From Keratinibaculum paraultunense (GTDB lineage Bacteria > Bacillota > Clostridia > Tissierellales > Tepidimicrobiaceae): a stretch of 64,000 nucleotides of DNA. The stretch is taken from contig NZ_CP068564.1 in NCBI RefSeq assembly GCF_016767175.1, positions 372,001 to 436,000 on the forward strand, read 5' to 3'. A program made the position numbers and the translations under genes. Below are positions 1-64,000 of the stretch, one piece after another. Within the stretch, counting starts at the first letter, position 1. Each line of letters opens with the position of its first letter. The notes beneath the pieces are model-generated. The model was not told the DNA's origin. It did no database searches and saw only the letters and a program-made list of their open reading frames with translations.

Positions 1-296
1 TTAGACATCATTTTAGATACGGTAGAGGCTAAAGCCATACTTTTTATAGTTTGAAAGCCTAAAAGAATTGTAGCTTGAGACACAGTATCAATTTTTCTAG
101 GATATCCATAATAGGCTGAATTGGCAAGTTTAAGTATTTTAGAGGTTAAACTTTGATCTTTTAATATCTCTTTTTCTAGGTCTTGAATGGTTGAATCTGG
201 ATCTTCAGTAATAGCTATTATTTTTTTAATTCTGTCAGGTAAAACAGGCATATCATCTACCTTACTAATTATATAATTTAATTTTTTATTCCCCAT
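1..296 (-). CDS. HDOD-domain protein, N-terminal part only
   Basis: Translating the minus strand from the ATG at 296 gives an open frame of about 98 codons that runs off the left edge, so the C-terminus is missing. The protein starts MGNKKLNYIISKVDDMPVLP and continues with conserved HDOD elements: a MPVLP segment, a run of the type LKDQSLTSKILKLANSAYYG, and ILLGFQTIKSMALA. HDOD domains are non-catalytic relatives of HD phosphohydrolases and are common in signalling proteins, often next to motility genes. A good ribosome site (GAGGTG) precedes the ATG. The specific role and any further domains cannot be seen. It shares no operon with the genes to its right, since a terminator lies between. Confidence 0.85.
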   Translation of the reverse strand, partial: MGNKKLNYIISKVDDMPVLPDRIKKIIAITEDPDSTIQDLEKEILKDQSLTSKILKLANSAYYGYPRKIDTVSQATILLGFQTIKSMALASTVSKMMS

Positions 297-396
297 GATT
301 TATATTCACCTCATTTTTAGTATATATTACTATTATACTAAATGATTTATTTATATCCTATAGATATAATGAATTATTTATATTAAAAAATATATA

Positions 397-427
397 AAAA
401 GGCAGATAGAAAACTATCTGCCTTTTA
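397..427 (-). terminator. Intrinsic terminator of the 572-residue protein gene
   Basis: The arms GGCAGATAG (401-409) and CTATCTGCC (414-422) enclose a 4-base loop. Read on the minus strand, the hairpin is followed by a T-rich tract. It overlaps the last codons (KGR-stop) of the gene at 414-2132. Confidence 0.85.
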
Positions 428-2132
428 AATATTCATTAATTTGTATTATTTTTCCATAATGTTCACCTAATTTATTTCTATTAGATAATACATTAAACAC
501 TTTGTTTCCAAAAGGAGTTATAGCTATAGCTATATAAGGGTAATATCTATATTTTAATAATCCTATTAATTCTAGATATTTGTAATACACTAAGAAACAT
601 TCTGGATATTGAATATACTTAGGAGTTAATTCTTGATATCTATAATATACTTCTTGATTAGCTTTACTAAACAATTTTATCATATCATCTATTAAATTTT
701 CTAGAAAGTTCAAATCTATGGTAGGAATTACTTTCTTTAAAAAGTTATGATTTAAAATATATTGTAGAAATATACTATATTTTTCTTCATCACCCATTTT
801 TAAAAATAGTGGAGCTTTTTTAGTAGATATTATTTTATTATTTTTTATAGTGATTAAATCTGTATCTATGGAAAATTTATAAAAAATATGAAGCAATGGA
901 AAGTCCTTTTGGTTAGGTGTTTTTTTTATAATTGTTTCCTTGTTTTCCATTATTTCATTAATTTTGAATAAATCTTTTCGCTTTATATATTTATTTTTAT
1001 TTGTACTTTCTAATTCATTGCTTATTATATACAACAGAAATTTTTCAAAATCTATTAAAAAAGAAAAAGCTTGTTCATTTAGTGAATTATCAATATTATT
1101 TACTAAAACTTTATCTACACAAAACGGGAGTTCAGTATTTTCAATTTTATTTAGATATAAAAATCTATTTTTGCTTATTTCAAGTACTTGTTCATATGCT
1201 TTCTTATAAATATTAGACTTATTTTTTAAATAGGTTAAATATTTTTTAAGTGTAGATAAAAAAGAATTAAATTCTTTCTTATTATTGATAAAACCATTGT
1301 CTATAGCATCTTCTAATAATAATTTTAAATTTATTTGATCTAAATCAGATAATGTCATTTCTTCATCCATTAAATAATGTTCAAATAAATTTATTAAATT
1401 ATTAATATGTTTTTTTATATATGTTTTCGACATTTGATGAGACAGATAGTTTTCAAATTCTTCTAACTCATCATATAATAGGAACATAAAATCTTCATCT
1501 AATTGAATAACGCTATATATGCATTCAGTATATATTCTATATACGTTTAAACTATATTTTTTTAAATATTTATCTATAGTTAATTGAGGTTCTTTTATTC
1601 TTATATAATTGTAATCTAGTAATATCTCCTGAATAAACATATCTTTTATAGAATTTGGAAGAAAGCTAATATTTCCAATAAATCCTTCATGCTCCAATAT
1701 TCTTCCAATGCGTCCAAATATTAAAATATTTTCATTTAGTAGAGGTGCTAAATTAGGTTCCCATAGTTGATGATCTTTTCTTGTAAATAGGTCTATTAGA
1801 TAAATGTGTTCTTCATCAGCTTCTAATATTTCAAACAAAGATATGTGAGATTTATTTCTTTCTATTAGTATTTGTTTCTCTATATTAGTTAGTTGATATG
1901 CTTTGTCCTCTAACATATGTTCAATAAAGCTTTTACCATAATGTGTTCTGTAATCTGTACTAACCCATACATTAAAAGCTATCATAGTTTTTTGTTCATC
2001 AAAATCGGGATAATAAAATTCTATGGATTCTAAAGATTTATCCTCATTTATAAATTCATTTATATATTTAATTAGTTTTTTAATAGTATTTTCTTGTAAG
2101 ATTCTTATTTGTTCGTAACTAAGATTATGCAT
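414..2132 (-). CDS. Unrecognised 572-residue protein with integrase-like helical segment
   Basis: I do not recognise this family. The start ATG at 2132 has a clear GGAGG ribosome site. The protein is soluble, lysine- and asparagine-rich, and has no signal peptide or membrane segment. Residues about 222-310 (from FENYLSHQM to YLTYLKNKS) read like the helical N-terminal SAM-like core-binding domain of tyrosine recombinases, but no catalytic R-H-R-Y domain follows. The last about 75 residues (KYIQYPECFLVYYKYLELIG, then an ITPFGNKVF run) resemble a winged helix. A nucleic-acid-binding role is therefore possible but inferred. The gene is monocistronic, divergent from the M3 peptidase gene, and has its own terminator. 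Confidence 0.7.
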   Translation of the reverse strand: MHNLSYEQIRILQENTIKKLIKYINEFINEDKSLESIEFYYPDFDEQKTMIAFNVWVSTDYRTHYGKSFIEHMLEDKAYQLTNIEKQILIERNKSHISLFEILEADEEHIYLIDLFTRKDHQLWEPNLAPLLNENILIFGRIGRILEHEGFIGNISFLPNSIKDMFIQEILLDYNYIRIKEPQLTIDKYLKKYSLNVYRIYTECIYSVIQLDEDFMFLLYDELEEFENYLSHQMSKTYIKKHINNLINLFEHYLMDEEMTLSDLDQINLKLLLEDAIDNGFINNKKEFNSFLSTLKKYLTYLKNKSNIYKKAYEQVLEISKNRFLYLNKIENTELPFCVDKVLVNNIDNSLNEQAFSFLIDFEKFLLYIISNELESTNKNKYIKRKDLFKINEIMENKETIIKKTPNQKDFPLLHIFYKFSIDTDLITIKNNKIISTKKAPLFLKMGDEEKYSIFLQYILNHNFLKKVIPTIDLNFLENLIDDMIKLFSKANQEVYYRYQELTPKYIQYPECFLVYYKYLELIGLLKYRYYPYIAIAITPFGNKVFNVLSNRNKLGEHYGKIIQINEYLKGR

Positions 2133-2300
2133 ACATATATACCTCCAAATAAAGCAAGTAATTATTTTTATCTAATATATATATTATACACTAATATGGA
2201 TTATTCTGCATTGATAAATGGAATTAGAATAAAAGGGGTATATACATTGTCGAAATATTTTGATATTATATTAATAAGTACATGTAAAGGGGGAGATGTT

Positions 2301-3995
2301 TTGAAATTTAAGGATTATGAATATGTTAGACCAGATTTAAAAGTTATAGGGGATGAATTTGAGAAATTACTAAATGATTTTGATCAATCAAGATCTTTTG
2401 AAGAACAAAATGAAATAATAGAAAGGATAAATCATATTAGATCTAATGTAGAAACTATGAGAAGTTTAGCTCATATTAGACATTCAATTAATACAAAAGA
2501 TGAATTTTATGCCAAGGAAAAAGATTTTTTAGATGAAAACATGCCTTTATATCAGAATATGGTTATGAAATTTTATGAGGCACTGGTAAATTCTAAATTT
2601 AGAGAGGAATTGGAAAAAGAGTGGGGAAAACAATTATTTAATTTAGCTGAAATGCAATTAAAGACATTTTCTGAGGAAATTATAGAAGATTTAATTAAGG
2701 AAAACAAGTTAGTTACAGAATATAGCAAACTCATTGCTTCAGCTAAGATAGATTTTGAGGGAGAAACACGAAATTTGAGTCAAATGGCTTCTTTTATACA
2801 GTCAAAGGATAGGGCAATGAGGAAGAAAGCTTATGAGGCTTATATAGGATTTTTCGAGGAAAATGAAGATGAATTTGATAGAATATATGATGAATTAGTT
2901 AAGATAAGAACTAATATGGCACAAAAATTAGGGTATGAAAATTATGTACAGATGGGTTATTATCGCATGTTAAGATCTGATTATACTTCAAAAGATGTAG
3001 CTAACTATAGAAAACAAGTAGAAAAGGATCTGGTTCCATTAGTAGTAGAGTTGAAGGAAAAGCAAAGAAGACGTTTAGGTTTAGATGAATTAAAATACTA
3101 TGATGAGCCCTTAGAGTATGTAACAGGGAATGCTAAACCTAAAGGAGGACCTGAATGGATTTTAGAAAAAGGTAAGAGGATGTATAGGGAATTATCTGAA
3201 GAAACTAATGAATTTTTTACATTTATGGTGGATAGGGAATTATTAGATTTAGTAAGTAAAGAAGGAAAGATGAGTGGAGGATATTGTACTTATATTCCTG
3301 ATTATAAGTCTCCGTTTATATTTTCTAATTTTAATGGTACTAGTGGTGATGTAAATGTACTAACTCATGAAGCAGGTCATGCTTTTCAAGTGTATATGAG
3401 TAGAGATTTAGAAGTACTTGAATATATTTTTCCAACTATGGAAGCTGCAGAAATTCATTCTATGAGTATGGAATTTTTTACATGGCCTTGGATGGAGTTA
3501 TTTTTTGAAGATGATGTGGATAAATATAAATTTAGTCATCTAGCAGGTGCTGTAAGTTTTATTCCTTATGGTGTTACTGTTGATGAATTTCAGCATTTTG
3601 TATATGAAAATCCAGAAGCTACTCCAGAAGAAAGAAAAAATAAATGGAGAGAAATAGAGAAAAAGTACATGCCATTTAGAGATTATGAAAATAACGATTT
3701 ATTAAACAAAGGTGGATACTGGTTTAGACAAGGACATATATTTTCCACTCCATTTTATTATATAGATTATACATTGGCTCAAATATGTGCATTTCAATTT
3801 TGGATAAAGACAAGAGAAGATAGAGAAAAAGCCTGGGAAGATTATCTAAGACTTTGTAGAGCAGGAGGTAGTAAATCTTTTTTAGAATTGGTGAAACTTG
3901 CAGATTTAGAAAATCCATTTATAGATGGAACAGTAAAGAAAGTAGTAGGTCCTATTAAGGAATGGTTAGATTCTGTAGATGATAGTAAGTTTTAG
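2301..3995 (+). CDS. M3-family oligoendopeptidase (PepF-like)
   Basis: A zinc metallopeptidase of family M3, expected to cut short peptides in the cytoplasm. The zinc motif HEAGH lies at residues 356-360 counted from the TTG at 2301, and the third zinc ligand is probably the Glu of AAEIHSM near residue 384. I chose the TTG because AAGGGGGAGATG sits just before it and the protein then starts LKFKDYEYVRPD with 564 residues, the family's usual size. The longer frame to 2109 starts in divergent promoter DNA. No signal peptide is seen. In a peptide and amino-acid fermenter such an enzyme would finish peptide breakdown. A perfect palindrome follows the stop. Confidence 0.92.
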   Translation: MKFKDYEYVRPDLKVIGDEFEKLLNDFDQSRSFEEQNEIIERINHIRSNVETMRSLAHIRHSINTKDEFYAKEKDFLDENMPLYQNMVMKFYEALVNSKFREELEKEWGKQLFNLAEMQLKTFSEEIIEDLIKENKLVTEYSKLIASAKIDFEGETRNLSQMASFIQSKDRAMRKKAYEAYIGFFEENEDEFDRIYDELVKIRTNMAQKLGYENYVQMGYYRMLRSDYTSKDVANYRKQVEKDLVPLVVELKEKQRRRLGLDELKYYDEPLEYVTGNAKPKGGPEWILEKGKRMYRELSEETNEFFTFMVDRELLDLVSKEGKMSGGYCTYIPDYKSPFIFSNFNGTSGDVNVLTHEAGHAFQVYMSRDLEVLEYIFPTMEAAEIHSMSMEFFTWPWMELFFEDDVDKYKFSHLAGAVSFIPYGVTVDEFQHFVYENPEATPEERKNKWREIEKKYMPFRDYENNDLLNKGGYWFRQGHIFSTPFYYIDYTLAQICAFQFWIKTREDREKAWEDYLRLCRAGGSKSFLELVKLADLENPFIDGTVKKVVGPIKEWLDSVDDSKF

Positions 3996-4000
3996 AAAGA

Positions 4001-4046
4001 AATATTTAATAGATGAATTCTAATTAGAATTCATCTATTAAATATT
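4001..4046. repeat. Perfect 46-bp palindrome between convergent genes
   Basis: The arm 4001-4020 (starts AATATTTAATAG, ends GAATTC) is matched exactly by its reverse complement at 4027-4046. The six central bases TAATTA are also self-complementary. It sits between the convergent ends of the M3 peptidase gene (stop 3995) and the gene at 4024-4911, whose last codons it overlaps. There is no T-run on either side, so it is not a classical terminator. A bidirectional terminator or RNA-stabilising hairpin is the simplest reading. Confidence 0.75.
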
Positions 4047-4911
4047 CTATATGAGAAAAATTTTCTATGATTTTATTTAAATGGTAATTATATACTAAAT
4101 CCAGTTCATCTTTAGTTTCACAATTATTATTTATAGGTATTTTTTTATTAAACAGTTTTTCTAATCTTATTTTGTTTTTATAATCTATATAGGAAGGTTT
4201 GTCCATTGTAGAAATTATACTTAAATGATTATAAGTATTTTCGAATAAATCAAATAATTTTTTAAAGTAATAACAGATATCTGATTCATACAGATTAAAT
4301 TTTATTTCTTTTTTAAGAATATTATAGTTTTTTTCTATATCCACTATATCTTGTCTTAATTCATCTAAACCTGTAAATTCATTTTTATAAATTATATGTT
4401 CTAACATCTTTTTAAATTGAGAATATACGATTTCTATAGATGTTTTTATATTATTTTCAATATTTGGAGGAATTATAAAATAGTTTATTAAAGTACCTAT
4501 TACTAAGCCTATAAATGTATCTAATGTTCTATAAAGAGCGTAATCTACTCTACTACCTTCTTCATAATTTAATAATATAGATAAAAAAACCATAGCTGAA
4601 AGTTGTATGGATTTTTTCCAATTAAATATATTACATAGATATATTATGATTATTATGCCTATGGCTATAAAAAAAGGGTTTTCTGGTGCAATTAAAGAAA
4701 ACAATAATGCAATTATAGCTCCTAATATGGTACTAAGCATACGATTTTTAGCCATATTAAATGATTCAGAAACTGAAGATTGCATAGCAATTATAGCAGC
4801 TATTCCGGCAAAAAATGGACTTTGCAAATTAAGTAGTTGAGCAATAAATATAGTAAAACTTACAGCAAAAGCTGTTTTAATAGTTCGCATACCTATTTTT
4901 TCCAGTTTCAT
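4024..4911 (-). CDS. Aromatic acid exporter family (FUSC-like) membrane protein
   Basis: A 295-residue integral membrane protein. The first about 150 residues form several hydrophobic helices with the family pattern: RTIKTAFAVS near the start, a LQSPFFAGIAAIIAMQ segment, then a KNRMLSTILGAIIALLF run. The C-terminal half is soluble and helical, as in the ArAE_1/DUF939 group. The family is proposed to export aromatic or other organic acids, but the substrate is unknown here. Export of acids would suit an amino-acid fermenter. The start ATG at 4911 is the first residue of the conserved block. It is divergent from the next gene and ends in the palindrome at 4001-4046. Confidence 0.8.
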   Translation of the reverse strand: MKLEKIGMRTIKTAFAVSFTIFIAQLLNLQSPFFAGIAAIIAMQSSVSESFNMAKNRMLSTILGAIIALLFSLIAPENPFFIAIGIIIIIYLCNIFNWKKSIQLSAMVFLSILLNYEEGSRVDYALYRTLDTFIGLVIGTLINYFIIPPNIENNIKTSIEIVYSQFKKMLEHIIYKNEFTGLDELRQDIVDIEKNYNILKKEIKFNLYESDICYYFKKLFDLFENTYNHLSIISTMDKPSYIDYKNKIRLEKLFNKKIPINNNCETKDELDLVYNYHLNKIIENFSHIEYLIDEF

Positions 4912-5050
4912 TTATTCATCTCATCCTTTAAACTATTGTACAAATATTATATCAATGAAATTTATATAGAACAAGTTAAAAAGATATTAAAATAATACTT
5001 ATAAGGGAAATGTATTATAATAATATTAGTAATTTTATGGAGGTGGTAAT

Positions 5051-5731
5051 TTGGGAAATAGAAATCGAAAGTTTAAAATTTTATTTGGAATTATATTTAT
5101 ATTGATGTTTACATATTTAATAGTGAGCTTAAATATATTTAATAAAGAAAATTTATTTGATTTTTTTACAACAGGCAAAGAAAGTAAAGGTTTTGGAATA
5201 TTTTATATTGTTGCAATAACATTGCTAATGGTGTTTTTTGTTCCTATTTCTTGGTTTTCAGCTTTAGGGGCTTTTTTATTTGGATGGAGAGGATATATAT
5301 ATATCATAATTGGAGGTATGTTAGCATCTATTTTGGCTTTTTATATAGCTAAATTATTTAGAGAAGATGTAATAAAATTGGTTAGCAAGGTTTATTATAG
5401 AAAAGAAAGGGATGTAAGTCTTGAAGAAGTATCTAGGCAGATTGAAAAACATGGCATGGGATATGTATTCTTTATGAGAAGTATGCCTTTTATCCCCTTT
5501 AGTGTTGCTAACTATGTTTCAGGACTTAGTTCCATATCTTTAAAAGACTATATTTTAGGAACTATTTTAGGATTAGTGCCAGGTCAGTTTATTACAACAT
5601 ATTTTTTTGTAAAAGCTATAGATATAAAGGAAAATCCACTAGGAGCTGTAGTTGCTGCTGTAGTTAAAGGAGCTTATATATTGTTAGTTATACTATGGCA
5701 GAAAAAAAGTAAATATAGCACTAAAGAATAG
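5051..5731 (+). CDS. TVP38/TMEM64-family (DedA-like) membrane protein
   Basis: A 226-residue membrane protein of the SNARE-associated/VTT superfamily. Visible hallmarks are the segment FVPISWFSALGAFLFGWRG (about residues 60-78), a second helix with GGMLASILAFYIAKL, and the conserved FFMRSMPFIPFSVANYVSGL stretch, followed by ILGLVPGQFITTYFF. Relatives act in lipid scrambling or undecaprenyl-phosphate recycling, but this protein's substrate cannot be told. The start is TTG 5051, preceded by GGAGGTGG at good spacing, and the first residues are basic before the first helix. The sigma-28 promoter of the flagellar operon overlaps its last codons. Confidence 0.85.
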   Translation: MGNRNRKFKILFGIIFILMFTYLIVSLNIFNKENLFDFFTTGKESKGFGIFYIVAITLLMVFFVPISWFSALGAFLFGWRGYIYIIIGGMLASILAFYIAKLFREDVIKLVSKVYYRKERDVSLEEVSRQIEKHGMGYVFFMRSMPFIPFSVANYVSGLSSISLKDYILGTILGLVPGQFITTYFFVKAIDIKENPLGAVVAAVVKGAYILLVILWQKKSKYSTKE

Positions 5732-5748
5732 ATTTATTTAGCCGATAT
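5722..5748 (+). promoter_or_regulatory. Sigma-28 (SigD/FliA) promoter for the flaG operon
   Basis: TAAA (5722-5725), a 15-base spacer and GCCGATAT (5741-5748) match the flagellar sigma-28 consensus at every conserved base. The -35 part lies inside the last codons of the TVP38-like gene (stop 5731). Transcription would start near 5756 and read flaG at 5782. Confidence 0.92.
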
Positions 5749-5781
5749 AAGATTTAGAAAGGTATAAGGGTAAGGGGGGAA

Positions 5782-6147
5782 ATGATTATGCAGATAGAAA
5801 GGATGAGTAGCAATATAAACTTGAGCAAATATAGTGAAATAAAAAGTTCACTAGACTCTAATCCAATGATTGGGAAAGATGAAAATATAAGTCATATTAA
5901 AACTTTAGAAGAAAAAAGATATATTGAAGATGAAATAATAAAAAATATAGAATCTGCCAATGAAAAATTTATTGTTTTTGACAGGAGATTTGAATTTTCA
6001 ATTCATGAGAAAACTAAACAAATTATGGTAAAAGTTATAGATGTAGCAACAGATGAAATAATAAGGGAAATACCTTCTGAAAAGATATTGGATTTAGTAG
6101 CAGCCATTTGGGAAATATCTGGCATATTAATAGATGAAAAGATATAG
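5782..6147 (+). CDS. flaG: FlaG-family flagellar protein
   Basis: A 121-residue protein with an unconserved N-terminal half and a typical FlaG C-terminal half: FDRRFEFSIHEKTKQIMVKV, then REIPSEKILDLVAAIWEISG and a final LIDEK. FlaG proteins influence flagellar filament length and accompany fliD. It opens the late flagellar set directly behind a sigma-28 promoter, so it should be made after hook completion. The start could be ATG 5782 or ATG 5788; the run of six Gs at 5774-5779 fits 5788 slightly better. fliD follows after 11 bases. Confidence 0.9.
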   Translation: MIMQIERMSSNINLSKYSEIKSSLDSNPMIGKDENISHIKTLEEKRYIEDEIIKNIESANEKFIVFDRRFEFSIHEKTKQIMVKVIDVATDEIIREIPSEKILDLVAAIWEISGILIDEKI

Positions 6148-6158
6148 GAGGTGATAGT

Positions 6159-7868
6159 ATGTATAATACCATGAGAATAGATGGATTAGCTTCAGGGATA
6201 GATACTGAAGAAATAATTAAAAATTTAATGCGGGCAGAAAGAGTTAAAGTAGATAGGGTAGAACAAGAAAAACAGATTGTTTTATGGCGTCAAGAGATGT
6301 ACAATGATTTAAATAAAGATTTTGCAAATTTTATAATAAATACTAGAAAGATGTTTGGATTAACTTCTGTGACTCATACAGGAACTTTGGTACCTAATTC
6401 ATATAAAAGTTTGAACTGGGTAAAAAAAGCGACTTCTTCCAATGAAAACATTGCTAAAGTTTCCACTACTGCTATGGCTGTAGATGGAAATTATAAGGTG
6501 AAAGTGGACAAATTAGCAGAAGGGGTAAATTTAGCTAGTGGTGTGGATATAAGAAAAAGTGAAAACAATCCAGGGTTAGTAGGCGAAAATGGAAAGATAG
6601 TTGATGAAGATGGAAATATTATAAAAAATATTGAATTTACTATAAATGATGGGAAAAATGATTTTAAAATAAAAATTTCAAAAGATGAAGGAATTACTAT
6701 GAATGATGTAGTGAGAGCTATAAATTCTGCTAAAAAAACAATTGATGGGGAAGAAGTATCTATAGAAGCTAAAGCATCTTACGATGCAAATATTGGTAGG
6801 TTCTTTTTACAAACTACAAATACAGGTGCCGATGCTAAAATAAAAATAGATACTGAAGATGACATTACCAAATATTTTATTAATGGATTAAAGCTTACTA
6901 ACGGAGAGAAAGATGAAAGTAATGAACTTAAGTTTTATACGGTAGGAGAAGAACTTGCAGGTCAAGATGCTGTAATTAATTTCAATGGTGCTCAAAATAT
7001 AAAATCATCTACCAATCGAATTACCATCAATGGAATTACCATGGATCTTATAAATACTGGAGAATTTAATATAAATGTATCGGCAGATGTGGATGCTATA
7101 TATGAAAAAATAGAACAATTTGTAGAGGAATATAATAAATTAATAGAAAAAGCTAACCAATTATTAGCAGAAAAACGATATAGAGATTATAAACCATTGA
7201 CAGCAGAACAGAAGAAGGAAATGGATAAAGAGGATATTAAGCTTTGGGAAGAAAAGGCTAAATCTGGATTATTAAGATCTGATGATCTAATTAGTAGAAC
7301 CATGTTAAATGTTAGACGTTCTTTGTATGAAAAATCTGCTGGTATAGAAGGCTCTTATCAGCTTATAACTGAAATAGGAATTTCTACAGAAAAATACGCA
7401 AGAGGTAGTGCAGGTGGGAAATTAGTAATAGATGAACAAAAATTAAAAGAAGCCATTGCTAAGGATTCAGAAGGAGTAATAGAGTTATTGTTTAAAGAGA
7501 GTAATCCAGAGCACAAAGAAGTGATTGATGGTAAAGAAGTTGTTCAAACTGGTGGTATAGTTACTAGAGTATATGAAAATTTAATGGCAGGAATGGAAGA
7601 GATAATTAAAAAATCTGGTACAGGTGAAAATGCAGAATTATACAGGGGAGTTAAACCTAATATACTATTAGAATTTGTGAGTAAACATGGTAGTATTAGT
7701 TTATTAGATGAGGACTTGATACAGTATAACAAAAAAATAGATGATTTAAATGAGATGTTATTTAGAAAGGAAAATTATTATTATAAAAAGTTTACTGCTA
7801 TGGAGAAGGCTATTTCTAGAATGAATTCTCAAAGTATGTGGATGATGCAGCAATTTATGAATCAATAG
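6159..7868 (+). CDS. fliD: Flagellar hook-associated protein 2 (filament cap)
   Basis: FliD caps the growing flagellar filament and guides flagellin folding. The 569-residue protein has the FliD N-terminal block (MRIDGLASGIDTEEIIKNLM, then RVEQEKQIVLWRQEMYNDLN) and the C-terminal block (GGKLVIDEQKLKEAIAKDSE to a final coiled-coil segment and SMWMMQQFMNQ). The start ATG at 6159 has the strong AGGAGGTGATAGT site. The conserved tryptophan and N-terminal heptads needed for export and assembly are present. It is co-transcribed with flaG, fliS and the next gene, and fliS starts 14 bases after its stop. Confidence 0.96.
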   Translation: MYNTMRIDGLASGIDTEEIIKNLMRAERVKVDRVEQEKQIVLWRQEMYNDLNKDFANFIINTRKMFGLTSVTHTGTLVPNSYKSLNWVKKATSSNENIAKVSTTAMAVDGNYKVKVDKLAEGVNLASGVDIRKSENNPGLVGENGKIVDEDGNIIKNIEFTINDGKNDFKIKISKDEGITMNDVVRAINSAKKTIDGEEVSIEAKASYDANIGRFFLQTTNTGADAKIKIDTEDDITKYFINGLKLTNGEKDESNELKFYTVGEELAGQDAVINFNGAQNIKSSTNRITINGITMDLINTGEFNINVSADVDAIYEKIEQFVEEYNKLIEKANQLLAEKRYRDYKPLTAEQKKEMDKEDIKLWEEKAKSGLLRSDDLISRTMLNVRRSLYEKSAGIEGSYQLITEIGISTEKYARGSAGGKLVIDEQKLKEAIAKDSEGVIELLFKESNPEHKEVIDGKEVVQTGGIVTRVYENLMAGMEEIIKKSGTGENAELYRGVKPNILLEFVSKHGSISLLDEDLIQYNKKIDDLNEMLFRKENYYYKKFTAMEKAISRMNSQSMWMMQQFMNQ

Positions 7869-7882
7869 AAAGGATGAGAAAA

Positions 7883-8272
7883 ATGACATATAATGCCCTT
7901 AATCAATATAAACAAAATGCAGTATTTACTGCTACTCCTGAAGAATTAACCCTTATGCTATATGATGGGGGTATTAAATTTATGAATATTGCAAAGTATA
8001 ATATAGAAAATAAGGATTTACAAAGGGCTCATGAAGCTTTAATTAGAGCACAGGATATAATAGTAGAGCTAAATTCATCTCTCAATATGGAATATGAATT
8101 ATCCACTAATTTTAGAAAACTTTATGAATTCATACTAGATAGACTTATTGATGCTAATATTCAAAAAGAAATAAAACCTATAGATGAAGCATTAGAAATA
8201 CTTATGGAGATGAGAGATACCTGGAAAGAAGCTATGCAGCAAGTGAAAAAGAAAATCTATCAAAATAGGTAG
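7883..8272 (+). CDS. fliS: Flagellin export chaperone FliS
   Basis: FliS binds flagellin in the cytoplasm and stops early polymerisation before export. The 129-residue protein starts MTYNALNQYKQNAVFTATPE and has the family motif LTLMLYDGGIKFM. I placed the start at ATG 7883 because AAAGGATGAG precedes it and MTYNALNQY is the usual beginning. The longer open frame back to 7838 overlaps fliD and adds no conserved residues. The length is normal. It lies between fliD and a probable chaperone for hook-associated proteins. Confidence 0.96.
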   Translation: MTYNALNQYKQNAVFTATPEELTLMLYDGGIKFMNIAKYNIENKDLQRAHEALIRAQDIIVELNSSLNMEYELSTNFRKLYEFILDRLIDANIQKEIKPIDEALEILMEMRDTWKEAMQQVKKKIYQNR

Positions 8273-8282
8273 GTGCAATTAT

Positions 8283-8753
8283 ATGACTAAAGAAAAGATA
8301 GATGAATTAGTAACTATAAGTAGAGAAAAATATAAGCTATTAGAGGATATGTGTAAGTATACAATAGCTCAAAAGGAATATATAGAAAAAGAAGATATGG
8401 ATAGTTTAAATGAACTTTTGGATAAAAAAGATACTTTAATAAAAAAAATAGATCAATTAGATATATCTTTTTTAATAATATTTTCTCAGGTTAAAAAAGA
8501 AGAAGCTGTTGAAAATATAGAACAATTAGATATTAAAAAGTATCCAAATTTAAAAGAATTAAAAGATGTAGTAGTAGAAATATCTTCAATTTTAATGACT
8601 TTATCTCTGCTAGATAAAGAAAATAGTGAAAATATTAAGCAAAAACTTAAAGCTACTAAGATGGAATTGAAAAGAGTAAGGGAAGGGCAAAGAGCATATA
8701 AAGGGTATAATAAAACTGAAGCTGGAAGTATGATGATAGATGAAAAAAAATAG
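8283..8753 (+). CDS. FlgN/FliT-like flagellar chaperone
   Basis: A 156-residue, highly charged, helical protein in the slot where fliT usually follows fliS. The C-terminal piece (REGQRAYKGYNKTEAGSMM, then IDEKK) has the RxAYxxY ... ID pattern typical of FlgN, the chaperone for hook-filament junction proteins. The N-terminal two thirds are heptad-rich with no specific motif. FlgN or FliT function cannot be separated from sequence alone; sequence favours FlgN and position favours FliT. It is the last gene of the flaG operon and runs straight into a terminator. Confidence 0.75.
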   Translation: MTKEKIDELVTISREKYKLLEDMCKYTIAQKEYIEKEDMDSLNELLDKKDTLIKKIDQLDISFLIIFSQVKKEEAVENIEQLDIKKYPNLKELKDVVVEISSILMTLSLLDKENSENIKQKLKATKMELKRVREGQRAYKGYNKTEAGSMMIDEKK

Positions 8754-8776
8754 GCATATATGCCTATTTTTTATTT
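8747..8776 (+). terminator. Terminator of the flaG-fliD-fliS operon
   Basis: The self-complementary stretch AAAATAGGCATATATGCC (from 8747) and its continuation to 8770 form a GC-containing stem, followed by T-rich sequence. The stop codon of the last gene lies in the left arm. Confidence 0.85.
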
Positions 8777-8913
8777 TAGAGTTACAGCATGTTGTGTATG
8801 ATAGTCTTTAATGCACAAGAATAAGAATAAGTATAAAGGAGAAAATTATCAAACAATATGCACAATTATGTAATAAAATAAAAAATAATGATATCAAGAT
8901 TATATCAATAGAT

Positions 8914-8996
8914 TTATCCACAAGTTTATAGGGAGATTAACAATAATCCACAGAGTAATCCACATTATCCACAAAAAATCAATTATGTTATCCACA
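8914..8996 (+). promoter_or_regulatory. Cluster of five DnaA boxes upstream of hpf
   Basis: Three perfect TTATCCACA boxes (8914-8922, 8965-8973, 8988-8996) and two TAATCCACA boxes (8944-8952, 8956-8964) all point the same way within 83 bp. Boxes 8956-8964 and 8965-8973 abut. The following about 100 bp (9001-9100) are nearly pure A/T. This lies in the roughly 400-bp gap between the flagellar operon and hpf, which otherwise holds only the hpf promoter. The sites should bind DnaA. Whether this is a titration site, a regulator of hpf, or an origin-like element is open. Confidence 0.85.
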
Positions 8997-9085
8997 AACT
9001 ATCAACAAAAGCTTGTGAATATATTAATAAATAAATATTCAAATTTAGTAAATAAAATTCAATAAGCATTTTTTATAGTTTTTTG

Positions 9086-9114
9086 TTTACATACTTCATA
9101 TTAGTGGGTATATT
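9086..9114 (+). promoter_or_regulatory. Probable vegetative promoter of hpf
   Basis: TTTACA (9086-9091), a 17-base spacer and TATATT (9109-9114) lie about 50 bp before the hpf start. The match to the sigma-A consensus is moderate. Confidence 0.5.
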
Positions 9115-9164
9115 ATAATAATAAAGGTATAAGTGTTTTGCCTATATGAAAGGAGTTGTGGTTT

Positions 9165-9692
9165 ATGAAACTTACATTTGTTGGTAAGAATATTGAGGTA
9201 ACAGAAGCTTTAAAAGATGTAACGGAAAAAAAGCTTGGAAAGTTGGAAAAATATTTTCAAGGGGATGTAGAGGGTAATGTTGTCTATAGTGTTGAGAGGA
9301 ATAGAAAGATAATTGAAATAACCATAAACCTACCTGGAACTATACTTAGAGCTGAAGAATCTAGTGATGATATGTATGCAGCAATAGACAAAGCTGTAGA
9401 TATATTGGAACGTCAAATACGAAAGCATAAAACTAAACTGCAAAGACGATATAAGAATGGGGAAACTATAAGATTTGAAAATATAGAACCGCTACAAGAG
9501 GAAGAAGATAGACCAAAAATAGTACGGACTAAAAGATTTGATATGAAACCTATGAGTGTAGAAGAGGCTATTTTACAAATGGAACTTTTAAGACATAACT
9601 TTTTTGTATTTATGAATGCAGAGTCAGGGGACTTAAATGTATTATATAAAAGAAAAGATGGAAACTATGGGTTGATAGAACCTGAAATATAA
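9165..9692 (+). CDS. hpf: Ribosome hibernation promoting factor, long form
   Basis: Long-form HPF binds the small ribosomal subunit and pairs ribosomes into inactive 100S dimers in slow growth. The N-terminal domain (residues 1 to about 100) has the YfiA fold pattern, starting MKLTFVGKNIEVTEALK. After a linker, the C-terminal dimerisation domain (about 120-175) reads KRFDMKPMSVEEAILQMELL and HNFFVFMNAESG. The start is ATG 9165 behind GAAAGGAG; the frame can be extended to TTG 9156, which overlaps nothing conserved. The order fliD-fliS-(fliT)-hpf-secA-prfB matches B. subtilis. DnaA boxes lie just upstream. Confidence 0.95.
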   Translation: MKLTFVGKNIEVTEALKDVTEKKLGKLEKYFQGDVEGNVVYSVERNRKIIEITINLPGTILRAEESSDDMYAAIDKAVDILERQIRKHKTKLQRRYKNGETIRFENIEPLQEEEDRPKIVRTKRFDMKPMSVEEAILQMELLRHNFFVFMNAESGDLNVLYKRKDGNYGLIEPEI

Positions 9693-9723
9693 TAGTATAA
9701 TTGATATAGATTATATTTAATAT

Positions 9724-9761
9724 AAATTAAAATTGCAGGATATATCCTGCAATTTTAATTT
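9724..9761 (+). terminator. Terminator between hpf and the DUF5317 gene
   Basis: A perfect 38-bp palindrome: the arm 9724-9740 ends in ATTGCAGGA, the centre is TATA, and the matching arm is 9745-9761. The right arm is T-rich. Confidence 0.75.
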
Positions 9762-9780
9762 GTATAAAGGAGATGATTAA

Positions 9781-10365
9781 ATGTTTGTTGAAGCTATATT
9801 ATTTTCATTGATCATTGGTATTATTAGAGGAGGAAAACTTAAGAATTTTAAGGGAGTAAATCAAAAGACTTTATGGATGTTAATAATAGGAATATTAATG
9901 CAGTACATTTTAGTATTTTTGAATAGAATAGAACAAATGAAGATAGTAAATGATATACTTTCTTATACTAAAATAATCCTTATATTTTCCTATATATTAA
10001 TTTTAATTGGAATATTTACAAATATTAAGTTTAAATCCTTATGGGCAGTATTAGTTGGATTTATATTAAATTTATTAGTTATGATAGCTAATGGTTGGAA
10101 AATGCCCATACTACTTGAAGGAGTAAATTTAATTGGATTTGAAACCTTATATGAATTAATAGAAAAAGGTAAAAGTAGTTTTTATGTGGCTATTGGAGAA
10201 AATATAAAATATTCAATATTAGGAGATATAATAATATTTGCAAATCCTTATCCAATTGCTAGAATAATAAGCATAGGAGATATAATAATAAGCTTTGGTA
10301 TATTTGCTTTTATTCAAGAAGTAATGTTAAGAGAAACTTCTTTTATAGGAGGATACAGATGGTAA
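9781..10365 (+). CDS. DUF5317 membrane protein
   Basis: A 194-residue protein with about five hydrophobic helices. Features I associate with the DUF5317 group are the early RGGKLKNFKG, the central NGWKMPILLEG and the late SIGDIIISFGIFAFIQ. The function of this family is unknown to me. The start ATG 9781 has AAAGGAGATG before it. It lies alone between the hpf terminator and the secA promoter, so it is probably its own short unit. Nothing in the neighbourhood assigns a role. Confidence 0.75.
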   Translation: MFVEAILFSLIIGIIRGGKLKNFKGVNQKTLWMLIIGILMQYILVFLNRIEQMKIVNDILSYTKIILIFSYILILIGIFTNIKFKSLWAVLVGFILNLLVMIANGWKMPILLEGVNLIGFETLYELIEKGKSSFYVAIGENIKYSILGDIIIFANPYPIARIISIGDIIISFGIFAFIQEVMLRETSFIGGYRW

Positions 10366-10379
10366 TAAATGGTATATCG

Positions 10380-10408
10380 TTGTAAGAAAAATAAATAAGT
10401 GATAAAAT
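10380..10408 (+). promoter_or_regulatory. Probable sigma-A promoter of secA
   Basis: TTGTAA (10380-10385), a 17-base spacer and TAAAAT (10403-10408) lie about 45 bp before secA. Both hexamers have one or two deviations from consensus. Confidence 0.5.
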
Positions 10409-10451
10409 ATAATGATAAATATTATATTGGTGATGTTGAAAGGTGGTTTAA

Positions 10452-13178
10452 ATGATGAAAAGCTTATTTGAAAAGGTATTTGGTTCATATAGTGATAGAG
10501 AATTAAAGCGTATTGAACCTTTAGTAAATAAAATAGAAGCATTAGATGAAGAAATGCAAAATTTATCTGATGAAGAACTTCAATATAAAACTATTGAGTT
10601 TAAAGAAAGATTAAATAAAGGAGAAAATTTAGACGATATTTTACCAGAGGCGTATGCAGTTGTTAGGGAGGCATCTGATAGAGTCTTGGGTATGAAACAT
10701 TTTAGAGTACAATTAATGGGGGGAATAATCCTTCATCAAGGCAGGATAGCTGAGATGAAGACAGGAGAAGGTAAGACATTAGTTGCTACTTTGCCTGCAT
10801 ATTTAAATGGTTTGACCGGAGAAGGTGTCCATATAGTAACAGTAAATGATTATTTAGCTAAAAGAGATAGACAGTGGATGGGGAAAGTATATGAATTTCT
10901 AGGATTGACTGTAGGATGTATAGTTCATGGGATGAATAATAATGAAAGAAAAATGGCTTATAATTGTGATATAACTTATGGAACTAATAATGAATTTGGA
11001 TTTGATTATTTAAGGGATAATATGGTTATATACAAAGAAGAGATGGTGCAAAGAAAATTAAATTATGCAATAGTAGATGAAGTGGACAGTATATTAATAG
11101 ATGAAGCTCGAACTCCTCTTATAATATCTGGTAGAGGAGAGCAGTCTACTGAACTATATAAGATGGCAGATTCTTTTGTAAAAACACTAAAAGGAAGAGT
11201 TATAGGTCCTCAAGAGGAAAAGAAAGATCCATTTGATAGAGAAATAAAAGAAGAAGTAGTAGATTTTATAATAGATGAAAAAGCTAGGTCTTGTAATCTT
11301 ACAGAAAAGGGCATTAAGAAAGCAGAAAGCTATTTTGGCTTAGAAAATTTAGCTGATCCCAACAATATGGAAATAGCTCATCATATAAATCAAGCATTAA
11401 AAGCTAGATATATTATGAAAAGGGATATAGACTATGTGGTACAAAATGGTGAAGTGATTATAGTAGATGAATTCACTGGAAGATTGATGTACGGTAGAAG
11501 ATATAGTGAAGGGCTTCATCAAGCTATAGAGGCAAAAGAAGGATTAAATATAAAAAGCGAATCTAAAACATTAGCTACAATTACATTTCAAAATTATTTT
11601 AGAATGTATGAAAAACTAGCTGGTATGACAGGTACAGCAAAGACAGAAGAAGCTGAATTTACTGAAATATATGGAATGGATGTAGTAGAAATTCCTACAA
11701 ATAGACCAGTAATAAGAGAAGATTTTCCAGATGTGATATATAAAACTGAAGAGGCCAAATTTAGGGCTATAGTAGAGGAAATAAAACAAAAGCATAGTAC
11801 TGGGCAGCCTATTTTAGTGGGAACTATATCTATTGAAAAATCTGAATTGTTGAGTAAAATGTTGAAAAAGGAAGGAATACCACATCAAGTATTAAATGCT
11901 AAATATCATGAAAAGGAAGCAGAAATAGTAGCACAAGCAGGAAGATTTGGAGCAGTAACAATTGCTACCAATATGGCAGGTAGAGGGACTGATATTGTTC
12001 TTGGAGGTAATCCTGAATATTTAGCGAAACTGGATTTGAAGAAAAAGGGCTACTCGGAGGAAATAATTTCAGTTGTAGATAGTTTTATTGAAACTGATGA
12101 TGAAGAGGTTCTAAAAGCTAGAGAGAAATATAAAAAATTATATGAAAAGCATAAAGAAGAAACAGACAAAAATGCTAAAAAGGTAATAGAAGTAGGAGGA
12201 CTTCACATAATAGGAACCGAAAGACACGAATCCAGAAGAATTGATAATCAGCTTAGAGGACGTTCAGGACGTCAAGGAGATCCAGGTTCATCTAGATTTT
12301 ATATATCGTTAGAGGATGATTTGATGAGGTTATTTGGAGGAGATAAAATTAAAGATATGGTTGATAGTCTAAATATGCCAGAAGATGAACCTTTAGAGCA
12401 TAAATTACTCACTAAATCCATAGAAAATGCCCAGAAGAAAGTAGAAGGTAATAACTTTGCTATAAGGAAACATGTATTACAATATGATGATGTAATGAAT
12501 AAGCAAAGAGAAATAATATACGGAGAAAGGAAGAAAGTACTAGAAGGAGAAAATTTAAGAGAGCACATATTGGGCATGTTAAAGAATATAATAGAAAATG
12601 CTGTAGATATGTATACTATGCAGAGCAAATATCCAGAAGAATGGGATATGGCTGGATTAGAAAACTATTTAGTTAACTTGTTTTTACCTAAAGGAGCATT
12701 AAAAATTAAAAACATAGAGTCTTTAGATAGGGATACATTAGTGGATAAAATATACAGTATTGGAAAGAAAATATATGAAGATAAAGAACAGGAAATAGGA
12801 GAAGAAACCTTTAGAGAAATAGAGAGAATTATACTTCTTCAGGTTGTAGACAGTAAATGGATGGATCATATTGATGCTATGGATCAGTTAAGGCAGGGAA
12901 TAGGTTTAAGAGCTTATGGTCAGGAAGATCCAGTGAGAGCATATCAAATAGAGGGTTTCGATATGTTTGAAGAGATGAATCACAGTATACAAGAAGATAC
13001 TATTCGCTATTTATTCCATGTGGAAACTCCAGATAAGATGGAAAGAAAGAGAGTAGCCATTTCTATGTCTGAGGATAAAAAATCTAATGAGCCTATAGTT
13101 AAAGGTAAAAAAATAGGTAGAAATGATCCTTGCCCTTGTGGTAGTGGCAAAAAATACAAAAAGTGTTGTGGTGCATAA
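10452..13178 (+). CDS. secA: Preprotein translocase ATPase SecA
   Basis: SecA drives export of unfolded preproteins through SecYEG. The 908-residue protein has the Walker A segment MKTGEGKT at residues 102-109, the Walker [16 protein letters not shown], the GTDI helicase motif and the [14 protein letters not shown] segment. The C-terminus carries the zinc-binding SEC-C motif ([17 protein letters not shown]) that binds SecB or ribosomes in other species. The start is ATG 10452 or the adjacent ATG 10455, behind AAAGGTGG. The large size and complete motifs point to the housekeeping SecA rather than SecA2. Confidence 0.98.
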
Positions 13179-13207
13179 TAATTTACGTATAATAGAAAGG
13201 AGTAATT

Positions 13208-14312
13208 ATGGAAGAAATTTATTTATATAAAGAAAAAGTAGAACAAATGGAACAAATATTAGACGAATTAGGTGTTTCCCTTTGACTTAGAGGGATTAAA
13301 AGAGAAAATAGTTAAATTAGAATTAGAAACTTATAAAGAGGATTTTTGGCAAAATGTAGATAAGGCTCAAAAGATAATGCAGGAACTAAAAGGTTTAAAT
13401 AAAAAAGTAGAGGAGTATGAAAACTTAAAAAAATCTGTTGAAGACTTAAAAGTGTTAATTGAATTGGCAATAGAAGAAGAAGACTATCAAGTATATAAGG
13501 AAATAGAAACACATTATGATAGTATATCTGAAGAAGTGGAAACATTTAAATTATCTGTTCTACTTAATGGCCCTTATGATAAAAATAATGCTATATTATC
13601 TATTCATTCAGGAGCAGGGGGCTTGGAGGCTCAAGATTGGGCAGAAATGCTGTTTAGAATGTATAAAAGATGGGCTGATAGAAAAGGGTTTAAGGTAGAA
13701 ATATTGGATTATATACCAGATACAGAGGGTGGAATAAAATCTGTAACTATGTTAATTAAAGGATTTAATGCTTATGGATATTTAAAATCAGAAAAGGGAG
13801 TTCATAGATTAGTACGTATTTCTCCTTTTGATGCTTCAAATAGAAGACATACCTCTTTTGCAAGCATAGATGTATATCCAGAATTAGATGATGAAATAGA
13901 AGTGGAAATAAATGAAGGGGATTTAAAGATTGATACCTATAGAGCTAGTGGTGCAGGCGGTCAGCATGTAAATACTACAGATTCAGCTGTAAGGATAACT
14001 CATGTACCGACAGGTATTATGGTTCAATGTCAAAATGAAAGATCACAACACAGTAATAAAATGACAGCTATGAGGATGCTAAAGGCAAAACTTATTCAAT
14101 TAAAGGAAGAAGAAAAAAAGGAAAAAATAGAGGATCTTCAAGGTGAATATACTCAAATAGCCTGGGGTTCTCAAATACGTTCATATATTTTTCATCCTTA
14201 TAGTATGGTAAAAGACCATAGGACTAATGTAGAAGTAGGTGACATAAATAGGGTAATGGATGGAGATATAGATGTATTTATAAACGAATATTTAAAGCAA
14301 AAGACCCTTTAA
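13208..14312 (+). CDS. prfB: Peptide chain release factor 2, with programmed +1 frameshift
   Basis: RF2 ends translation at UGA and UAA. Translation starts at ATG 13208 (ribosome site AAAGGAG), reads 25 codons to CTT (13280-13282), and meets an in-frame TGA (13283-13285). A +1 shift skips T13283 and continues GAC TTA GAG to the stop at 14310-14312, giving 367 residues. After the shift the protein shows the stop-recognition tripeptide SPF (residues 205-207) and the catalytic GGQ (250-252). The shift lets RF2 regulate its own level, as in many bacteria. It is read after secA, as in B. subtilis, and ends in a strong terminator. Confidence 0.97.
13270..13286 (+). other. prfB: prfB +1 recoding site
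   Basis: The slip site is CTT TGA C (13280-13286). A weak internal Shine-Dalgarno-like AGGTG (13270-13274) lies five bases before CTT. In E. coli the internal site is stronger (AGGGGG) and three bases away, so this version keeps the slip codon but has a weaker stimulator. Confidence 0.93.
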
Positions 14313-14327
14313 AAAAGGGTCTTTTTT
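14299..14327 (+). terminator. Terminator of prfB
   Basis: The arms AAAAGACCCTTT (14299-14310) and AAAGGGTCTTTT (14314-14325) enclose a three-base loop and end in a T-run. The prfB stop codon overlaps the loop. Confidence 0.9.
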
Positions 14328-14403
14328 CTAAAAATTGGCAGGATATATTGGCTGCATTATAGAATATACAAATGTAGTACATTAAGTGTAGGAAGGAGAT
14401 ATT

Positions 14404-16503
14404 ATGAATATAATAAAAATATTAATGAATGAATTTAAATTAAAATCTTTTCAAGTAGAAAATACTGTAAAACTGATTGATGAAGGAAATACTATACCTT
14501 TTATTGCTAGATATCGTAAAGAGCAGACAGGAAATTTAAATGATGTTACTTTAAGGAAGCTATATGATAGGTTGAATTATTTGAGAAATTTAGAAAATAG
14601 GCAGGAAGAGGTAATTCGTCTAATAGATGAACAAGGTAAACTTACAGAAGACTTAAAAGAGAATATATTAAGGGCTGAAACTCTCCAAAGGGTGGAAGAT
14701 TTATATAGACCTTATAAACCTAAGAGAAGAACAAGAGCTACAATTGCCAGGGAAAAAGGATTAGAAGGTTTAGCTAATACTATACTTGATCAAAATATAA
14801 AAAAAGGATTTTTAAAGAAAGAGGCATTAAAATATATAGATGAAGAAAAAGGTGTAAGTAGTGAAAAAGAAGCTTTAGAAGGCGCTATGGATATAATTGC
14901 AGAAATTATTTCTGATAATGCTGAGTATAGAGATTTAATAAGAAAAATAGCATATGAAAGAGGTATTATTCAAGTAGAAGCAGTTCAAAAGAATAAAGAA
15001 TCTGTATATGAGATGTATTATGACTATAAAGAAGCTGTAAAAACTATTGTTAATCATAGAATTTTAGCTATAAACAGGGGTGAAAAGGAAAAAATTTTAA
15101 GAGTTAACTTAGTGTTACCAGAAGAAGAAATACTTTTAAAACTTAAATCCCTGATTATAACCAATAAAGAAGGAGATACTTTTCATTATCTAAAATTAGC
15201 TATTGAAGATAGCTATAAAAGACTTATATTTCCTTCAATAGAAAGAGAAATTCGCTCTATTTTAACAGAGAGAGCAGAAGAAGAAGCGATAAATGTGTTT
15301 GCATTTAATTTAAAACCATTATTGATGCAGCCACCTATAAGTGGGAAAGTGGTTATGGGAATAGATCCAGGATTTAGAACTGGATGTAAAGTAGCAGTAG
15401 TAGATGATACAGGGAAGCTACTATCTACTACTACTGTATATCCTACAGAACCACAAAAGAAGATAGAAGAGACAAAGAAAGAATGGAAAAAATTAATTGA
15501 TAAATATGATGTAGATATAATAGCCATTGGAAATGGTACTGCATCTAGAGAAACAGAATTAGTAGTAGCTGATTTAATAAAAGATTTAGATAAGGATATA
15601 TCCTATGTAATAGTAAGTGAAGCAGGGGCCTCTGTATATTCGGCTTCAGTAGTAGGACAAGAAGAATTTCCAGATTTAGATGTGTCTCTTAGAGGAGCCG
15701 TATCTATAGCTAGAAGACTTCAAGATCCATTAGCAGAATTAGTAAAGATTGAACCAAGACATATAGGAGTAGGACAATATCAGCATGATTTAAATCAAAG
15801 TAAGTTAAATGAAGCTTTAACAGCAGTTGTAGAGGATTGTGTTAACACTGTAGGAGTAGATTTAAATACTGCTAGTGTTTCATTGTTAAAATATGTATCA
15901 GGAATATCTTCAAGAATTGCTTCTAATATAATTAAATATCGAGAACAAAATGGAAAGTTTTCTAGTAGAAATGAACTACTGAAGGTAAAGGGAATAGGGA
16001 ATAAAACTTTCACTCAATGTGCAGGTTTTTTAAGAATTCCTGAAGGAGATAATATATTGGATAATACGGCAGTTCATCCTGAATCCTATTCTGTTGCAGA
16101 GGAGCTATTAAATATGAATTTTTATGAGAAAGATATAAAATACTTATCTAGAAAGTTAAATGTAGGATATCATACCCTTAAAGATATAATAGAAGAGCTT
16201 AAAAAGCCAGGTAGAGATCCAAGGGATAAGATGCCAAAACCAATATTTAGAACAGATGTACTAAAAATAGAAGATTTAAAAGAAAATATGGTACTTACAG
16301 GGACTGTTAGGAATGTAGTAGATTTTGGTGTTTTTGTGGATATAGGGATAGAGGAAGATGGTCTAGTTCATATATCGGAATTATCTAATAGATATATAAA
16401 ACATCCAAAAGAAATAGTAAAAGTAGGAGATATAGTTAAGGTAAAAATATTAAATGTGGATAAGAGTAGGGGGCGAATTTCACTTAGTATGAAGCAACTT
16501 TAA
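14404..16503 (+). CDS. tex: Tex-family S1 RNA-binding protein
   Basis: A 699-residue Tex protein, a transcription-associated nucleic-acid-binding factor. Domains in order: a helical N-terminus with the family signature TIPFIARYRKEQTGNLND; a YqgF/RNase H-like domain from about residue 318 (VMGIDPGFRTGCKVAVVD); helix-hairpin-helix motifs (ISSRIASNIIKYREQNGKF and LLKVKGIGNKTF); and a C-terminal S1 domain (from TGTVRNVVDFGVFVDIG to ISLSMKQL). The length is slightly under the usual 720. The start ATG 14404 has GGAAGGAG in front. The next gene begins 18 bases later, so the two may share transcripts. Confidence 0.96.
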   Translation: MNIIKILMNEFKLKSFQVENTVKLIDEGNTIPFIARYRKEQTGNLNDVTLRKLYDRLNYLRNLENRQEEVIRLIDEQGKLTEDLKENILRAETLQRVEDLYRPYKPKRRTRATIAREKGLEGLANTILDQNIKKGFLKKEALKYIDEEKGVSSEKEALEGAMDIIAEIISDNAEYRDLIRKIAYERGIIQVEAVQKNKESVYEMYYDYKEAVKTIVNHRILAINRGEKEKILRVNLVLPEEEILLKLKSLIITNKEGDTFHYLKLAIEDSYKRLIFPSIEREIRSILTERAEEEAINVFAFNLKPLLMQPPISGKVVMGIDPGFRTGCKVAVVDDTGKLLSTTTVYPTEPQKKIEETKKEWKKLIDKYDVDIIAIGNGTASRETELVVADLIKDLDKDISYVIVSEAGASVYSASVVGQEEFPDLDVSLRGAVSIARRLQDPLAELVKIEPRHIGVGQYQHDLNQSKLNEALTAVVEDCVNTVGVDLNTASVSLLKYVSGISSRIASNIIKYREQNGKFSSRNELLKVKGIGNKTFTQCAGFLRIPEGDNILDNTAVHPESYSVAEELLNMNFYEKDIKYLSRKLNVGYHTLKDIIEELKKPGRDPRDKMPKPIFRTDVLKIEDLKENMVLTGTVRNVVDFGVFVDIGIEEDGLVHISELSNRYIKHPKEIVKVGDIVKVKILNVDKSRGRISLSMKQL

Positions 16504-16521
16504 CTATAAGGGGGAATTATA

Positions 16522-17892
16522 TTGTGCTACAAGGAGAATAAAAATGAAAACTATAGTTCATTAATTGGAATTATTAGTTCCAATTACCGGGGGAATGGTA
16601 TAAAACCTTATAAAAAATATGTTCATGAATATTTTAGCCAAGGAGGAGGACTTTTATATATTTCTTCTAAATATAAAGAAAATGATACTGTAGATTGTTT
16701 AGCAAAACTTTGGGAACTAGATATTGTTTATCTGTGCAATAATGGACAAATTATTTTTATACCAAGAGAGGATTTTTTTGATAGAAAACGTATAAATGTC
16801 AAAGAATTTTTGCAAATATTAACAAAAGGGTTAAACAAATTAAATATAGAAGAATCTAAAAAAAAATCTATTTATTTAGCAGTGGATTCATTTTGGGTTG
16901 ATTTTTTTAAAGAGGATTTTGGGAATTTATATAATAATCTATTAAAGCTATGTAGAACTAAAAAAAGCAGTGCAATTCTTAGGTACATAATAGAAGAATT
17001 ACAAGAAGAATGCATATATAGCATATTTATCAATCATGAATATTTATTTGTAGATGGAGTAGAAGACTATAAAGTATATACCCCAAAGAACTTAATGTAT
17101 GAGTCTATAAATATGGTATCTAAATATGATATTATGAAAAGAATGTATGAAAAAGAAATGATGAGAATAGAGCATTTAAAAACATTAGGTGAAATGATGG
17201 AAGGGACTGTTCATGATATAAATAATTTATTAGTTACTATATTGGGTTATGTTCAATTATCTATGAATATTAAAGAGCTTAAAGAGATAGAAGATTATTT
17301 AAGAATAATTTATAGGACTGTAATGGATGGACAAATAATTGTAGATAGGTTTAAACATCATATAAAGGGTAGTTATAATTCATTAAAGAATATATATAAA
17401 TTTAATGATATAGTAAAATCTTGTATAGACATGACTGAGCATAAATTTAAATCTTCTATTGGTAAAAAAGGAAATTTAGAATTAATAATAGATTTACAAT
17501 CAAAGGGTTTTGTGTATGTTAATGAATATGAGATAAGACAAGCTATAATAAATATAATATTAAATGGTATAGATGCTATGGATGAAGGTGGACAAATGGT
17601 TATAAGAACTTACGATATAGGAAATCAAGCAGTATTGGAAATTTCAGATACGGGAAAAGGGATGGATGAACAAACTAAATCTATGATATTTAATCCTTTT
17701 TTTACTACTAAGGGGAATGAAGGAACAGGTTTAGGACTTAGCATAGCTAAGAAAGTATTTGATAATCATAAGGCTAAAGTTTTTATAGATAGTGAATTGG
17801 GACAAGGATGTAAATTTACTATATATTTTCCATTAGGGAAAAAAATATATAAAGTTGCTGAATTGAATGATAGAGAGTATAATATTAATTAG
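16522..17892 (+). CDS. Soluble sensor histidine kinase with unassigned N-terminal sensor
   Basis: The C-terminal half is a histidine kinase: the phosphorylated His is H231 in EGTVHDINNLLVTILGYVQL, followed by the N-box IILNGIDAMDEGG and the G-boxes DTGKGMDEQ and GTGLGLSIAKKVF. There are no membrane segments, so the sensor is cytoplasmic. Residues 1 to about 200 contain a GGGLLYISSKYKEND stretch that faintly recalls the MEDS sensory domain, but this is not firm. The start TTG 16522 follows GGGGG at seven bases. No response regulator is nearby, so the partner is elsewhere, perhaps the sporulation phosphorelay. It follows tex closely. Confidence 0.88.
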   Translation: MCYKENKNENYSSLIGIISSNYRGNGIKPYKKYVHEYFSQGGGLLYISSKYKENDTVDCLAKLWELDIVYLCNNGQIIFIPREDFFDRKRINVKEFLQILTKGLNKLNIEESKKKSIYLAVDSFWVDFFKEDFGNLYNNLLKLCRTKKSSAILRYIIEELQEECIYSIFINHEYLFVDGVEDYKVYTPKNLMYESINMVSKYDIMKRMYEKEMMRIEHLKTLGEMMEGTVHDINNLLVTILGYVQLSMNIKELKEIEDYLRIIYRTVMDGQIIVDRFKHHIKGSYNSLKNIYKFNDIVKSCIDMTEHKFKSSIGKKGNLELIIDLQSKGFVYVNEYEIRQAIINIILNGIDAMDEGGQMVIRTYDIGNQAVLEISDTGKGMDEQTKSMIFNPFFTTKGNEGTGLGLSIAKKVFDNHKAKVFIDSELGQGCKFTIYFPLGKKIYKVAELNDREYNIN

Positions 17893-17923
17893 AGTAACGA
17901 AATAATTTAAAGGGGGAGTAGAT

Positions 17924-19090
17924 ATGATTTTTATTAAAAATGGAAGAATATTTACTATGACAGGAGAAGTAATTGAAAACGGTAGTGTTCTAATTGATAA
18001 TGGGAAAATAGCAGAAGTGGGGGAAGACTTAGTGGCTCCACTAGATGCAGAAGTTATTGATGCAGATGGTAAAATGGTATTGCCTGGTTTTATTGATGCA
18101 CATTGTCATATTGGTATGTGGGAAGAAGGCATGGGATTTGAAGGTGATGATGGTAATGAGTGGGTAGATCCAGTAACTCCCCACCTTAGGGCTATAGATG
18201 CTATAAACCCAATGGATGAGGCTTTTAAAGAAGCTTATACAGGAGGAGTAACCACAGCTGTTACAGGACCAGGTTCTGCTAATGTAATAGGAGGTATGTT
18301 TGTTGCTATAAAAACTTGTGGTAAAAGAGTAGATGATATGATACTTAAAGAACCAGTAGCTATGAAAATAGCTTTTGGAGAGAATCCAAAACGTGTTTAT
18401 GAATCCCAAAAGAAATCACCTATAACTAGAATGGCAACAGCAGCAGTATTGAGGGAAACTCTATATAAAGCTAAAGTTTATCAAGAAAAGAAAGAAAAAG
18501 CAAAAGATGATCCATCTAAGATGCCAGAGTTTGATATGAAGATGGAAGCACTACTTAAGGTGTTAAATAAGGAGATACCTTTAAAAGCTCATGCTCATAG
18601 AGCTGATGATATATTTACTGCCCTTAGGATAGCAAAGGAATTTGATTTAGATATAACATTAGATCATTGCACAGAAGGTCACTTAATAGCAGACTATCTA
18701 AAAGATGAAGGGAGAGGAGCTATAGTTGGACCAACTCTTTCTAATAGATCAAAAGTTGAATTAAGAAATTTAACCTTTGATACCCCTAGGATACTTCATG
18801 AAGCAGGAGTTAAAATAGCTATAATGACCGATTCCCCAGTAATACCTCTCCATTATTTACCTATATGTGCAGGATTGGCAGTTAAATCTGGATTAGATGA
18901 AATGGAAGCATTAAAGGCTATTACTATAAATCCTGCAGAAATTGTTGGAATTGATGATAGAGTAGGTAGTATAGAAGTAGGCAAAGACGCAGATATAGTA
19001 ATATTTGATGGAAATCCTATTAAAGATATTGATTGTAAGACTTATACTACTATAATAGATGGAGAAATTGTTTATAAGATGGATAAATAA
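17924..19090 (+). CDS. Amidohydrolase (imidazolonepropionase-like)
   Basis: A 388-residue metal-dependent amidohydrolase. The metal motif is GFIDAHCHIG (about residue 50), later ligands are in LKAHAHRADD and TLDHCTEGH, and a final acidic ligand is in IAIMTDSPVIP. The C-terminal strand block (VGSIEVGKDADIVIFDGNPI) is typical of the superfamily. The N-terminal strand part (IFIKNGRIFTMTG) is complete. Substrates in this group are cyclic amides or ureas, and the natural one cannot be named. The start ATG 17924 has AAAGGGGGAG in front. The NAD-kinase-like gene follows after 26 bases and may share the transcript. Confidence 0.88.
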   Translation: MIFIKNGRIFTMTGEVIENGSVLIDNGKIAEVGEDLVAPLDAEVIDADGKMVLPGFIDAHCHIGMWEEGMGFEGDDGNEWVDPVTPHLRAIDAINPMDEAFKEAYTGGVTTAVTGPGSANVIGGMFVAIKTCGKRVDDMILKEPVAMKIAFGENPKRVYESQKKSPITRMATAAVLRETLYKAKVYQEKKEKAKDDPSKMPEFDMKMEALLKVLNKEIPLKAHAHRADDIFTALRIAKEFDLDITLDHCTEGHLIADYLKDEGRGAIVGPTLSNRSKVELRNLTFDTPRILHEAGVKIAIMTDSPVIPLHYLPICAGLAVKSGLDEMEALKAITINPAEIVGIDDRVGSIEVGKDADIVIFDGNPIKDIDCKTYTTIIDGEIVYKMDK

Positions 19091-19116
19091 TAAGTTTTGT
19101 AGGAAGGGTGTATGTT

Positions 19117-20229
19117 TTGAAATTAGGATTTATAGTAAACCCCATAGCTGGTATGGGAGGTAAAGTTGGTCTAAAAGGTACTGATGGTGCTGAAGTACTA
19201 AAAAGAGCCATTGAATTAGGAGCCTATCCTGAAGCAGGTATAAAAGCAAAAAAAGCATTAGAAGTCCTTGTTCCTTATAAAGAACAGATTGAAATAATCA
19301 CATCTCCAGGCTCTATGGGAGAAGAGATATCCAAAGAAGTTGGATTTAAGCCCATAGTAATAGGAAAGATTAAAGATACTACAGGACCAAAAGATACGGA
19401 GATGGCAGCAAAAGAGATGATTCACAAGGGAATAGACTTACTCTTATTTGCTGGTGGAGATGGCACTGCAAGAAATATATATAATGCTATTGGGAATAAG
19501 ATTCCAGTTATTGGAATACCTGCAGGAGTAAAAATTCATTCAGGAGTCTATGCTAATCATCCAAGAGCTGCAGGCGAAATAGCCTTGAAATACTTAAAAG
19601 GTGAAGAAATGGACGTAAAAGAAGTTGAAGTAATGGATATTGATGAGGAAGCCTTCCGGGAAGGTATAGTAACAGCAAAACTATATGGCTATATGAAGGT
19701 TCCTTTTGAACCAGATCTAATACAAAACCAAAAATCTGGTGGTATAGAAGGAGAAGAAGCAGCACTAGATGGTATATCTGATAGGATTATAGAAGATATG
19801 GAGGAAGATGTACTTTATATAATTGGCTCAGGTACAACTACTAGGCCTATTATGGAAAAACTTGGGCTTCCCAATACTTTATTAGGCATAGATTTAGTTA
19901 AGAACAAGAAATTAGTAGCTTCAGATGTAAATGAAAAGGAGATACTTCAGTATTTAAAAGATAATAAAGCTAAGATAATAGTTACCGTAATAGGAGGGCA
20001 AGGATATATATTTGGTAGAGGAAATCAACAGATAAGTGCTCAGGTAATTAAGAAAGTAGGCAAAGAGAATGTTATAATAATAGCCACAAAGAAAAAACTA
20101 ATGTCCTTAGGAAGAAGACCTTTGTTGGTAGATACTGGAGATGATGAGGTAAATAAGATGTTTAATGGATATATGAGGGTTAGAACTTCCTATACAGAAG
20201 AAGTGGTTCATATGGTGAAAGGACTCTAG
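19117..20229 (+). CDS. ATP-NAD kinase-family protein
   Basis: A 370-residue member of the NAD kinase superfamily, in the longer group annotated as ATP-NAD kinase-like. It begins KLGFIVNPIAGMGGKVGLKG and has the diagnostic glycine motif LLFAGGDGTARNIYNAIG with the GGDGT core. Further conserved parts are PVIGIPAGVKIHSGVYANHP and VIGGQGYIFGRGNQQIS. The true phosphoryl acceptor is not established for this group. I prefer the TTG at 19117 because AGGAAGGG ends eight bases before it; GTG 19108 would lie within that ribosome site. The gene ends just before the left riboswitch repeat. Confidence 0.85.
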   Translation: MKLGFIVNPIAGMGGKVGLKGTDGAEVLKRAIELGAYPEAGIKAKKALEVLVPYKEQIEIITSPGSMGEEISKEVGFKPIVIGKIKDTTGPKDTEMAAKEMIHKGIDLLLFAGGDGTARNIYNAIGNKIPVIGIPAGVKIHSGVYANHPRAAGEIALKYLKGEEMDVKEVEVMDIDEEAFREGIVTAKLYGYMKVPFEPDLIQNQKSGGIEGEEAALDGISDRIIEDMEEDVLYIIGSGTTTRPIMEKLGLPNTLLGIDLVKNKKLVASDVNEKEILQYLKDNKAKIIVTVIGGQGYIFGRGNQQISAQVIKKVGKENVIIIATKKKLMSLGRRPLLVDTGDDEVNKMFNGYMRVRTSYTEEVVHMVKGL

Positions 20230-20262
20230 GTCAAATAAAAGGGATAGGTAATTTTGTTTGAT

Positions 20263-20291
20263 TTGACAATATTAATGATAAATATTATATT
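20263..20291 (+). promoter_or_regulatory. Promoter of left riboswitch copy, damaged -10
   Basis: TTGACA (20263-20268), a 17-base spacer and TATATT (20286-20291). The right copy has the perfect TATAAT at this point, and one base has been lost here. Confidence 0.8.
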
Positions 20292-20308
20292 GATATAACT
20301 AAATAAAC

Positions 20309-20420
20309 ATCTTCAGGGCGAGGTGCAATTCCTCACCGGCGGTATAGCCCGCGAGCTGGTAAATCCAGTTGACTTGGTGCAATTCCAAGGCCGACAGTGA
20401 AAGTCTGGATGGGAGAAGAT
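20309..20420 (+). promoter_or_regulatory. FMN riboswitch aptamer without expression platform (orphan copy)
   Basis: The RFN element is complete: P1 arms ATCTTC and GAAGAT, AGGGCGAGGTGCAATTCC, ACCGGCGGTA, GCCGACAGT and AGTCTGGATGGGAGAAG. In riboflavin genes this aptamer binds FMN and controls a terminator or ribosome site. Here no terminator hairpin follows, and the next gene is an acetyltransferase starting 34 bases later. Its ribosome site is weak and not obviously paired to the aptamer. The element probably binds FMN but may control nothing. Confidence 0.93.
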
Positions 20421-20454
20421 TATACTTGAACTATGGGAGATAGATTTACTAACC

Positions 20455-20991
20455 ATGTTTATCAATAAAGAGAATAAAAATTGTTTAAAATTAGCAGACA
20501 ACCTTCATTTTATCAAAGAGAGTGAAGAAATAATATTGAGATTTGAACGTTTTTATACTGATAAGCTGCAGGACATCCCTATAGTTGAACTTTCATCTGA
20601 TTATTATAGGGATGTGCAATTACTTCATGATAAAGTTTTTCCTAATACATATTATAGTGGAAACAAAATTATAGAAAGATTGAATGATCATAGAAAGGTA
20701 TTTGTAGATAAAAAAGATAATAAATTAATGGGATATATTTATGTTGAAGTTAATCCAGCATTTGGGGAGGGAAGTATAGAATTTTTTGCTGTAGATGAGT
20801 CACAAAGAGGTAAGGGTATAGGAAACAAATTATTGATTATGGCGTTAAAATGGTTATTTACTTTTGATTCCGTAGATGATATTACCCTTTGTGTTAATTC
20901 AACAAATGAAGAGGCATTGAATTTATATAAGATGGTAGGTTTTAAGCAAGAATATCAGCTTTGCTATTTAACTAAGAACGTTAAAGAATAA
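20455..20991 (+). CDS. GNAT-family acetyltransferase, probably N-terminally truncated
   Basis: A 178-residue protein. Residues about 75-178 form a GNAT domain: the acetyl-CoA loop is DESQRGKGIGNKLLIMALKW, followed by the NEEALNLYKMVGF strand-helix that closes the fold. The N-terminal part (MFINKENKNCLKLADNLHF) reads like the inside of a larger two-domain GNAT rather than a natural start. The reading frame stays open upstream into the riboswitch repeat, whose edge is 20434, and no strong ribosome site precedes ATG 20455. I infer that the duplication cut off the 5' part of this gene. The substrate is unknown. It may be a pseudogene. Confidence 0.65.
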   Translation: MFINKENKNCLKLADNLHFIKESEEIILRFERFYTDKLQDIPIVELSSDYYRDVQLLHDKVFPNTYYSGNKIIERLNDHRKVFVDKKDNKLMGYIYVEVNPAFGEGSIEFFAVDESQRGKGIGNKLLIMALKWLFTFDSVDDITLCVNSTNEEALNLYKMVGFKQEYQLCYLTKNVKE

Positions 20992-21017
20992 TATGGTTAT
21001 ATTATGTTAGGAGATAG

Positions 21018-21539
21018 ATGATAATGAAAAACTATGTTCTTACAATTTTATCAGAGGATTATTCTAAAGAAATCTGTAGTTGGAGATATGAAGGGAATAT
21101 TCATATATAATTTTTCAGACTGGAATACTGTAGTAGAAAACCAGTGGGATCTGTCCATAGAAGAAAAAAGAGAATCAGAATTTATGGCAATAATTTCAAA
21201 CAATGAATTAGTTGCCTATGGTAGTATAAGTTTAAAAGGAGATATAGCATATATAGGAATTGGATTAAAACCATCTTTTTGTGGAAAGGGTTATGGGGAG
21301 ATGTGATGAGCTTATTAATTGAGGAATGCCAAAAGAGGTTTCCTAATAATACAATAGGGCTTGAGGTGAGAAGTTTTAATAAAAGAGCTATTGATTGTTA
21401 TAAAAGTGTTGACTTTGCGGTTAAAGAAAAATATACAAAGAGTACCTTTGATAACTCGATAGAGGAATTTTATTATATGGAATTCTGGGACCATTATGTT
21501 AGGGAAGTGGGGAATTTAGATAAAAAGATTAGGCCGTAA
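21018..21539 (+). pseudogene. GNAT-family acetyltransferase broken by two frameshifts
   Basis: The frame from ATG 21018 (GGAG site at 21010) gives MIMKNYVLTILSEDYSKEIC, then SWRYEG and a stop. From about 21095 the +1 frame continues the same protein (IFIYNFSDWNTVVENQWDLS, then IGIGLKPSFCGKGYG). At about 21295 the original frame resumes (DVMSLLIEECQKRFPNN, LEVRSFNKRAIDCYKSVDF). Joined, the pieces form one GNAT protein of about 160 residues with the acetyl-CoA loop at FCGKGYG. The two shifts compensate each other, but about 65 codons between them are out of frame with the start. No active product is expected. Confidence 0.85.
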
Positions 21540-21581
21540 ATCTAATATGATATATAAAGATAGGAAAGGGTGATTTGGTTT

Positions 21582-21932
21582 ATGAATTATGAGGTAATTG
21601 AGGTACATAGGAGCAATTATCCAAATCCAATTACAATCAGAAAAGGTACGAAACTAAAATTAGGAAATAAATATAGTGGGACAGAAAATTGGGATAACTG
21701 GAGATACTGCTACACTTTGGATAATGGAGCTGAAGGATGGGTCCCAGAACAATTACTTATTGTTGAAAATGAGTATGGAGTAATACTTGAAGATTATACT
21801 GCAAAGGAATTAAATGTTGAAAAGGGTGAAATTATCAAAGGAATGAGAGAACTTAATGGATGGTTGTGGTGTATCAAAATTATAGATAGAGATGAAGGAT
21901 GGTTGCCAAAGGATAAATTAAGAATTATATGA
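21582..21932 (+). CDS. Small protein with two SH3-like domains
   Basis: A 116-residue protein with two repeats of a bacterial SH3 (variant SH3) pattern. The first runs NPITIRKGTKLKLGNKYSG to NGAEGWVPEQLL, and the second LEDYTAKELNVEKGEIIKG to DEGWLPKDKL. Each ends in the GWVP or GWLP motif. There is no signal peptide, so it is probably cytoplasmic. Such small proteins often stand next to acetyltransferase genes in Firmicutes, and their role is unknown. I use ATG 21582; GTG 21570 would lie against the GGAAAGG ribosome site. It is the only clearly intact gene in the decaying stretch. Confidence 0.75.
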   Translation: MNYEVIEVHRSNYPNPITIRKGTKLKLGNKYSGTENWDNWRYCYTLDNGAEGWVPEQLLIVENEYGVILEDYTAKELNVEKGEIIKGMRELNGWLWCIKIIDRDEGWLPKDKLRII

Positions 21933-21938
21933 TAAAAT

Positions 21939-22449
21939 TTGGAATTTTATTTGAATTTTCAAATTAATCAACTTCCTGAAATGCGTATTATAGGAAAGGT
22001 TGTATATCCAAATATGGATATGAAAGAAAATCTAATTCCTGAGTTTGGGGACAAGTGTTTTGAAGACGGTACCTTTACTAAGTTAGAAGGGTTAAAGGAA
22101 TATCATATTGATAGTTCTTATGTTGGGTGGATGAGTGATTGGGAAATTTATGTATATTTGCGTTATGATTATGAAACCAAACACTCCCGTACCAGAAGGA
22201 TTTATCCATAGGGATGTTCCTACTTCTACAGTAGCCATAGGATGGATTCAAGGATTAGAAAAGGATATCTATTTAGTTTCTCATGAATTAACACAGAAAG
22301 AAATGGGAAAACGAGGATATAAGTTTGATGAAAAGGGTTCGCGGTGTATGGAGCTATATAACTGTCCACGATTTACAATACCGATGGACAATGGAGAAAT
22401 AATTTTAGATTATTATTTACCATGTGAGTTAGTGAAGAAAGAAATTTAA
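21939..22449 (+). pseudogene. Effector-binding-domain (GyrI/AraC C-terminal-like) gene remnant
   Basis: Two overlapping frames give the halves of one domain. The first (from 21939) reads NQLPEMRIIGKVVYPNMDMK to VGWMSDWE. The second (to 22449) reads MYICVMIMKPNTPVPEGF to IILDYYLPCELVKKEI. The start pattern LPEMRIIGK and the end pattern LDYYLP are typical of GyrI-like effector-binding domains, which occur alone or behind an AraC or MerR DNA-binding part. No helix-turn-helix part, start codon or ribosome site is present. The frame shifts between about 22140 and 22185. I read it as the rear of a former regulator. Confidence 0.65.
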
Positions 22450-22541
22450 TTAAATTCTAATTTTGAAAGAATAAGTATAAATATAATAGGATAAGTAATT
22501 ATAAAAAATGTTATCAATAATTTTTAGAAAGGAACCAAATC

Positions 22542-23200
22542 ATGGGATCTAGATTGATGCATTATTGCATATCTACAATACTGAAACAAAACTTGAAATA
22601 AATGATAATCAGTTTTTATTAGGTGGGCTTGCTCCAGATGTACATAAAAGTAAAAGTAGATTAAAGGAAATATCACATTTTACGATGAAAGACAATTCTG
22701 GTATAGGATATGTGGACTATGAAGCTTTTTATACTAAATATTTGACTAAAAATAAGACGCCGTTTCATCTGGGATACTATTTTCATCTAATATCTGATTA
22801 TATTTGGTTGGAGGGAATATACTATAAAAAAATCAAATGGTTACCTAAAGATATAAAAATTGAAGCCAAAAGAATGTATTATATAGATTTTTGGAGATTG
22901 AATTGGAAATTAATTGATTACTACTCCTTGGAATTAATCTCCTTGGAGAAACAACCAATTGACATTGATGAGATTGATGAAATGCTCCTAGATGAATTAA
23001 TTAGAGATTTGGAGACAGATTTTAATATGGTTGACTCTACTAAGGGAGAGTCCTTGAAAATATTAGAGCTTGAAGAAGCTATAGGAACTATTGAAAAAAC
23101 GGTAATAAGTTGTATAGCAAATTTTAAGAAAGTGCATGGCAAGGGGATGTTTTGCTTGCCACCAACCTCTGAAATAAAAGGGATAGCCCCTAAGGTTTGA
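22542..23200 (+). pseudogene. Zinc-dependent phospholipase C-like hydrolase, frameshifted near its start
   Basis: ATG 22542 follows AGAAAGGAACC and begins MGSRLMHYCISTILKQNLK before an early stop. The rest continues in another frame as TETKLEINDNQFLLGGLAPD to the stop at 23200, so a base was lost or gained near 22580-22600. The long frame has VHKSKSRLKEISHF and TPFHLGYYFHLISDYIWLE, as in short hydrolases annotated as zinc-dependent phospholipase C-like. I hold the family name loosely. About 210 residues remain in frame after the shift, but the conserved N-terminus is cut off from them. A terminator follows at 23294. Confidence 0.7.
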
Positions 23201-23293
23201 AGGGTACCCTTCGTATTGTTCAATCTGATAAAATTGTTAATAGTTTCCAGCAAATTGGGTAATGAATTTATATTGAATTTAATAATTAAGTTT

Positions 23294-23325
23294 AAATAAA
23301 CTCCGAAATATTTCGGAGTTTATTT
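23294..23325 (+). terminator. Palindromic terminator after the decaying gene group
   Basis: A perfect 32-bp palindrome centred on 23309/23310 with the core CTCCGAAATATTTCGGAG. The right arm is T-rich. In the 300-bp gap 23201-23500 I otherwise see only AT-rich DNA with a TATAAT at 23475-23480 before the next gene. Confidence 0.75.
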
Positions 23326-23500
23326 ATTTAGAAAAAAACCGTCTACATAAGAAGTATTAAAAACAGAAATTCATTTATAGAATAAGTTAATAAAAAGTTA
23401 GTACCCTATTATTAAATTCTATTTTACATTATAAATAATGGAAGTTATACTTATTATGGTTATAAAATAAGTTTTATAATATATAAGGAGGAGAATATTT

Positions 23501-24670
23501 ATGAGCAGAGGTATTAAAAAGTTTATTTGCTTATTTTTATGTACTATTTTAGTCGGGTTAATAGTATGTGGATGTAGCAATGATACTAAGAAAACTTCTA
23601 AAGATGGAATAAAAGAGGAAAATGCAGAAAATGTAGAAAACGGAGAAATTCCAGAAATAAGTATATCTTGGGGTACTGCTTTACATGTGGTAATTCTTGA
23701 AGCACCAAGAAATAGAGTAGATGAATTTAAAGACAAAGGTATATATTTAAACCCATTATCTGAAGACAAATTTGAACTTATAGAGGATGGGAAAAAATTA
23801 GCTGTTTTAAGTTATATGCCAAATAAAGGAGCTTCAGAAGTAGCTACCCTTATGGGGCAAGGCCATTTAGATTCTGCTATATGTTCAAATACTGGGATGC
23901 TCACTGCAATAGATAGTGGGACTGATATAAAGATTTTATGTCCTGTTCACACACGTGGGATGGGATTAGTTTTTCCACCAGACAAAGATTTAAATAGTTG
24001 GGAAGACATAAAAGAATACATATTAAATTCAGAAGTTCCTGTAAAGTTTGGATATCATTCACCAGTGAGTGCACCTAGATTAGTTTTAGAATCAGTTCTT
24101 AAAGAAGAGGGATTAAAGGTAACTGAAGATCCTAATGATTTTGAAGCAGATGTTCTTTTGGTAGATTTAAAAGGAACTAATAATTTAATTCCATCATTGG
24201 CAAGTAAACAAGTAGATGCTTGGGTAGGGCCATCTGTATTTCCAGAGACTGCAGAATATAAAGGGTTAGGAAAATTAGTACTTAGATTAGAAGATTTTCC
24301 TCCTAAAGGAAAGTGGGACAATTTCCCTTGTTGTGTATTTTCAGCTAGAGAAGAGGTATTAAATAAATATCCAGAGGTATTTAAAGCATTGGTTCGTTTA
24401 ATAGATGAATCTTGTAAATATTGTATGGAAAATAAAGACGATGCATCAGAAATAATATCAGAATATATTGGCGTAGAAAAAGAAATTGTTAGCAATACTA
24501 CTATAAACTATACTACTGAACCTACTGATGAATGGTTAGAGGGGATTAAGATTTATGTAGATGTATTAAATAAAACTAATAAGTTTAATGGTAGGTTAAA
24601 GGGTAAACCTTTTGATGAAGTAGTTAAACAAGCATTTGATTTTTCATATGTTGAAGAAATAAAGAAGTAA
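23501..24670 (+). CDS. ABC transporter substrate-binding lipoprotein (NitT/TauT type)
   Basis: A 389-residue binding protein. A basic start and hydrophobic stretch lead to the lipobox VCGC (about residues 22-25), so it should be a lipoprotein on the outer face of the membrane. The mature part has family traits of NMT1/SsuA-like proteins: LMGQGHLDSAICSNTGMLTA, a FGYHSPVSAPRLVLESVL segment and KQVDAWVGPSVFPETA. Substrates of this class include nitrate, sulfonates, taurine and pyrimidine vitamin precursors; this one cannot be named. The start ATG 23501 has AAGGAGGAG. A hairpin after it probably lowers read-through to the permease. Confidence 0.87.
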   Translation: MSRGIKKFICLFLCTILVGLIVCGCSNDTKKTSKDGIKEENAENVENGEIPEISISWGTALHVVILEAPRNRVDEFKDKGIYLNPLSEDKFELIEDGKKLAVLSYMPNKGASEVATLMGQGHLDSAICSNTGMLTAIDSGTDIKILCPVHTRGMGLVFPPDKDLNSWEDIKEYILNSEVPVKFGYHSPVSAPRLVLESVLKEEGLKVTEDPNDFEADVLLVDLKGTNNLIPSLASKQVDAWVGPSVFPETAEYKGLGKLVLRLEDFPPKGKWDNFPCCVFSAREEVLNKYPEVFKALVRLIDESCKYCMENKDDASEIISEYIGVEKEIVSNTTINYTTEPTDEWLEGIKIYVDVLNKTNKFNGRLKGKPFDEVVKQAFDFSYVEEIKK

Positions 24671-24680
24671 AATAGTAAAT

Positions 24681-24711
24681 AAAAAATTTTCCACTGAGTG
24701 GGAAATTTTTT
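24681..24711 (+). terminator. Leaky intercistronic terminator inside the ABC operon
   Basis: The arms AAAAAATTTTCCACT (24681-24695) and AGTGGGAAATTTTTT (24697-24711) pair apart from one G-T wobble, with a T-run at the end. The hairpin lies between the binding-protein and permease genes, which fits excess expression of the binding protein. Confidence 0.75.
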
Positions 24712-24727
24712 ATAGGGAGTGAAGTTT

Positions 24728-25630
24728 ATGAATGAAGGTATAGAAAACGTTAAGAATATACAAAAAAAGAGAGAGAATAGACAAATAGTTAATTCTATGA
24801 ATGAAAAATTAAAGAGAGTATTTATTAGTATAATAGTGCCTATATTATTTTTATGTATATGGACTATTGCTGCAAAAAAAATAGATAATCCTATTATATT
24901 GCCTCATATTAGTCAAGTTTTAGACAATTTTAGACATGCTACTAATGATTTTATAGGATTAGGCTCAATTCCTAAAAACATATTGGTAAGCCTTGTAAGG
25001 GTTTTATTAGGATATGTTATTGGTGTTATTATTGCTTTACCATTAGGAATATTAATGGGATATAAAGAAAATATAAGCTTGCTTTTTAGCACTTTTATAA
25101 ATATATTCAGACCAGTACCTGCATTAGGTTGGGTTCCATTGATATTGGCTTGGTTTGGAGTTGCAAGCCTTGCTACACTTTTTAAAATCCCATATGGTCC
25201 CAAACAAGTATTTTTTGATAATTTTAAATTTGCTATGATATTCATTATAGGAATAGGCACATTTTTCCCTGTAGTATCAGGTGCTGCTTTTGGTGTAAAA
25301 AATGTACCTAATACATTAATCGAATCTGCAAAAGTTTTAGGAGCTAGCAATAAGGATATTTTTTTTAAGATACTTTTACCAGGGGCAGGCCCAAATATTG
25401 TAAACGGATTAAGAGGTGGATTGGGTAGTGCTTGGGGTTGCTTAGTAGCTGCAGAGATGTTACCAGGAAGTTTGTCAGGAGTTGGATATATGATAACCCA
25501 TGCTTATGAATTAGCTAGGACAGATTTAGTTATAACAGGGATTATATGTATTGGATTAGTGGGAGCTTTGTTAGATTATATATTTATTTTAGTGGAAAGA
25601 AAACATTTTGTATGGGTGAGTAGGAGATGA
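24728..25630 (+). CDS. ABC transporter permease (NitT/TauT type)
   Basis: The membrane part of the importer, 300 residues and about six helices. The cytoplasmic EAA loop is visible as ESAKVLGASNKDIFFKILLP followed by GAGPNIVNGLRGGLGSAWG. The protein has a basic, soluble N-terminal extension of about 35 residues. A segment around FKIPYGPKQVFFDNFKF (about residues 155-171) is longer than I expect between helices in SsuC-type permeases. I place the start at ATG 24728 behind GGGAG; GTG 24719 overlaps that site. The stop overlaps the ATPase gene start by four bases, so the two are translationally coupled. Confidence 0.88.
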   Translation: MNEGIENVKNIQKKRENRQIVNSMNEKLKRVFISIIVPILFLCIWTIAAKKIDNPIILPHISQVLDNFRHATNDFIGLGSIPKNILVSLVRVLLGYVIGVIIALPLGILMGYKENISLLFSTFINIFRPVPALGWVPLILAWFGVASLATLFKIPYGPKQVFFDNFKFAMIFIIGIGTFFPVVSGAAFGVKNVPNTLIESAKVLGASNKDIFFKILLPGAGPNIVNGLRGGLGSAWGCLVAAEMLPGSLSGVGYMITHAYELARTDLVITGIICIGLVGALLDYIFILVERKHFVWVSRR

Positions 25631-26379
25631 ATAGTATAATAAAGATACAGAATCTTAGTAAGAGATTTAATTCCAAAGAAAATATTACTGTGGATGCATT
25701 GAAAAATATAAATTTAGATGTAGAAGAAAATGATTTTATTTGTATTGTTGGACCATCAGGATGTGGAAAATCTACTTTACTTCGTATAATAGCAGGACTT
25801 GAAGATGCAACAGAGGGGAAGATAAATTATAAAGGTAAAGAATTATTAGAACCTACAAGTGAGATTGGGATGGTATTTCAAAACTATTCTCTTCTTCCAT
25901 GGCGTACAGTAATCGATAATATATCTTTAGGTTTAGAATTTAAAAGGGAAGATAAAAGGACCAGATTAGAAGTAGCTTCTAAATACTTGGAACTTATTAA
26001 TATGCAGAAGTTTGCAAATGCATATCCATATGAGCTTTCAGGGGGAATGCAACAGAGGGTTGCCATAGCTAGAGCATTAGCAAATGATCCACAAGTTTTA
26101 TTGATGGACGAGCCATTTGGGGCTCTTGATGCTCATACTCGTATAATTTTACAAAAGGAATTATTGAGAATATGGGAACAAAACAAGAAGACTGTTCTTT
26201 TTGTGACACATAGTGTTGATGAAGCTGTATATTTGTCAGATAAAATAGTTATTATGTCTAGTAATCCAGGTGAAATAAAGGAAATAGTAAATATTGATAT
26301 GGAAAGGCCAAGAGATAGAGGAGATATTGAATACGCTACTATAACTAGTCGAATTTTAAAAATGTTAGAAAGTAATTAA
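25627..26379 (+). CDS. ABC transporter ATP-binding protein (SsuB/TauB-like)
   Basis: The 250-residue ATPase of the importer. Motifs: Walker A GPSGCGKST, Q-loop in VFQNYSLLPW, signature LSGGMQQRVAIARAL, Walker B VLLMDEPFGALDAHT, and the switch His in FVTHSVDEAVYLSD. The early FQNYSLLPWRTV and late DEAVYLSDKIVIMSSNPGEI are typical of the nitrate/sulfonate/taurine group. It starts within the permease stop (ATGA overlap). It is the last intact gene before the right riboswitch copy. Confidence 0.95.
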   Translation: MNSIIKIQNLSKRFNSKENITVDALKNINLDVEENDFICIVGPSGCGKSTLLRIIAGLEDATEGKINYKGKELLEPTSEIGMVFQNYSLLPWRTVIDNISLGLEFKREDKRTRLEVASKYLELINMQKFANAYPYELSGGMQQRVAIARALANDPQVLLMDEPFGALDAHTRIILQKELLRIWEQNKKTVLFVTHSVDEAVYLSDKIVIMSSNPGEIKEIVNIDMERPRDRGDIEYATITSRILKMLESN

Positions 26380-26607
26380 TATAACAATAATACAAAAACA
26401 AACATCTCAGTCTTAAAGAGTAAATATTTTTCGGGCTAATTTTCCCAAAAGTTTAGTAATAAATGGTATAATAAAGGTAGCAAACATATTGATATTACTA
26501 CATTATCAATATATCAATAAAATAATGGAGAAAAGATATTATTTGCTGGAAGAAGTAGATGGAAAATTGAAAGTGAAGGCTTTAAAGCTGGATTTTTATT
26601 TGTCAAG
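26380..26607 (+). other. Gap before right riboswitch copy with a cut-off short frame
   Basis: I see no complete gene here. A frame starting at ATG 26525 (MEKRYYLLEEVDGKLKVKAL) runs to a TGA at 26609-26611, which is already inside the duplicated block (starts 26608). It has no ribosome site and I do not recognise it. It may be the beginning of a gene cut by the rearrangement, or chance. The sequence GGTATAATAAAGG near 26465 looks like a -10 element. Confidence 0.4.
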
Positions 26608-26636
26608 TTGACAATATTAATGATAAATATTATAAT
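26608..26636 (+). promoter_or_regulatory. Consensus sigma-A promoter of ribU
   Basis: TTGACA (26608-26613), a 17-base spacer and TATAAT (26631-26636): a perfect sigma-A promoter. The start point would be near 26643, just before the aptamer. Confidence 0.93.
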
Positions 26637-26780
26637 TGATATAACTAAATAAACATCTTCAGGGCGAGGTGCAATTCCTCACCGGCGGTATAGCCCGCGA
26701 GCTGGTAAATCCAGTTGACTTGGTGAAATTCCAAGGCCGACAGTGAAAGTCTGGATGGGAGAAGATTATACTTGAACTAT
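26608..26780 (+). repeat. Right copy of duplicated FMN riboswitch unit
   Basis: These 173 bp match 20263-20434 with one indel and one substitution. This copy keeps the consensus -10 (TATAAT) and GGTGAAATTCC, and it is followed by the terminator and ribU. It therefore looks like the original. Confidence 0.95.
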
Positions 26781-26833
26781 TAAATGTGTTTGTCACGCCC
26801 CGAAGATTTTCCTCGGGGCTTGTTCATTTTTTA
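26655..26833 (+). promoter_or_regulatory. FMN riboswitch controlling ribU
   Basis: A complete RFN aptamer (26655-26766) with P1 arms ATCTTC and GAAGAT and all conserved blocks (AGGGCGAGGTGCAATTCC, ACCGGCGGTA, GCCGACAGT, GTCTGGATGGGAGAAG). It is followed by the terminator hairpin at 26797-26819. FMN binding should favour the terminator and stop transcription of the riboflavin transporter gene. Confidence 0.97.
26797..26833 (+). terminator. FMN-responsive terminator before ribU
   Basis: The stem GCCCCGA (26797-26803) with TCGGGGC (26813-26819) is followed by a T-rich tail. It is the only notably GC-rich hairpin in this part of the window and is missing after the left aptamer copy. Confidence 0.92.
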
Positions 26834-26871
26834 AAATATCCCTGAAGAAATAATTACTTGGAGGGATTTTT

Positions 26872-27477
26872 ATGTATACGTTGAGGAAGGAAGATTTCAA
26901 CACTAGAACCATGGTAAAGATTTCAGTACTTGGGGTGATAGCTTTTATACTTATGCTATTGGATTTCCCCCTTTGGTTTACACCACCTTTTTTAAAATTT
27001 GACGTATCCGATGTACCAGCATTAATTGGTTCTTTTGCATTGGGACCTATGGCAGGGGTTATAGTTCAATTGGTTAAGAATCTGTTGAAGATACTATTAG
27101 CTGGTACCAATACTGCAGTTGTAGGGGAGATTGCTAATTTTATAGTAGGTAGTGTATTTGCCTATGTGGCAGGTTTGATTTATTATAAGGAAAAGACCTT
27201 TAAAAATGCAGTAATTGGTCTAGTAGTAGGAACTATAGCTATGACTGTAGTTATTTCCATAGCTAATTACTATATTATGATACCTTTTTATGCAAAGGCC
27301 TATGGTATGCCTTTAGACAAGATTATCACTATAAGTGGAGCGGTAAATAAATATGTAGTGGATTTAAAAAGCCTTATCATATTTGCTGTAATACCTTTTA
27401 ATTTATTAAAAGGAGTTGTAGTTAGTTTGATTACCATATTATTATATAAAAGGGTGTCACCAATATTAAAAAGTTAA
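26872..27477 (+). CDS. ribU: Riboflavin ECF transporter S component RibU
   Basis: RibU is the substrate-binding membrane subunit that takes up riboflavin with a shared EcfA/A'/T module encoded elsewhere. The 201-residue protein has about six helices and the family block FLKFDVSDVPALIGSFALGP, followed by AGVIVQLVKNLLKILL. A MIPFYAKAYGMPLDKI segment is also typical. The start ATG 26872 has GGAGGG. The FMN riboswitch and consensus promoter upstream confirm the assignment. No riboflavin synthesis gene is in the window. Confidence 0.95.
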   Translation: MYTLRKEDFNTRTMVKISVLGVIAFILMLLDFPLWFTPPFLKFDVSDVPALIGSFALGPMAGVIVQLVKNLLKILLAGTNTAVVGEIANFIVGSVFAYVAGLIYYKEKTFKNAVIGLVVGTIAMTVVISIANYYIMIPFYAKAYGMPLDKIITISGAVNKYVVDLKSLIIFAVIPFNLLKGVVVSLITILLYKRVSPILKS

Positions 27478-27510
27478 AAACATATTATATAAATTATGTT
27501 TTATAAAATG

Positions 27511-27532
27511 CGGGTCTTAGACCCGTATTTTT
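27511..27532 (+). terminator. Terminator of ribU
   Basis: CGGGTC (27511-27516), loop TTA and GACCCG (27520-27525), followed by TATTTTTAATT. Confidence 0.85.
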
Positions 27533-27597
27533 AATTGTGCATTAGATGACTAAATGCTATAATAAAAGGTAGTTTAAGGAATAGGAAGGTTGATTTT

Positions 27598-28059
27598 ATG
27601 GTAAGAATAGTATTAAAAGGATTAAAAGAAACAGAAGAATTTGGAGAGAAATTAGGCAGTATATTAAAACCTGGAGATATTATATCCTTAACTGGAGATT
27701 TAGGTGCAGGAAAGACTACTTTAACCAAATCAATTGGTAAGGGTTTAGGAGTAGAGGACTATATAACCAGCCCTACTTTTACTTTGATAAATGAATACAA
27801 AGGAAGGATAAATCTATATCATTTTGATGTATATAGATTGGAAGGTTCTATGGATTTATATGATTTAGGATTTGAAGAATATATTTATTCTGATGGTATT
27901 TCCATAATAGAGTGGGGAGATAAAATAGAGGAAGTATTACCAAAAGAAAGGATAAATATAAGAATAGAAAAAGGTGCAGAATTAGATGAAAGGATAATAT
28001 ATATATATGGAGAAGGAGAAAGATTTGAACAATTTATTAAGGAGTTGAATATAGATTGA
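27598..28059 (+). CDS. tsaE: tRNA t6A synthesis ATPase TsaE
   Basis: TsaE is the small ATPase that works with TsaB and TsaD in making N6-threonylcarbamoyl-adenosine on ANN-decoding tRNAs. The 153-residue protein has the P-loop GDLGAGKTTLTKSIGKGLGV and the motif SPTFTLINEYKG, then LYHFDVYRLEG. The start ATG 27598 has AGGAAGG at nine bases. It heads the tsaE-tsaB-rimI-tsaD operon, in the same order as ydiB-ydiC-ydiD-gcp of B. subtilis. Its stop overlaps the TTG start of tsaB by four bases. Confidence 0.96.
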   Translation: MVRIVLKGLKETEEFGEKLGSILKPGDIISLTGDLGAGKTTLTKSIGKGLGVEDYITSPTFTLINEYKGRINLYHFDVYRLEGSMDLYDLGFEEYIYSDGISIIEWGDKIEEVLPKERINIRIEKGAELDERIIYIYGEGERFEQFIKELNID

Positions 28060-28757
28060 AAACATTAGCTGTGGATACATCTACTATGATGGCTACTTGT
28101 GCCTTATTAGATGAGGATAGATTATTAGGAGAATTTTCGTTAAATCAAGATATGTCTCATTCGGAAAATTTAGTTCCTATGATAAAAAACATGTTGGATA
28201 ATTTAAAATTTAAAATAGAAGATGTAGATATATTTGGAGTAGCAACAGGTCCCGGTTCATTTACTGGATTAAGAATTGGAATAGCAACTGTTAAGGCTTT
28301 TGCTCATGTATTTGATAAGCCTGTAGTAGGCGTTTCTACCTTAGAAGGTTTAGCTTTTAATTTTCCATGTGATAATGGCTTTATAGTACCTATGATAGAT
28401 GCTCGTAGAAATAGGGTGTATTCAGGCGTATATAAAAGGATAGATGGTAAACTTAAAAAAATAGTGGATCCTACTATAATGGAAGTAGAGGAATTGTTGA
28501 CAATATTGAGAGATGAATACGATTATATAATGATAAATGGAAATGGAACTTTAGTTTATAAGGATATTATATTAAATGTACTTAAGGATAAGGTAAATAT
28601 AGCGCCTGTAAATTTAAATAGCTGTAGAGCGTCTAGTATTGGGGAATTAGCTTTTTTAAAATATAAGGAGGGTAAAAGGGATAATTATTATGATTTAGTT
28701 CCAAACTATCTTAGGGAATCTCAAGCTCAAAGAGAATTAAGAAAGAGGGATAGGTAG
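28056..28757 (+). CDS. tsaB: tRNA t6A synthesis protein TsaB
   Basis: TsaB is the partner scaffold of TsaD in the t6A complex. The 233-residue protein begins KTLAVDTSTMMATCALLDED and has the conserved VATGPGSFTGLRIGIATVKA and IDARRNRVYSGVY segments. It keeps the ASKHA-like fold but lacks the metal site of TsaD. The start TTG 28056 overlaps the tsaE stop, with GGAG 11 bases before. rimI begins one base after its stop. Confidence 0.95.
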   Translation: MKTLAVDTSTMMATCALLDEDRLLGEFSLNQDMSHSENLVPMIKNMLDNLKFKIEDVDIFGVATGPGSFTGLRIGIATVKAFAHVFDKPVVGVSTLEGLAFNFPCDNGFIVPMIDARRNRVYSGVYKRIDGKLKKIVDPTIMEVEELLTILRDEYDYIMINGNGTLVYKDIILNVLKDKVNIAPVNLNSCRASSIGELAFLKYKEGKRDNYYDLVPNYLRESQAQRELRKRDR

Positions 28758-28758
28758 A

Positions 28759-29208
28759 ATGAATGTATTTGTTAGAGAAATGATTGAATCAGATATAGAT
28801 AGGGTTTTAGAAATAGAGAGGGAAAGTTTCTCTCCTCCTTGGTCAAGGGAGGCATTTTTATTAGAGTTGACCAAAAATATATTGGCAAAATATATAGTAG
28901 TAGAAGTGGATGGCAGAGTCGTTGGATATGGAGGAATATGGCTTATACTAGATGAAGGTCATATTACCAATATTGCAGTAGATAAGGAATATAGAGGATT
29001 AGGTTTAGGTGATAAGCTATTAGAAGGCTTAATTCAGTTATGTATAGATAGAGATATAAAGGTTATTACATTGGAAGTAAGAAAATCTAACGAAGTGGCT
29101 AAAGAGCTATATAAAAAGCATGGATTTAAAGAGTGCGGCATTAGACCAGGATATTATACGAATAATAATGAAGATGCAATAATAATGTGGAAAACTATTG
29201 AAGTTTAG
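28759..29208 (+). CDS. rimI: Ribosomal protein S18 alanine N-acetyltransferase RimI
   Basis: A 149-residue GNAT-family enzyme. The start has IERESFSPPWSREAFLLEL, a RimI hallmark, and the acetyl-CoA loop is in NIAVDKEYRGLGLGDKLLEG, followed by LEVRKSNEVAKELYKKHGF. RimI acetylates the N-terminal alanine of ribosomal protein S18, although broader targets are known. The place between tsaB and tsaD supports the call. It is co-transcribed with both. Confidence 0.94.
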   Translation: MNVFVREMIESDIDRVLEIERESFSPPWSREAFLLELTKNILAKYIVVEVDGRVVGYGGIWLILDEGHITNIAVDKEYRGLGLGDKLLEGLIQLCIDRDIKVITLEVRKSNEVAKELYKKHGFKECGIRPGYYTNNNEDAIIMWKTIEV

Positions 29209-29220
29209 AGAGGTGATGAA

Positions 29221-30231
29221 ATGACTATAACATTAGCTATTGAGACTTCATGTGATGAAACCTCTTGTGCTATTTTACGAGATGGAAGGGAAATACTTTC
29301 AAATATTATATCTTCTCAAATTGAAATTCATAGAGAATTTGGTGGAGTAGTGCCAGAAGTAGCATCTAGAAAACATATTGAAAATATCAATATAATAATT
29401 CAACAGGCATTAGATGAAGCTAACATAAATTTTCATGATATAGATTTAGTTGGAGTTACTCAAGGGCCTGGACTAGTAGGTGCTTTATTAGTTGGAATAT
29501 CTACAGCAAAAGCTATAGCCTATGCTATTGATAAGCCTATAGTTGGGGTAAATCATATTGAAGGGCATATATGTGCAAATTATATTGACCATAAAGATTT
29601 AGAACCTCCTTTTACATGTTTAGTAGTATCAGGAGGGCATACTTATTTAGTCCAAGCTAAATCCTATACCGAATATGAATTAGTAGGTAGAACCAGAGAT
29701 GATGCAGCAGGTGAAGCTTTTGATAAGGTGGCTAGAGCATTAGGATTATCATACCCTGGTGGACCTTTGATAGATGAGCTATCTAAAAAAGGAGATAAAT
29801 ATGCTATAGATTTTCCACGAGTATATTTAGAACAAGATAGTTATGATTTTAGTTTTAGTGGATTAAAAACTGCTGTACTAAATTATTTAAATCAAAAGAG
29901 ACAAAAGAATGAAGATATAATAATAGAAGATGTAGCTGCATCTTTTCAACAATCAGTAATAGAGGTTCTTGTAGAAAAGACTATAAAGTTAGCTAAAGAG
30001 AGAAAATCAGATAAAATAGTTATGGCTGGTGGAGTAGCAGCTAATGAAGGATTACGAAGTTTAATGAACTATAGAGGAAAAGAGGAAGGAATTAAGATAT
30101 TATATCCTTCTAGAATATTATGCACAGATAATGCCGCTATGATAGGTTCTGCTGCTTATTTTCATTATATGGAAGGAGATATTTCAAATTTATATTTAAA
30201 TGTAGAGCCAAATTTAGAGTTAAAAGGATAA
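29221..30231 (+). CDS. tsaD: tRNA t6A threonylcarbamoyltransferase TsaD
   Basis: TsaD transfers the threonylcarbamoyl group to A37 of tRNA. The 336-residue protein begins [20 protein letters not shown] and has the metal motif HIEGH (H112 and H116), [11 protein letters not shown], and [19 protein letters not shown]. The ATP-binding rear part ([14 protein letters not shown] and [13 protein letters not shown]) is complete. The start ATG 29221 has AGAGGTG. It ends the t6A operon. No hairpin terminator is evident; the convergent ABC-F gene lies beyond a DnaA-box cluster. Confidence 0.97.
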
Positions 30232-30243
30232 ATACAAACAGAT

Positions 30244-30382
30244 TTTTCCACATTATTTCCACAAAACAAATTTGGTTGACAATAAAAATATGTGGATAAT
30301 GTGGAAAACTCCTTATAAACCACAATAATTGGACAAACTAATGGGGATAAATTTGTGGATTTTGTGTATAACTTGTGGATAA
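30244..30382. promoter_or_regulatory. DnaA-box cluster between tsaD and the ABC-F gene
   Basis: Two perfect TGTGGATAA boxes (30291-30299, 30374-30382) lie among one-mismatch variants: TGTGGAAAA (30300-30308), TGGGGATAA (30342-30350), TGTGTATAA (30363-30371), TTTTCCACA (30244-30252), and weaker ATTTCCACA (30255-30263) and TGTGGATTT (30354-30362). They fill the whole 161-bp gap between convergent genes, so they are unlikely to be promoter elements. From memory, B. subtilis has a DnaA-box cluster in the equivalent gcp-ydiF gap. Confidence 0.85.
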
Positions 30383-30392
30383 TATGGGGAAA

Positions 30393-32300
30393 CTATTCTT
30401 CTGTTAATTTTATCCATTGATCATAAAGAGCATTAATTTTAATTTCTAGAGTTTCCCTTTTTTTAGTCAGCTCAATTACTTTTTCTGGTTTATCATATAT
30501 ATTTGGATCGCAAAGTAGTTTATCTATTTCTTTCATATTTGTTTCTTTTTGTTCAATCATTTTTTCTAACTTTATTATTTCCTTTTTCTTTTTTTTCATA
30601 GCTTCTAATTTTTCTCTTTGTTTTTTTCGTTCTAATTTTATTTGAGTTTTTGTTTTATAATCGTCATATTCTTTAATTGCTACTTCATTTTTCTTTTCTA
30701 AATAATAATTATAGTTACCTAGATATTCTTTTATGCCTTCTTCAGTTAATTCAAAAACTTTATTCACCACTTTATTTAAAAAATATCTATCATGGGATAT
30801 AACAAATAAAGTGCCTTCGTAGTTCATTAAAGCGTCTTCTAATACTTCCTTTGAATCTATGTCTAAATGATTAGTAGGCTCGTCCATAAGAAGAAAATTA
30901 GCATTGGAAAGCATCATTTTTAGTAAAGCTAGTCTAGCTCTTTCACCACCGCTTAATTCACTTATTTCTTTAAAGATATCATCTCCAATGAATAAAAATT
31001 TACTTAATAGAGAGCGAATTTCATAATAATTTAGTTTAGGATTATCATCCCATATTTCATCTATTACGGTTTTATTTAAATTAAGTTTAGTTTGTTCTTG
31101 ATCGAAATATCCAATATGGACATTATGTCCTAAGGATATAGTTCCACTATCATAAGGAATTTGATTTAATATAATTTTAAAAAGAGTAGTTTTCCCAACT
31201 CCATTAGGACCAATTAATCCTACTTTTTCTCCTCTATATATGGCAAAGCTTATATCTTCAAGTAGCTTATGTTCATTAAATGATTTATTTAAATTTTCAA
31301 CTCTAAGTACATCTCTTCCACTTTTTATATTTGGTTTAAAAGTTATTTTAGCTTTTTTATTGTTTATAGGTTTATCTATTAATTTTATTTTATCTAACAT
31401 TTTTTGTCGAGATTGAGCTTGTTTTATATAACGGCTATCGCCATAATTGGAAAATCTTTTTATAATTTCTTCCTGTCTTTTAATTTCTTTTTGTTGATCT
31501 TCATATTGCTTTTTTAATAGTTCTATGTCTTTTTTTCTTTGTTTCATATATTGAGAGTAATTCATATTATATATTTTAATCTCTTTATTTTCTAATAAAA
31601 ATATTTTTGAGACTATATTATCTAAAAAGTATCTATCATGGGATATAACAAGTATTGCTCCAGTATATTCTTTAAGATAGTTTTCTAACCAATTGATAGC
31701 TTCTATATCTAAATGATTTGTAGGTTCATCTAATAATAGCAAATCTGGTTTTTCTAGTAACAATTTAGCTAGAGACAATCTAGATTTTTGACCACCACTT
31801 AATATATTTACTCTTTTATCCATATCTTTATCTTTAAATCCTAAACCTTTTAATACACCTTTGATTTCTGATCTATATCCATATCCATTGTTATTATCAA
31901 ATTTTTCCATAATGTGAGCATAATCTTCCATTAGTTTTTCTAATCTAGTAGAATTAGTTTTACTTCCTTCTATGCTGATTTCTTGTTCTAATTTTCTTAG
32001 TTTTTTTTCCATTTCAAGTAAAGGTTTAAATACATTTAGGCACTCGTTAAATAATGTGTCATTGCCACTTATATAAGTATGTTGCTTTAAATAACCTATT
32101 TTTAAATCTTTTCGAATATATATTTCACCTGCATCTTTATGAGTTTCACCTGCTAATATATTAAAAAGAGTAGTTTTACCAGAACCATTAAGCCCTATAA
32201 GACCAATTTTATCACCATTTTCTACTGTAAAACTTATATTTTTTAGTATTTCATTTACCCCATAGGATTTAGATATATTATTACACGAAAGTACTATCAT
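30393..32300 (-). CDS. ABC-F family ATPase (YdiF-like)
   Basis: A 635-residue protein with two ABC domains and no membrane part, as in ABC-F factors that act on the ribosome. N-terminal domain: Walker A GLNGSGKTTLFN, signature LSGGQKSRLSLAKLL, Walker B LLLLDEPTNHLD. C-terminal domain: Walker A GPNGVGKTTLFK, signature LSGGERARLALLKMM, Walker B LLMDEPTNHLD. The charged interdomain linker (QMKQRKKDIELLKKQYEDQQ-like region) and a lysine-rich C-terminal coiled coil of about 90 residues are present. The place beside tsaD and near rex matches ydiF in B. subtilis. Housekeeping rather than antibiotic-protection function is more likely. Confidence 0.93.
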   Translation of the reverse strand: MIVLSCNNISKSYGVNEILKNISFTVENGDKIGLIGLNGSGKTTLFNILAGETHKDAGEIYIRKDLKIGYLKQHTYISGNDTLFNECLNVFKPLLEMEKKLRKLEQEISIEGSKTNSTRLEKLMEDYAHIMEKFDNNNGYGYRSEIKGVLKGLGFKDKDMDKRVNILSGGQKSRLSLAKLLLEKPDLLLLDEPTNHLDIEAINWLENYLKEYTGAILVISHDRYFLDNIVSKIFLLENKEIKIYNMNYSQYMKQRKKDIELLKKQYEDQQKEIKRQEEIIKRFSNYGDSRYIKQAQSRQKMLDKIKLIDKPINNKKAKITFKPNIKSGRDVLRVENLNKSFNEHKLLEDISFAIYRGEKVGLIGPNGVGKTTLFKIILNQIPYDSGTISLGHNVHIGYFDQEQTKLNLNKTVIDEIWDDNPKLNYYEIRSLLSKFLFIGDDIFKEISELSGGERARLALLKMMLSNANFLLMDEPTNHLDIDSKEVLEDALMNYEGTLFVISHDRYFLNKVVNKVFELTEEGIKEYLGNYNYYLEKKNEVAIKEYDDYKTKTQIKLERKKQREKLEAMKKKKKEIIKLEKMIEQKETNMKEIDKLLCDPNIYDKPEKVIELTKKRETLEIKINALYDQWIKLTEE

Positions 32301-32344
32301 ATTACATCACCTATTTTCTATGCATTATATTATTATTTTATCAA

Positions 32345-32379
32345 AAAAAATAGTCCTTTAAAAGTAAGGACTATTTTTT
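32345..32379 (-). terminator. Terminator of the small Cys-rich gene
   Basis: The arms AAAAAATAGTCCTT (32345-32358) and AAGGACTATTTTTT (32366-32379) enclose a seven-base loop. On the minus strand a T-run follows. The gene's stop codon is in the stem. Confidence 0.87.
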
Positions 32380-32583
32380 ATCTAATTCCATTGCCATACT
32401 AGATAATACTTTATCGATTAAATTTATATCACATTTACCTTCATCAGTGAAATGAGTACAATTTTCACAGCTTTCATATTTTTCTTCGTATACACTAGAA
32501 GTTATATCTAATATACCTTCGTATTTGGGTGCATAAGAATTACAGTATATAGCTATTTTTCTAAGTTGTTCTTTACTAGCCAT
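32371..32583 (-). CDS. Small cysteine-containing protein, function unknown
   Basis: A 70-residue soluble protein with a good ribosome site (AGGAGG) before ATG 32583. The rear half has a compact cysteine group, ESCENCTHFTDEGKCDI, with the spacing C-x2-C-x8-C and one more Cys nearer the start (AIYCNS). This could hold a metal or an Fe-S centre. I do not recognise a named family. The gene is monocistronic with its own terminator and divergent from rex, the NADH-responsive repressor, which may or may not be meaningful. Confidence 0.75.
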   Translation of the reverse strand: MASKEQLRKIAIYCNSYAPKYEGILDITSSVYEEKYESCENCTHFTDEGKCDINLIDKVLSSMAMELDKK

Positions 32584-32699
32584 AGTAAAACCTCCTATGT
32601 AATTATGATGTATTAATATTATTAGTATTTTAAAAATTAATATACAAGTAATATTTTAAAATAAAGTAATATATTAAATGAGTATTCTAAATGCTTAAA

Positions 32700-32728
32700 T
32701 TGACCTATTAATATTATTTTGCTATAAT
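32700..32728 (+). promoter_or_regulatory. Sigma-A promoter of rex
   Basis: TTGACC (32700-32705), a 17-base spacer and a perfect TATAAT (32723-32728), about 50 bp before the rex start. Confidence 0.88.
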
Positions 32729-32777
32729 AAGAGCACAATAAAGATAGGATATTTAGATATGTGAGGGGAGTGAAATA

Positions 32778-33431
32778 ATGGATAAAGAGAAAGAGAATAG
32801 AGTTTCAATAACAGTTATTCGGAGGCTGCCTAAATATTATAGATATTTAGGAGAATTACTAAAGAAGGGAATAAATAGGGTATCATCTCAAGAGTTGAGT
32901 GAATTAACTGGTTTTACTGCATCTCAAATAAGACAGGACTTAAATAATTTTGGTGGGTTTGGGCAGCAAGGTTATGGATACAATGTAGAAGGTCTATATT
33001 ATCAGTTAGGAAAGATTTTAGGATTAGATAGAACCTATAATACTGTGATAGTTGGTGCTGGGAATTTAGGTCAGGCAATTGCTAATTATAAGGGATTTGA
33101 AGATGCCGGATTTAAAGTACTTTCTTTATTTGATAAAAATCCTAAATTAATAGGGTTAAAAATAAGAGATATAGAAATAAGAGATGTAGATGAGTTAGAA
33201 GATTTTATTAAAGAAAACAATGTAGAAATAGGAATTATAACTACTCCTAAAGAAAATGCTCAAGAAATTGCAGATATTTACATGAAAAGTGGAATAAAAG
33301 GAATTTGGAATTTTGCACCAGCTGATTTAAAAGTAGATGATGATGTAGTAATAGAAAATGTTCATTTAAATGAATCCCTGTTTACTTTATCTTATTTTTT
33401 AAAAAACAAATCCGATTATGTTAAGAATTGA
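32778..33431 (+). CDS. rex: Redox-sensing repressor Rex
   Basis: Rex senses the NADH/NAD ratio and represses fermentation and electron-transfer genes when NADH is low. The 217-residue protein has the winged-helix N-terminus (TVIRRLPKYYRYLGELLKKG, then SSQELSELTGFTASQIRQDL), the NAD-binding Rossmann motif VGAGNLGQAI, and the swapped C-terminal helix. The start ATG 32778 has GAGGGGAG. A promoter and a terminator frame it as a single-gene unit. Likely targets nearby are the acd-etfBA genes 395 bp downstream, which have a candidate operator. Confidence 0.97.
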   Translation: MDKEKENRVSITVIRRLPKYYRYLGELLKKGINRVSSQELSELTGFTASQIRQDLNNFGGFGQQGYGYNVEGLYYQLGKILGLDRTYNTVIVGAGNLGQAIANYKGFEDAGFKVLSLFDKNPKLIGLKIRDIEIRDVDELEDFIKENNVEIGIITTPKENAQEIADIYMKSGIKGIWNFAPADLKVDDDVVIENVHLNESLFTLSYFLKNKSDYVKN

Positions 33432-33439
33432 TTTTTAAG

Positions 33440-33480
33440 AAAGAGGTTGTAGTTATTTTACTATAATCTCTTTTTTATTT
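33440..33480 (+). terminator. Terminator of rex
   Basis: The arms AAGAGGTTGTAGT (33441-33453) and ACTATAATCTCTT (33460-33472) pair with G-T wobbles and run into six or more Ts. Confidence 0.78.
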
Positions 33481-33603
33481 GTTTTTTTATAATTTTATTT
33501 GATGATTAATTTAAAATAAAAGTGAAACAGAAACAAAATTTGGTAATTAAACAGTCTAGAAAGATAAAAAATTAACAAATTTTATAGAAATAGTTTAACT
33601 AAA

Positions 33604-33632
33604 TTGACTATCATATATATATTGATTACAAT
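33604..33632 (+). promoter_or_regulatory. Probable promoter of acd-etfB-etfA
   Basis: TTGACT (33604-33609), a 17-base spacer and TACAAT (33627-33632). Transcription would start near 33640 and leave a leader of about 185 bases before acd. The rest of the 394-bp gap is AT-rich with no gene. Confidence 0.65.
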
Positions 33633-33702
33633 ATATATATGGATATATAATGTATATTATGAAATATAGATTTAATTAATTATTAAAATTTTAGTCTAGT
33701 TA

Positions 33703-33720
33703 TTGAAAAACATTTAACAT
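33703..33720 (+). promoter_or_regulatory. Candidate Rex operator before acd
   Basis: TTGAAAAACATTTAACAT matches the clostridial Rex consensus TTGTTAA-N4-TTAACAA at 11 of 14 fixed positions, with the right half nearly perfect. It lies downstream of the predicted start point, so it would act as a roadblock or serve a second promoter. The match is imperfect and the call is tentative. Confidence 0.4.
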
Positions 33721-33825
33721 ATTTTTAATTTTAATTAAGCTTTCATTTTGGTTTATCTCTCCTAAGATTATATTGAAATAGGGGAGACATCCAAATTGAT
33801 ATAAAATATTTAAGGAGGGAAGTAT

Positions 33826-34965
33826 ATGAATTTCAATTTGACAAAAGAGCAGGAAATGGTAAGAGATGTAATGAGAAAATTTGCTGAAGAGGAAGTTGAA
33901 CCTATAGCTGCAGAGATTGATGAGGAATCTAGGTTCCCGAGGGAAACAGTAGAAAAAATGGCTAGATACAATATGCTAGGCATACCTTTTCCTGTAGAGT
34001 ATGGAGGTGCAGGTGGAGACGAAATAGCTTATGTTATAGCTGTAGAGGAGCTATCTAAGGTATGTGCTACTACTGGAGTTATTTGTTCTGCTCATACTTC
34101 TTTAGGATGTTGGCCAATATATAGATATGGCACAGAAGAACAAAAACAAAAATATTTAAGACCTTTAGCAAAAGGAGAAAAACTTGGAGCGTTTGCTTTA
34201 ACAGAACCTAATGCAGGTACTGATGCAGCAGGTCAGCAAACCGTAGCAGTATTAGATGGAGATAATTATATATTAAATGGAACTAAAATATTTATAACTA
34301 ACGGTGGACAAGCTGATGTATACATAGTATTTGCAATGACTGACAAGACAAAAGGTACTAGGGGAATATCAGCTTTTATAGTAGAAAAAGATTTTCCAGG
34401 TTTTAGTATAGGCAAGATAGAAGATAAAATGGGAATCAGAGCTTCTTCTACTGCAGAATTAATATTTAGAGATTGTATAGTACCAAAAGAAAACCTTTTA
34501 GGAGAAGAAGGGCAAGGATTTAAAATTGCTATGTCAACATTAGATGGAGGGCGAATAGGAATTGCAGCACAAGCATTAGGTATAGCGGAAGGTGCTTTAA
34601 ATGAAACTATAAAGTATGTTAAGGAAAGAGAACAATTTGGGAGACCTTTGGCTAAATTTCAGGGGTTACAGTGGATGATAGCGGATATGGCAACAGATAT
34701 AGAGGCGAGTAAATTATTAGTATATAGGGCAGCCTTTAATAAGGCTAATGGACTCCCTTATAATAAAGAGGCAGCTATGGCTAAATTATTTGCAGCTACT
34801 ACTGCTATGGATGTAACTACAAAATGTGTGCAACTTCATGGAGGATATGGATATACAAAAGATTACCCTGTAGAAAGAATGATGAGGGACGCTAAGATTA
34901 CTGAAATATATGAAGGAACATCTCAAGTACAGCAAATGGTTATTTCAAGTAATATATTGAGATAA
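33826..34965 (+). CDS. Acyl-CoA dehydrogenase (butyryl-CoA dehydrogenase-like)
   Basis: A 379-residue FAD enzyme that interconverts acyl-CoA and enoyl-CoA. Motifs: [19 protein letters not shown] and the [18 protein letters not shown] segment for [33 protein letters not shown], and the catalytic base Glu in [16 protein letters not shown]. Length and motifs fit the short-chain Bcd group. With etfB and a ferredoxin-fused etfA directly downstream it probably works in the reductive direction, taking electrons from Etf. The natural substrate may be crotonyl-CoA, a branched enoyl-CoA or an aryl-acrylyl-CoA. The start ATG 33826 has AAGGAGGGAAG. Confidence 0.94.
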
Positions 34966-34988
34966 AATATGAAGAAGGAGGTATTTTG

Positions 34989-35780
34989 ATGAACATTATA
35001 GTATGTATAAAACAAGTTCCTGATACTAATGAAGTAAAAATAGATCCAAAGACGGGAACTTTAATTCGAGAAGGAGTACCTAGTATTATAAACCCAGATG
35101 ATAGAAATGCTTTAGAAGAAGCTTTAAGAATAAAAGATGAGTTAGAAGATGTAAAAGTTACAGTACTTAGTATGGGACCACCTCAAGCTAAATTGGCATT
35201 AGTTGAGGCTATAGCTATGGGAGCAGATGAAGGTATATTGCTAAGTGATAGAGCTTTTGCAGGTTCTGATACATTGGCTACATCTACAGCGTTGGCAGCG
35301 GCAATTAAATTTTTGGGAGATTTTGATTTGATTTGCTGTGGTAGGCAAGCTATAGATGGAGATACTGCACAAGTGGGTCCTCAAATAGCTGAGCATTTGG
35401 GAATATCACAAATTACTTATGTAAGTGAATTAAAATTAGAAGGCAAAAAAATAACGGCTAAAAGGGTTCTTGAAGATGGATACTTTGTTATGCAGGCAGA
35501 ATTACCAGCTTTAATTACTGCAATAAAAGAATTAAATGGACCTAGGTACCCATCTATAAGAGGGATATATGAGGGATTTAAAGGTGATAAAATAAGGGTT
35601 TTAACAGCTAAAGATATAGGTGTGGATGAAAATATTGTAGGATTAAATGGTTCACCTACACAAGTAAGTAAATCCTTTACACCTCCTGAAAGAACGAGAG
35701 AATTAGAAATACTTGAAGGAAGTCCTGAAGAACAAGCAAAGAAATTGATTGCAAGATTAAAAGAAGAAAAATTAATATAG
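34989..35780 (+). CDS. etfB: Electron transfer flavoprotein beta subunit
   Basis: A 263-residue EtfB. It begins MNIIVCIKQVPDTNEVKIDP and has DLICCGRQAIDGDTAQVGPQ, a stretch I associate with EtfB of bifurcating complexes. It pairs with EtfA and bears a flavin at the subunit interface. The start is ATG 34989 with AAGGAGG before it; TTG 34986 is directly adjacent and less likely. It lies 23 bases after acd and 22 before etfA, so the three form one operon. Confidence 0.95.
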   Translation: MNIIVCIKQVPDTNEVKIDPKTGTLIREGVPSIINPDDRNALEEALRIKDELEDVKVTVLSMGPPQAKLALVEAIAMGADEGILLSDRAFAGSDTLATSTALAAAIKFLGDFDLICCGRQAIDGDTAQVGPQIAEHLGISQITYVSELKLEGKKITAKRVLEDGYFVMQAELPALITAIKELNGPRYPSIRGIYEGFKGDKIRVLTAKDIGVDENIVGLNGSPTQVSKSFTPPERTRELEILEGSPEEQAKKLIARLKEEKLI

Positions 35781-35802
35781 TGTTTAGAGAGGAGGAAATA
35801 GA

Positions 35803-37017
35803 ATGGCAATAAAAGTTATACAAGAAAAATGTATAGGTTGTGGAATATGTGTCAAAACTTGTCCTTTTGATGCAATAGATATGATAGATAAAAAAGCGGT
35901 GATAACGGACAAATGTACTATTTGTGGAAATTGTTTAGATGTATGCCCTAAAGATGCAATAATAAGAGAAGAGGAAAAAGAGAAAATTAAAGGCATGAAT
36001 ATAGATGAATATGAAGGCGTTTGGGTTTTTGCTGAACAAAGAGATGGTAATTTATTAAATGTGGTTGTTGAATTACTTGGAGAAGGAAGAAAAATAGCTG
36101 ACGAATTAGGAACAGAATTAACAGCTGTTCTTTTAGGTAAAGATGTAGACGATATAGCGGAAAGACTTATTAAATATGGTGCAGATAATGTATTATATGG
36201 GGATTCAGAATTTTTAAAGGTATACACTACTGATGGATATACTAAAGCCATATGTGATTTAATTGAAGATCGAAAGCCAGAAATAATGTTAATAGGTGCT
36301 ACAAATATAGGGAGAGATTTAGGACCAAGAATTTCAGCAAGGCTTCGTACAGGTCTTACTGCTGATTGTACTAAATTAGAAGTAGATAAAGAAAATAGGA
36401 GACTACTTCAAACTCGTCCAGCTTTTGGTGGAAATCTTATGGCTACTATTATTTGCCCAAATCATAGACCTCAAATGTCCACAGTAAGACCAGGGGTAAT
36501 GGAAAAAGCTGAGTATAATGAAGATAGAGTAGGAAATATTGAAAAATTTACTCCAGATTTAAAAGAAGAAGATATTAAGGCTAAAGTATTAGAAGCTATA
36601 AAGGAAGCAAAAGCACAAGTAAAACTTGAAGAAGCTGAAATCATAGTATCTGGAGGTAGAGGATTAGGTAGTCCTGAAGGATTTAAGCTAATTGAAGAAT
36701 TAGCAGAAAAATTAGGAGGAGTGGTGGGAGCTAGTCGTGCTACAGTAGATGCTGGTTGGATAGATCAGTCTCATCAAGTAGGGCAGACTGGAAAAACTGT
36801 AAGACCTACCCTTTATATAGCTTGTGGAATTTCAGGAGCTATACAGCATTTGGCTGGCATGCAGGAATCTGAGGTTATTATTGCTATAAACAAGGATAAA
36901 GATGCACCTATATTTAAGGTAGCAGACTATGGTATAGTAGGAGATTTATATGAAGTGTTGCCAGAACTTATAAAAGGATTAGAAAACATAGACAGTATAT
37001 TGGAAAATGTAAATTAA
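35803..37017 (+). CDS. etfA: Electron transfer flavoprotein alpha subunit with N-terminal ferredoxin domain
   Basis: A 404-residue EtfA with an extra N-terminal 2[4Fe-4S] domain of about 60 residues. The two cluster motifs are [12 protein letters not shown] (about residues 11-22) and [12 protein letters not shown] (about 41-52). The usual EtfA part follows, with the FAD site [20 protein letters not shown] and [20 protein letters not shown]. Similar fused EtfA proteins occur in clostridial and acetogen complexes that exchange electrons with ferredoxin. That suggests, without proof, an electron-bifurcating Acd-Etf. A terminator follows at 37029. Confidence 0.95.
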
Positions 37018-37028
37018 TAAATAAAAGG

Positions 37029-37061
37029 TGCGAGGCTGTTAAATTAGTCTCGCATTTTTTT
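37029..37061 (+). terminator. Terminator of acd-etfBA
   Basis: TGCGAGGCT (37029-37037) pairs with AGTCTCGCA (37046-37054) with one G-T wobble, followed by seven Ts. Confidence 0.87.
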
Positions 37062-37166
37062 AGTTTGTAAAAAATATTATATAATTCATATATTTTTTAC
37101 AATTTGAATATTTAAATATTTTATGATAAGTTTATTTATATAAAGAGGTAAGCGGGTGAAATTTTT

Positions 37167-39233
37167 ATGAGAAAAACTTTAGCTATTGTAAGCTATAGCA
37201 TAGAGTCAGTTAATTCATATTATACACAGATAAAAGCTTTATTTTCGGGAAATATATTAATGCAAAAAATTACTATGAATGATATTAAAAATATTAAAAT
37301 TATAAATGCTGATGTAGTGCTAGTTCCTTCATATGATATGTTTGGAAAAATAAAAAAACATATTAGTAAAGAGACTGATATAATATTTGCCAATAGAACT
37401 ATATCTAGATCTGGTTTAAAAAAGATAATGGGAATTGAGAAAGGTAGTGAAGTAATTTTAATCGATGAGAGTCCAGAAATGACAGAACAAATGATATCAG
37501 TAATATATCAGCTAGGGGCAAGACATATTAATATAGAATCCTATTGGACAATTAAGAAAGAAGATATTTATAAAAAACCTTTAATTATATTAGGTCAATC
37601 TGAATATTTACCATCCTATTCAAAGGAAATTATTAATATAGGGAATAGTTTACTTGATTTTAATACTATAATAGATATAGGCATTAAGTTTGATTTAATG
37701 CATATGTTAAATAGACAAGATATTTCTAAAAGTTATAATGTAGAAGTAGAGACGGCTAATTTTGGATTAGAAGAGATTTTTGGACTGCTCAATAGTCGTG
37801 AAAGTCAATTGGAAATATTACTTCATACTATTGATGCTGGGGTTATAGGCATAGACTCTGAAGGAGATATATTTTTGTGCAATCACGATGCAGAAAAAAT
37901 TATAGGTCTTAAGGAAAATGATATAATTAATAAAAATGGATTAGAATTATTTTCTCGTATACCATTTAAGCATGCTCTTAAAAAATTAGAACCTATAGAA
38001 GAAAAATTGATAAAAATACATGGAGAACATGTGGTAGTATCTGTGAACCCTTTAGTTCATTCAAGTAAATTATATGGTGCTGTTGCTATAATGAGGAGAT
38101 ATGATGAGACAGAAAAAAAACAACATAAAATAAGAAAACAACTAATTGGAAAAGGACATGTAGCAAAATATTATTTTGATGATATAATGGGTAAAAGTGA
38201 TGTTATTAACAAAAGTAAAGATATTGCCAAAAGAATGTCAAAATCTAATTCTTCAATATTAATTACTGGAGAAACAGGAACAGGTAAAGAATTGTTTGCT
38301 CAAGCAATTCATAATAGTTCTCCACGAAGAAATTATCCATTTGTAGCTGTTAACTGTGGTGCTTTCCCGGAAAGTTTATTAGAAAGTGAATTATTTGGTT
38401 ATGAAGAAGGTGCTTTTACTGGGGCACGAAAAGGCGGTAAACCAGGACTTTTTGAATTAGCTCATAATGGAACTTTGTTTTTAGATGAAATTGCTGAAAT
38501 GCCTATGAATCTTCAGGTTAAACTTCTTAGAGTACTTCAGGAAAAGGAAGTAATACGTCTAGGAGGAGATAGTTTAATAAATGTAGATTTTAGATTAATA
38601 GCAGCTACAAATAAGAATTTAAAAGAAATGGTTAATGAAGGAAAATTTAGAGAAGATTTATATTATCGGCTAAATGTTTTGCCTTTAAAAATACCTCCAT
38701 TAAGAAATAGAAAAGAAGATATATTGTTTTTATTTGAAGAAACAAAAAAACAATTTAATGGTGACTTTATATTGACAGAAAAAGCGGAGGAACTGTTATT
38801 AATACATAATTGGGATGGCAATGTAAGAGAGTTAGTAAACTGTGTGGAATATCTTGTTAATTTAGGTTCAAAGATTATAGATGCAGAAGATTTGCCTTTT
38901 ATTGAGTATGAAAATAGTATAAATAATAAAATGGATACTAAAATGCAAAAAAATATTGTAATAGAATTTTTAGAAACTGCTGGTGACGATCTAAAGAAAT
39001 ATATTTTTGTATTAGAAGAATTGAAAAAAGCTTATATTAGCAATAAAAGATTAGGAAGAAGAAGTATTCATGAAATAGCAAAAATAAACGGAATTTTTTT
39101 AAGTGAACAAGAGGTAAGAAGAATATTAATAGAATTAGAAGAATTAGAAATGGTAAAAATAAATAAAGGACGTGCAGGTACAGTAATAACTAGAGAAGGT
39201 TTAAATATATTAGGTCATATAACAATGGGTTAA
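37167..39233 (+). CDS. Sigma-54-dependent activator with PrpR-like sensor and PAS domain
   Basis: A 688-residue enhancer-binding protein. Residues 1 to about 190 resemble the PrpR N-terminal sensory domain; a PAS domain follows (about 205-325, HTIDAGVIGIDSEGDIFLCN). The AAA+ domain has Walker A GETGTGKE (from G368), the sigma-54 contact loop GAFTGA (415-420) and Walker B GTLFLDEIAEMP. The usual Fis-type helix-turn-helix is not evident. The last about 95 residues instead look like a winged helix (RRSIHEIAKINGIFLSEQEV, then RRILIELEELEMVKI). The start ATG is 37167. A -24/-12 promoter lies just downstream before iorA, so this gene very likely activates the ior operon in response to a metabolite. 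Confidence 0.93.
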   Translation: MRKTLAIVSYSIESVNSYYTQIKALFSGNILMQKITMNDIKNIKIINADVVLVPSYDMFGKIKKHISKETDIIFANRTISRSGLKKIMGIEKGSEVILIDESPEMTEQMISVIYQLGARHINIESYWTIKKEDIYKKPLIILGQSEYLPSYSKEIINIGNSLLDFNTIIDIGIKFDLMHMLNRQDISKSYNVEVETANFGLEEIFGLLNSRESQLEILLHTIDAGVIGIDSEGDIFLCNHDAEKIIGLKENDIINKNGLELFSRIPFKHALKKLEPIEEKLIKIHGEHVVVSVNPLVHSSKLYGAVAIMRRYDETEKKQHKIRKQLIGKGHVAKYYFDDIMGKSDVINKSKDIAKRMSKSNSSILITGETGTGKELFAQAIHNSSPRRNYPFVAVNCGAFPESLLESELFGYEEGAFTGARKGGKPGLFELAHNGTLFLDEIAEMPMNLQVKLLRVLQEKEVIRLGGDSLINVDFRLIAATNKNLKEMVNEGKFREDLYYRLNVLPLKIPPLRNRKEDILFLFEETKKQFNGDFILTEKAEELLLIHNWDGNVRELVNCVEYLVNLGSKIIDAEDLPFIEYENSINNKMDTKMQKNIVIEFLETAGDDLKKYIFVLEELKKAYISNKRLGRRSIHEIAKINGIFLSEQEVRRILIELEELEMVKINKGRAGTVITREGLNILGHITMG

Positions 39234-39270
39234 ATGGTATCGTAAGTTTGTACCATTTAACCCATTGTTA
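39220..39270. repeat. 20-bp-stem hairpin at the end of the sigma-54 activator gene
   Basis: The arms 39220-39239 and 39251-39270 are perfectly complementary (core GGGTTAAATGGTA / TACCATTTAACCC) around an 11-base loop. The stop codon (39231-39233) lies in the left arm. No T-run follows. It could be a terminator, an RNA-stabilising hairpin, or an activator-binding palindrome about 250-300 bp upstream of the -24/-12 promoter. Confidence 0.7.
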
Positions 39271-39337
39271 CTTAAAGTATTATATTTAATTGTTATTAAT
39301 TATTAAAATATTATAAAAAATGTTGATAAGAATTTAA

Positions 39338-39520
39338 TGTATTACTGGTGCTTTAGTGATTTGTTGGATATGGGATAAAGAAGTTGCCAGAAATGAAATA
39401 ACTAATAATGGTAAAATTGAATTTAAATTATTTAATATTTGGTATAATTTAACTAAATATTTTGTTCCAATATTATTAATATTTGTATTTTTAACTGCTA
39501 CTGGAATTTTAAGAATATAA
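39338..39520 (+). pseudogene. Fossil C-terminus of a sodium-dependent (NSS-family) transporter
   Basis: An open stretch of 60 codons with no start codon encodes CITGALVICWIWDKEVARNE, then FKLFNIWYNLTKYFVPILLI and VFLTATGILRI before TAA 39518-39520. A helix ending in W-x2-D-K, then an N-x-G-K link and a WY-x-LTKY-x-VPI helix, is how neurotransmitter:sodium symporter-type proteins end. A stop (TAA 39335-39337) closes the frame upstream, and the rest of the gene is gone. I read it as the remnant of an amino-acid transporter that once sat before iorA. The family call rests on pattern recognition alone. Confidence 0.6.
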
Positions 39521-39522
39521 TA

Positions 39523-39538
39523 TGGCATGTAATTTGCA
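39523..39538 (+). promoter_or_regulatory. Sigma-54 (-24/-12) promoter of the ior operon
   Basis: TGGCATGTAATTTGCA matches the consensus TGGCACG-N4-TTGCA at all but one fixed base, with exact spacing. The start point would be near 39550, leaving a leader of about 115 bases before iorA. The adjacent upstream gene encodes a sigma-54 activator. Confidence 0.88.
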
Positions 39539-39666
39539 TTAATATATTATTGTATATTATAAGCTTAAGTTAATATATTGTTGTATAATATATATAAGGT
39601 CACTATTATAATATTATAATTTTAAATTTATTACTAAAAACAAATTGATGAAAAGGAGGATATTAC

Positions 39667-41445
39667 ATGAGAAAGCTATTGACAGGGAATGAAGCCATAG
39701 CTCTTGGAGCTTATGAAGCTGGTATTCACTACGCTGCTGCATACCCAGGGACCCCAAGTACAGAGATATTAGAAAACTTAGCTAAATACAAAGAAGAAAT
39801 AATTGCAGAATGGGCACCAAATGAAAAGGTTGCAGTAGAATCAGCTTTAGGTGCTTCTATATATGGAGCAAGATCTCTTGCTGCTATGAAGCATGTAGGC
39901 TTAAATGTGGCTGCAGATCCATTTTTTTCTTCAGGTTATACAGGAGTTAATGGAGGATTAGTACTTATTACTGCAGATGATCCTGGATTACATTCATCTC
40001 AAAATGAGCAAGATAATAGGTATTATGCAAAATTTGGTAAGGTTGCTATGGTAGAACCAAGTGATAGTCAAGAAGCTAAGAATATGGTAAAGATTGCTAT
40101 GGAAATAAGTGAAAAATTTGATACTCCTGTTTTAATGAGATTGACCACTAGGGTATGTCATAGTAAATCTTTAGTAGAAGTAGGAGAAAGGGAAGAAGTT
40201 CCTATAAGACCATACAAGAAGAATTTAGGTAAATATTATTTAGCTCCAGCAGTTGCTAAACAATTGCATGTAAAAGTAGAAGAAAGACTAAAAAAATTAG
40301 AAGAGTTTTCTAATGAAACAGATTTAAACTATGTTGAATGGAATGATAAAAAAATAGGAATAATTTCATCTGGTATAGCTTTTCAATACGCTAAAGAAGT
40401 GTTTAAAGATAAAGCATCCTATTTAAAACTTGGTTTTACTAACCCTCTTCCAATGGATAAGATAAAAAAATTTGCTGAAGAAGTAGAAACATTATATGTA
40501 GTAGAAGAATTAGAACCTTTCATAGAAGAACAAGTTAAAGCTGCTGGTATAGATTGTATAGGGAAGGATAAGATCCCCAATGTTTGGGAATTAAATCCGG
40601 AAATTGTAGAAAAATCTTTACTTGGTAAGGAACGTGAAGTTATTGAGTATGATAAATCTATTGTAGTAAATAGACCACCTACTCTATGTGCAGGCTGTCC
40701 TCATAGAGCGTTTTTCTACGAATTAAGTAAAAGAAAAGATACTATAATAACTGGAGATATTGGATGCTATACATTAGGAGGTGCAGAGCCTTTAAATGCA
40801 ATGGATACCACAATATGTATGGGCGCTAGTATTAGTGCCGGGCATGGTATGGAGAGATTAATAGATGGATACGATGATAATAAGAGAGTAGTAAGTGTTA
40901 TTGGAGATTCTACTTTCTTCCATTCGGGGATGACTAGTTTACTAGATGTAGTATATAACAAAAGTAATACAATTACCTGTGTACTTGACAATAGAATAAC
41001 AGCTATGACTGGTCATCAAGATCATCCAGGAACTGGTTATACTCTTCAAGGCGAACCTACTAAAATGGCAAACATTGCTGAAATTGCAAAAGCTTTAGGA
41101 ATAGAACATGTAAAAACTGTAAATCCATTGGAATTAAAAGAACTTAAAGCAGCTTTTGACTGGGCTTATAGCCTTGATGAACCTTCAGTAATAATTTCAA
41201 GATGGCCTTGTGCCCTTAAGAGATTGTCTGAATACGATAAGAAAGAATTTGACTATAAACCAGGGAAATGCGAGGTAGATCAAGAAAAATGTATTGGATG
41301 TAAAATTTGTGTAAATACTGGATGTCCTGCAATATATTTTGATAAAGAAGCTAAAAAATCTAGCATTAATGCTGCACAATGTGTAGGGTGTGAGTTATGT
41401 ATGCAAGTATGTCCTGTTAAAGCAATAAGCGAGGTGGGTGAATAA
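39667..41445 (+). CDS. iorA: Indolepyruvate:ferredoxin oxidoreductase alpha subunit
   Basis: The 592-residue catalytic subunit of IorAB, which oxidatively decarboxylates aryl-2-oxoacids to acyl-CoA and reduces ferredoxin. It begins RKLLTGNEAIALGAYEAGIH with the family's AAYPGTPSTEI. The thiamine diphosphate half has PPTLCAGCPHRAFFYELSKR and GDIGCYTLGGAEPLNAMDTT. The C-terminus carries two [4Fe-4S] motifs: CIGCKICVNTGCP and CVGCELCMQVCP. The start ATG 39667 has AAAAGGAGG. It heads the operon under a sigma-54 promoter. Preference between aryl and branched 2-oxoacids cannot be fixed from sequence. Confidence 0.96.
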   Translation: MRKLLTGNEAIALGAYEAGIHYAAAYPGTPSTEILENLAKYKEEIIAEWAPNEKVAVESALGASIYGARSLAAMKHVGLNVAADPFFSSGYTGVNGGLVLITADDPGLHSSQNEQDNRYYAKFGKVAMVEPSDSQEAKNMVKIAMEISEKFDTPVLMRLTTRVCHSKSLVEVGEREEVPIRPYKKNLGKYYLAPAVAKQLHVKVEERLKKLEEFSNETDLNYVEWNDKKIGIISSGIAFQYAKEVFKDKASYLKLGFTNPLPMDKIKKFAEEVETLYVVEELEPFIEEQVKAAGIDCIGKDKIPNVWELNPEIVEKSLLGKEREVIEYDKSIVVNRPPTLCAGCPHRAFFYELSKRKDTIITGDIGCYTLGGAEPLNAMDTTICMGASISAGHGMERLIDGYDDNKRVVSVIGDSTFFHSGMTSLLDVVYNKSNTITCVLDNRITAMTGHQDHPGTGYTLQGEPTKMANIAEIAKALGIEHVKTVNPLELKELKAAFDWAYSLDEPSVIISRWPCALKRLSEYDKKEFDYKPGKCEVDQEKCIGCKICVNTGCPAIYFDKEAKKSSINAAQCVGCELCMQVCPVKAISEVGE

Positions 41446-41446
41446 A

Positions 41447-42022
41447 ATGGCAGAAACAAAGAGTATATTATTGGTAGGAGTAGGAGGGCAAGGAACAATT
41501 CTTGCTAGTAGAATTTTATCTGAAGGACTTGTTGAAGCAGGTTATGATGTTAAAATGTCTGAGATTCATGGTATGGCTCAAAGAGGAGGAAGTGTTTCTA
41601 CACAAGTAAGATATGGAGATGAGGTTTTTTCACCTATTATTGGTAGAGGAGAAGCAGATGTATTAGTTTCTTTTGAGGCTATGGAAGCTTTGAGATGGTT
41701 AGAGTATTTAAAACCAGATGGAAAAGTTGTAGTAAATAATTATAAAATTCCTTCAGCTCCAATACTTATGGGAAAAGAAGAGTATCCAGAAGGGGTAATA
41801 GATATTATAAAAAATAAAGCTGATACTAGTATTATAAATGCAGCAGAAATTGCAGAAGAATTAGGAAATATGAAGGTTATGAATATAGTATTGCTTGGAG
41901 CGTTAGTTGAAGCAATGAATTTATCTGATATTGATTGGGAAAAAACGATAAAAAATAATATAAAAGAAAAATTTATTGACATAAACTTAGAAGCATTTGA
42001 AAGAGGGAAAAATGCTATATAA
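41447..42022 (+). CDS. iorB: Indolepyruvate:ferredoxin oxidoreductase beta subunit
   Basis: The 191-residue small subunit of IorAB. It begins ETKSILLVGVGGQGTILASR and has the family pattern KMSEIHGMAQRGGSVSTQVR and GEADVLVSFEAMEALRW. The start is ATG 41447 behind GAGGTGGGTG; the frame extends to GTG 41438, which would overlap iorA. The gene starts within two bases of the iorA stop, so translation is coupled. Confidence 0.95.
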   Translation: MAETKSILLVGVGGQGTILASRILSEGLVEAGYDVKMSEIHGMAQRGGSVSTQVRYGDEVFSPIIGRGEADVLVSFEAMEALRWLEYLKPDGKVVVNNYKIPSAPILMGKEEYPEGVIDIIKNKADTSIINAAEIAEELGNMKVMNIVLLGALVEAMNLSDIDWEKTIKNNIKEKFIDINLEAFERGKNAI

Positions 42023-42068
42023 TTATTAACTTAAATTATAATATAAAAGTTTTGTAAGGAGAGTGATT

Positions 42069-42971
42069 ATGATAATCAATAATTTTGATCAATTAATAAA
42101 AAAAGTTAGTAAATTTGAAAAAAAAAGAAAAGTAGCAGTAGCAGTTGCAGAAGATGCTCATACTTTAGAAGCAGTATTTAAAGCCAAAGAGGAAGGAATT
42201 GTAGATCCTATACTTATTGGGAATAAAAGAAAAATAGATGAGATTTTAAATAATACAAACTATTCTTTTGATGATAATCTTATTATAGATGCTAAAGATG
42301 AAAAAGCTGCTGCTTATAAATCTGTTGAATTAGTAAATATAGGCGAAGTTGATTTTATAATGAAAGGGAAAATTCAAACTGCTGATCTTTTAAAAGCTGT
42401 TGTTGATAAAGAAAAAGGAATTAGAACAGACAAACTTATGTCGCATTTTGCAATTTTAGAAGTTCCCACTTATCATAAATTATTGGTTATTACTGATGGC
42501 GGTATGGTAATGTATCCTGATCTTGAAGAAAAAAGGAAGATAATAGAAAATGCAGTAGATGTTATGCTATCCCTTGGTTACAAAGAACCTAAAGTTGGAG
42601 TTTTAGCAGCAGTGGAGAATGTTAATCCAAAAATGCCAGAAACAGTAGATGCAGCAGAATTAAAGAAGATGAATCAAAAAGGAGAGATAAAAAATTGCAT
42701 TATAGAAGGTCCAATATCCTATGATTTATCTGTAAACAAAGAATCTGCAGAGATAAAGGGTTTTAACAGTCCAGTTGCTGGGGATGTGGATATATTATTG
42801 GCTTCTAATATAACTGTAGGTAATGTTTTGGCAAAGTCTCTTATATATTCAGGTAATTCTAAAATGGCAGGATTTATTGTTGGTGCTAAAGCTCCAATTG
42901 TATTAACATCAAGAGGTTCTTCAACAGAAGAAAAGTATTTATCTCTAGTTTTATCTGCAGCTTCAGTTTAA
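42069..42971 (+). CDS. ptb: Phosphate butyryltransferase
   Basis: Ptb swaps CoA for phosphate on an acyl-CoA, giving an acyl phosphate. The 300-residue protein has the Pta/Ptb-family block KVAVAVAEDAHTLEAVFKAK, DFIMKGKIQTADLLKAVVDK and the late VGNVLAKSLIYSGNSKMAGF followed by APIVLTSRGSS. I use ATG 42069 behind AAGGAGAG; GTG 42063 lies inside that site. Within this operon it should act on the acyl-CoA made by IorAB (aryl-acetyl-CoA or isobutyryl/isovaleryl-CoA) rather than on butyryl-CoA from a separate butyrate pathway. Confidence 0.94.
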   Translation: MIINNFDQLIKKVSKFEKKRKVAVAVAEDAHTLEAVFKAKEEGIVDPILIGNKRKIDEILNNTNYSFDDNLIIDAKDEKAAAYKSVELVNIGEVDFIMKGKIQTADLLKAVVDKEKGIRTDKLMSHFAILEVPTYHKLLVITDGGMVMYPDLEEKRKIIENAVDVMLSLGYKEPKVGVLAAVENVNPKMPETVDAAELKKMNQKGEIKNCIIEGPISYDLSVNKESAEIKGFNSPVAGDVDILLASNITVGNVLAKSLIYSGNSKMAGFIVGAKAPIVLTSRGSSTEEKYLSLVLSAASV

Positions 42972-43045
42972 AATTTGTAATGGTATGTTTTATATTAAGT
43001 TATTACTTTGAATTGATATATTAAAATATAAAGGAGAATGATAAT

Positions 43046-44146
43046 ATGTCAAAAAGTTTATTTAGAAAAGAATTATCAAAATTACAACCTTATGTACCTG
43101 GTAAGCCTATAGAGGAGGTACAAAAGGAATACGGTTTAACTGATGTTGTAAAACTAGCATCTAATGAAAATCAATTAGGACCATCTCCAAAGGCAGTTGA
43201 AGCTGTAAAAAATGAGTTAAAAAATTTAAATATTTATCCAGATGCTGGTGCTATGGAATTAAGACATGCATTAGCTGAAAAATATGGATTAGAGTATGAA
43301 AATATAGTTGTGGGAAATGGTGGAGAACAAGTACTACAGATAATTGCTCAAACTTTTATAAATACTGGCGATGAAGCGATTATGGCTGATACTACTTTTG
43401 GTATATACTCTAATAGTGTAACTCATATGGGGGGAATACCAGTAGAAATTCCTCTTACAAAAGATTACAAACATGATTTTAAAGCTTTTGTTGAGAATGT
43501 AAACGATAAAACTAAATTAATATATGTATGTAATCCAAATAATCCTATACCAAATATAATGGCAAAAGAAGAGATTAATTATCTAGTTGACAATGTACCA
43601 GAAGATGTGGTTATTGTATTTGATGAAGCATATTATGATTTTGCTAGGGTTAATCCAGATTACCCTGAAACTTTAGAAATATTGAATAAAAGACCAAATA
43701 CTATTATTTTAAGAACTTTCTCTAAAGTGAGTGGTTTAGCAGCTGTACGTGTAGGATTTGCCCTTACATCAAAAGAGATTGCTACAGAAATGAGTAAAGT
43801 TAAAGGTGTATTTAATGTGAATAGACTTGCTCAAGTTGCAGCCCTTGCTGCATTAGAAGATCAAGAGCATATTGACAAGACAGTTGAATTAAATTATAAA
43901 TCTTTGAAAATAATGGAGGAAGCTTTTGACGACTTAGGACTTGAGTATGTAAAATCTAATGCTAATTTTACATGGGTTAATATTGGAATTAGTTCAAAAG
44001 ATGTTTTTGAAGAACTTTTAAAACGAGGAGTAATAATAAGACCAGGACATTTATGGGGATGGGATAATTGGTTAAGAGTTAGTACTGGTACAGTAGAACA
44101 GACTGAAAAATTTATAACTGAACTTAAAAATATATTAAATAAATAA
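43046..44146 (+). CDS. Histidinol-phosphate aminotransferase-like PLP aminotransferase
   Basis: A 366-residue fold-type I aminotransferase of the HisC/class I-II group. It has the [19 protein letters not shown] start, [34 protein letters not shown], and the PLP lysine in [19 protein letters not shown]. Although HisC-like, no histidine synthesis gene is near. Its place between ptb and buk suggests that it makes the 2-oxoacid for IorAB from an amino acid, probably aromatic, since HisC paralogues often act on aromatic amino acids. The start ATG 43046 has AAGGAGAATG before it. Confidence 0.9.
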
Positions 44147-44182
44147 ATTTAGTACTATAAGATATATGAAAGGAGTCAGATA

Positions 44183-45250
44183 ATGAGCTATAAAATACTG
44201 GCTATTAACCCTGGTTCAACTTCTACAAAGATAGCTTTATATGAAGATGAAAAAGAAGTTTTTACTGAAACTATAGAGCATCCTGTTGAAGTTATTGAAA
44301 AATTTGAAAATGTTCAAGATCAATACGAAATGAGAAAAGACTTAGTGATGTCTTTTTTAAAAGAAAAAGGTGTTAATATCAATGAATTATCTGCTGTAGT
44401 GGGAAGGGGGGGCATGCTCCCCCGAGTAAAATCAGGTGCCTATGTAGTTAATGAAACAATGCTTGATACCCTTAAAAACAAACCAGCTATGGAACATGCT
44501 TCAAATTTAGGAGCACCTATTGCATATGCAATAGCACAAGCTGCTGGAGTTAAAGCATATATATATGATTCGGTAAGAACAGATGAATTGCATGATATAG
44601 CAAGAATTTCTGGTATACCAGAAATAGAAAGGACAAGTACTTCTCATGTATTAAATACTAGAGCTATGGCTATAAAAGCAGCTAAAAAATACGGGAAGAA
44701 ATATCAAGACATGAATTTTGTTGTTGCCCACTTGGGGGGAGGAATATCTTTAAATGTTCATGAAAAGGGACAAATAGTAGATATTATTTCTGATGACGAA
44801 GGTCCTTTTTCCCCTGAGAGAGCAGGTAGATTACCTTGTACAGCCCTAATTGAATTGTGCTATTCTGGAAAATATGATAAAAAAACTATGCTAAAAAGAA
44901 TAAGGGGAAATGGTGGATTAAAAGCTTATCTAGGTACAGTAGATGCTCGGGAAGTTGAAAAGATGATTGAATCTGGGGATGAAAAAGCAAAACTTATATA
45001 TGAAGCAATGGCTTATCAAATTGCTAAAGGTATAGGAGAGCTTGCAACAGTTCTAGAAGGGAAAGTAGATTTAATTATTTTAACAGGAGGAATTGCTTAT
45101 TCTAAATTAATTACTTCATGGGTTAAGAAACGTGTTGAATATATTGCACCAGTAGAAATAATGCCGGGAGAGAATGAAATGGAATCTTTAGCATATGGAA
45201 TATTGAGAGTATTAAAAGGGGAAGAAAAAGCTAGAGAATATATCGAATAA
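44183..45250 (+). CDS. buk: Butyrate kinase
   Basis: Buk moves the phosphate of an acyl phosphate to ADP, the ATP-yielding step. The 355-residue protein has the acetokinase-family phosphate motif LAINPGSTSTKIALYED, VVGRGGMLPRVKSGAYVVNE, HLGGGISLNVHEKGQIVDI and LILTGGIAYSKLI. Together with Ptb it gives substrate-level ATP from the acyl-CoA made by IorAB. The start ATG 44183 has AAAGGAGTC. A run of Gs within the gene (44403-44410) is unusual in this AT-rich DNA but the frame is intact. Confidence 0.95.
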   Translation: MSYKILAINPGSTSTKIALYEDEKEVFTETIEHPVEVIEKFENVQDQYEMRKDLVMSFLKEKGVNINELSAVVGRGGMLPRVKSGAYVVNETMLDTLKNKPAMEHASNLGAPIAYAIAQAAGVKAYIYDSVRTDELHDIARISGIPEIERTSTSHVLNTRAMAIKAAKKYGKKYQDMNFVVAHLGGGISLNVHEKGQIVDIISDDEGPFSPERAGRLPCTALIELCYSGKYDKKTMLKRIRGNGGLKAYLGTVDAREVEKMIESGDEKAKLIYEAMAYQIAKGIGELATVLEGKVDLIILTGGIAYSKLITSWVKKRVEYIAPVEIMPGENEMESLAYGILRVLKGEEKAREYIE

Positions 45251-45379
45251 TATAATATTTCTTGTACTTGAACTTATACTAGTGCAATGATAAAATTAAT
45301 GTGATAATTAAAATATTCACAAATATAAGTAATTGCTTTAAAAAGGTTTTCATTAACAAATCAAGGGAGGTAATATTTA

Positions 45380-46645
45380 ATGTCAAAAGAAAATTTAAAT
45401 CCATTGGAGAGTGCTCAAAGGCAAGTAAAAGCTGCTTGTGATGCTTTAAAACTAGAACCAGCAGTGTATGAAATATTAAAAGAGCCTCTAAGAACGATTG
45501 AAATATCTATTCCAGTTAGAATGGATGATGGTACTACAAAGGTATTTAAAGGATACAGGGCTGTACACAATGATGCTATAGGACCTGGTAAAGGTGGAGT
45601 TAGATTTCATCCAGGAGTAAATATCAATGAAGTAAAAGCTTTGTCAGTGTGGATGACATTTAAATGTGGAGTTATGGGCGTACCTTATGGAGGAGGAAAA
45701 GGTGGCGTAATTGTAGATCCTTTAAGCTTATCTCAAGGAGAGTTGGAAAGATTGTCCAGAGGTTACATACAAGGACTATATAAATATTTAGGTGAGAAAA
45801 TAGATATACCTGCACCTGATGTAGGAACAAATGGGCAGGTAATGGCTTGGATGGTAGATGAATACAATAAATTAACTGGACAATCCTCTCTTGGAGTTGT
45901 AACTGGAAAGCCGGTAGCATGGGGCGGATCTGAAGGGAGAAATGAAGCTACAGGGTTTGGAGTATCTGTTATAGCTAGAGAGGCAGCTAAAAGATTAGGT
46001 ATAGATATAAAAGGTGCTAAAGTTGCAGTTCAAGGTTTTGGAAATGTTGGTTCATATACTGTTAAAAATGTTCAAAAACAAGGAGCAAAGATAGTAGCTG
46101 TAGGTGAATGGGCACCATCAGTAGGAACTTATGCATTATACAATGAAGAAGGCTTAGATTTTGAAGATATGAAAGCTTATATGGATGAACATAAAAATTT
46201 AGTAGATTATCCAAAAGCTAAACAGATTTCTCTTGATGAATTTTGGGAATTAGAAGTAGATATACTTATACCAGCTGCTTTAGAAAATGCAATTACAGTT
46301 GAAGTTGCAGAAAAAATAAATGCCAAATTAATATGTGAAGCAGCTAATGGTCCAACAACTCCTGATGCAGATGAAATACTTAAAAAAAGAGGTATTCCTG
46401 TTACTCCAGATATACTAACAAATGCAGGTGGTGTTACAGTATCTTATTTTGAATGGGTACAAAATTTATATGGATATTATTGGAGTGAAAAAGAAGTAGA
46501 AGAAAAACAAGAAGTAGAAATGGTTAAAGCATTTAATGATATATGGGCATTAAAAGAGAAATACGATGTTACAATAAGAGAAGCAGCTTATATGTTGTCA
46601 GTTAAAAAAGTTGCTGATGTGATGAAATTAAGAGGTTGGTACTAA
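45380..46645 (+). CDS. gdhA: Glutamate dehydrogenase (Glu/Leu/Phe/Val family)
   Basis: A 421-residue NAD(P)-dependent dehydrogenase. It has the catalytic-lysine segment GPGKGGVRFHPGVNINEVKA and LSVWMTFKCGVMGVPYGGGKGG, the catalytic Asp in DIPAPDVGTNGQVMAWM, and the Rossmann motif VAVQGFGNVGSY. Size and motifs fit glutamate dehydrogenase of low-GC Firmicutes. In this operon it can regenerate 2-oxoglutarate for the aminotransferase and yield NADH. The start ATG 45380 has AAGGGAGG. A 129-bp gap after buk shows no terminator, and a strong terminator follows at 46668. Confidence 0.93.
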   Translation: MSKENLNPLESAQRQVKAACDALKLEPAVYEILKEPLRTIEISIPVRMDDGTTKVFKGYRAVHNDAIGPGKGGVRFHPGVNINEVKALSVWMTFKCGVMGVPYGGGKGGVIVDPLSLSQGELERLSRGYIQGLYKYLGEKIDIPAPDVGTNGQVMAWMVDEYNKLTGQSSLGVVTGKPVAWGGSEGRNEATGFGVSVIAREAAKRLGIDIKGAKVAVQGFGNVGSYTVKNVQKQGAKIVAVGEWAPSVGTYALYNEEGLDFEDMKAYMDEHKNLVDYPKAKQISLDEFWELEVDILIPAALENAITVEVAEKINAKLICEAANGPTTPDADEILKKRGIPVTPDILTNAGGVTVSYFEWVQNLYGYYWSEKEVEEKQEVEMVKAFNDIWALKEKYDVTIREAAYMLSVKKVADVMKLRGWY

Positions 46646-46667
46646 TTTAATATATAATGGGATAATG

Positions 46668-46697
46668 AGGACGGTTTTTACCGTCCTATTTTTTTGC
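46668..46697 (+). terminator. Terminator of the ior-ptb-buk-gdh operon
   Basis: AGGACGGT (46668-46675), a four-base loop and ACCGTCCT (46680-46687), followed by ATTTTTTT. Confidence 0.92.
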
Positions 46698-46750
46698 TTA
46701 ATTTCTATATCCTTTATTACTTTTGTTTTTCAGCTTTACATTAAAAAAAG

Positions 46751-46920
46751 ATGACAATAAAGGCGAAAAATATCAAAAAAAGGTATTTTTTATATAAAAA
46801 TAGAATTAATAGAGACAATAAAAAGGAATATATTAGGCAATTAAATGGTAGCAAAAAAATGGACAAATTTAGTAAAATAATGAGTAGTAAGACGTATGGT
46901 AAAAAAATGAAAAGTAAAAC
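46751..46920 (+). repeat. Diverged repeat, copy A, upstream of the AraC-type regulator gene
   Basis: This stretch resembles 49625-49782 in the same orientation. The shared marks are AATATCAAAAAAAGGTA (17 identical bases), GACAATAAA, TGGTAG-AAA and TTTAGTAA. Translated, copy A gives IRQLNGSKKMDKFSKIM and copy B, with one stop, KRQ-GSKDMYKFSNI. A 66-codon frame exists here but lacks a ribosome site, so I do not call a gene. It may be a remnant of a repeated element. Confidence 0.45.
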
Positions 46921-46961
46921 TATAGGAATAATAATTATAAAATTCTTATAAATTTGTTAAG

Positions 46962-47018
46962 TTTAAATATTCTCCCACTAATTTTACTTGAAGACAAATT
47001 AGTGGGAGAATATTTAAA
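46962..47018. repeat. 23-bp-stem perfect hairpin in the gap before the AraC-type gene
   Basis: The arms 46962-46984 and 46996-47018 are perfectly complementary (core ATTCTCCCACTAATTT) around an 11-base loop. No gene ends here and no T-run follows on either strand. The rest of the 500-bp gap 46646-47146 holds only the gdh terminator and the diverged repeat. Confidence 0.75.
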
Positions 47019-47146
47019 TAGAAAAGTCAGATTATTTAAAACTTTAATGCATATATTCGACATACTAATTAGGAAACTTTATATTAAAATGGTAAGTTAT
47101 AAAATTAATTTATAAACTTATTATAAGGGGAGAGGATGATACAGAA

Positions 47147-49579
47147 ATGGCTACAGAATCATTAGAGGTGAAGGGGATTAAAGATTTAATTAAGTTTAGA
47201 AAAATTCATGATATTGTTATGACAGAAAAAAGTTTGCCTTATAGGATTTTTTTAGCTCAAATTGAAGGGAAACAATTTTTAGCTTATGAAGCTTTGGAGT
47301 TAGTATATGTAATTAAAGGAACGGTAAAAATTCAAACTAGAGAAGGGATTAAAAAATTAACGAAAGGAGATTTTTACATAATTGACAGCAGTAAAGCCTA
47401 TAGTATACTTTCTGGAAATGAAGATACTATAATTATATTTTTACAAATAGAACCAGATTATTTAGAAGAAAAATTTGGTATATCAAAGAATACTACTTTT
47501 TTAGGAAATTTAGACAACATGGAAATTAATGAAAATATCATATATTCACTTGGACTTTTATATATAGAAAGTTTAGATGTTGAAAGTGGATATTATTGTT
47601 GCATTAATAGATTAACAGATTTAATTAATGATATTGAACCATATATGGTTGAAAGTACATGTGGTGAATATGAAAATAAAAAAGAAACCATTGAATCTAT
47701 AATTTTTGATATTGTTGAAAAATATGCTCATAATGTTAATGAAAACATTACCTTAGAGAGAATGGCTCAAGAATATAATGTTAGTTATTCTTATTTGTCA
47801 AGAATGTTTAAAGAAATTACAGGCATGAATTTTACTAGATTTTTTTTAAATCAGAAATTATATAAAGCAATAGATTTATTATTAAATACAGAAAAAACAA
47901 TTACAGAAATAGCTATTTGTAGCGGATTTTCTGATATAAAATCATTAAATAGAGAATTCAATAGGACATTTGGTATGCCACCTACTAGTTTTAGACGACA
48001 ATATGAGTATATTAATAAAAATATAGAAAATTATATACAAAATATACTTTATTGGGATGAATCAGTACAAGAGTTTATTGAAATAATAAAAAAAGAAAAA
48101 CGAAATAGGTATGTAAAAAAGGATGTAGAAATCAAAAATTATATCGTAGATATGTATTCTAATATAGGAATAAATCAAAGAACATGGGGAAATGTTATTG
48201 ATTTAAATTGTATAACAGGTAATGATATTGAAAAATTAGACAATATTTTAAGGAAATTTAAACCCAAAAGTGTGGTTATTAAATTTAAGTTTGTGAATGA
48301 TAATTTTTTATTAGTTACTTGTGATGGGGAATTAAGGAAATTATCAAAATTAGAATTTAATCAATTAATAAAAATATTAAATGATAATTATGTAAACCCT
48401 ATTATTCAGATAGATTTTATGTCTCAAAATATGGGGAAATTTCTTAATGATGAATATGCTTTTCATCAAGAATGCTACTTTTCAATGATGAAAATGTTAG
48501 ATATTATATCTGCAATTGTAGGTGTATCCTTATTATCAAAATGGAAATTTGAATTGTATATTCCTAATATAAATAGATTAATTTTAAATGATAATTTTTC
48601 AAAATTAATATTTAGTCATATAGATAATTTCATAAATATACTAGAAGATAAATTTGGACAAGCTTCATATAATTGGGGCCTATACATAGGAGAGATAAAT
48701 ATTTGTCATGAACATGAAGAAGAATTAGAGTTTTTAAAGAAACTCAGAAAAATATCAAATCAACCTCAATTTTATGATATAGAGTTAGTTTATGATGATT
48801 ATATTATTGAAAAAAAGGGTTTACATTATTTAGGAGAAAAATTAAATTGCGTAGTGAAAGAGATTAATTCATATTTACAATATGATAAAAATATTAATGA
48901 GCAAAATATACTTGCTTCATTTAATCACATAGTTAGTGACAGTAAGTTTTTAGAAGAACATAGGAATTTTTATTATATTTTATTTTTAAACTTAGTGTTG
49001 CCTACTATGAAACAAAAAGATTTATATATATATTCTTATAATTTAATTGATGAGGAAGAAAAAACAAAAAGAACTCAAAGTATATTTTGTGAAGAATTTG
49101 GTATAAAACTGCCTTTTTATTATATTTTAGAATTTATTGGAGAATTGGGAGAAGACATATTGTGGATGGGAGACGGCTGTTTTGCTACTAAAAATGGCAG
49201 TGATATAGTAATACTTTTATATAGTAATTTCAATGAGTATAACAAATATGTTGATAATATATTTACTAGTACTAAAAATGGGAAAATAGGAATAGAAAAA
49301 AAGATGGTATTAGATATAAGAGGATTAAAAGGCAAATATAAGATTACAGAATATAGACTGGATCATAAAAATAGTATGTTTTATAAGGAATTTTTAGATA
49401 AAACAGGTTTAAATAGTTTAACAGAAGAAGAAAGAATATATATACAAAGTAAAGCTATACCAGAAATGAAAGTTAGCTCTTCTAATGGGAAAGACCGTTT
49501 GATTTATCAAACTAAATTAAAATTTTTAGATGTAGGGCTAATAAGATTACAGCAAATATGCACTAAATGTAAAAAATAG
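47147..49579 (+). CDS. AraC-type regulator with cupin and degenerate GH39-like domain
   Basis: An 810-residue regulator. Residues about 40-110 form a cupin-like sensor (LELVYVIKGTVKIQTREGIK, then KGDFYIIDS). Residues about 185-288 are an AraC DNA-binding domain with both helix-turn-helix motifs (ITLERMAQEYNVSYSYLSRM and TITEIAICSGFSDIKSLNRE). The long rear part resembles a GH39-type barrel. Where active enzymes have a W-x-FE-x-WNEPN stretch, this protein has WKFELYIPNI (from W466), so the acid/base Glu is absent. I infer a ligand-binding, non-catalytic role. The start ATG 47147 is preceded by GGGGAGAGG. It stands alone between a hairpin and the pilus operon, which it might control. Confidence 0.78.
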   Translation: MATESLEVKGIKDLIKFRKIHDIVMTEKSLPYRIFLAQIEGKQFLAYEALELVYVIKGTVKIQTREGIKKLTKGDFYIIDSSKAYSILSGNEDTIIIFLQIEPDYLEEKFGISKNTTFLGNLDNMEINENIIYSLGLLYIESLDVESGYYCCINRLTDLINDIEPYMVESTCGEYENKKETIESIIFDIVEKYAHNVNENITLERMAQEYNVSYSYLSRMFKEITGMNFTRFFLNQKLYKAIDLLLNTEKTITEIAICSGFSDIKSLNREFNRTFGMPPTSFRRQYEYINKNIENYIQNILYWDESVQEFIEIIKKEKRNRYVKKDVEIKNYIVDMYSNIGINQRTWGNVIDLNCITGNDIEKLDNILRKFKPKSVVIKFKFVNDNFLLVTCDGELRKLSKLEFNQLIKILNDNYVNPIIQIDFMSQNMGKFLNDEYAFHQECYFSMMKMLDIISAIVGVSLLSKWKFELYIPNINRLILNDNFSKLIFSHIDNFINILEDKFGQASYNWGLYIGEINICHEHEEELEFLKKLRKISNQPQFYDIELVYDDYIIEKKGLHYLGEKLNCVVKEINSYLQYDKNINEQNILASFNHIVSDSKFLEEHRNFYYILFLNLVLPTMKQKDLYIYSYNLIDEEEKTKRTQSIFCEEFGIKLPFYYILEFIGELGEDILWMGDGCFATKNGSDIVILLYSNFNEYNKYVDNIFTSTKNGKIGIEKKMVLDIRGLKGKYKITEYRLDHKNSMFYKEFLDKTGLNSLTEEERIYIQSKAIPEMKVSSSNGKDRLIYQTKLKFLDVGLIRLQQICTKCKK

Positions 49580-49624
49580 AAATTAAAAAAATTATGAATG
49601 AACAGTACAAAAGTAAACATTAAT

Positions 49625-49782
49625 CGACAGCAATAAAGAATTAAAATATCAAAAAAAGGTAAATTTATGAAGAAACTAAAATAATTAAAACAAAAAAAGT
49701 AAATATAAAAGACAATAAACTGGTAGTAAAGATATGTATAAGTTTAGTAATATTCATATGGACATATGTAAGTATAAAAATG
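49625..49782 (+). repeat. Diverged repeat, copy B, downstream of the AraC-type regulator gene
   Basis: Direct, diverged counterpart of 46751-46920 (shared AATATCAAAAAAAGGTA, GACAATAAA, CTGGTAGTAAAGATATG and TTTAGTAATAT). Together the copies flank the AraC-type gene. It fills most of the 220-bp gap before the prepilin peptidase gene, where I see no clear promoter. Confidence 0.45.
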
Positions 49783-49799
49783 AATGGAATGATTAAATT

Positions 49800-50489
49800 A
49801 TGATAAAAAAATTTGTAATACTTATATTAACTATATTGGGATTTATAGTAGGATACAATATGTCAAAAGTAATAAATAAGATGATTTTATGGAAAGAAAA
49901 AAAGAAAAATAAAACCTATACCATAAGTCGTCCAGAATATCCTAAAGACAAATGGATAAACGGGTTGGTAATTTCATTAGGCATATTTTTAGCATTTTAT
50001 TATTTGGAAATATACGAAGCAGTATTAGCATCTATAATATGTATATCAGCAGTATTTGGTGTAAGAATTGATGAAAGGATTAGGATAATCCCCAATGAAC
50101 TAGTATTGTTTATAATGATACTTGGAATTGTACATCAATTATTAACTAATGGAATAAGAGGATTGGGAAGTGGATTTTTAGCATTGATTATCACAGGGGC
50201 AATATTTTTCCTATCAGCTTTTGTAACAAGATTCTTTTCAGGTTCTATTGGTGTAGGAGCAGGAGACATAAAGTTGGCTATGGCATTATCCATAATTATG
50301 GGATTGGAAAACATGTCTATATTTCTAATAGGAATAGTACTATTTTTAGTAGTGTATTTATTAATTGGATTTTTTACCAAAACCATAGCTATTGGAAGTT
50401 CATTTCCAATGTGTATTCAAATCATGGGAGGTAGCATAATAGCAGTATATAAGCCTATTATCATGGAAATAATAAGATTTTTTAACTAA
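49800..50489 (+). CDS. Prepilin peptidase (TadV/CpaA-like, family A24)
   Basis: A 229-residue membrane aspartic peptidase that trims the leader of Flp and TadE-type pseudopilins. The two catalytic aspartates lie in VRIDERIRIIPNELV (family pattern D-x-R-x-x-IPN) and in the GxGD motif IGVGAGDIKLAMALSI. It has about six membrane helices and no N-terminal methylase domain, as in TadV. The start ATG 49800 follows an AT-rich gap with only a weak GGAATG-like site. It opens the Tad locus, and the first pilin gene follows 29 bases after its stop. Confidence 0.9.
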   Translation: MIKKFVILILTILGFIVGYNMSKVINKMILWKEKKKNKTYTISRPEYPKDKWINGLVISLGIFLAFYYLEIYEAVLASIICISAVFGVRIDERIRIIPNELVLFIMILGIVHQLLTNGIRGLGSGFLALIITGAIFFLSAFVTRFFSGSIGVGAGDIKLAMALSIIMGLENMSIFLIGIVLFLVVYLLIGFFTKTIAIGSSFPMCIQIMGGSIIAVYKPIIMEIIRFFN

Positions 50490-50518
50490 ATATTAGCATA
50501 GGAAAGAGGGTGTTTTAA

Positions 50519-50680
50519 GTGATATTCAATATATTTTTCAAAGAAGAAAGTGGACAAGGTATGGTAGAGTATGGATTGATATTAGCTTTAACTGCATTAA
50601 TAGTTGTGGGAGCTTTGAGGTCTTTAGGGCAAAATATAGTAAAACCTATGTATGACATGGTAAAAGATGTATTTCCTTAA
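50519..50680 (+). CDS. flp: Flp-type pilin 1 (53 residues)
   Basis: A short gene found by direct reading. GTG 50519 follows GGAAAGAGGG and the frame ends at TAA 50678-50680. The product has a short leader, then SGQGMVEYGLILALTALIVV, the Flp signature. Cleavage is expected after the G of ESG, which puts Glu and Tyr at positions 5 and 6 of the mature pilin. The tail is GQNIVKPMYDMVKDVFP. It is one of two adjacent Flp pilins and shares the leader and VEYGLILAL core with the next. Confidence 0.9.
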   Translation: MIFNIFFKEESGQGMVEYGLILALTALIVVGALRSLGQNIVKPMYDMVKDVFP

Positions 50681-50785
50681 AAACAAAAGTAGTATTTAAA
50701 GTTCAATATTAATTTGCCAAGTGTATACACTTGGAAATAAGTGTATTTTAAATATAAATAATTTCAAATGAAAGGAGGTTGTCAA

Positions 50786-50953
50786 ATGTTAAACTGGTTA
50801 ATGAATGAAGAAAGTGGGCAGGGAATGGTAGAATATGGCTTGATATTAGCACTCATAGCTATTGTAGCTGCTCTTGCTTTAAGTCCTTTAGGGACAAAAA
50901 TAGCAGATGTATTTAAAAATGTAGAAGGAAAATTAGGAGAAATTACAGATTAA
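50786..50953 (+). CDS. flp: Flp-type pilin 2, probable major pilin
   Basis: A 55-residue Flp prepilin: LNWLMNEESG leader, then QGMVEYGLILALIAIVAALA and a hydrophilic tail ending KLGEITD. The start is ATG 50786 because AAAGGAGG (50771-50778) precedes it; the frame's earlier ATG 50768 lies before that ribosome site. The ribosome site is the strongest in the locus, and a hairpin follows at 51034. Both suggest high expression, as for a major pilin. Confidence 0.92.
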   Translation: MLNWLMNEESGQGMVEYGLILALIAIVAALALSPLGTKIADVFKNVEGKLGEITD

Positions 50954-51033
50954 GTAGCAAAATAAACATTGCAAAAAAGGAAAATAGATAATAATAACAC
51001 CATAAATGCTAAGAAGCCAAAAAGCCAAAGTAA

Positions 51034-51059
51034 AAAGGGGATAAAATTTTATCCCCTTT
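51034..51059 (+). terminator. Hairpin after the pilin genes, likely attenuator
   Basis: A perfect 26-bp palindrome with the core GGGGATAAAATTTTATCCCC. It is followed by TTTAAAAC, a poor T-run, so read-through into the assembly genes is expected. It should leave more pilin transcript than machinery transcript. Confidence 0.7.
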
Positions 51060-51085
51060 AAAACACTCTTAAGGAGAAGATGTGT

Positions 51086-51598
51086 ATGAAAAGGTTAATT
51101 AAACATGAGAAAGGTACTAGCCTTGTTGAATTTGCCTTAGTTCTTCCAATTATGCTTATAATGCTTGGACTGATTTGTGATATGGGCAGAGCGGTTCATG
51201 CTAAGATAAATTTACAGCATTTAACAGGGGAGATTCAAAGGGCTGTTATATTATATGAAGAAGCAGGAGCAACTGATGGAATAAAAAGATACTCTAATTA
51301 TAAAAATGCTGATCAAATAATAAGAAAAGTGATAGAGGAAAATACTAATTTAGATAAGAGCAAATTAAGATATACTATTTCAAGAAGTGAATCTATAAGA
51401 AGGGTTTATACTGGACATTATTATAATTATAATACAGGAAGATTTGATACTACTCCGAACTGGAATGATCTTTGCTATGTAACTGTATCTTTAGAATATG
51501 AATTGCCTTATATTATGTTTATAACTAAGACTATATTAGGGGATAGTATGATTCTTTCCGAAGCATATAAGGGAATGATGTATTTAGGAGGAGGATAA
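51086..51598 (+). CDS. TadE-like pseudopilin
   Basis: A 170-residue secreted pilus protein. The short basic leader MKRLIKHEKG is followed by TSLVEFALVLPIMLIMLGLI, with Glu at position 5 after the expected cleavage. This is the TadE signature processed by the A24 peptidase. The C-terminal part is hydrophilic with YNYNTGRFDTTPNW. The start is ATG 51086 because AAGGAG lies nine bases before it; ATG 51080 would be only three away. Minor pseudopilins of this type help Tad pilus assembly. Confidence 0.88.
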   Translation: MKRLIKHEKGTSLVEFALVLPIMLIMLGLICDMGRAVHAKINLQHLTGEIQRAVILYEEAGATDGIKRYSNYKNADQIIRKVIEENTNLDKSKLRYTISRSESIRRVYTGHYYNYNTGRFDTTPNWNDLCYVTVSLEYELPYIMFITKTILGDSMILSEAYKGMMYLGGG

Positions 51599-51641
51599 AA
51601 CCTTGTTTTTCAAAGACAAACATTAGGTGGTGAGAGAATAA

Positions 51642-52172
51642 GTGTTTAAATTTATAAGAAGCGAAAAAGGTCAAGTTATGGTAGAGTTTGCTATCGTTAT
51701 ACCTATTTTTTTATTGCTATTATTTTTTCTTATAGATTTAGGTTGGATAATATATCAAAAGGTTACATTTGATTATACTTGTAGAAAAATGGCTTGGGAT
51801 TTAAATCTTAGTTCAGATGAAGATTGGGTTATGTATACTAGACAGCCAATATATTATAGCGGATATAAAGCCAATAGACTACTTAAAACTGAATTTGACA
51901 AGAACATTAAAGGAACTCATATTGATAAGAATAAGGTGTCCATAACAGACGGTATGATAGCTATATACCCAGGGAGAAAATTATACAAACATAGAGGAGG
52001 AGCTACTACTTCTGGAAATGTAGATTTTAAGACTACCACTTTAGAAATTCAAGGCAAAATAAAATACAAAATAGAACCTCTTACTCCAGTTGCAAAGCCT
52101 TTCTTAAGGGATAGCATAACATTAAATAGCAATTTATATAAAGCAAGAAGAGGTAAGATGCAGACAAATTAA
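51642..52172 (+). CDS. TadE/TadF-like pseudopilin
   Basis: A 176-residue protein with leader MFKFIRSEKG and the mature start QVMVEFAIVIPIFLLLLFFL, again with Glu at position 5. The rest is soluble and basic. It starts with GTG 51642 behind AGGTGGTGAGAG. It is a second TadE-type minor pseudopilin in tandem with the previous gene; they share only the N-terminal signature. Confidence 0.87.
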   Translation: MFKFIRSEKGQVMVEFAIVIPIFLLLLFFLIDLGWIIYQKVTFDYTCRKMAWDLNLSSDEDWVMYTRQPIYYSGYKANRLLKTEFDKNIKGTHIDKNKVSITDGMIAIYPGRKLYKHRGGATTSGNVDFKTTTLEIQGKIKYKIEPLTPVAKPFLRDSITLNSNLYKARRGKMQTN

Positions 52173-52194
52173 TCATCTTAAAGAGGTGAAGAAA

Positions 52195-52653
52195 ATGTTT
52201 AAAAAATTTAAGAAAAATGAAAAAGGTAATATAACAATATTATTTGCTCTTACTATAATGTTGTTAATGGTTTTATTAGGATTATCTATAGATGTAGCTC
52301 TTGCATTTAATAAAAGGGACAAACTAATAGAAGTAGGAAACTTAATTAGAGATGCAAGGTTTGATTTAAGTGAAGAATTGTGGCATGCATACTATCCTGA
52401 ATCTGTGTTAAGAGAAATTGCTAGAGATATAGCAGTAAAAAATAATTTAAGTCCTAATCAAGTAGACGTAAAATGGAAAGAAACGACTTATAGTACATCA
52501 CAGAGGGTAGCCCAAATTGATATTATTATGACAGATGTATATGAATGTACTATCCTAAAATTATTTGGGGTTAATGAGTTACCTATAAAGGTTATAATTC
52601 CTGGGAGTCAAGATAAAAAAGCTAATGTGGTTTGGCGTCCTGGTATGTGGTAA
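52195..52653 (+). CDS. TadG-like pilus assembly protein
   Basis: A 152-residue protein with leader MFKKFKKNEKG followed by NITILFALTIMLLMVLLGLS and IDVALAFNKRDKL. The mature start lacks the Glu at position 5 seen in the TadE proteins, as is usual in TadG. It has no von Willebrand A domain, so it is a short TadG-like form. The start is ATG 52195 behind AGAGGTG; GTG 52186 overlaps that site. A 57-bp gap precedes cpaB. Confidence 0.82.
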   Translation: MFKKFKKNEKGNITILFALTIMLLMVLLGLSIDVALAFNKRDKLIEVGNLIRDARFDLSEELWHAYYPESVLREIARDIAVKNNLSPNQVDVKWKETTYSTSQRVAQIDIIMTDVYECTILKLFGVNELPIKVIIPGSQDKKANVVWRPGMW

Positions 52654-52710
52654 TTATTCATAATTAAAACTAAAATTATAACTATAATATTAAAAAGGTA
52701 GGGAAGATTA

Positions 52711-53478
52711 TTGAAAAAAACTAGATTAATAGCCATGATTATTGCAGCTTTAGTTTTTATGTTTATGATGATTAATCCAATGGAAAACAAAAAAGATAAG
52801 ATACCAGAAGAAGACTTAAGGGAAGTAGTAGTAGCTAAAGTTGATATAGATGCTCAGACAAAATTGTCAAATGACATGATAGAAATAAAAAAGGTTCATA
52901 AAGAATTAATACCAGAAAATGCAATAACAACTGTAGAAAGTGTAGTTGGAAAGGCAACTATGGTACCTATGTTTGCAGGAGATATATTTATACCTAATAA
53001 AATAAAAGAAATAGGAAGTGCTGAAGCAGGTTTAGCTATGGTAATACCAGAGGGCATGCGTGCTATTACCATATATGTGGAACAAGATACTGGTGTAGCT
53101 GGTCTTATTAAGGTAGGTAATAGAGTAGACATAATATCTGTATTAGGAGACGAAATAGAAGAAAATGAAGACGGAAATAATAAAAACAATAGAGATACTA
53201 GTAAAGAAGAAAGGGCTATTTTATTATTACAAAACAAAGAGGTATTAGCTATTGATAAATCAATAAGTACTGTTTCTAATGAAAACAAAGATGATACTTC
53301 TATTTATTTAACTATCACGTTAGCCGTTACTCCAGAGGAAGCTTTAAAATTATCTTTGTCTCAGGTTATTGGGAGAAGCAATAGAGCAGTTTTGAGAAAC
53401 CAAGAGGATTTAAAATTGCTAGAGATACCAGATGTGATGCCAAGAGATTTAATACATGAAGGAATAATAGGAGGTTAA
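52711..53478 (+). CDS. cpaB: Flp pilus assembly protein CpaB (RcpC)
   Basis: A 255-residue protein with an N-terminal membrane helix and a SAF domain (about residues 35-100: VVVAKVDIDAQTKLSNDMIE, then MVPMFAGDIFIPNKI). The RcpC part follows: GLAMVIPEGMRAITIYVEQD and VGNRVDIISVLGDE. In Gram-negatives it meets the outer-membrane secretin; here it is probably anchored outside the cell membrane. It contains a polar insert, EENEDGNNKNNRDTSKEER. The start TTG 52711 has AGGGAAG. It lies one base before cpaE. Confidence 0.92.
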   Translation: MKKTRLIAMIIAALVFMFMMINPMENKKDKIPEEDLREVVVAKVDIDAQTKLSNDMIEIKKVHKELIPENAITTVESVVGKATMVPMFAGDIFIPNKIKEIGSAEAGLAMVIPEGMRAITIYVEQDTGVAGLIKVGNRVDIISVLGDEIEENEDGNNKNNRDTSKEERAILLLQNKEVLAIDKSISTVSNENKDDTSIYLTITLAVTPEEALKLSLSQVIGRSNRAVLRNQEDLKLLEIPDVMPRDLIHEGIIGG

Positions 53479-53479
53479 A

Positions 53480-54667
53480 ATGGAAGTTAGAGTTTTAATA
53501 TTTGCTGATGAAGCAACTAGTCAAAAATTATATACAATGCTTAAAGATGATGATATACGAATAGTATATAGATTGTATGATGAAAATGAAGTTCTGGATC
53601 AAATTAGCAAAACAAGACCAGATATAGTGCTCGTTTCGTCTAATAATACTAATTTATTGTTAAGGGTATGTCAACAGATTTATTTATTAAGACCTAGGTC
53701 TACACCTGTTGCTATTATAGATGATTATAATCAGGAAATTATAGGTAAGATTATTCAAACAGGAGTTAACTATATACTACCTCTTCAAATAGATAATTAT
53801 ACTTTAGTAGCTCAATTGAAGGGAATATATACCAATGAATCTACTAGGCTTATGGCTTTAGAGAGTACTTCTATTACAAATTGGAAATCAAAAGTTATTA
53901 CAGTATTTAGTTCAAAAGGGGGAGTGGGTTGTACTACTGTGGCTACAAATTTAGCTATAAAATTAGCTCAAAAGAAAAGAAAAGTAGCCATATTAGATTT
54001 TGATGTAGAATTTGGAGAAGTAGCATTTATCATGCGTGTTGATACAAAAAATACTATAGCTGAACTTTTACAAGAACAGCCAAGTCCCAATGCAGATGCC
54101 ATTAGAAAGTATATGGTGGTGCATTCATCTGGTGTAAACATATTAGCTGCACCTTCTAGTCCTGAATATGCAGAACATATATCAGCATCACAGACGGAGA
54201 AAATAATTTCTGCTATTAGAACTCATTATGATTATGTGATTGTTGATACAAGTGTAGGGTTTAATGGTATAAATTTATCTTGTTTTGATGCATCATCTAT
54301 GATTTTATATGTAACTGGTATGGATTTAGCAACTCTTAGGAGAACTAAGATGGGATTATCTATACTTAATTCTTTGGTTGGAAATGAAAAAATTCACCTT
54401 TTAGTAGGAAAAGAAGAACCTAGTAGGGTAAAGATACGAGATGTATCTAGGGCGTTAGAGTTTCCTTTATGGAAAAGTATTCCCTTTGATCAAAAATTAG
54501 CTTTAGAAGCAATAAATCAAGGAAGACCAATGGTATTAGAATCTCCATTATCTAAAGTTTCTAGAGTTTATCAAGATATGGCAAATGAAATAGATGAATC
54601 TGATACTCCAAAAGAAGAAAAAGAAAAAGCTGTTGGTTTTAACCTTTTTTCAAGAAAAAAAGTATAA
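53480..54667 (+). CDS. cpaE: Pilus assembly ATPase CpaE/TadZ
   Basis: A 395-residue protein with a receiver-like N-terminal domain (about 1-125: VRVLIFADEATSQKLYTML) and a MinD/ParA-type domain. The deviant Walker A is SSKGGVGCTTVATNL, where K146 is the signature lysine and the usual second lysine is replaced by Cys. Such loss is common in CpaE/TadZ proteins. Walker B-like parts are VAILDFDVEFGE and YDYVIVDTSVGF. TadZ/CpaE places the pilus machine at its site in the cell. The start ATG 53480 has AGGAGG. Confidence 0.93.
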   Translation: MEVRVLIFADEATSQKLYTMLKDDDIRIVYRLYDENEVLDQISKTRPDIVLVSSNNTNLLLRVCQQIYLLRPRSTPVAIIDDYNQEIIGKIIQTGVNYILPLQIDNYTLVAQLKGIYTNESTRLMALESTSITNWKSKVITVFSSKGGVGCTTVATNLAIKLAQKKRKVAILDFDVEFGEVAFIMRVDTKNTIAELLQEQPSPNADAIRKYMVVHSSGVNILAAPSSPEYAEHISASQTEKIISAIRTHYDYVIVDTSVGFNGINLSCFDASSMILYVTGMDLATLRRTKMGLSILNSLVGNEKIHLLVGKEEPSRVKIRDVSRALEFPLWKSIPFDQKLALEAINQGRPMVLESPLSKVSRVYQDMANEIDESDTPKEEKEKAVGFNLFSRKKV

Positions 54668-54681
54668 AAGGGTGATGAAAA

Positions 54682-56037
54682 ATGAAATTATCTGAACGAT
54701 TAGAAAAAGCTAAAAAACCGGAAACTAAAGGAATAGAGATGCCAAATCTAATGACATTTAATCCAAATGTAGAAAAAACTGATAAATATGATAATATAAA
54801 AAAAATAGTTCATAGGAAAGTAATAGACGAATATAACAAAGAAATTCAAGAAAACGATGGGAATGAGGATAATGTAGATTTAAGGCAAATTATAAATGAT
54901 ATATTAATTGAAACAGGAGAGCCACTGCCTAAAATTAAAAGAGATAAATTAGTACAAGAAATATATGATGACATTGTTGGTTTAGGACCTTTAGAGCCTC
55001 TTTTAAGGGATAATGATATTACTGAAATTATGGTAAATGGTCCTAGAGATGTATATGTGGAACGAAATGGTAAAATTGAAAAAACAGGAGTATTTTTTAG
55101 GGATAACAATCATATATTACAAATTATAAATCGAATAGTATCTCCTATAGGTAGACGTTGTGATGAAGCTAATCCTATGGTAGATGCACGTCTTAAAGAT
55201 GGTTCTCGTGTTAATGCTATAATACCACCTCTATCTCTTACGGGACCAACTATTACCATACGTAAGTTTAATGCTACTCCTTATCAAATAAGTGACCTAA
55301 TTGAATTTAATTCATTATCATTTGATATGGCTGCTTTTTTAGAAGCTTGTGTAAAGGGAAGGTGTAATATTATAGTATCGGGAGGTACAGGTAGTGGGAA
55401 AACTACACTTTTAAATGTACTTTCAAGTTATATTCCTGATAATGAAAGAATAATAACCATTGAGGATTCAGCAGAGTTAAAGCTTATGCAAAGTCATGTG
55501 GTTACTCTAGAAGCTAGACCTGCAAATGCAGAAGGAGAAGGTCAAATAACTATTCGTGATTTAGTAAGGAACTCCCTTCGTATGAGACCAGACAGGATTA
55601 TTGTTGGGGAAGTTAGATCTGGAGAGGCTTTGGATATGCTTCAAGCTATGAATACAGGACATGATGGTTCTTTAACTACTGCTCATGCTAATTCAGCTAG
55701 AGATTTGATAGCTCGTTTAGAAACTATGGTTATGATGGCAGGTATGGAATTACCTGTAAAAGCTATTCGACAACAGATAGCTTCTGCTATAGATATTATA
55801 GTTCATCAATCTAGGTTTAGAGATGGGTCAAGAAAAATTGTATCCATATCTGAAGTAACAGGTATGGAAGGAGATGTTGTTACTATTCAAGATATATTTG
55901 TGTATAAGCAAGAAGGTTATGATGGTACAGGTAAAATTAGAGGGAAATTTGTACCAACTGGAATTAGACCTTATGTAGCAGATAAATTAAGAGATAATGG
56001 TATTGTAGTAAAAGATGAATGGTTTTCAAAAAGATAG
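54682..56037 (+). CDS. cpaF: Pilus assembly ATPase CpaF/TadA
   Basis: A 451-residue secretion ATPase that powers Flp pilus assembly. Motifs: GPLEPLLRDNDITEIMVNGP in the N-terminal domain, Walker A SGGTGSGKTTLLNVLSSY (K240), the Asp box RIITIEDSAELKL, Walker B RMRPDRIIVGEVRSGEALDM, and the His box TGHDGSLTTAHANS. Length and motifs are complete. The start ATG 54682 has AAAGGGTG. It is followed after nine bases by tadB. Confidence 0.96.
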   Translation: MKLSERLEKAKKPETKGIEMPNLMTFNPNVEKTDKYDNIKKIVHRKVIDEYNKEIQENDGNEDNVDLRQIINDILIETGEPLPKIKRDKLVQEIYDDIVGLGPLEPLLRDNDITEIMVNGPRDVYVERNGKIEKTGVFFRDNNHILQIINRIVSPIGRRCDEANPMVDARLKDGSRVNAIIPPLSLTGPTITIRKFNATPYQISDLIEFNSLSFDMAAFLEACVKGRCNIIVSGGTGSGKTTLLNVLSSYIPDNERIITIEDSAELKLMQSHVVTLEARPANAEGEGQITIRDLVRNSLRMRPDRIIVGEVRSGEALDMLQAMNTGHDGSLTTAHANSARDLIARLETMVMMAGMELPVKAIRQQIASAIDIIVHQSRFRDGSRKIVSISEVTGMEGDVVTIQDIFVYKQEGYDGTGKIRGKFVPTGIRPYVADKLRDNGIVVKDEWFSKR

Positions 56038-56046
56038 GGTGATAAT

Positions 56047-56967
56047 ATGAACTTAGTAATGGCATTATCTTTATCTATTTTGGTTTATAATATAACAGAA
56101 ATATTATTAAGATTTATTAATAGAAAATATATAACTTATAAAAAAAGATTGGATATTATAAAAGAAGAGAGTTTATTGGGGTATGGAGGAAGGAAAAAGA
56201 AAAAACAAAAATTAAGAATAGCTGTTCCTGATAAATTACGAGAAAATTTAATGATGGCCGGTTTACAATTAAGACCAGAGGAATTTGTTATAATTTGGGC
56301 AATTGCAATGATTATACCTCCATTAATTGCAAGTATTTTAAATAAAGGGATGCTTCTTGTATTAATATTAATATTTTTTGGATTTATAGGTCCTCCAATG
56401 TTTATTTCTATTAAAACAAAGAAGAGAAAGGAAACATTTAATAATCAACTAGGAGATGTACTTATGTTATTATCCAATAGTTTAAGAGCTGGTTTTACCT
56501 TTGAACAAGCACTGCGTAGTGTAGCTGAAGATTTACCAGATCCTATTGGTACAGAATTTATGAGAATAGTGCAAGATGTAGAATTAGGAGGAGATTTAGA
56601 AAGAGCTATGGATGATGTGGCAAATAGAATGGAATCTGAGGATATGAAACTTATAAATACTGCAGTTTCAATACAAAGAAAAGTAGGAGGAAATCTTTCA
56701 AATATATTGGATAACATAAGTGAGACTATTTTGGATCGTATTATGATTAAGAAAAAAATAAACACTTTAACTGCACAAGGTAGGATTTCTGGATTAATAA
56801 TATCTGTGCTTCCTGTTGTGTTAGTTGTACTTATATCTATTATTAATCCAGAATATATGGAGCCATTGTTTGCTACTACCTTTGGGCATATGTTGTTAGT
56901 ATTAAGTGTAATTATGGAATTATTGGGCTTTATATTTATTAAAAAGACAATTGATATAGAAATGTAG
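56047..56967 (+). CDS. tadB: Pilus assembly membrane protein TadB
   Basis: A 306-residue inner-membrane platform protein with a T2SSF domain. The N-terminal helix is followed by a basic loop, two helices (FVIIWAIAMIIPPLIASIL, then LVLILIFFGFIGPPMFISI), the cytoplasmic segment LGDVLMLLSNSLRAGFTFEQ with ALRSVAEDLPDPIGTEF, and C-terminal helices. The segment LRAGFTFEQAL is the family hallmark. It works with TadC and CpaF. The start ATG 56047 has AGGGTG before it. Confidence 0.94.
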   Translation: MNLVMALSLSILVYNITEILLRFINRKYITYKKRLDIIKEESLLGYGGRKKKKQKLRIAVPDKLRENLMMAGLQLRPEEFVIIWAIAMIIPPLIASILNKGMLLVLILIFFGFIGPPMFISIKTKKRKETFNNQLGDVLMLLSNSLRAGFTFEQALRSVAEDLPDPIGTEFMRIVQDVELGGDLERAMDDVANRMESEDMKLINTAVSIQRKVGGNLSNILDNISETILDRIMIKKKINTLTAQGRISGLIISVLPVVLVVLISIINPEYMEPLFATTFGHMLLVLSVIMELLGFIFIKKTIDIEM

Positions 56968-56975
56968 GGGGTGTA

Positions 56976-57896
56976 ATGTTGAAAGAACCTTTATTAATTT
57001 CAATTTTAGTATATATATGTATAGTACTTCTATCTAAAATATTTATCAATCCTAATAGAGAAATAAAAAATAGATTGAGTACTATTAGAAATATAGATAA
57101 GCCATTTTTAACCCAAGAGGATATATTGGAATTATCTTTTTTTGAACGTTTTGTAGAACCTCTTATAGATAGTTTTATTCGTTCTGTAGCTATATTATTA
57201 CCTATTAAAAAGGAGTCTCAAGAAAAGCTAGGAGAGAGATTAGCACAGGCTGGTATAAGGATGAATCCTAGGGATTACAGAGCTATGAATTGTATAATTA
57301 TAATAGGTTTTGGCTTATTAGGCGCTTTAATAGGAATAAGGAAAAAAGCTAGTATGCTTCAAATAATTACTTATGTTTTTTTAGGAGTTTTTGGAGGTTA
57401 TGTATACCGTAGATATTCTCTAGAAAGCAAAATAACTAATAGAAAAAAGGCTATAAAAAGTCAACTACCAGAAGCATTGGATTTGTTAAGTGTAAGTGTA
57501 GTTGCAGGTTTAAGCTTTGATCAAGGATTAAGTTATTTAGTTGAGAAAGCAGAAGGTCCTCTTATAGAAGAATTTAATATAGTTAGACGAGAAATTAATT
57601 TAGGGAAACCAAGAAAGGAAGCCCTAGAGGCTTTTGCTGAAAGATGTGATATGGATGAAATAAGAACATTTACTAGTGCTATTATACAAGGAGATGAATT
57701 GGGTATATCTATGAGTAATATACTAGAGACTCAATCTAATATGATTAGAAAGACACATATCCAAGATGTAGAAGAAAGAGCTGCTAAAGTACCTGTAAAA
57801 ATGTTGCTTCCTATGGTCATATTTATATTTCCTGTAATATTTATAGTATTATTAGGTCCAGCTATACCTCAAATTTTAGAAGCTTTGGGTAATTAA
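56976..57896 (+). CDS. tadC: Pilus assembly membrane protein TadC
   Basis: A 306-residue T2SSF-domain platform protein paired with TadB. The hallmark segment is LPEALDLLSVSVVAGLSFDQ followed by EAFAERCDMDEIRTFTSAII and a QGDELGISMSNILETQSN stretch. The C-terminal helix is MLLPMVIFIFPVIFIVLLG. The start ATG 56976 has AGGGGGTG. The next gene starts only 13 bases after its stop. Confidence 0.94.
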   Translation: MLKEPLLISILVYICIVLLSKIFINPNREIKNRLSTIRNIDKPFLTQEDILELSFFERFVEPLIDSFIRSVAILLPIKKESQEKLGERLAQAGIRMNPRDYRAMNCIIIIGFGLLGALIGIRKKASMLQIITYVFLGVFGGYVYRRYSLESKITNRKKAIKSQLPEALDLLSVSVVAGLSFDQGLSYLVEKAEGPLIEEFNIVRREINLGKPRKEALEAFAERCDMDEIRTFTSAIIQGDELGISMSNILETQSNMIRKTHIQDVEERAAKVPVKMLLPMVIFIFPVIFIVLLGPAIPQILEALGN

Positions 57897-57909
57897 GGTG
57901 GAAAGCTTT

Positions 57910-58230
57910 ATGATAAAAAAAATAAAAATAGCAGCAAATTTTTGGTCTAGGTTTAGAGGGCTAATGTTTAAGAATGAATTACCAGAGGATGAAGCTTTAT
58001 TATTTTTAAATTGTTCAAGAGTGCATACTTTTTTTATGAAGTTTGATATATGTGTAATTTATCTAGATAAGGATTTTAATGTAATTGATTATGAGGTTTT
58101 AAAACCTTGGCAAATTGGAAGCAAGGTGGAAGGTGCAAAACATTTACTTGAGGCATCTTCAAAAGTTGAACCATATATAAAGGATATGACAAAGCTTACA
58201 ATAAAAGTGGAGGGGGGATACAGTGAGTGA
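57910..58230 (+). CDS. DUF192-family protein
   Basis: A 106-residue protein with the DUF192 pattern: ANFWSRFRGLMFKNELPEDE, then VHTFFMKFDICVIYLDKDFN and YEVLKPWQIGSKVEGAKHLLE. DUF192 proteins are small beta-rich proteins of unknown function, often exported or near pilus and secretion genes. I see no signal peptide here. I use ATG 57910 behind AAGGTGG; GTG 57898 lies within that site. Its stop overlaps the start of the next gene by eight bases. It is probably part of the Tad operon, but its job is unknown. Confidence 0.83.
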   Translation: MIKKIKIAANFWSRFRGLMFKNELPEDEALLFLNCSRVHTFFMKFDICVIYLDKDFNVIDYEVLKPWQIGSKVEGAKHLLEASSKVEPYIKDMTKLTIKVEGGYSE

Positions 58231-59845
58231 TTTTTTTGATGATGGAAGTGGGAAAAAAGAAGATTTTGGATTTGGAATGGATTTTTCAAACAACAGTAGA
58301 AGTAGGATGGAGTCCAAGGGAGATTTTAGTGATGATTTAAAAAAGTCATTATTCGGTGGTTATTCCAAGAGAAGCGTTGATAACTATATTGCTGATTTAA
58401 AAAGTTCTGTAGAGCAAATGCGAGAAAATCTTGAATTGCAATTAAAAGAAATGATTTCAGAAAAAGAGTTATTGTCTCAAGAAAATGAATTATTAAAATC
58501 ACAGCTTTCTGAAACTGAGAAAAAAATAGCAACGTTACAAGAAGAATATTTAAAATTAAAGGAAAAAAAAGAGCAGTTAGTTCACGATATTCAAGAAAGT
58601 AAATTACAACTAGAAAAAGAAAAAGAAGAAATGGAAAGATACTATTCAAAGCTAGAAAATGATTATTCAGAATTAGTAGAAAAATATGAAGCTGTAAAAG
58701 AAGAACTAGCTTCTAAAGAAGAAGAATATGCTCAATTGAATAGCCATTTAATAAAATTAGAAAATGAATTGGAGAATTCAAAACAAAAAGCTAAATTAAC
58801 AGAAGAAAAATTAGAAATGATAGAATTAGAGTTGAAAGCAAAAGATGAAGAAATTAAAAAGTTAAATGAAATAATAGACAAAAAAGAAAACGAGGTAGAA
58901 AGTTTTAAAGGAGAAGTATCAGAATTAAAAAAAGAGTTAGAATTGGTATCAGAAGATAAAAAAGATATATTTAAATTAAAAGATAATATGCAACGGGCAA
59001 TGGATGAATTAGTTGAAAAAGATAAAATAATATCTCGATTAAAAGATGAAATTTCTAACTTAAAATCTAAAATTGATGTTTTAAATAATAGTAAAGGTGA
59101 ATTAGAAGAAGTTTCAAGATTAGAAGTTTTAAAACTTCAAGAGGAATTGAAAGAGAAAGAAAAAGAAAATGAAAAATTGAAAGAAGAAGTTAAGAATATA
59201 AGAAAAAAAGTATTGGCAGAAAAAGAAGATGAAATTTTAAAATTAAAAAAAGAAATAGAAAGCATGAAAAATCAAGTTGATGTTCTTAATGATAGAGTAA
59301 AAGAATTAGAATTGGAAAATGAAAATTTAATAAATGAAAATAAGTCTCTTGAAGAATTAAGAGTTAAATTTGATAAGCTTTATAATCACTGTCAAGAACT
59401 GCAGGTAGAAAATGAGCAGTTAACTATGGACAAAGAAGTGCTTAAAGAATATTTAGAAAAAAACCAAATAGAAGAAAGAGAATTTTTATTGTTAAAACGA
59501 AATGCAAATTTATATAAAGAGCAGGTTCATGCATTAGAGGAAGATATGATTGAAATACTATCTCAGATGGAACAGCAAGAAAAGGTTGTTCAAGAGTTTA
59601 TGGCAAAATACGAAAGTAGTCAAGAGAAAATTAGAAAACTAATGCAGGAAAAAACAAATCTTCAAGCAAGAAATGTGGACTTATTAGAAGAAATAAGGGT
59701 TTTAAATAAAAAAGTATCTATTTTAGATGATGTGGATAAATTTAAAAACTTAGAAAATGATATTAGATATAAAGATATATTAGACAGTAATAATAAAAAA
59801 GATATACCCATAAAAATATATGATAAAGATACTGCTGAAAAGTAA
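58223..59845 (+). CDS. DivIVA-like long coiled-coil protein
   Basis: A 540-residue protein. After about 35 polar residues comes a DivIVA-like motif, FGGYSKRSVDNYIADLKSSV, in which GY-x-K-x-x-VD matches the membrane-curvature-binding start of DivIVA/GpsB. From about residue 60 to 510 it is almost continuous coiled coil, rich in Lys, Glu and Leu. No membrane helix or signal is present. The start GTG 58223 has GGAGGGGGG and overlaps the DUF192 gene. I infer a cytoplasmic scaffold that may place the pilus machine at the pole or septum. Another use in cell shape or division is possible. Confidence 0.75.
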   Translation: MSDFFDDGSGKKEDFGFGMDFSNNSRSRMESKGDFSDDLKKSLFGGYSKRSVDNYIADLKSSVEQMRENLELQLKEMISEKELLSQENELLKSQLSETEKKIATLQEEYLKLKEKKEQLVHDIQESKLQLEKEKEEMERYYSKLENDYSELVEKYEAVKEELASKEEEYAQLNSHLIKLENELENSKQKAKLTEEKLEMIELELKAKDEEIKKLNEIIDKKENEVESFKGEVSELKKELELVSEDKKDIFKLKDNMQRAMDELVEKDKIISRLKDEISNLKSKIDVLNNSKGELEEVSRLEVLKLQEELKEKEKENEKLKEEVKNIRKKVLAEKEDEILKLKKEIESMKNQVDVLNDRVKELELENENLINENKSLEELRVKFDKLYNHCQELQVENEQLTMDKEVLKEYLEKNQIEEREFLLLKRNANLYKEQVHALEEDMIEILSQMEQQEKVVQEFMAKYESSQEKIRKLMQEKTNLQARNVDLLEEIRVLNKKVSILDDVDKFKNLENDIRYKDILDSNNKKDIPIKIYDKDTAEK

Positions 59846-59852
59846 TTAAATT

Positions 59853-59890
59853 GGACAGAGGACGTGTAAATAGCCCTACTGTCCTTTTTT
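59853..59890 (+). terminator. Terminator of the Tad pilus operon
   Basis: GGACAG (59853-59858) pairs with CTGTCC (59879-59884), with an AGG/CCC extension across a loop, followed by six Ts. Confidence 0.72.
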
Positions 59891-60106
59891 ATAGTATTTT
59901 TATGGATAAAAATAGTTCAAGAATATAATATTAATATTTACTTAATGTGCAATCTATTAAATTATGATATGACGAAAATTATATATATAACTATTCTTTA
60001 ACTTACAGGTGCTTTTTTGGGGTATAATATAAAAATGGGTAATATTTAATATACTAACAAAAGATGATTTAAATAATTTTAGAATTTAAAAGGAAGTGTT
60101 ATTAAG

Positions 60107-61015
60107 ATGGACTATAATATCATAGAAAGAAGCAATAAAGTAATAGTCAAAGATATGAATGATTTTAATCCCAAACATATATTTGAGTGTGGTCAAGCTT
60201 TTAGATGGCAAATAGAAGAAGACCGTTCTTATACTATAGTTCATAATGGGAAGATATTAAATGTAAAAAAAGAAGGAGAAGATGTGGTATTTTCAAACAC
60301 AAATATTTTAGATTTTTATGATATATGGTATGATTATTTTGACCTAGGTAGGGATTATAGCAGGATTAAGGATGAATTATCTAAGGATCCAGTACTTAAA
60401 GAGGCTATTAAATTTGGAGAAGGTATAAGGATACTCAACCAGGATCCTTTTGAAACCACTATATCTTTTATAATATCTGCTAATAATCAAATACCAAGGA
60501 TAAAAAGATCTATAGAATTGATTAGTCAAAATTATGGAAAGTTTATAGGCTTATATAATGGGAAAAAATATTTTTCTTTTCCAAGTCCCAATATTTTAGC
60601 TGAAGCCAAGGAAGAGGAACTAGAAAAAAACTGCAGAGTAGGTTATAGAGCTAAATATATAATTAATACATCCAATATGATTAATAACAAGAAAGTGGAT
60701 CTAGATAAATTATTTAAAATATCTACAGAAGAAGCTAAAGAAACACTTATGCAATTACCAGGAGTAGGACCTAAGGTATCTAGTTGCATACTGTTATTTT
60801 CTTTAAATAAAAGTGATGCTTTTCCAGTAGATGTATGGGTAAAGAGAGTAATGGAGCACTTTTATTTAAAAGAAAATATAATGAATGAAAAAATTGCTAT
60901 GTATGCTAAAGAAAAATTTGGTTCTTTAGCGGGATTTGCACAACAATATTTATTTTATTATGCAAGAGAATTGGGAATAGGTAGAAAAAGCAATAAAGGT
61001 AATATGTCTATATAA
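60107..61015 (+). CDS. ogg: OGG1-type 8-oxoguanine DNA glycosylase/lyase
   Basis: A 302-residue base-excision repair enzyme for oxidised guanine. The start of the protein has FECGQAFRWQIEEDRSYTIV, typical of OGG N-terminal domains. The helix-hairpin-helix is LMQLPGVGPKVSSCILLFSL, with the Schiff-base lysine K223 and, 19 residues on, the catalytic D242 in AFPVDVWVKRVM. The same spacing is seen in human OGG1. The RVGYRAKYI motif is also present. The start ATG 60107 has AAAAGGAAGTG. It appears monocistronic. Confidence 0.93.
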   Translation: MDYNIIERSNKVIVKDMNDFNPKHIFECGQAFRWQIEEDRSYTIVHNGKILNVKKEGEDVVFSNTNILDFYDIWYDYFDLGRDYSRIKDELSKDPVLKEAIKFGEGIRILNQDPFETTISFIISANNQIPRIKRSIELISQNYGKFIGLYNGKKYFSFPSPNILAEAKEEELEKNCRVGYRAKYIINTSNMINNKKVDLDKLFKISTEEAKETLMQLPGVGPKVSSCILLFSLNKSDAFPVDVWVKRVMEHFYLKENIMNEKIAMYAKEKFGSLAGFAQQYLFYYARELGIGRKSNKGNMSI

Positions 61016-61164
61016 TTTATTATTATCTTTTAGTTTATAGGCGAGTATTTTATATGTAAATAAAAAAATGGGAGAATTTAGAACATATTCAATGAATTAC
61101 GAAGTAAAATAACAAAAAATATGCAAAAATAGAATATATGGTAAAAAATAATGAAATTTAGGAC

Positions 61165-61193
61165 TTGATTCTATTATTTTTATTAAGTAACAT
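61165..61193 (+). promoter_or_regulatory. Probable sigma-A promoter of groES-groEL
   Basis: TTGATT (61165-61170), a 17-base spacer and TAACAT (61188-61193). The start point would be near 61200, just before CIRCE. Otherwise the 265-bp gap upstream of groES holds nothing I recognise. Confidence 0.55.
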
Positions 61194-61206
61194 ATAAATG
61201 TACATA

Positions 61207-61233
61207 TTAGCACTCATTATTAATGAGTGCTAA
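61207..61233 (+). promoter_or_regulatory. CIRCE operator (HrcA binding site)
   Basis: TTAGCACTC (61207-61215), nine bases, GAGTGCTAA (61225-61233): a perfect CIRCE inverted repeat. HrcA would repress groES-groEL here until heat or misfolded protein titrates it. hrcA is not in the window. Confidence 0.98.
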
Positions 61234-61280
61234 TAACATGCAGGTAAATAATAAATTTTAATATAAGGAGGGCGTATATT

Positions 61281-61562
61281 ATGAACCTTAAACCATTGGG
61301 TGACAGAGTTGTTATTAAAAAACTTGAAGCTGAAGAAAAAACTAAAAGCGGTATAGTTCTTCCAAGCAGTGCTAAAGAACAGCCACAGATGGCAAAAGTT
61401 GTAGCAATAGGTGCTGATATTTTAAATGATGAAAAGAAGAAAAATCAAATTAAAGAAGGGGATACAGTTATATTTTCTCAGTATGCAGGAACAGAAGTTA
61501 AGATTGATGGAGAGGAGTATACTATACTTAAACTAAATGATATTTTAGCAGTAGTAGAATAG
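61281..61562 (+). CDS. groES: Co-chaperonin GroES
   Basis: The 93-residue lid of the GroEL chamber. It starts [20 protein letters not shown] and has the mobile loop [16 protein letters not shown] with the IVL GroEL-binding tripeptide, then [20 protein letters not shown]. The start ATG 61281 has AAGGAGG. It is controlled by CIRCE and followed by groEL after 60 bases. Confidence 0.98.
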
Positions 61563-61607
61563 TTTTAGAAAGGTTTGTATACTTATTGTATTAATATTAA
61601 AAATTAA

Positions 61608-63251
<1,644 letters not shown>

Positions 63252-63254
63252 TTA

Positions 63255-63289
63255 TAAAAAACCTCTGAGCTTCCTCAGAGGTTTTTTTA
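63255..63289 (+). terminator. Terminator of groES-groEL
   Basis: ACCTCTGAG (63261-63269), loop CTTC, CTCAGAGGT (63274-63282), followed by seven Ts. Confidence 0.94.
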
Positions 63290-63387
63290 TAATAATTTTT
63301 CAAATTCTTTTATAAAGTATATCTTTATTTATCATTACTTTATAATATAAATTCTATATAAATTATTATTTTGTAATGATTTTATTA

Positions 63388-64000
63388 TTAAAGTTTATAT
63401 TTTATTAGACCGAGGACTAATAAATGTAAAGGATAAAAAATATAGAAAAGCCATTTAGAATTTTTGTTGCCTCCAGGTTTTCCATTATATTGTTTAAGCA
63501 AAGGTACAGCTAAAAGGATTCCAATATTAAATATTTGCTCATACCAATAATTATAGTTATTGAGAAGCATTAATAATGGAGACATTATTATAGGAATTGA
63601 AATAGTAATAAAACTTGACATTTGATTATTAAAGTCATTATGATTTATACCAAAAAATAATATCCATAATACTGTTATAAAACTCCAATCTCCTGGTATG
63701 GCAATAATACAAATTAAAATTATTAGAAGAATTTTTAATTTTTTATTTATCCTTTCACTATTCCATATTATTAATGAAATTAAACCAAGTAAAAGTGTGT
63801 ATATAACACTTGTTTGAATTTTAAATTTAAATCCATTAGAAAAGGAAATAGGTAATTGTCCATTCATAAAATAATAGTATGGGATGTGTGAAATTATGGC
63901 AAATATACCTAATCTTAAGGCATATTTTTTTACACTACGGGTATAATAAAATCCCTCTGATATAAAATAAGACATAATCGGAGCTGTAATGCGACCTATT
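63388..64000 (-). CDS. TraX-family membrane protein, start beyond the window
   Basis: An integral membrane protein with about eight helices, read on the minus strand and running off the right edge, so the N-terminus is missing. Reading through the edge gives IGRITAPIMSYFISEGFYYT, then RSVKKYALRLGIFAIISHIP, the TraX pattern (GR-x-x-x-P ... EG ... T-x-x-x-KY-x-x-RL ... IS-x-IP). The rear has LFYIFYPLHLLVLGLIKY, also typical. TraX of plasmid F acetylates pilin; chromosomal relatives in Firmicutes are presumed acyltransferases with unknown targets. No conjugation gene is near. The internal ATG at 63975 is not the true start. Confidence 0.85.
   Translation of the reverse strand, partial: IGRITAPIMSYFISEGFYYTRSVKKYALRLGIFAIISHIPYYYFMNGQLPISFSNGFKFKIQTSVIYTLLLGLISLIIWNSERINKKLKILLIILICIIAIPGDWSFITVLWILFFGINHNDFNNQMSSFITISIPIIMSPLLMLLNNYNYWYEQIFNIGILLAVPLLKQYNGKPGGNKNSKWLFYIFYPLHLLVLGLIKYKL

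Follow-up and report, generated by a model that had tools for sequence, protein, structure and literature searches.

A DnaA-box cluster 3' of tsaD in Keratinibaculum paraultunense and its conservation in Bacillota

Is the cluster of DnaA boxes in the short gap between tsaD and an ABC-F gene of Keratinibaculum paraultunense the same element as the DnaA-binding cluster in the corresponding gap of Bacillus subtilis, and if so, how widely is it kept and what would it do? The question arose from a preliminary description of a 64,000 bp stretch of the K. paraultunense chromosome (the whole stretch that was analysed, hereafter the window), which pointed to one of the few genomic DnaA-binding clusters of B. 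subtilis in its gcp-ydiF gap. That cluster is real; in the sections available of Smith and Grossman (2015; PMC4447404) it is region 4, located downstream of gcp and ydiF and comprising 10 sites. The same sections list the gap as one of the eight regions bound most strongly by DnaA in vitro, which are the only ones also detected in vivo, and give Kd values of 0.15 uM for ATP-DnaA and 0.33 uM for ADP-DnaA with a 16-fold preference for the ATP form at 55 nM.

We report that the cluster, which probably restrains replication in B. subtilis, looks ancient and widely kept in the phylum. DnaA-box clusters of this kind are already known; what appears to be new is the phylum-wide conservation 3' of tsaD, independent of the ABC-F gene, of which we found no report in the open-licence literature, although the original studies of the B. 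subtilis clusters may contain one. Whether non-oriC sites titrate DnaA is a matter of debate, and in B. subtilis such clusters have so far been regarded as a species trait of modest effect.

The gap between tsaD and the ABC-F gene

In the window, tsaD (29221-30231, + strand; TIGR03723, 448 bits against a cut-off of 296), encoding a t6A synthase subunit, is the final gene in the order tsaE-tsaB-rimI-tsaD. The gene facing it (30393-32300, - strand) encodes an ABC-F ATPase that is ydiF-like by context; NF000355 matches above its cut-off, the EttA models score higher yet fall under their own cut-offs, and the assignment reaches the broad family only. The convergent arrangement and the gap of 161 bp (30232-30392, no strand assigned) were borne out by the gene coordinates, and the gap is filled by three perfect TTATNCACA DnaA boxes and three one-mismatch boxes, one perfect box more than described before. 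The clustering itself stood: among 5000 dinucleotide shuffles of the gap none had three perfect boxes (mean 0.021) and none had six boxes within one mismatch (mean 0.48).

On the tsaD strand, a one-mismatch box (TTTTCCACA, 30244-30252, +), with a box at the equivalent place in several relatives, is followed by a weak DnaA-like site with two mismatches (ATTTCCACA, 30255-30263, +), the TCCACA portion of which is conserved among relatives. All other sites are on the - strand. Specifically, a perfect box (TTATCCACA, 30291-30299) is abutted, at a 9-bp step, by a one-mismatch box (TTTTCCACA, 30300-30308), and 51 bp from the former lies another one-mismatch box (TTATCCCCA, 30342-30350) that is perfect in many relatives. 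A 12-bp step leads to a weak site with two mismatches (AAATCCACA, 30354-30362; a better box in several relatives), a 9-bp step to a perfect box (TTATACACA, 30363-30371) and an 11-bp step to the last perfect box (TTATCCACA, 30374-30382). The DnaA of K. paraultunense contains GGRDHTTVMHA, which we take to be the usual motif that reads DnaA boxes. The single Rfam match in the gap scored 18.1 bits, below the gathering score of 114, so that no RNA element is supported.

The window as a whole holds 12 perfect boxes where 3.9 were expected, and 109 one-mismatch boxes, which is the chance number (109.4 expected), so weak boxes alone mean little. In the genome (one contig, 2,307,997 bp) there are 127 perfect boxes; the reversed-pattern control gave 45+63=108 matches, and since this is not far below 127, a box on its own is near the background level. 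What stands out is the clustering: runs of at least three perfect boxes in 161 bp occur at only five places, two of them flanking dnaA (one upstream, one downstream), one 5' of hpf, one 3' of cwlD and one in the tsaD/ABC-F gap, and when 127 sites were placed uniformly any such run was seen in 12 of 2000 trials.

Conservation 3' of tsaD

Two or more perfect boxes within 250 bp, inside the first 600 bp 3' of tsaD, were counted as a cluster; some loci did not reach 600 bp (L017, for instance, has 157 bp) and were retained in the counts. For the order of K. paraultunense 61 genomes were searched and 58 tsaD loci used, leaving out G002 and G010 (paralogue-level matches only) and G051 (cut-off match). 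A search of 299 genomes of the phylum added 67 new loci, namely the best 29 minus the duplicates L072 and L074, plus 40 picked at approximately one per family among the matches listed, and 50 loci were used from 200 searched genomes of the class of G121, presumably Bacilli. The resulting Bacillota set comprises 175 genomes from 97 families, in which sampling favoured TsaD proteins resembling that of the window and families with less similar TsaD are under-sampled.

Within the order the cluster is present in 17 of the 19 families, and gaps with a convergent ABC-F gene typically carry 2 to 5 perfect boxes. A layout recurs: on the tsaD strand there is often a weak box at the gap start and one near position 11, while on the opposite strand a box near position 59 is followed by another 9 bp on and by a third 51-52 bp from the first, with additional boxes in the distal part at 12-, 9- and 11-bp steps. 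The conserved columns in an alignment of 23 gaps are mainly DnaA boxes. In one genus of family f5 (L050 and L053) the entire tsaD/ABC-F gap is an 18-bp hairpin lacking boxes, which makes these loci naturally occurring clean deletions of the array; L030, grouped under that family code as well, carries three perfect boxes. In f17 and f19 (L043, L047, L060) the array is rearranged: instead of the tandem arrangement seen in f1 there are inverted pairs, in which for example a TTATGCACA box faces its own reverse complement.

The preliminary description had proposed a scan of this gap in many Firmicutes. Across the 175 loci, 376 perfect boxes lie in the first 600 bp 3' of tsaD, where shuffles predict 5.4, and the cluster is present in 114 loci (0.05 expected in shuffles), 79 loci having at least three boxes. 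By family it was found in 65 of 97, and in 48 of 78 outside the order, so the conserved gene context that had been surmised holds, with enrichment reaching far past Bacillus and the clostridia related to the window. The true motif ranked first among 560 letter permutations (376 matches, median 5), and the one ranked second (107) overlaps abutting boxes. No cluster was found within the first 600 bp in 32 of the 97 families, and the cluster is thus dispensable; 65 is at the same time a lower count, because in f45 and f163 the cluster lies farther downstream, still ahead of ABC-F and with other genes intervening, and in f131 approximately 1.2 kb downstream of tsaD.

Two further samples were inspected. 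Among the relatives of one Peribacillus TsaD, mostly Bacillaceae (the named set), the cluster is present in 73 of the best 80 of 375. In 24 genomes, including some with tsaD boxes too far apart to count and some without boxes, a pattern of tandem perfect-box pairs matched 78 places, compared with 2 in the reversed control, and 13 of these pairs (10 of the 24 genomes) fall within 1 kb 3' of tsaD. As a control gene we used prfB, with flanks from 29 of the 61 searched genomes: there were 0 perfect boxes in 17.4 kb 3' and 1 in 17.4 kb 5', and no cluster in any of the 29, on which grounds a general box richness of intergenic DNA was rejected. The 7.0 kb around E. coli tsaD, the sole outgroup locus beyond the phylum, contain no perfect box.

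The association with the ABC-F gene was compared in the 170 loci having at least 1200 bp downstream. With a convergent ABC-F gene within 1.3 kb the cluster is present in 50 of 59 loci, and with none nearby in 62 of 111; a link to ABC-F alone was therefore rejected. The cluster is best retained in the tsaD/ABC-F gap and survives beside tsaD when ABC-F is absent.

The boxes are strongly biased in orientation, 323 perfect boxes in the 175 loci being opposite to the tsaD strand and 53 on the same strand. The most frequent spacings between opposite-strand perfect boxes, by family count, are 9 (26), 21 (18), 52 (16) and 12 bp (12), and rarer ones are 73 (11), 42 (9), 63 (7) and 22 bp (7). Periods were scored with one vote per family and distance (in the named set one vote per locus), and with R figures that are inflated by the relatedness of the loci the best periods were 10.5 bp in the order (R 0.87), 10.5 bp in the named set (R 0.68) and 10.8 bp in Bacilli (R 0.53), each above the 99% null. 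For the phylum outside the order and Bacilli the best period was 11.1 (R 0.47, null 0.39), and R was 0.28 at 10.5. The spacings point to boxes on approximately one face of the helix, with weak phasing outside the order and Bacilli.

A FastTree phylogeny of TsaD only (154 rows, no more than three from any family; unrooted) requires at least 25 changes of the cluster label; the mean for shuffled labels is 46 and none of 500 shuffles was as low. On both sides of the deepest fork the cluster is in the majority (39 of 73 and 59 of 81). An old presence followed by many losses would fit this unrooted tree, parallel gain being the other possible history. Recurrence beside the same gene in 65 of 97 families with recurring spacings suggests long-lasting selection.

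Proposed role and alternatives

In both K. paraultunense and B. subtilis several boxes are packed in non-coding DNA outside oriC, and in both the flanking genes are tsaD (gcp) and ABC-F, with their 3' ends towards the boxes. They differ in that K. paraultunense has six sites within one mismatch, while the B. subtilis count of 10 is by position matrix, and in that the K. paraultunense cluster is known from sequence alone. The locus of B. velezensis (L254) has two perfect and four one-mismatch boxes, B. subtilis itself being outside the compared loci. The other non-oriC clusters of B. subtilis are likewise intergenic boxes and a presumed DnaA sink.

Both sites are also origin-proximal. The distance from dnaA is 0.17 genome lengths in K. 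paraultunense, and the summit in B. subtilis is at 628 kb, which corresponds to approximately 0.15 of the genome. In 20 of 24 genomes (G308 and G452, without an exact length, and G504 and G543, with the place of tsaD unlisted, were left out) the tsaD-dnaA distance ranges between 0.065 and 0.33 genome lengths with a median of 0.17 (K. paraultunense 0.174). Of the chromosome-position-linked control suggested earlier, an origin-proximal location (scored for tsaD only) thus stands and a fixed distance does not. Moreover, tsaD is co-directional with the fork in 19 of the 20 genomes, G093 being head-on.

For B. subtilis, the parts consulted of PMC5295017, PMC13220808 and PMC11019786 describe early initiation upon removal of six clusters outside oriC. 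The gcp-ydiF cluster would be one of the six, since the count from the eight strong regions in the sections of PMC4447404 implies so. According to the same excerpts of PMC5295017, the phenotype is strong only after loss of all six, and clusters with significant roles have not been identified there; one cluster returned at various places gave partial rescue (PMC5295017 and PMC13220808, in part). The role is called inhibitory, through sequestration, in passages of PMC11019786, and approximately 10-fold overproduction of DnaA caused no over-initiation according to a portion of PMC13220808. The earlier statement that the cluster helps restrain initiation therefore agrees with the six-cluster removal, and the B. 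subtilis evidence for its importance, as far as these excerpts go, is mixed.

Against this background we regard it as fairly probable that the tsaD cluster belongs to the gcp-ydiF kind and is a DnaA sink or sensor of old origin, passed on mostly by vertical descent, that limits initiation. DnaA, probably preferentially ATP-DnaA, would assemble cooperatively on the nearly in-phase boxes of this non-origin platform. Being only one sixth of the genome length (0.17) from dnaA, the site would be duplicated soon after a round of replication begins, and bound DnaA would leave less free DnaA for oriC after initiation, such that early re-initiation is damped. The clusters at tsaD, hpf and cwlD may act jointly in sequestering DnaA. 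For K. paraultunense we infer DnaA binding, titration and the effect on initiation from these comparisons. This one element lends itself to deletion, relocation and comparison across many species, and the lineages without it provide a ready list of natural knock-outs.

A bolder version, which we consider improbable, is that the tsaD-side cluster dates back to the common ancestor of the phylum, in which no other non-oriC DnaA site is kept so widely, and represents a helically phased, ATP-DnaA-selective counterpart of datA (a sensor or off-switch), not merely an interchangeable sink. If this were true, its role would have passed to other clusters or to protein regulators in the lineages that lost the site. 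The E. coli sites datA, DARS1 and DARS2, which sit in gene contexts other than tsaD, resemble the cluster in being non-coding, non-origin DnaA-box sites that tune DnaA. They differ in requiring IHF or other factors, as stated in parts of PMC13220808, and in the text available of PMC12371093 box accumulation near oriC is reported for E. coli and Salmonella only.

Among the alternatives to a sink or sensor, DnaA in the gap could act primarily as a transcription roadblock, for tsaD read-through or for the convergent transcripts, with any effect on replication being secondary. The genes converge with no intrinsic terminator (a G+C-rich hairpin with a T run) found in 30150-30450, the cluster-less f5 gap is a short hairpin and the strand bias is strong, all as a roadblock would have it; yet the cluster is kept in the 62 loci that have no convergent ABC-F gene nearby, many of which then have a co-directional gene, and terminator-like hairpins, as scored by a crude finder, are not rarer with the cluster (28 of 113) than without it (10 of 61). 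Replacement of a terminator by the cluster thus has no support, and we consider the roadblock unlikely.

We rate as equally unlikely that the array is a catalytic control site, analogous to datA or DARS, at which a phased complex alters the nucleotide state of DnaA. Near-helical phasing of the boxes and the ATP preference at the B. subtilis gap (PMC4447404, in the sections cited) speak for such a site; against it, B. subtilis is described in the available part of PMC13220808 as being without Hda, IHF and the datA and DARS loci, with regulators of its ATP/ADP balance not known.

A secondary or relict replication origin, suggested by the dense boxes, is very improbable: the GC skew, scored over the window as 16 blocks of 4 kb, stays positive throughout and does not switch sign at 30.3 kb, the gap is not in a dnaA/dnaN neighbourhood, dnaA being located where the contig starts and having a cluster on either side, and alternative origins are judged unlikely for B. 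subtilis in excerpts of PMC11019786. Chance or base composition, with which only the one-mismatch count of the window agrees, is refuted by the gap shuffles, the runs in the genome, the 175-locus enrichment and the prfB controls.

Other clusters of DnaA boxes

The hpf cluster (window 8914-8996), between flagellar genes and hpf, has three perfect boxes, all on the + strand, and several one-mismatch boxes. In the order a cluster is located 5' of hpf in 26 of 30 loci and 3' in 0 of 30, and in the phylum sample it was found in 2 of 29 loci, so it was rejected as being as general as the tsaD cluster. The third non-origin cluster of K. paraultunense is positioned 3' of cwlD and adjoins rpsI (L069 2000-2132; G000:C1:1922289-1922420), and cwlD-like genes of three more genomes of the order (L288, L292, L294) also have a box cluster 3'.

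Near tsaC, which is also a t6A gene, boxes cluster in 6 of 24 genomes (L398, L406, L412, L413, L415, L417), all Bacilli and 0 in the order of the window; a tie between DnaA and t6A genes was rejected as not general. The boxes at hpf and tsaC make it plain that tsaD is not the sole place of this sort. In L412 (G513) the tsaC-side cluster occurs in a genome without the tsaD cluster.

A recurrent cluster in Bacilli (L277, L280, L281, L282 and L301) adjoins an ORF of protease size; at four of these loci the gene for a 159-aa protein, presumably rlmH (yydA) and matching a published B. subtilis cluster, is also next to it. In our samples the rlmH/yydA-type (four Bacilli genomes) and tsaC clusters seem confined to Bacilli, whereas the tsaD cluster is not. 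Finally, in G351, where the tsaD cluster is missing, a stretch of 121 bp (L299 2000-2121) approximately 84 kb from dnaA contains five perfect boxes, a site that possibly substitutes for the tsaD cluster.
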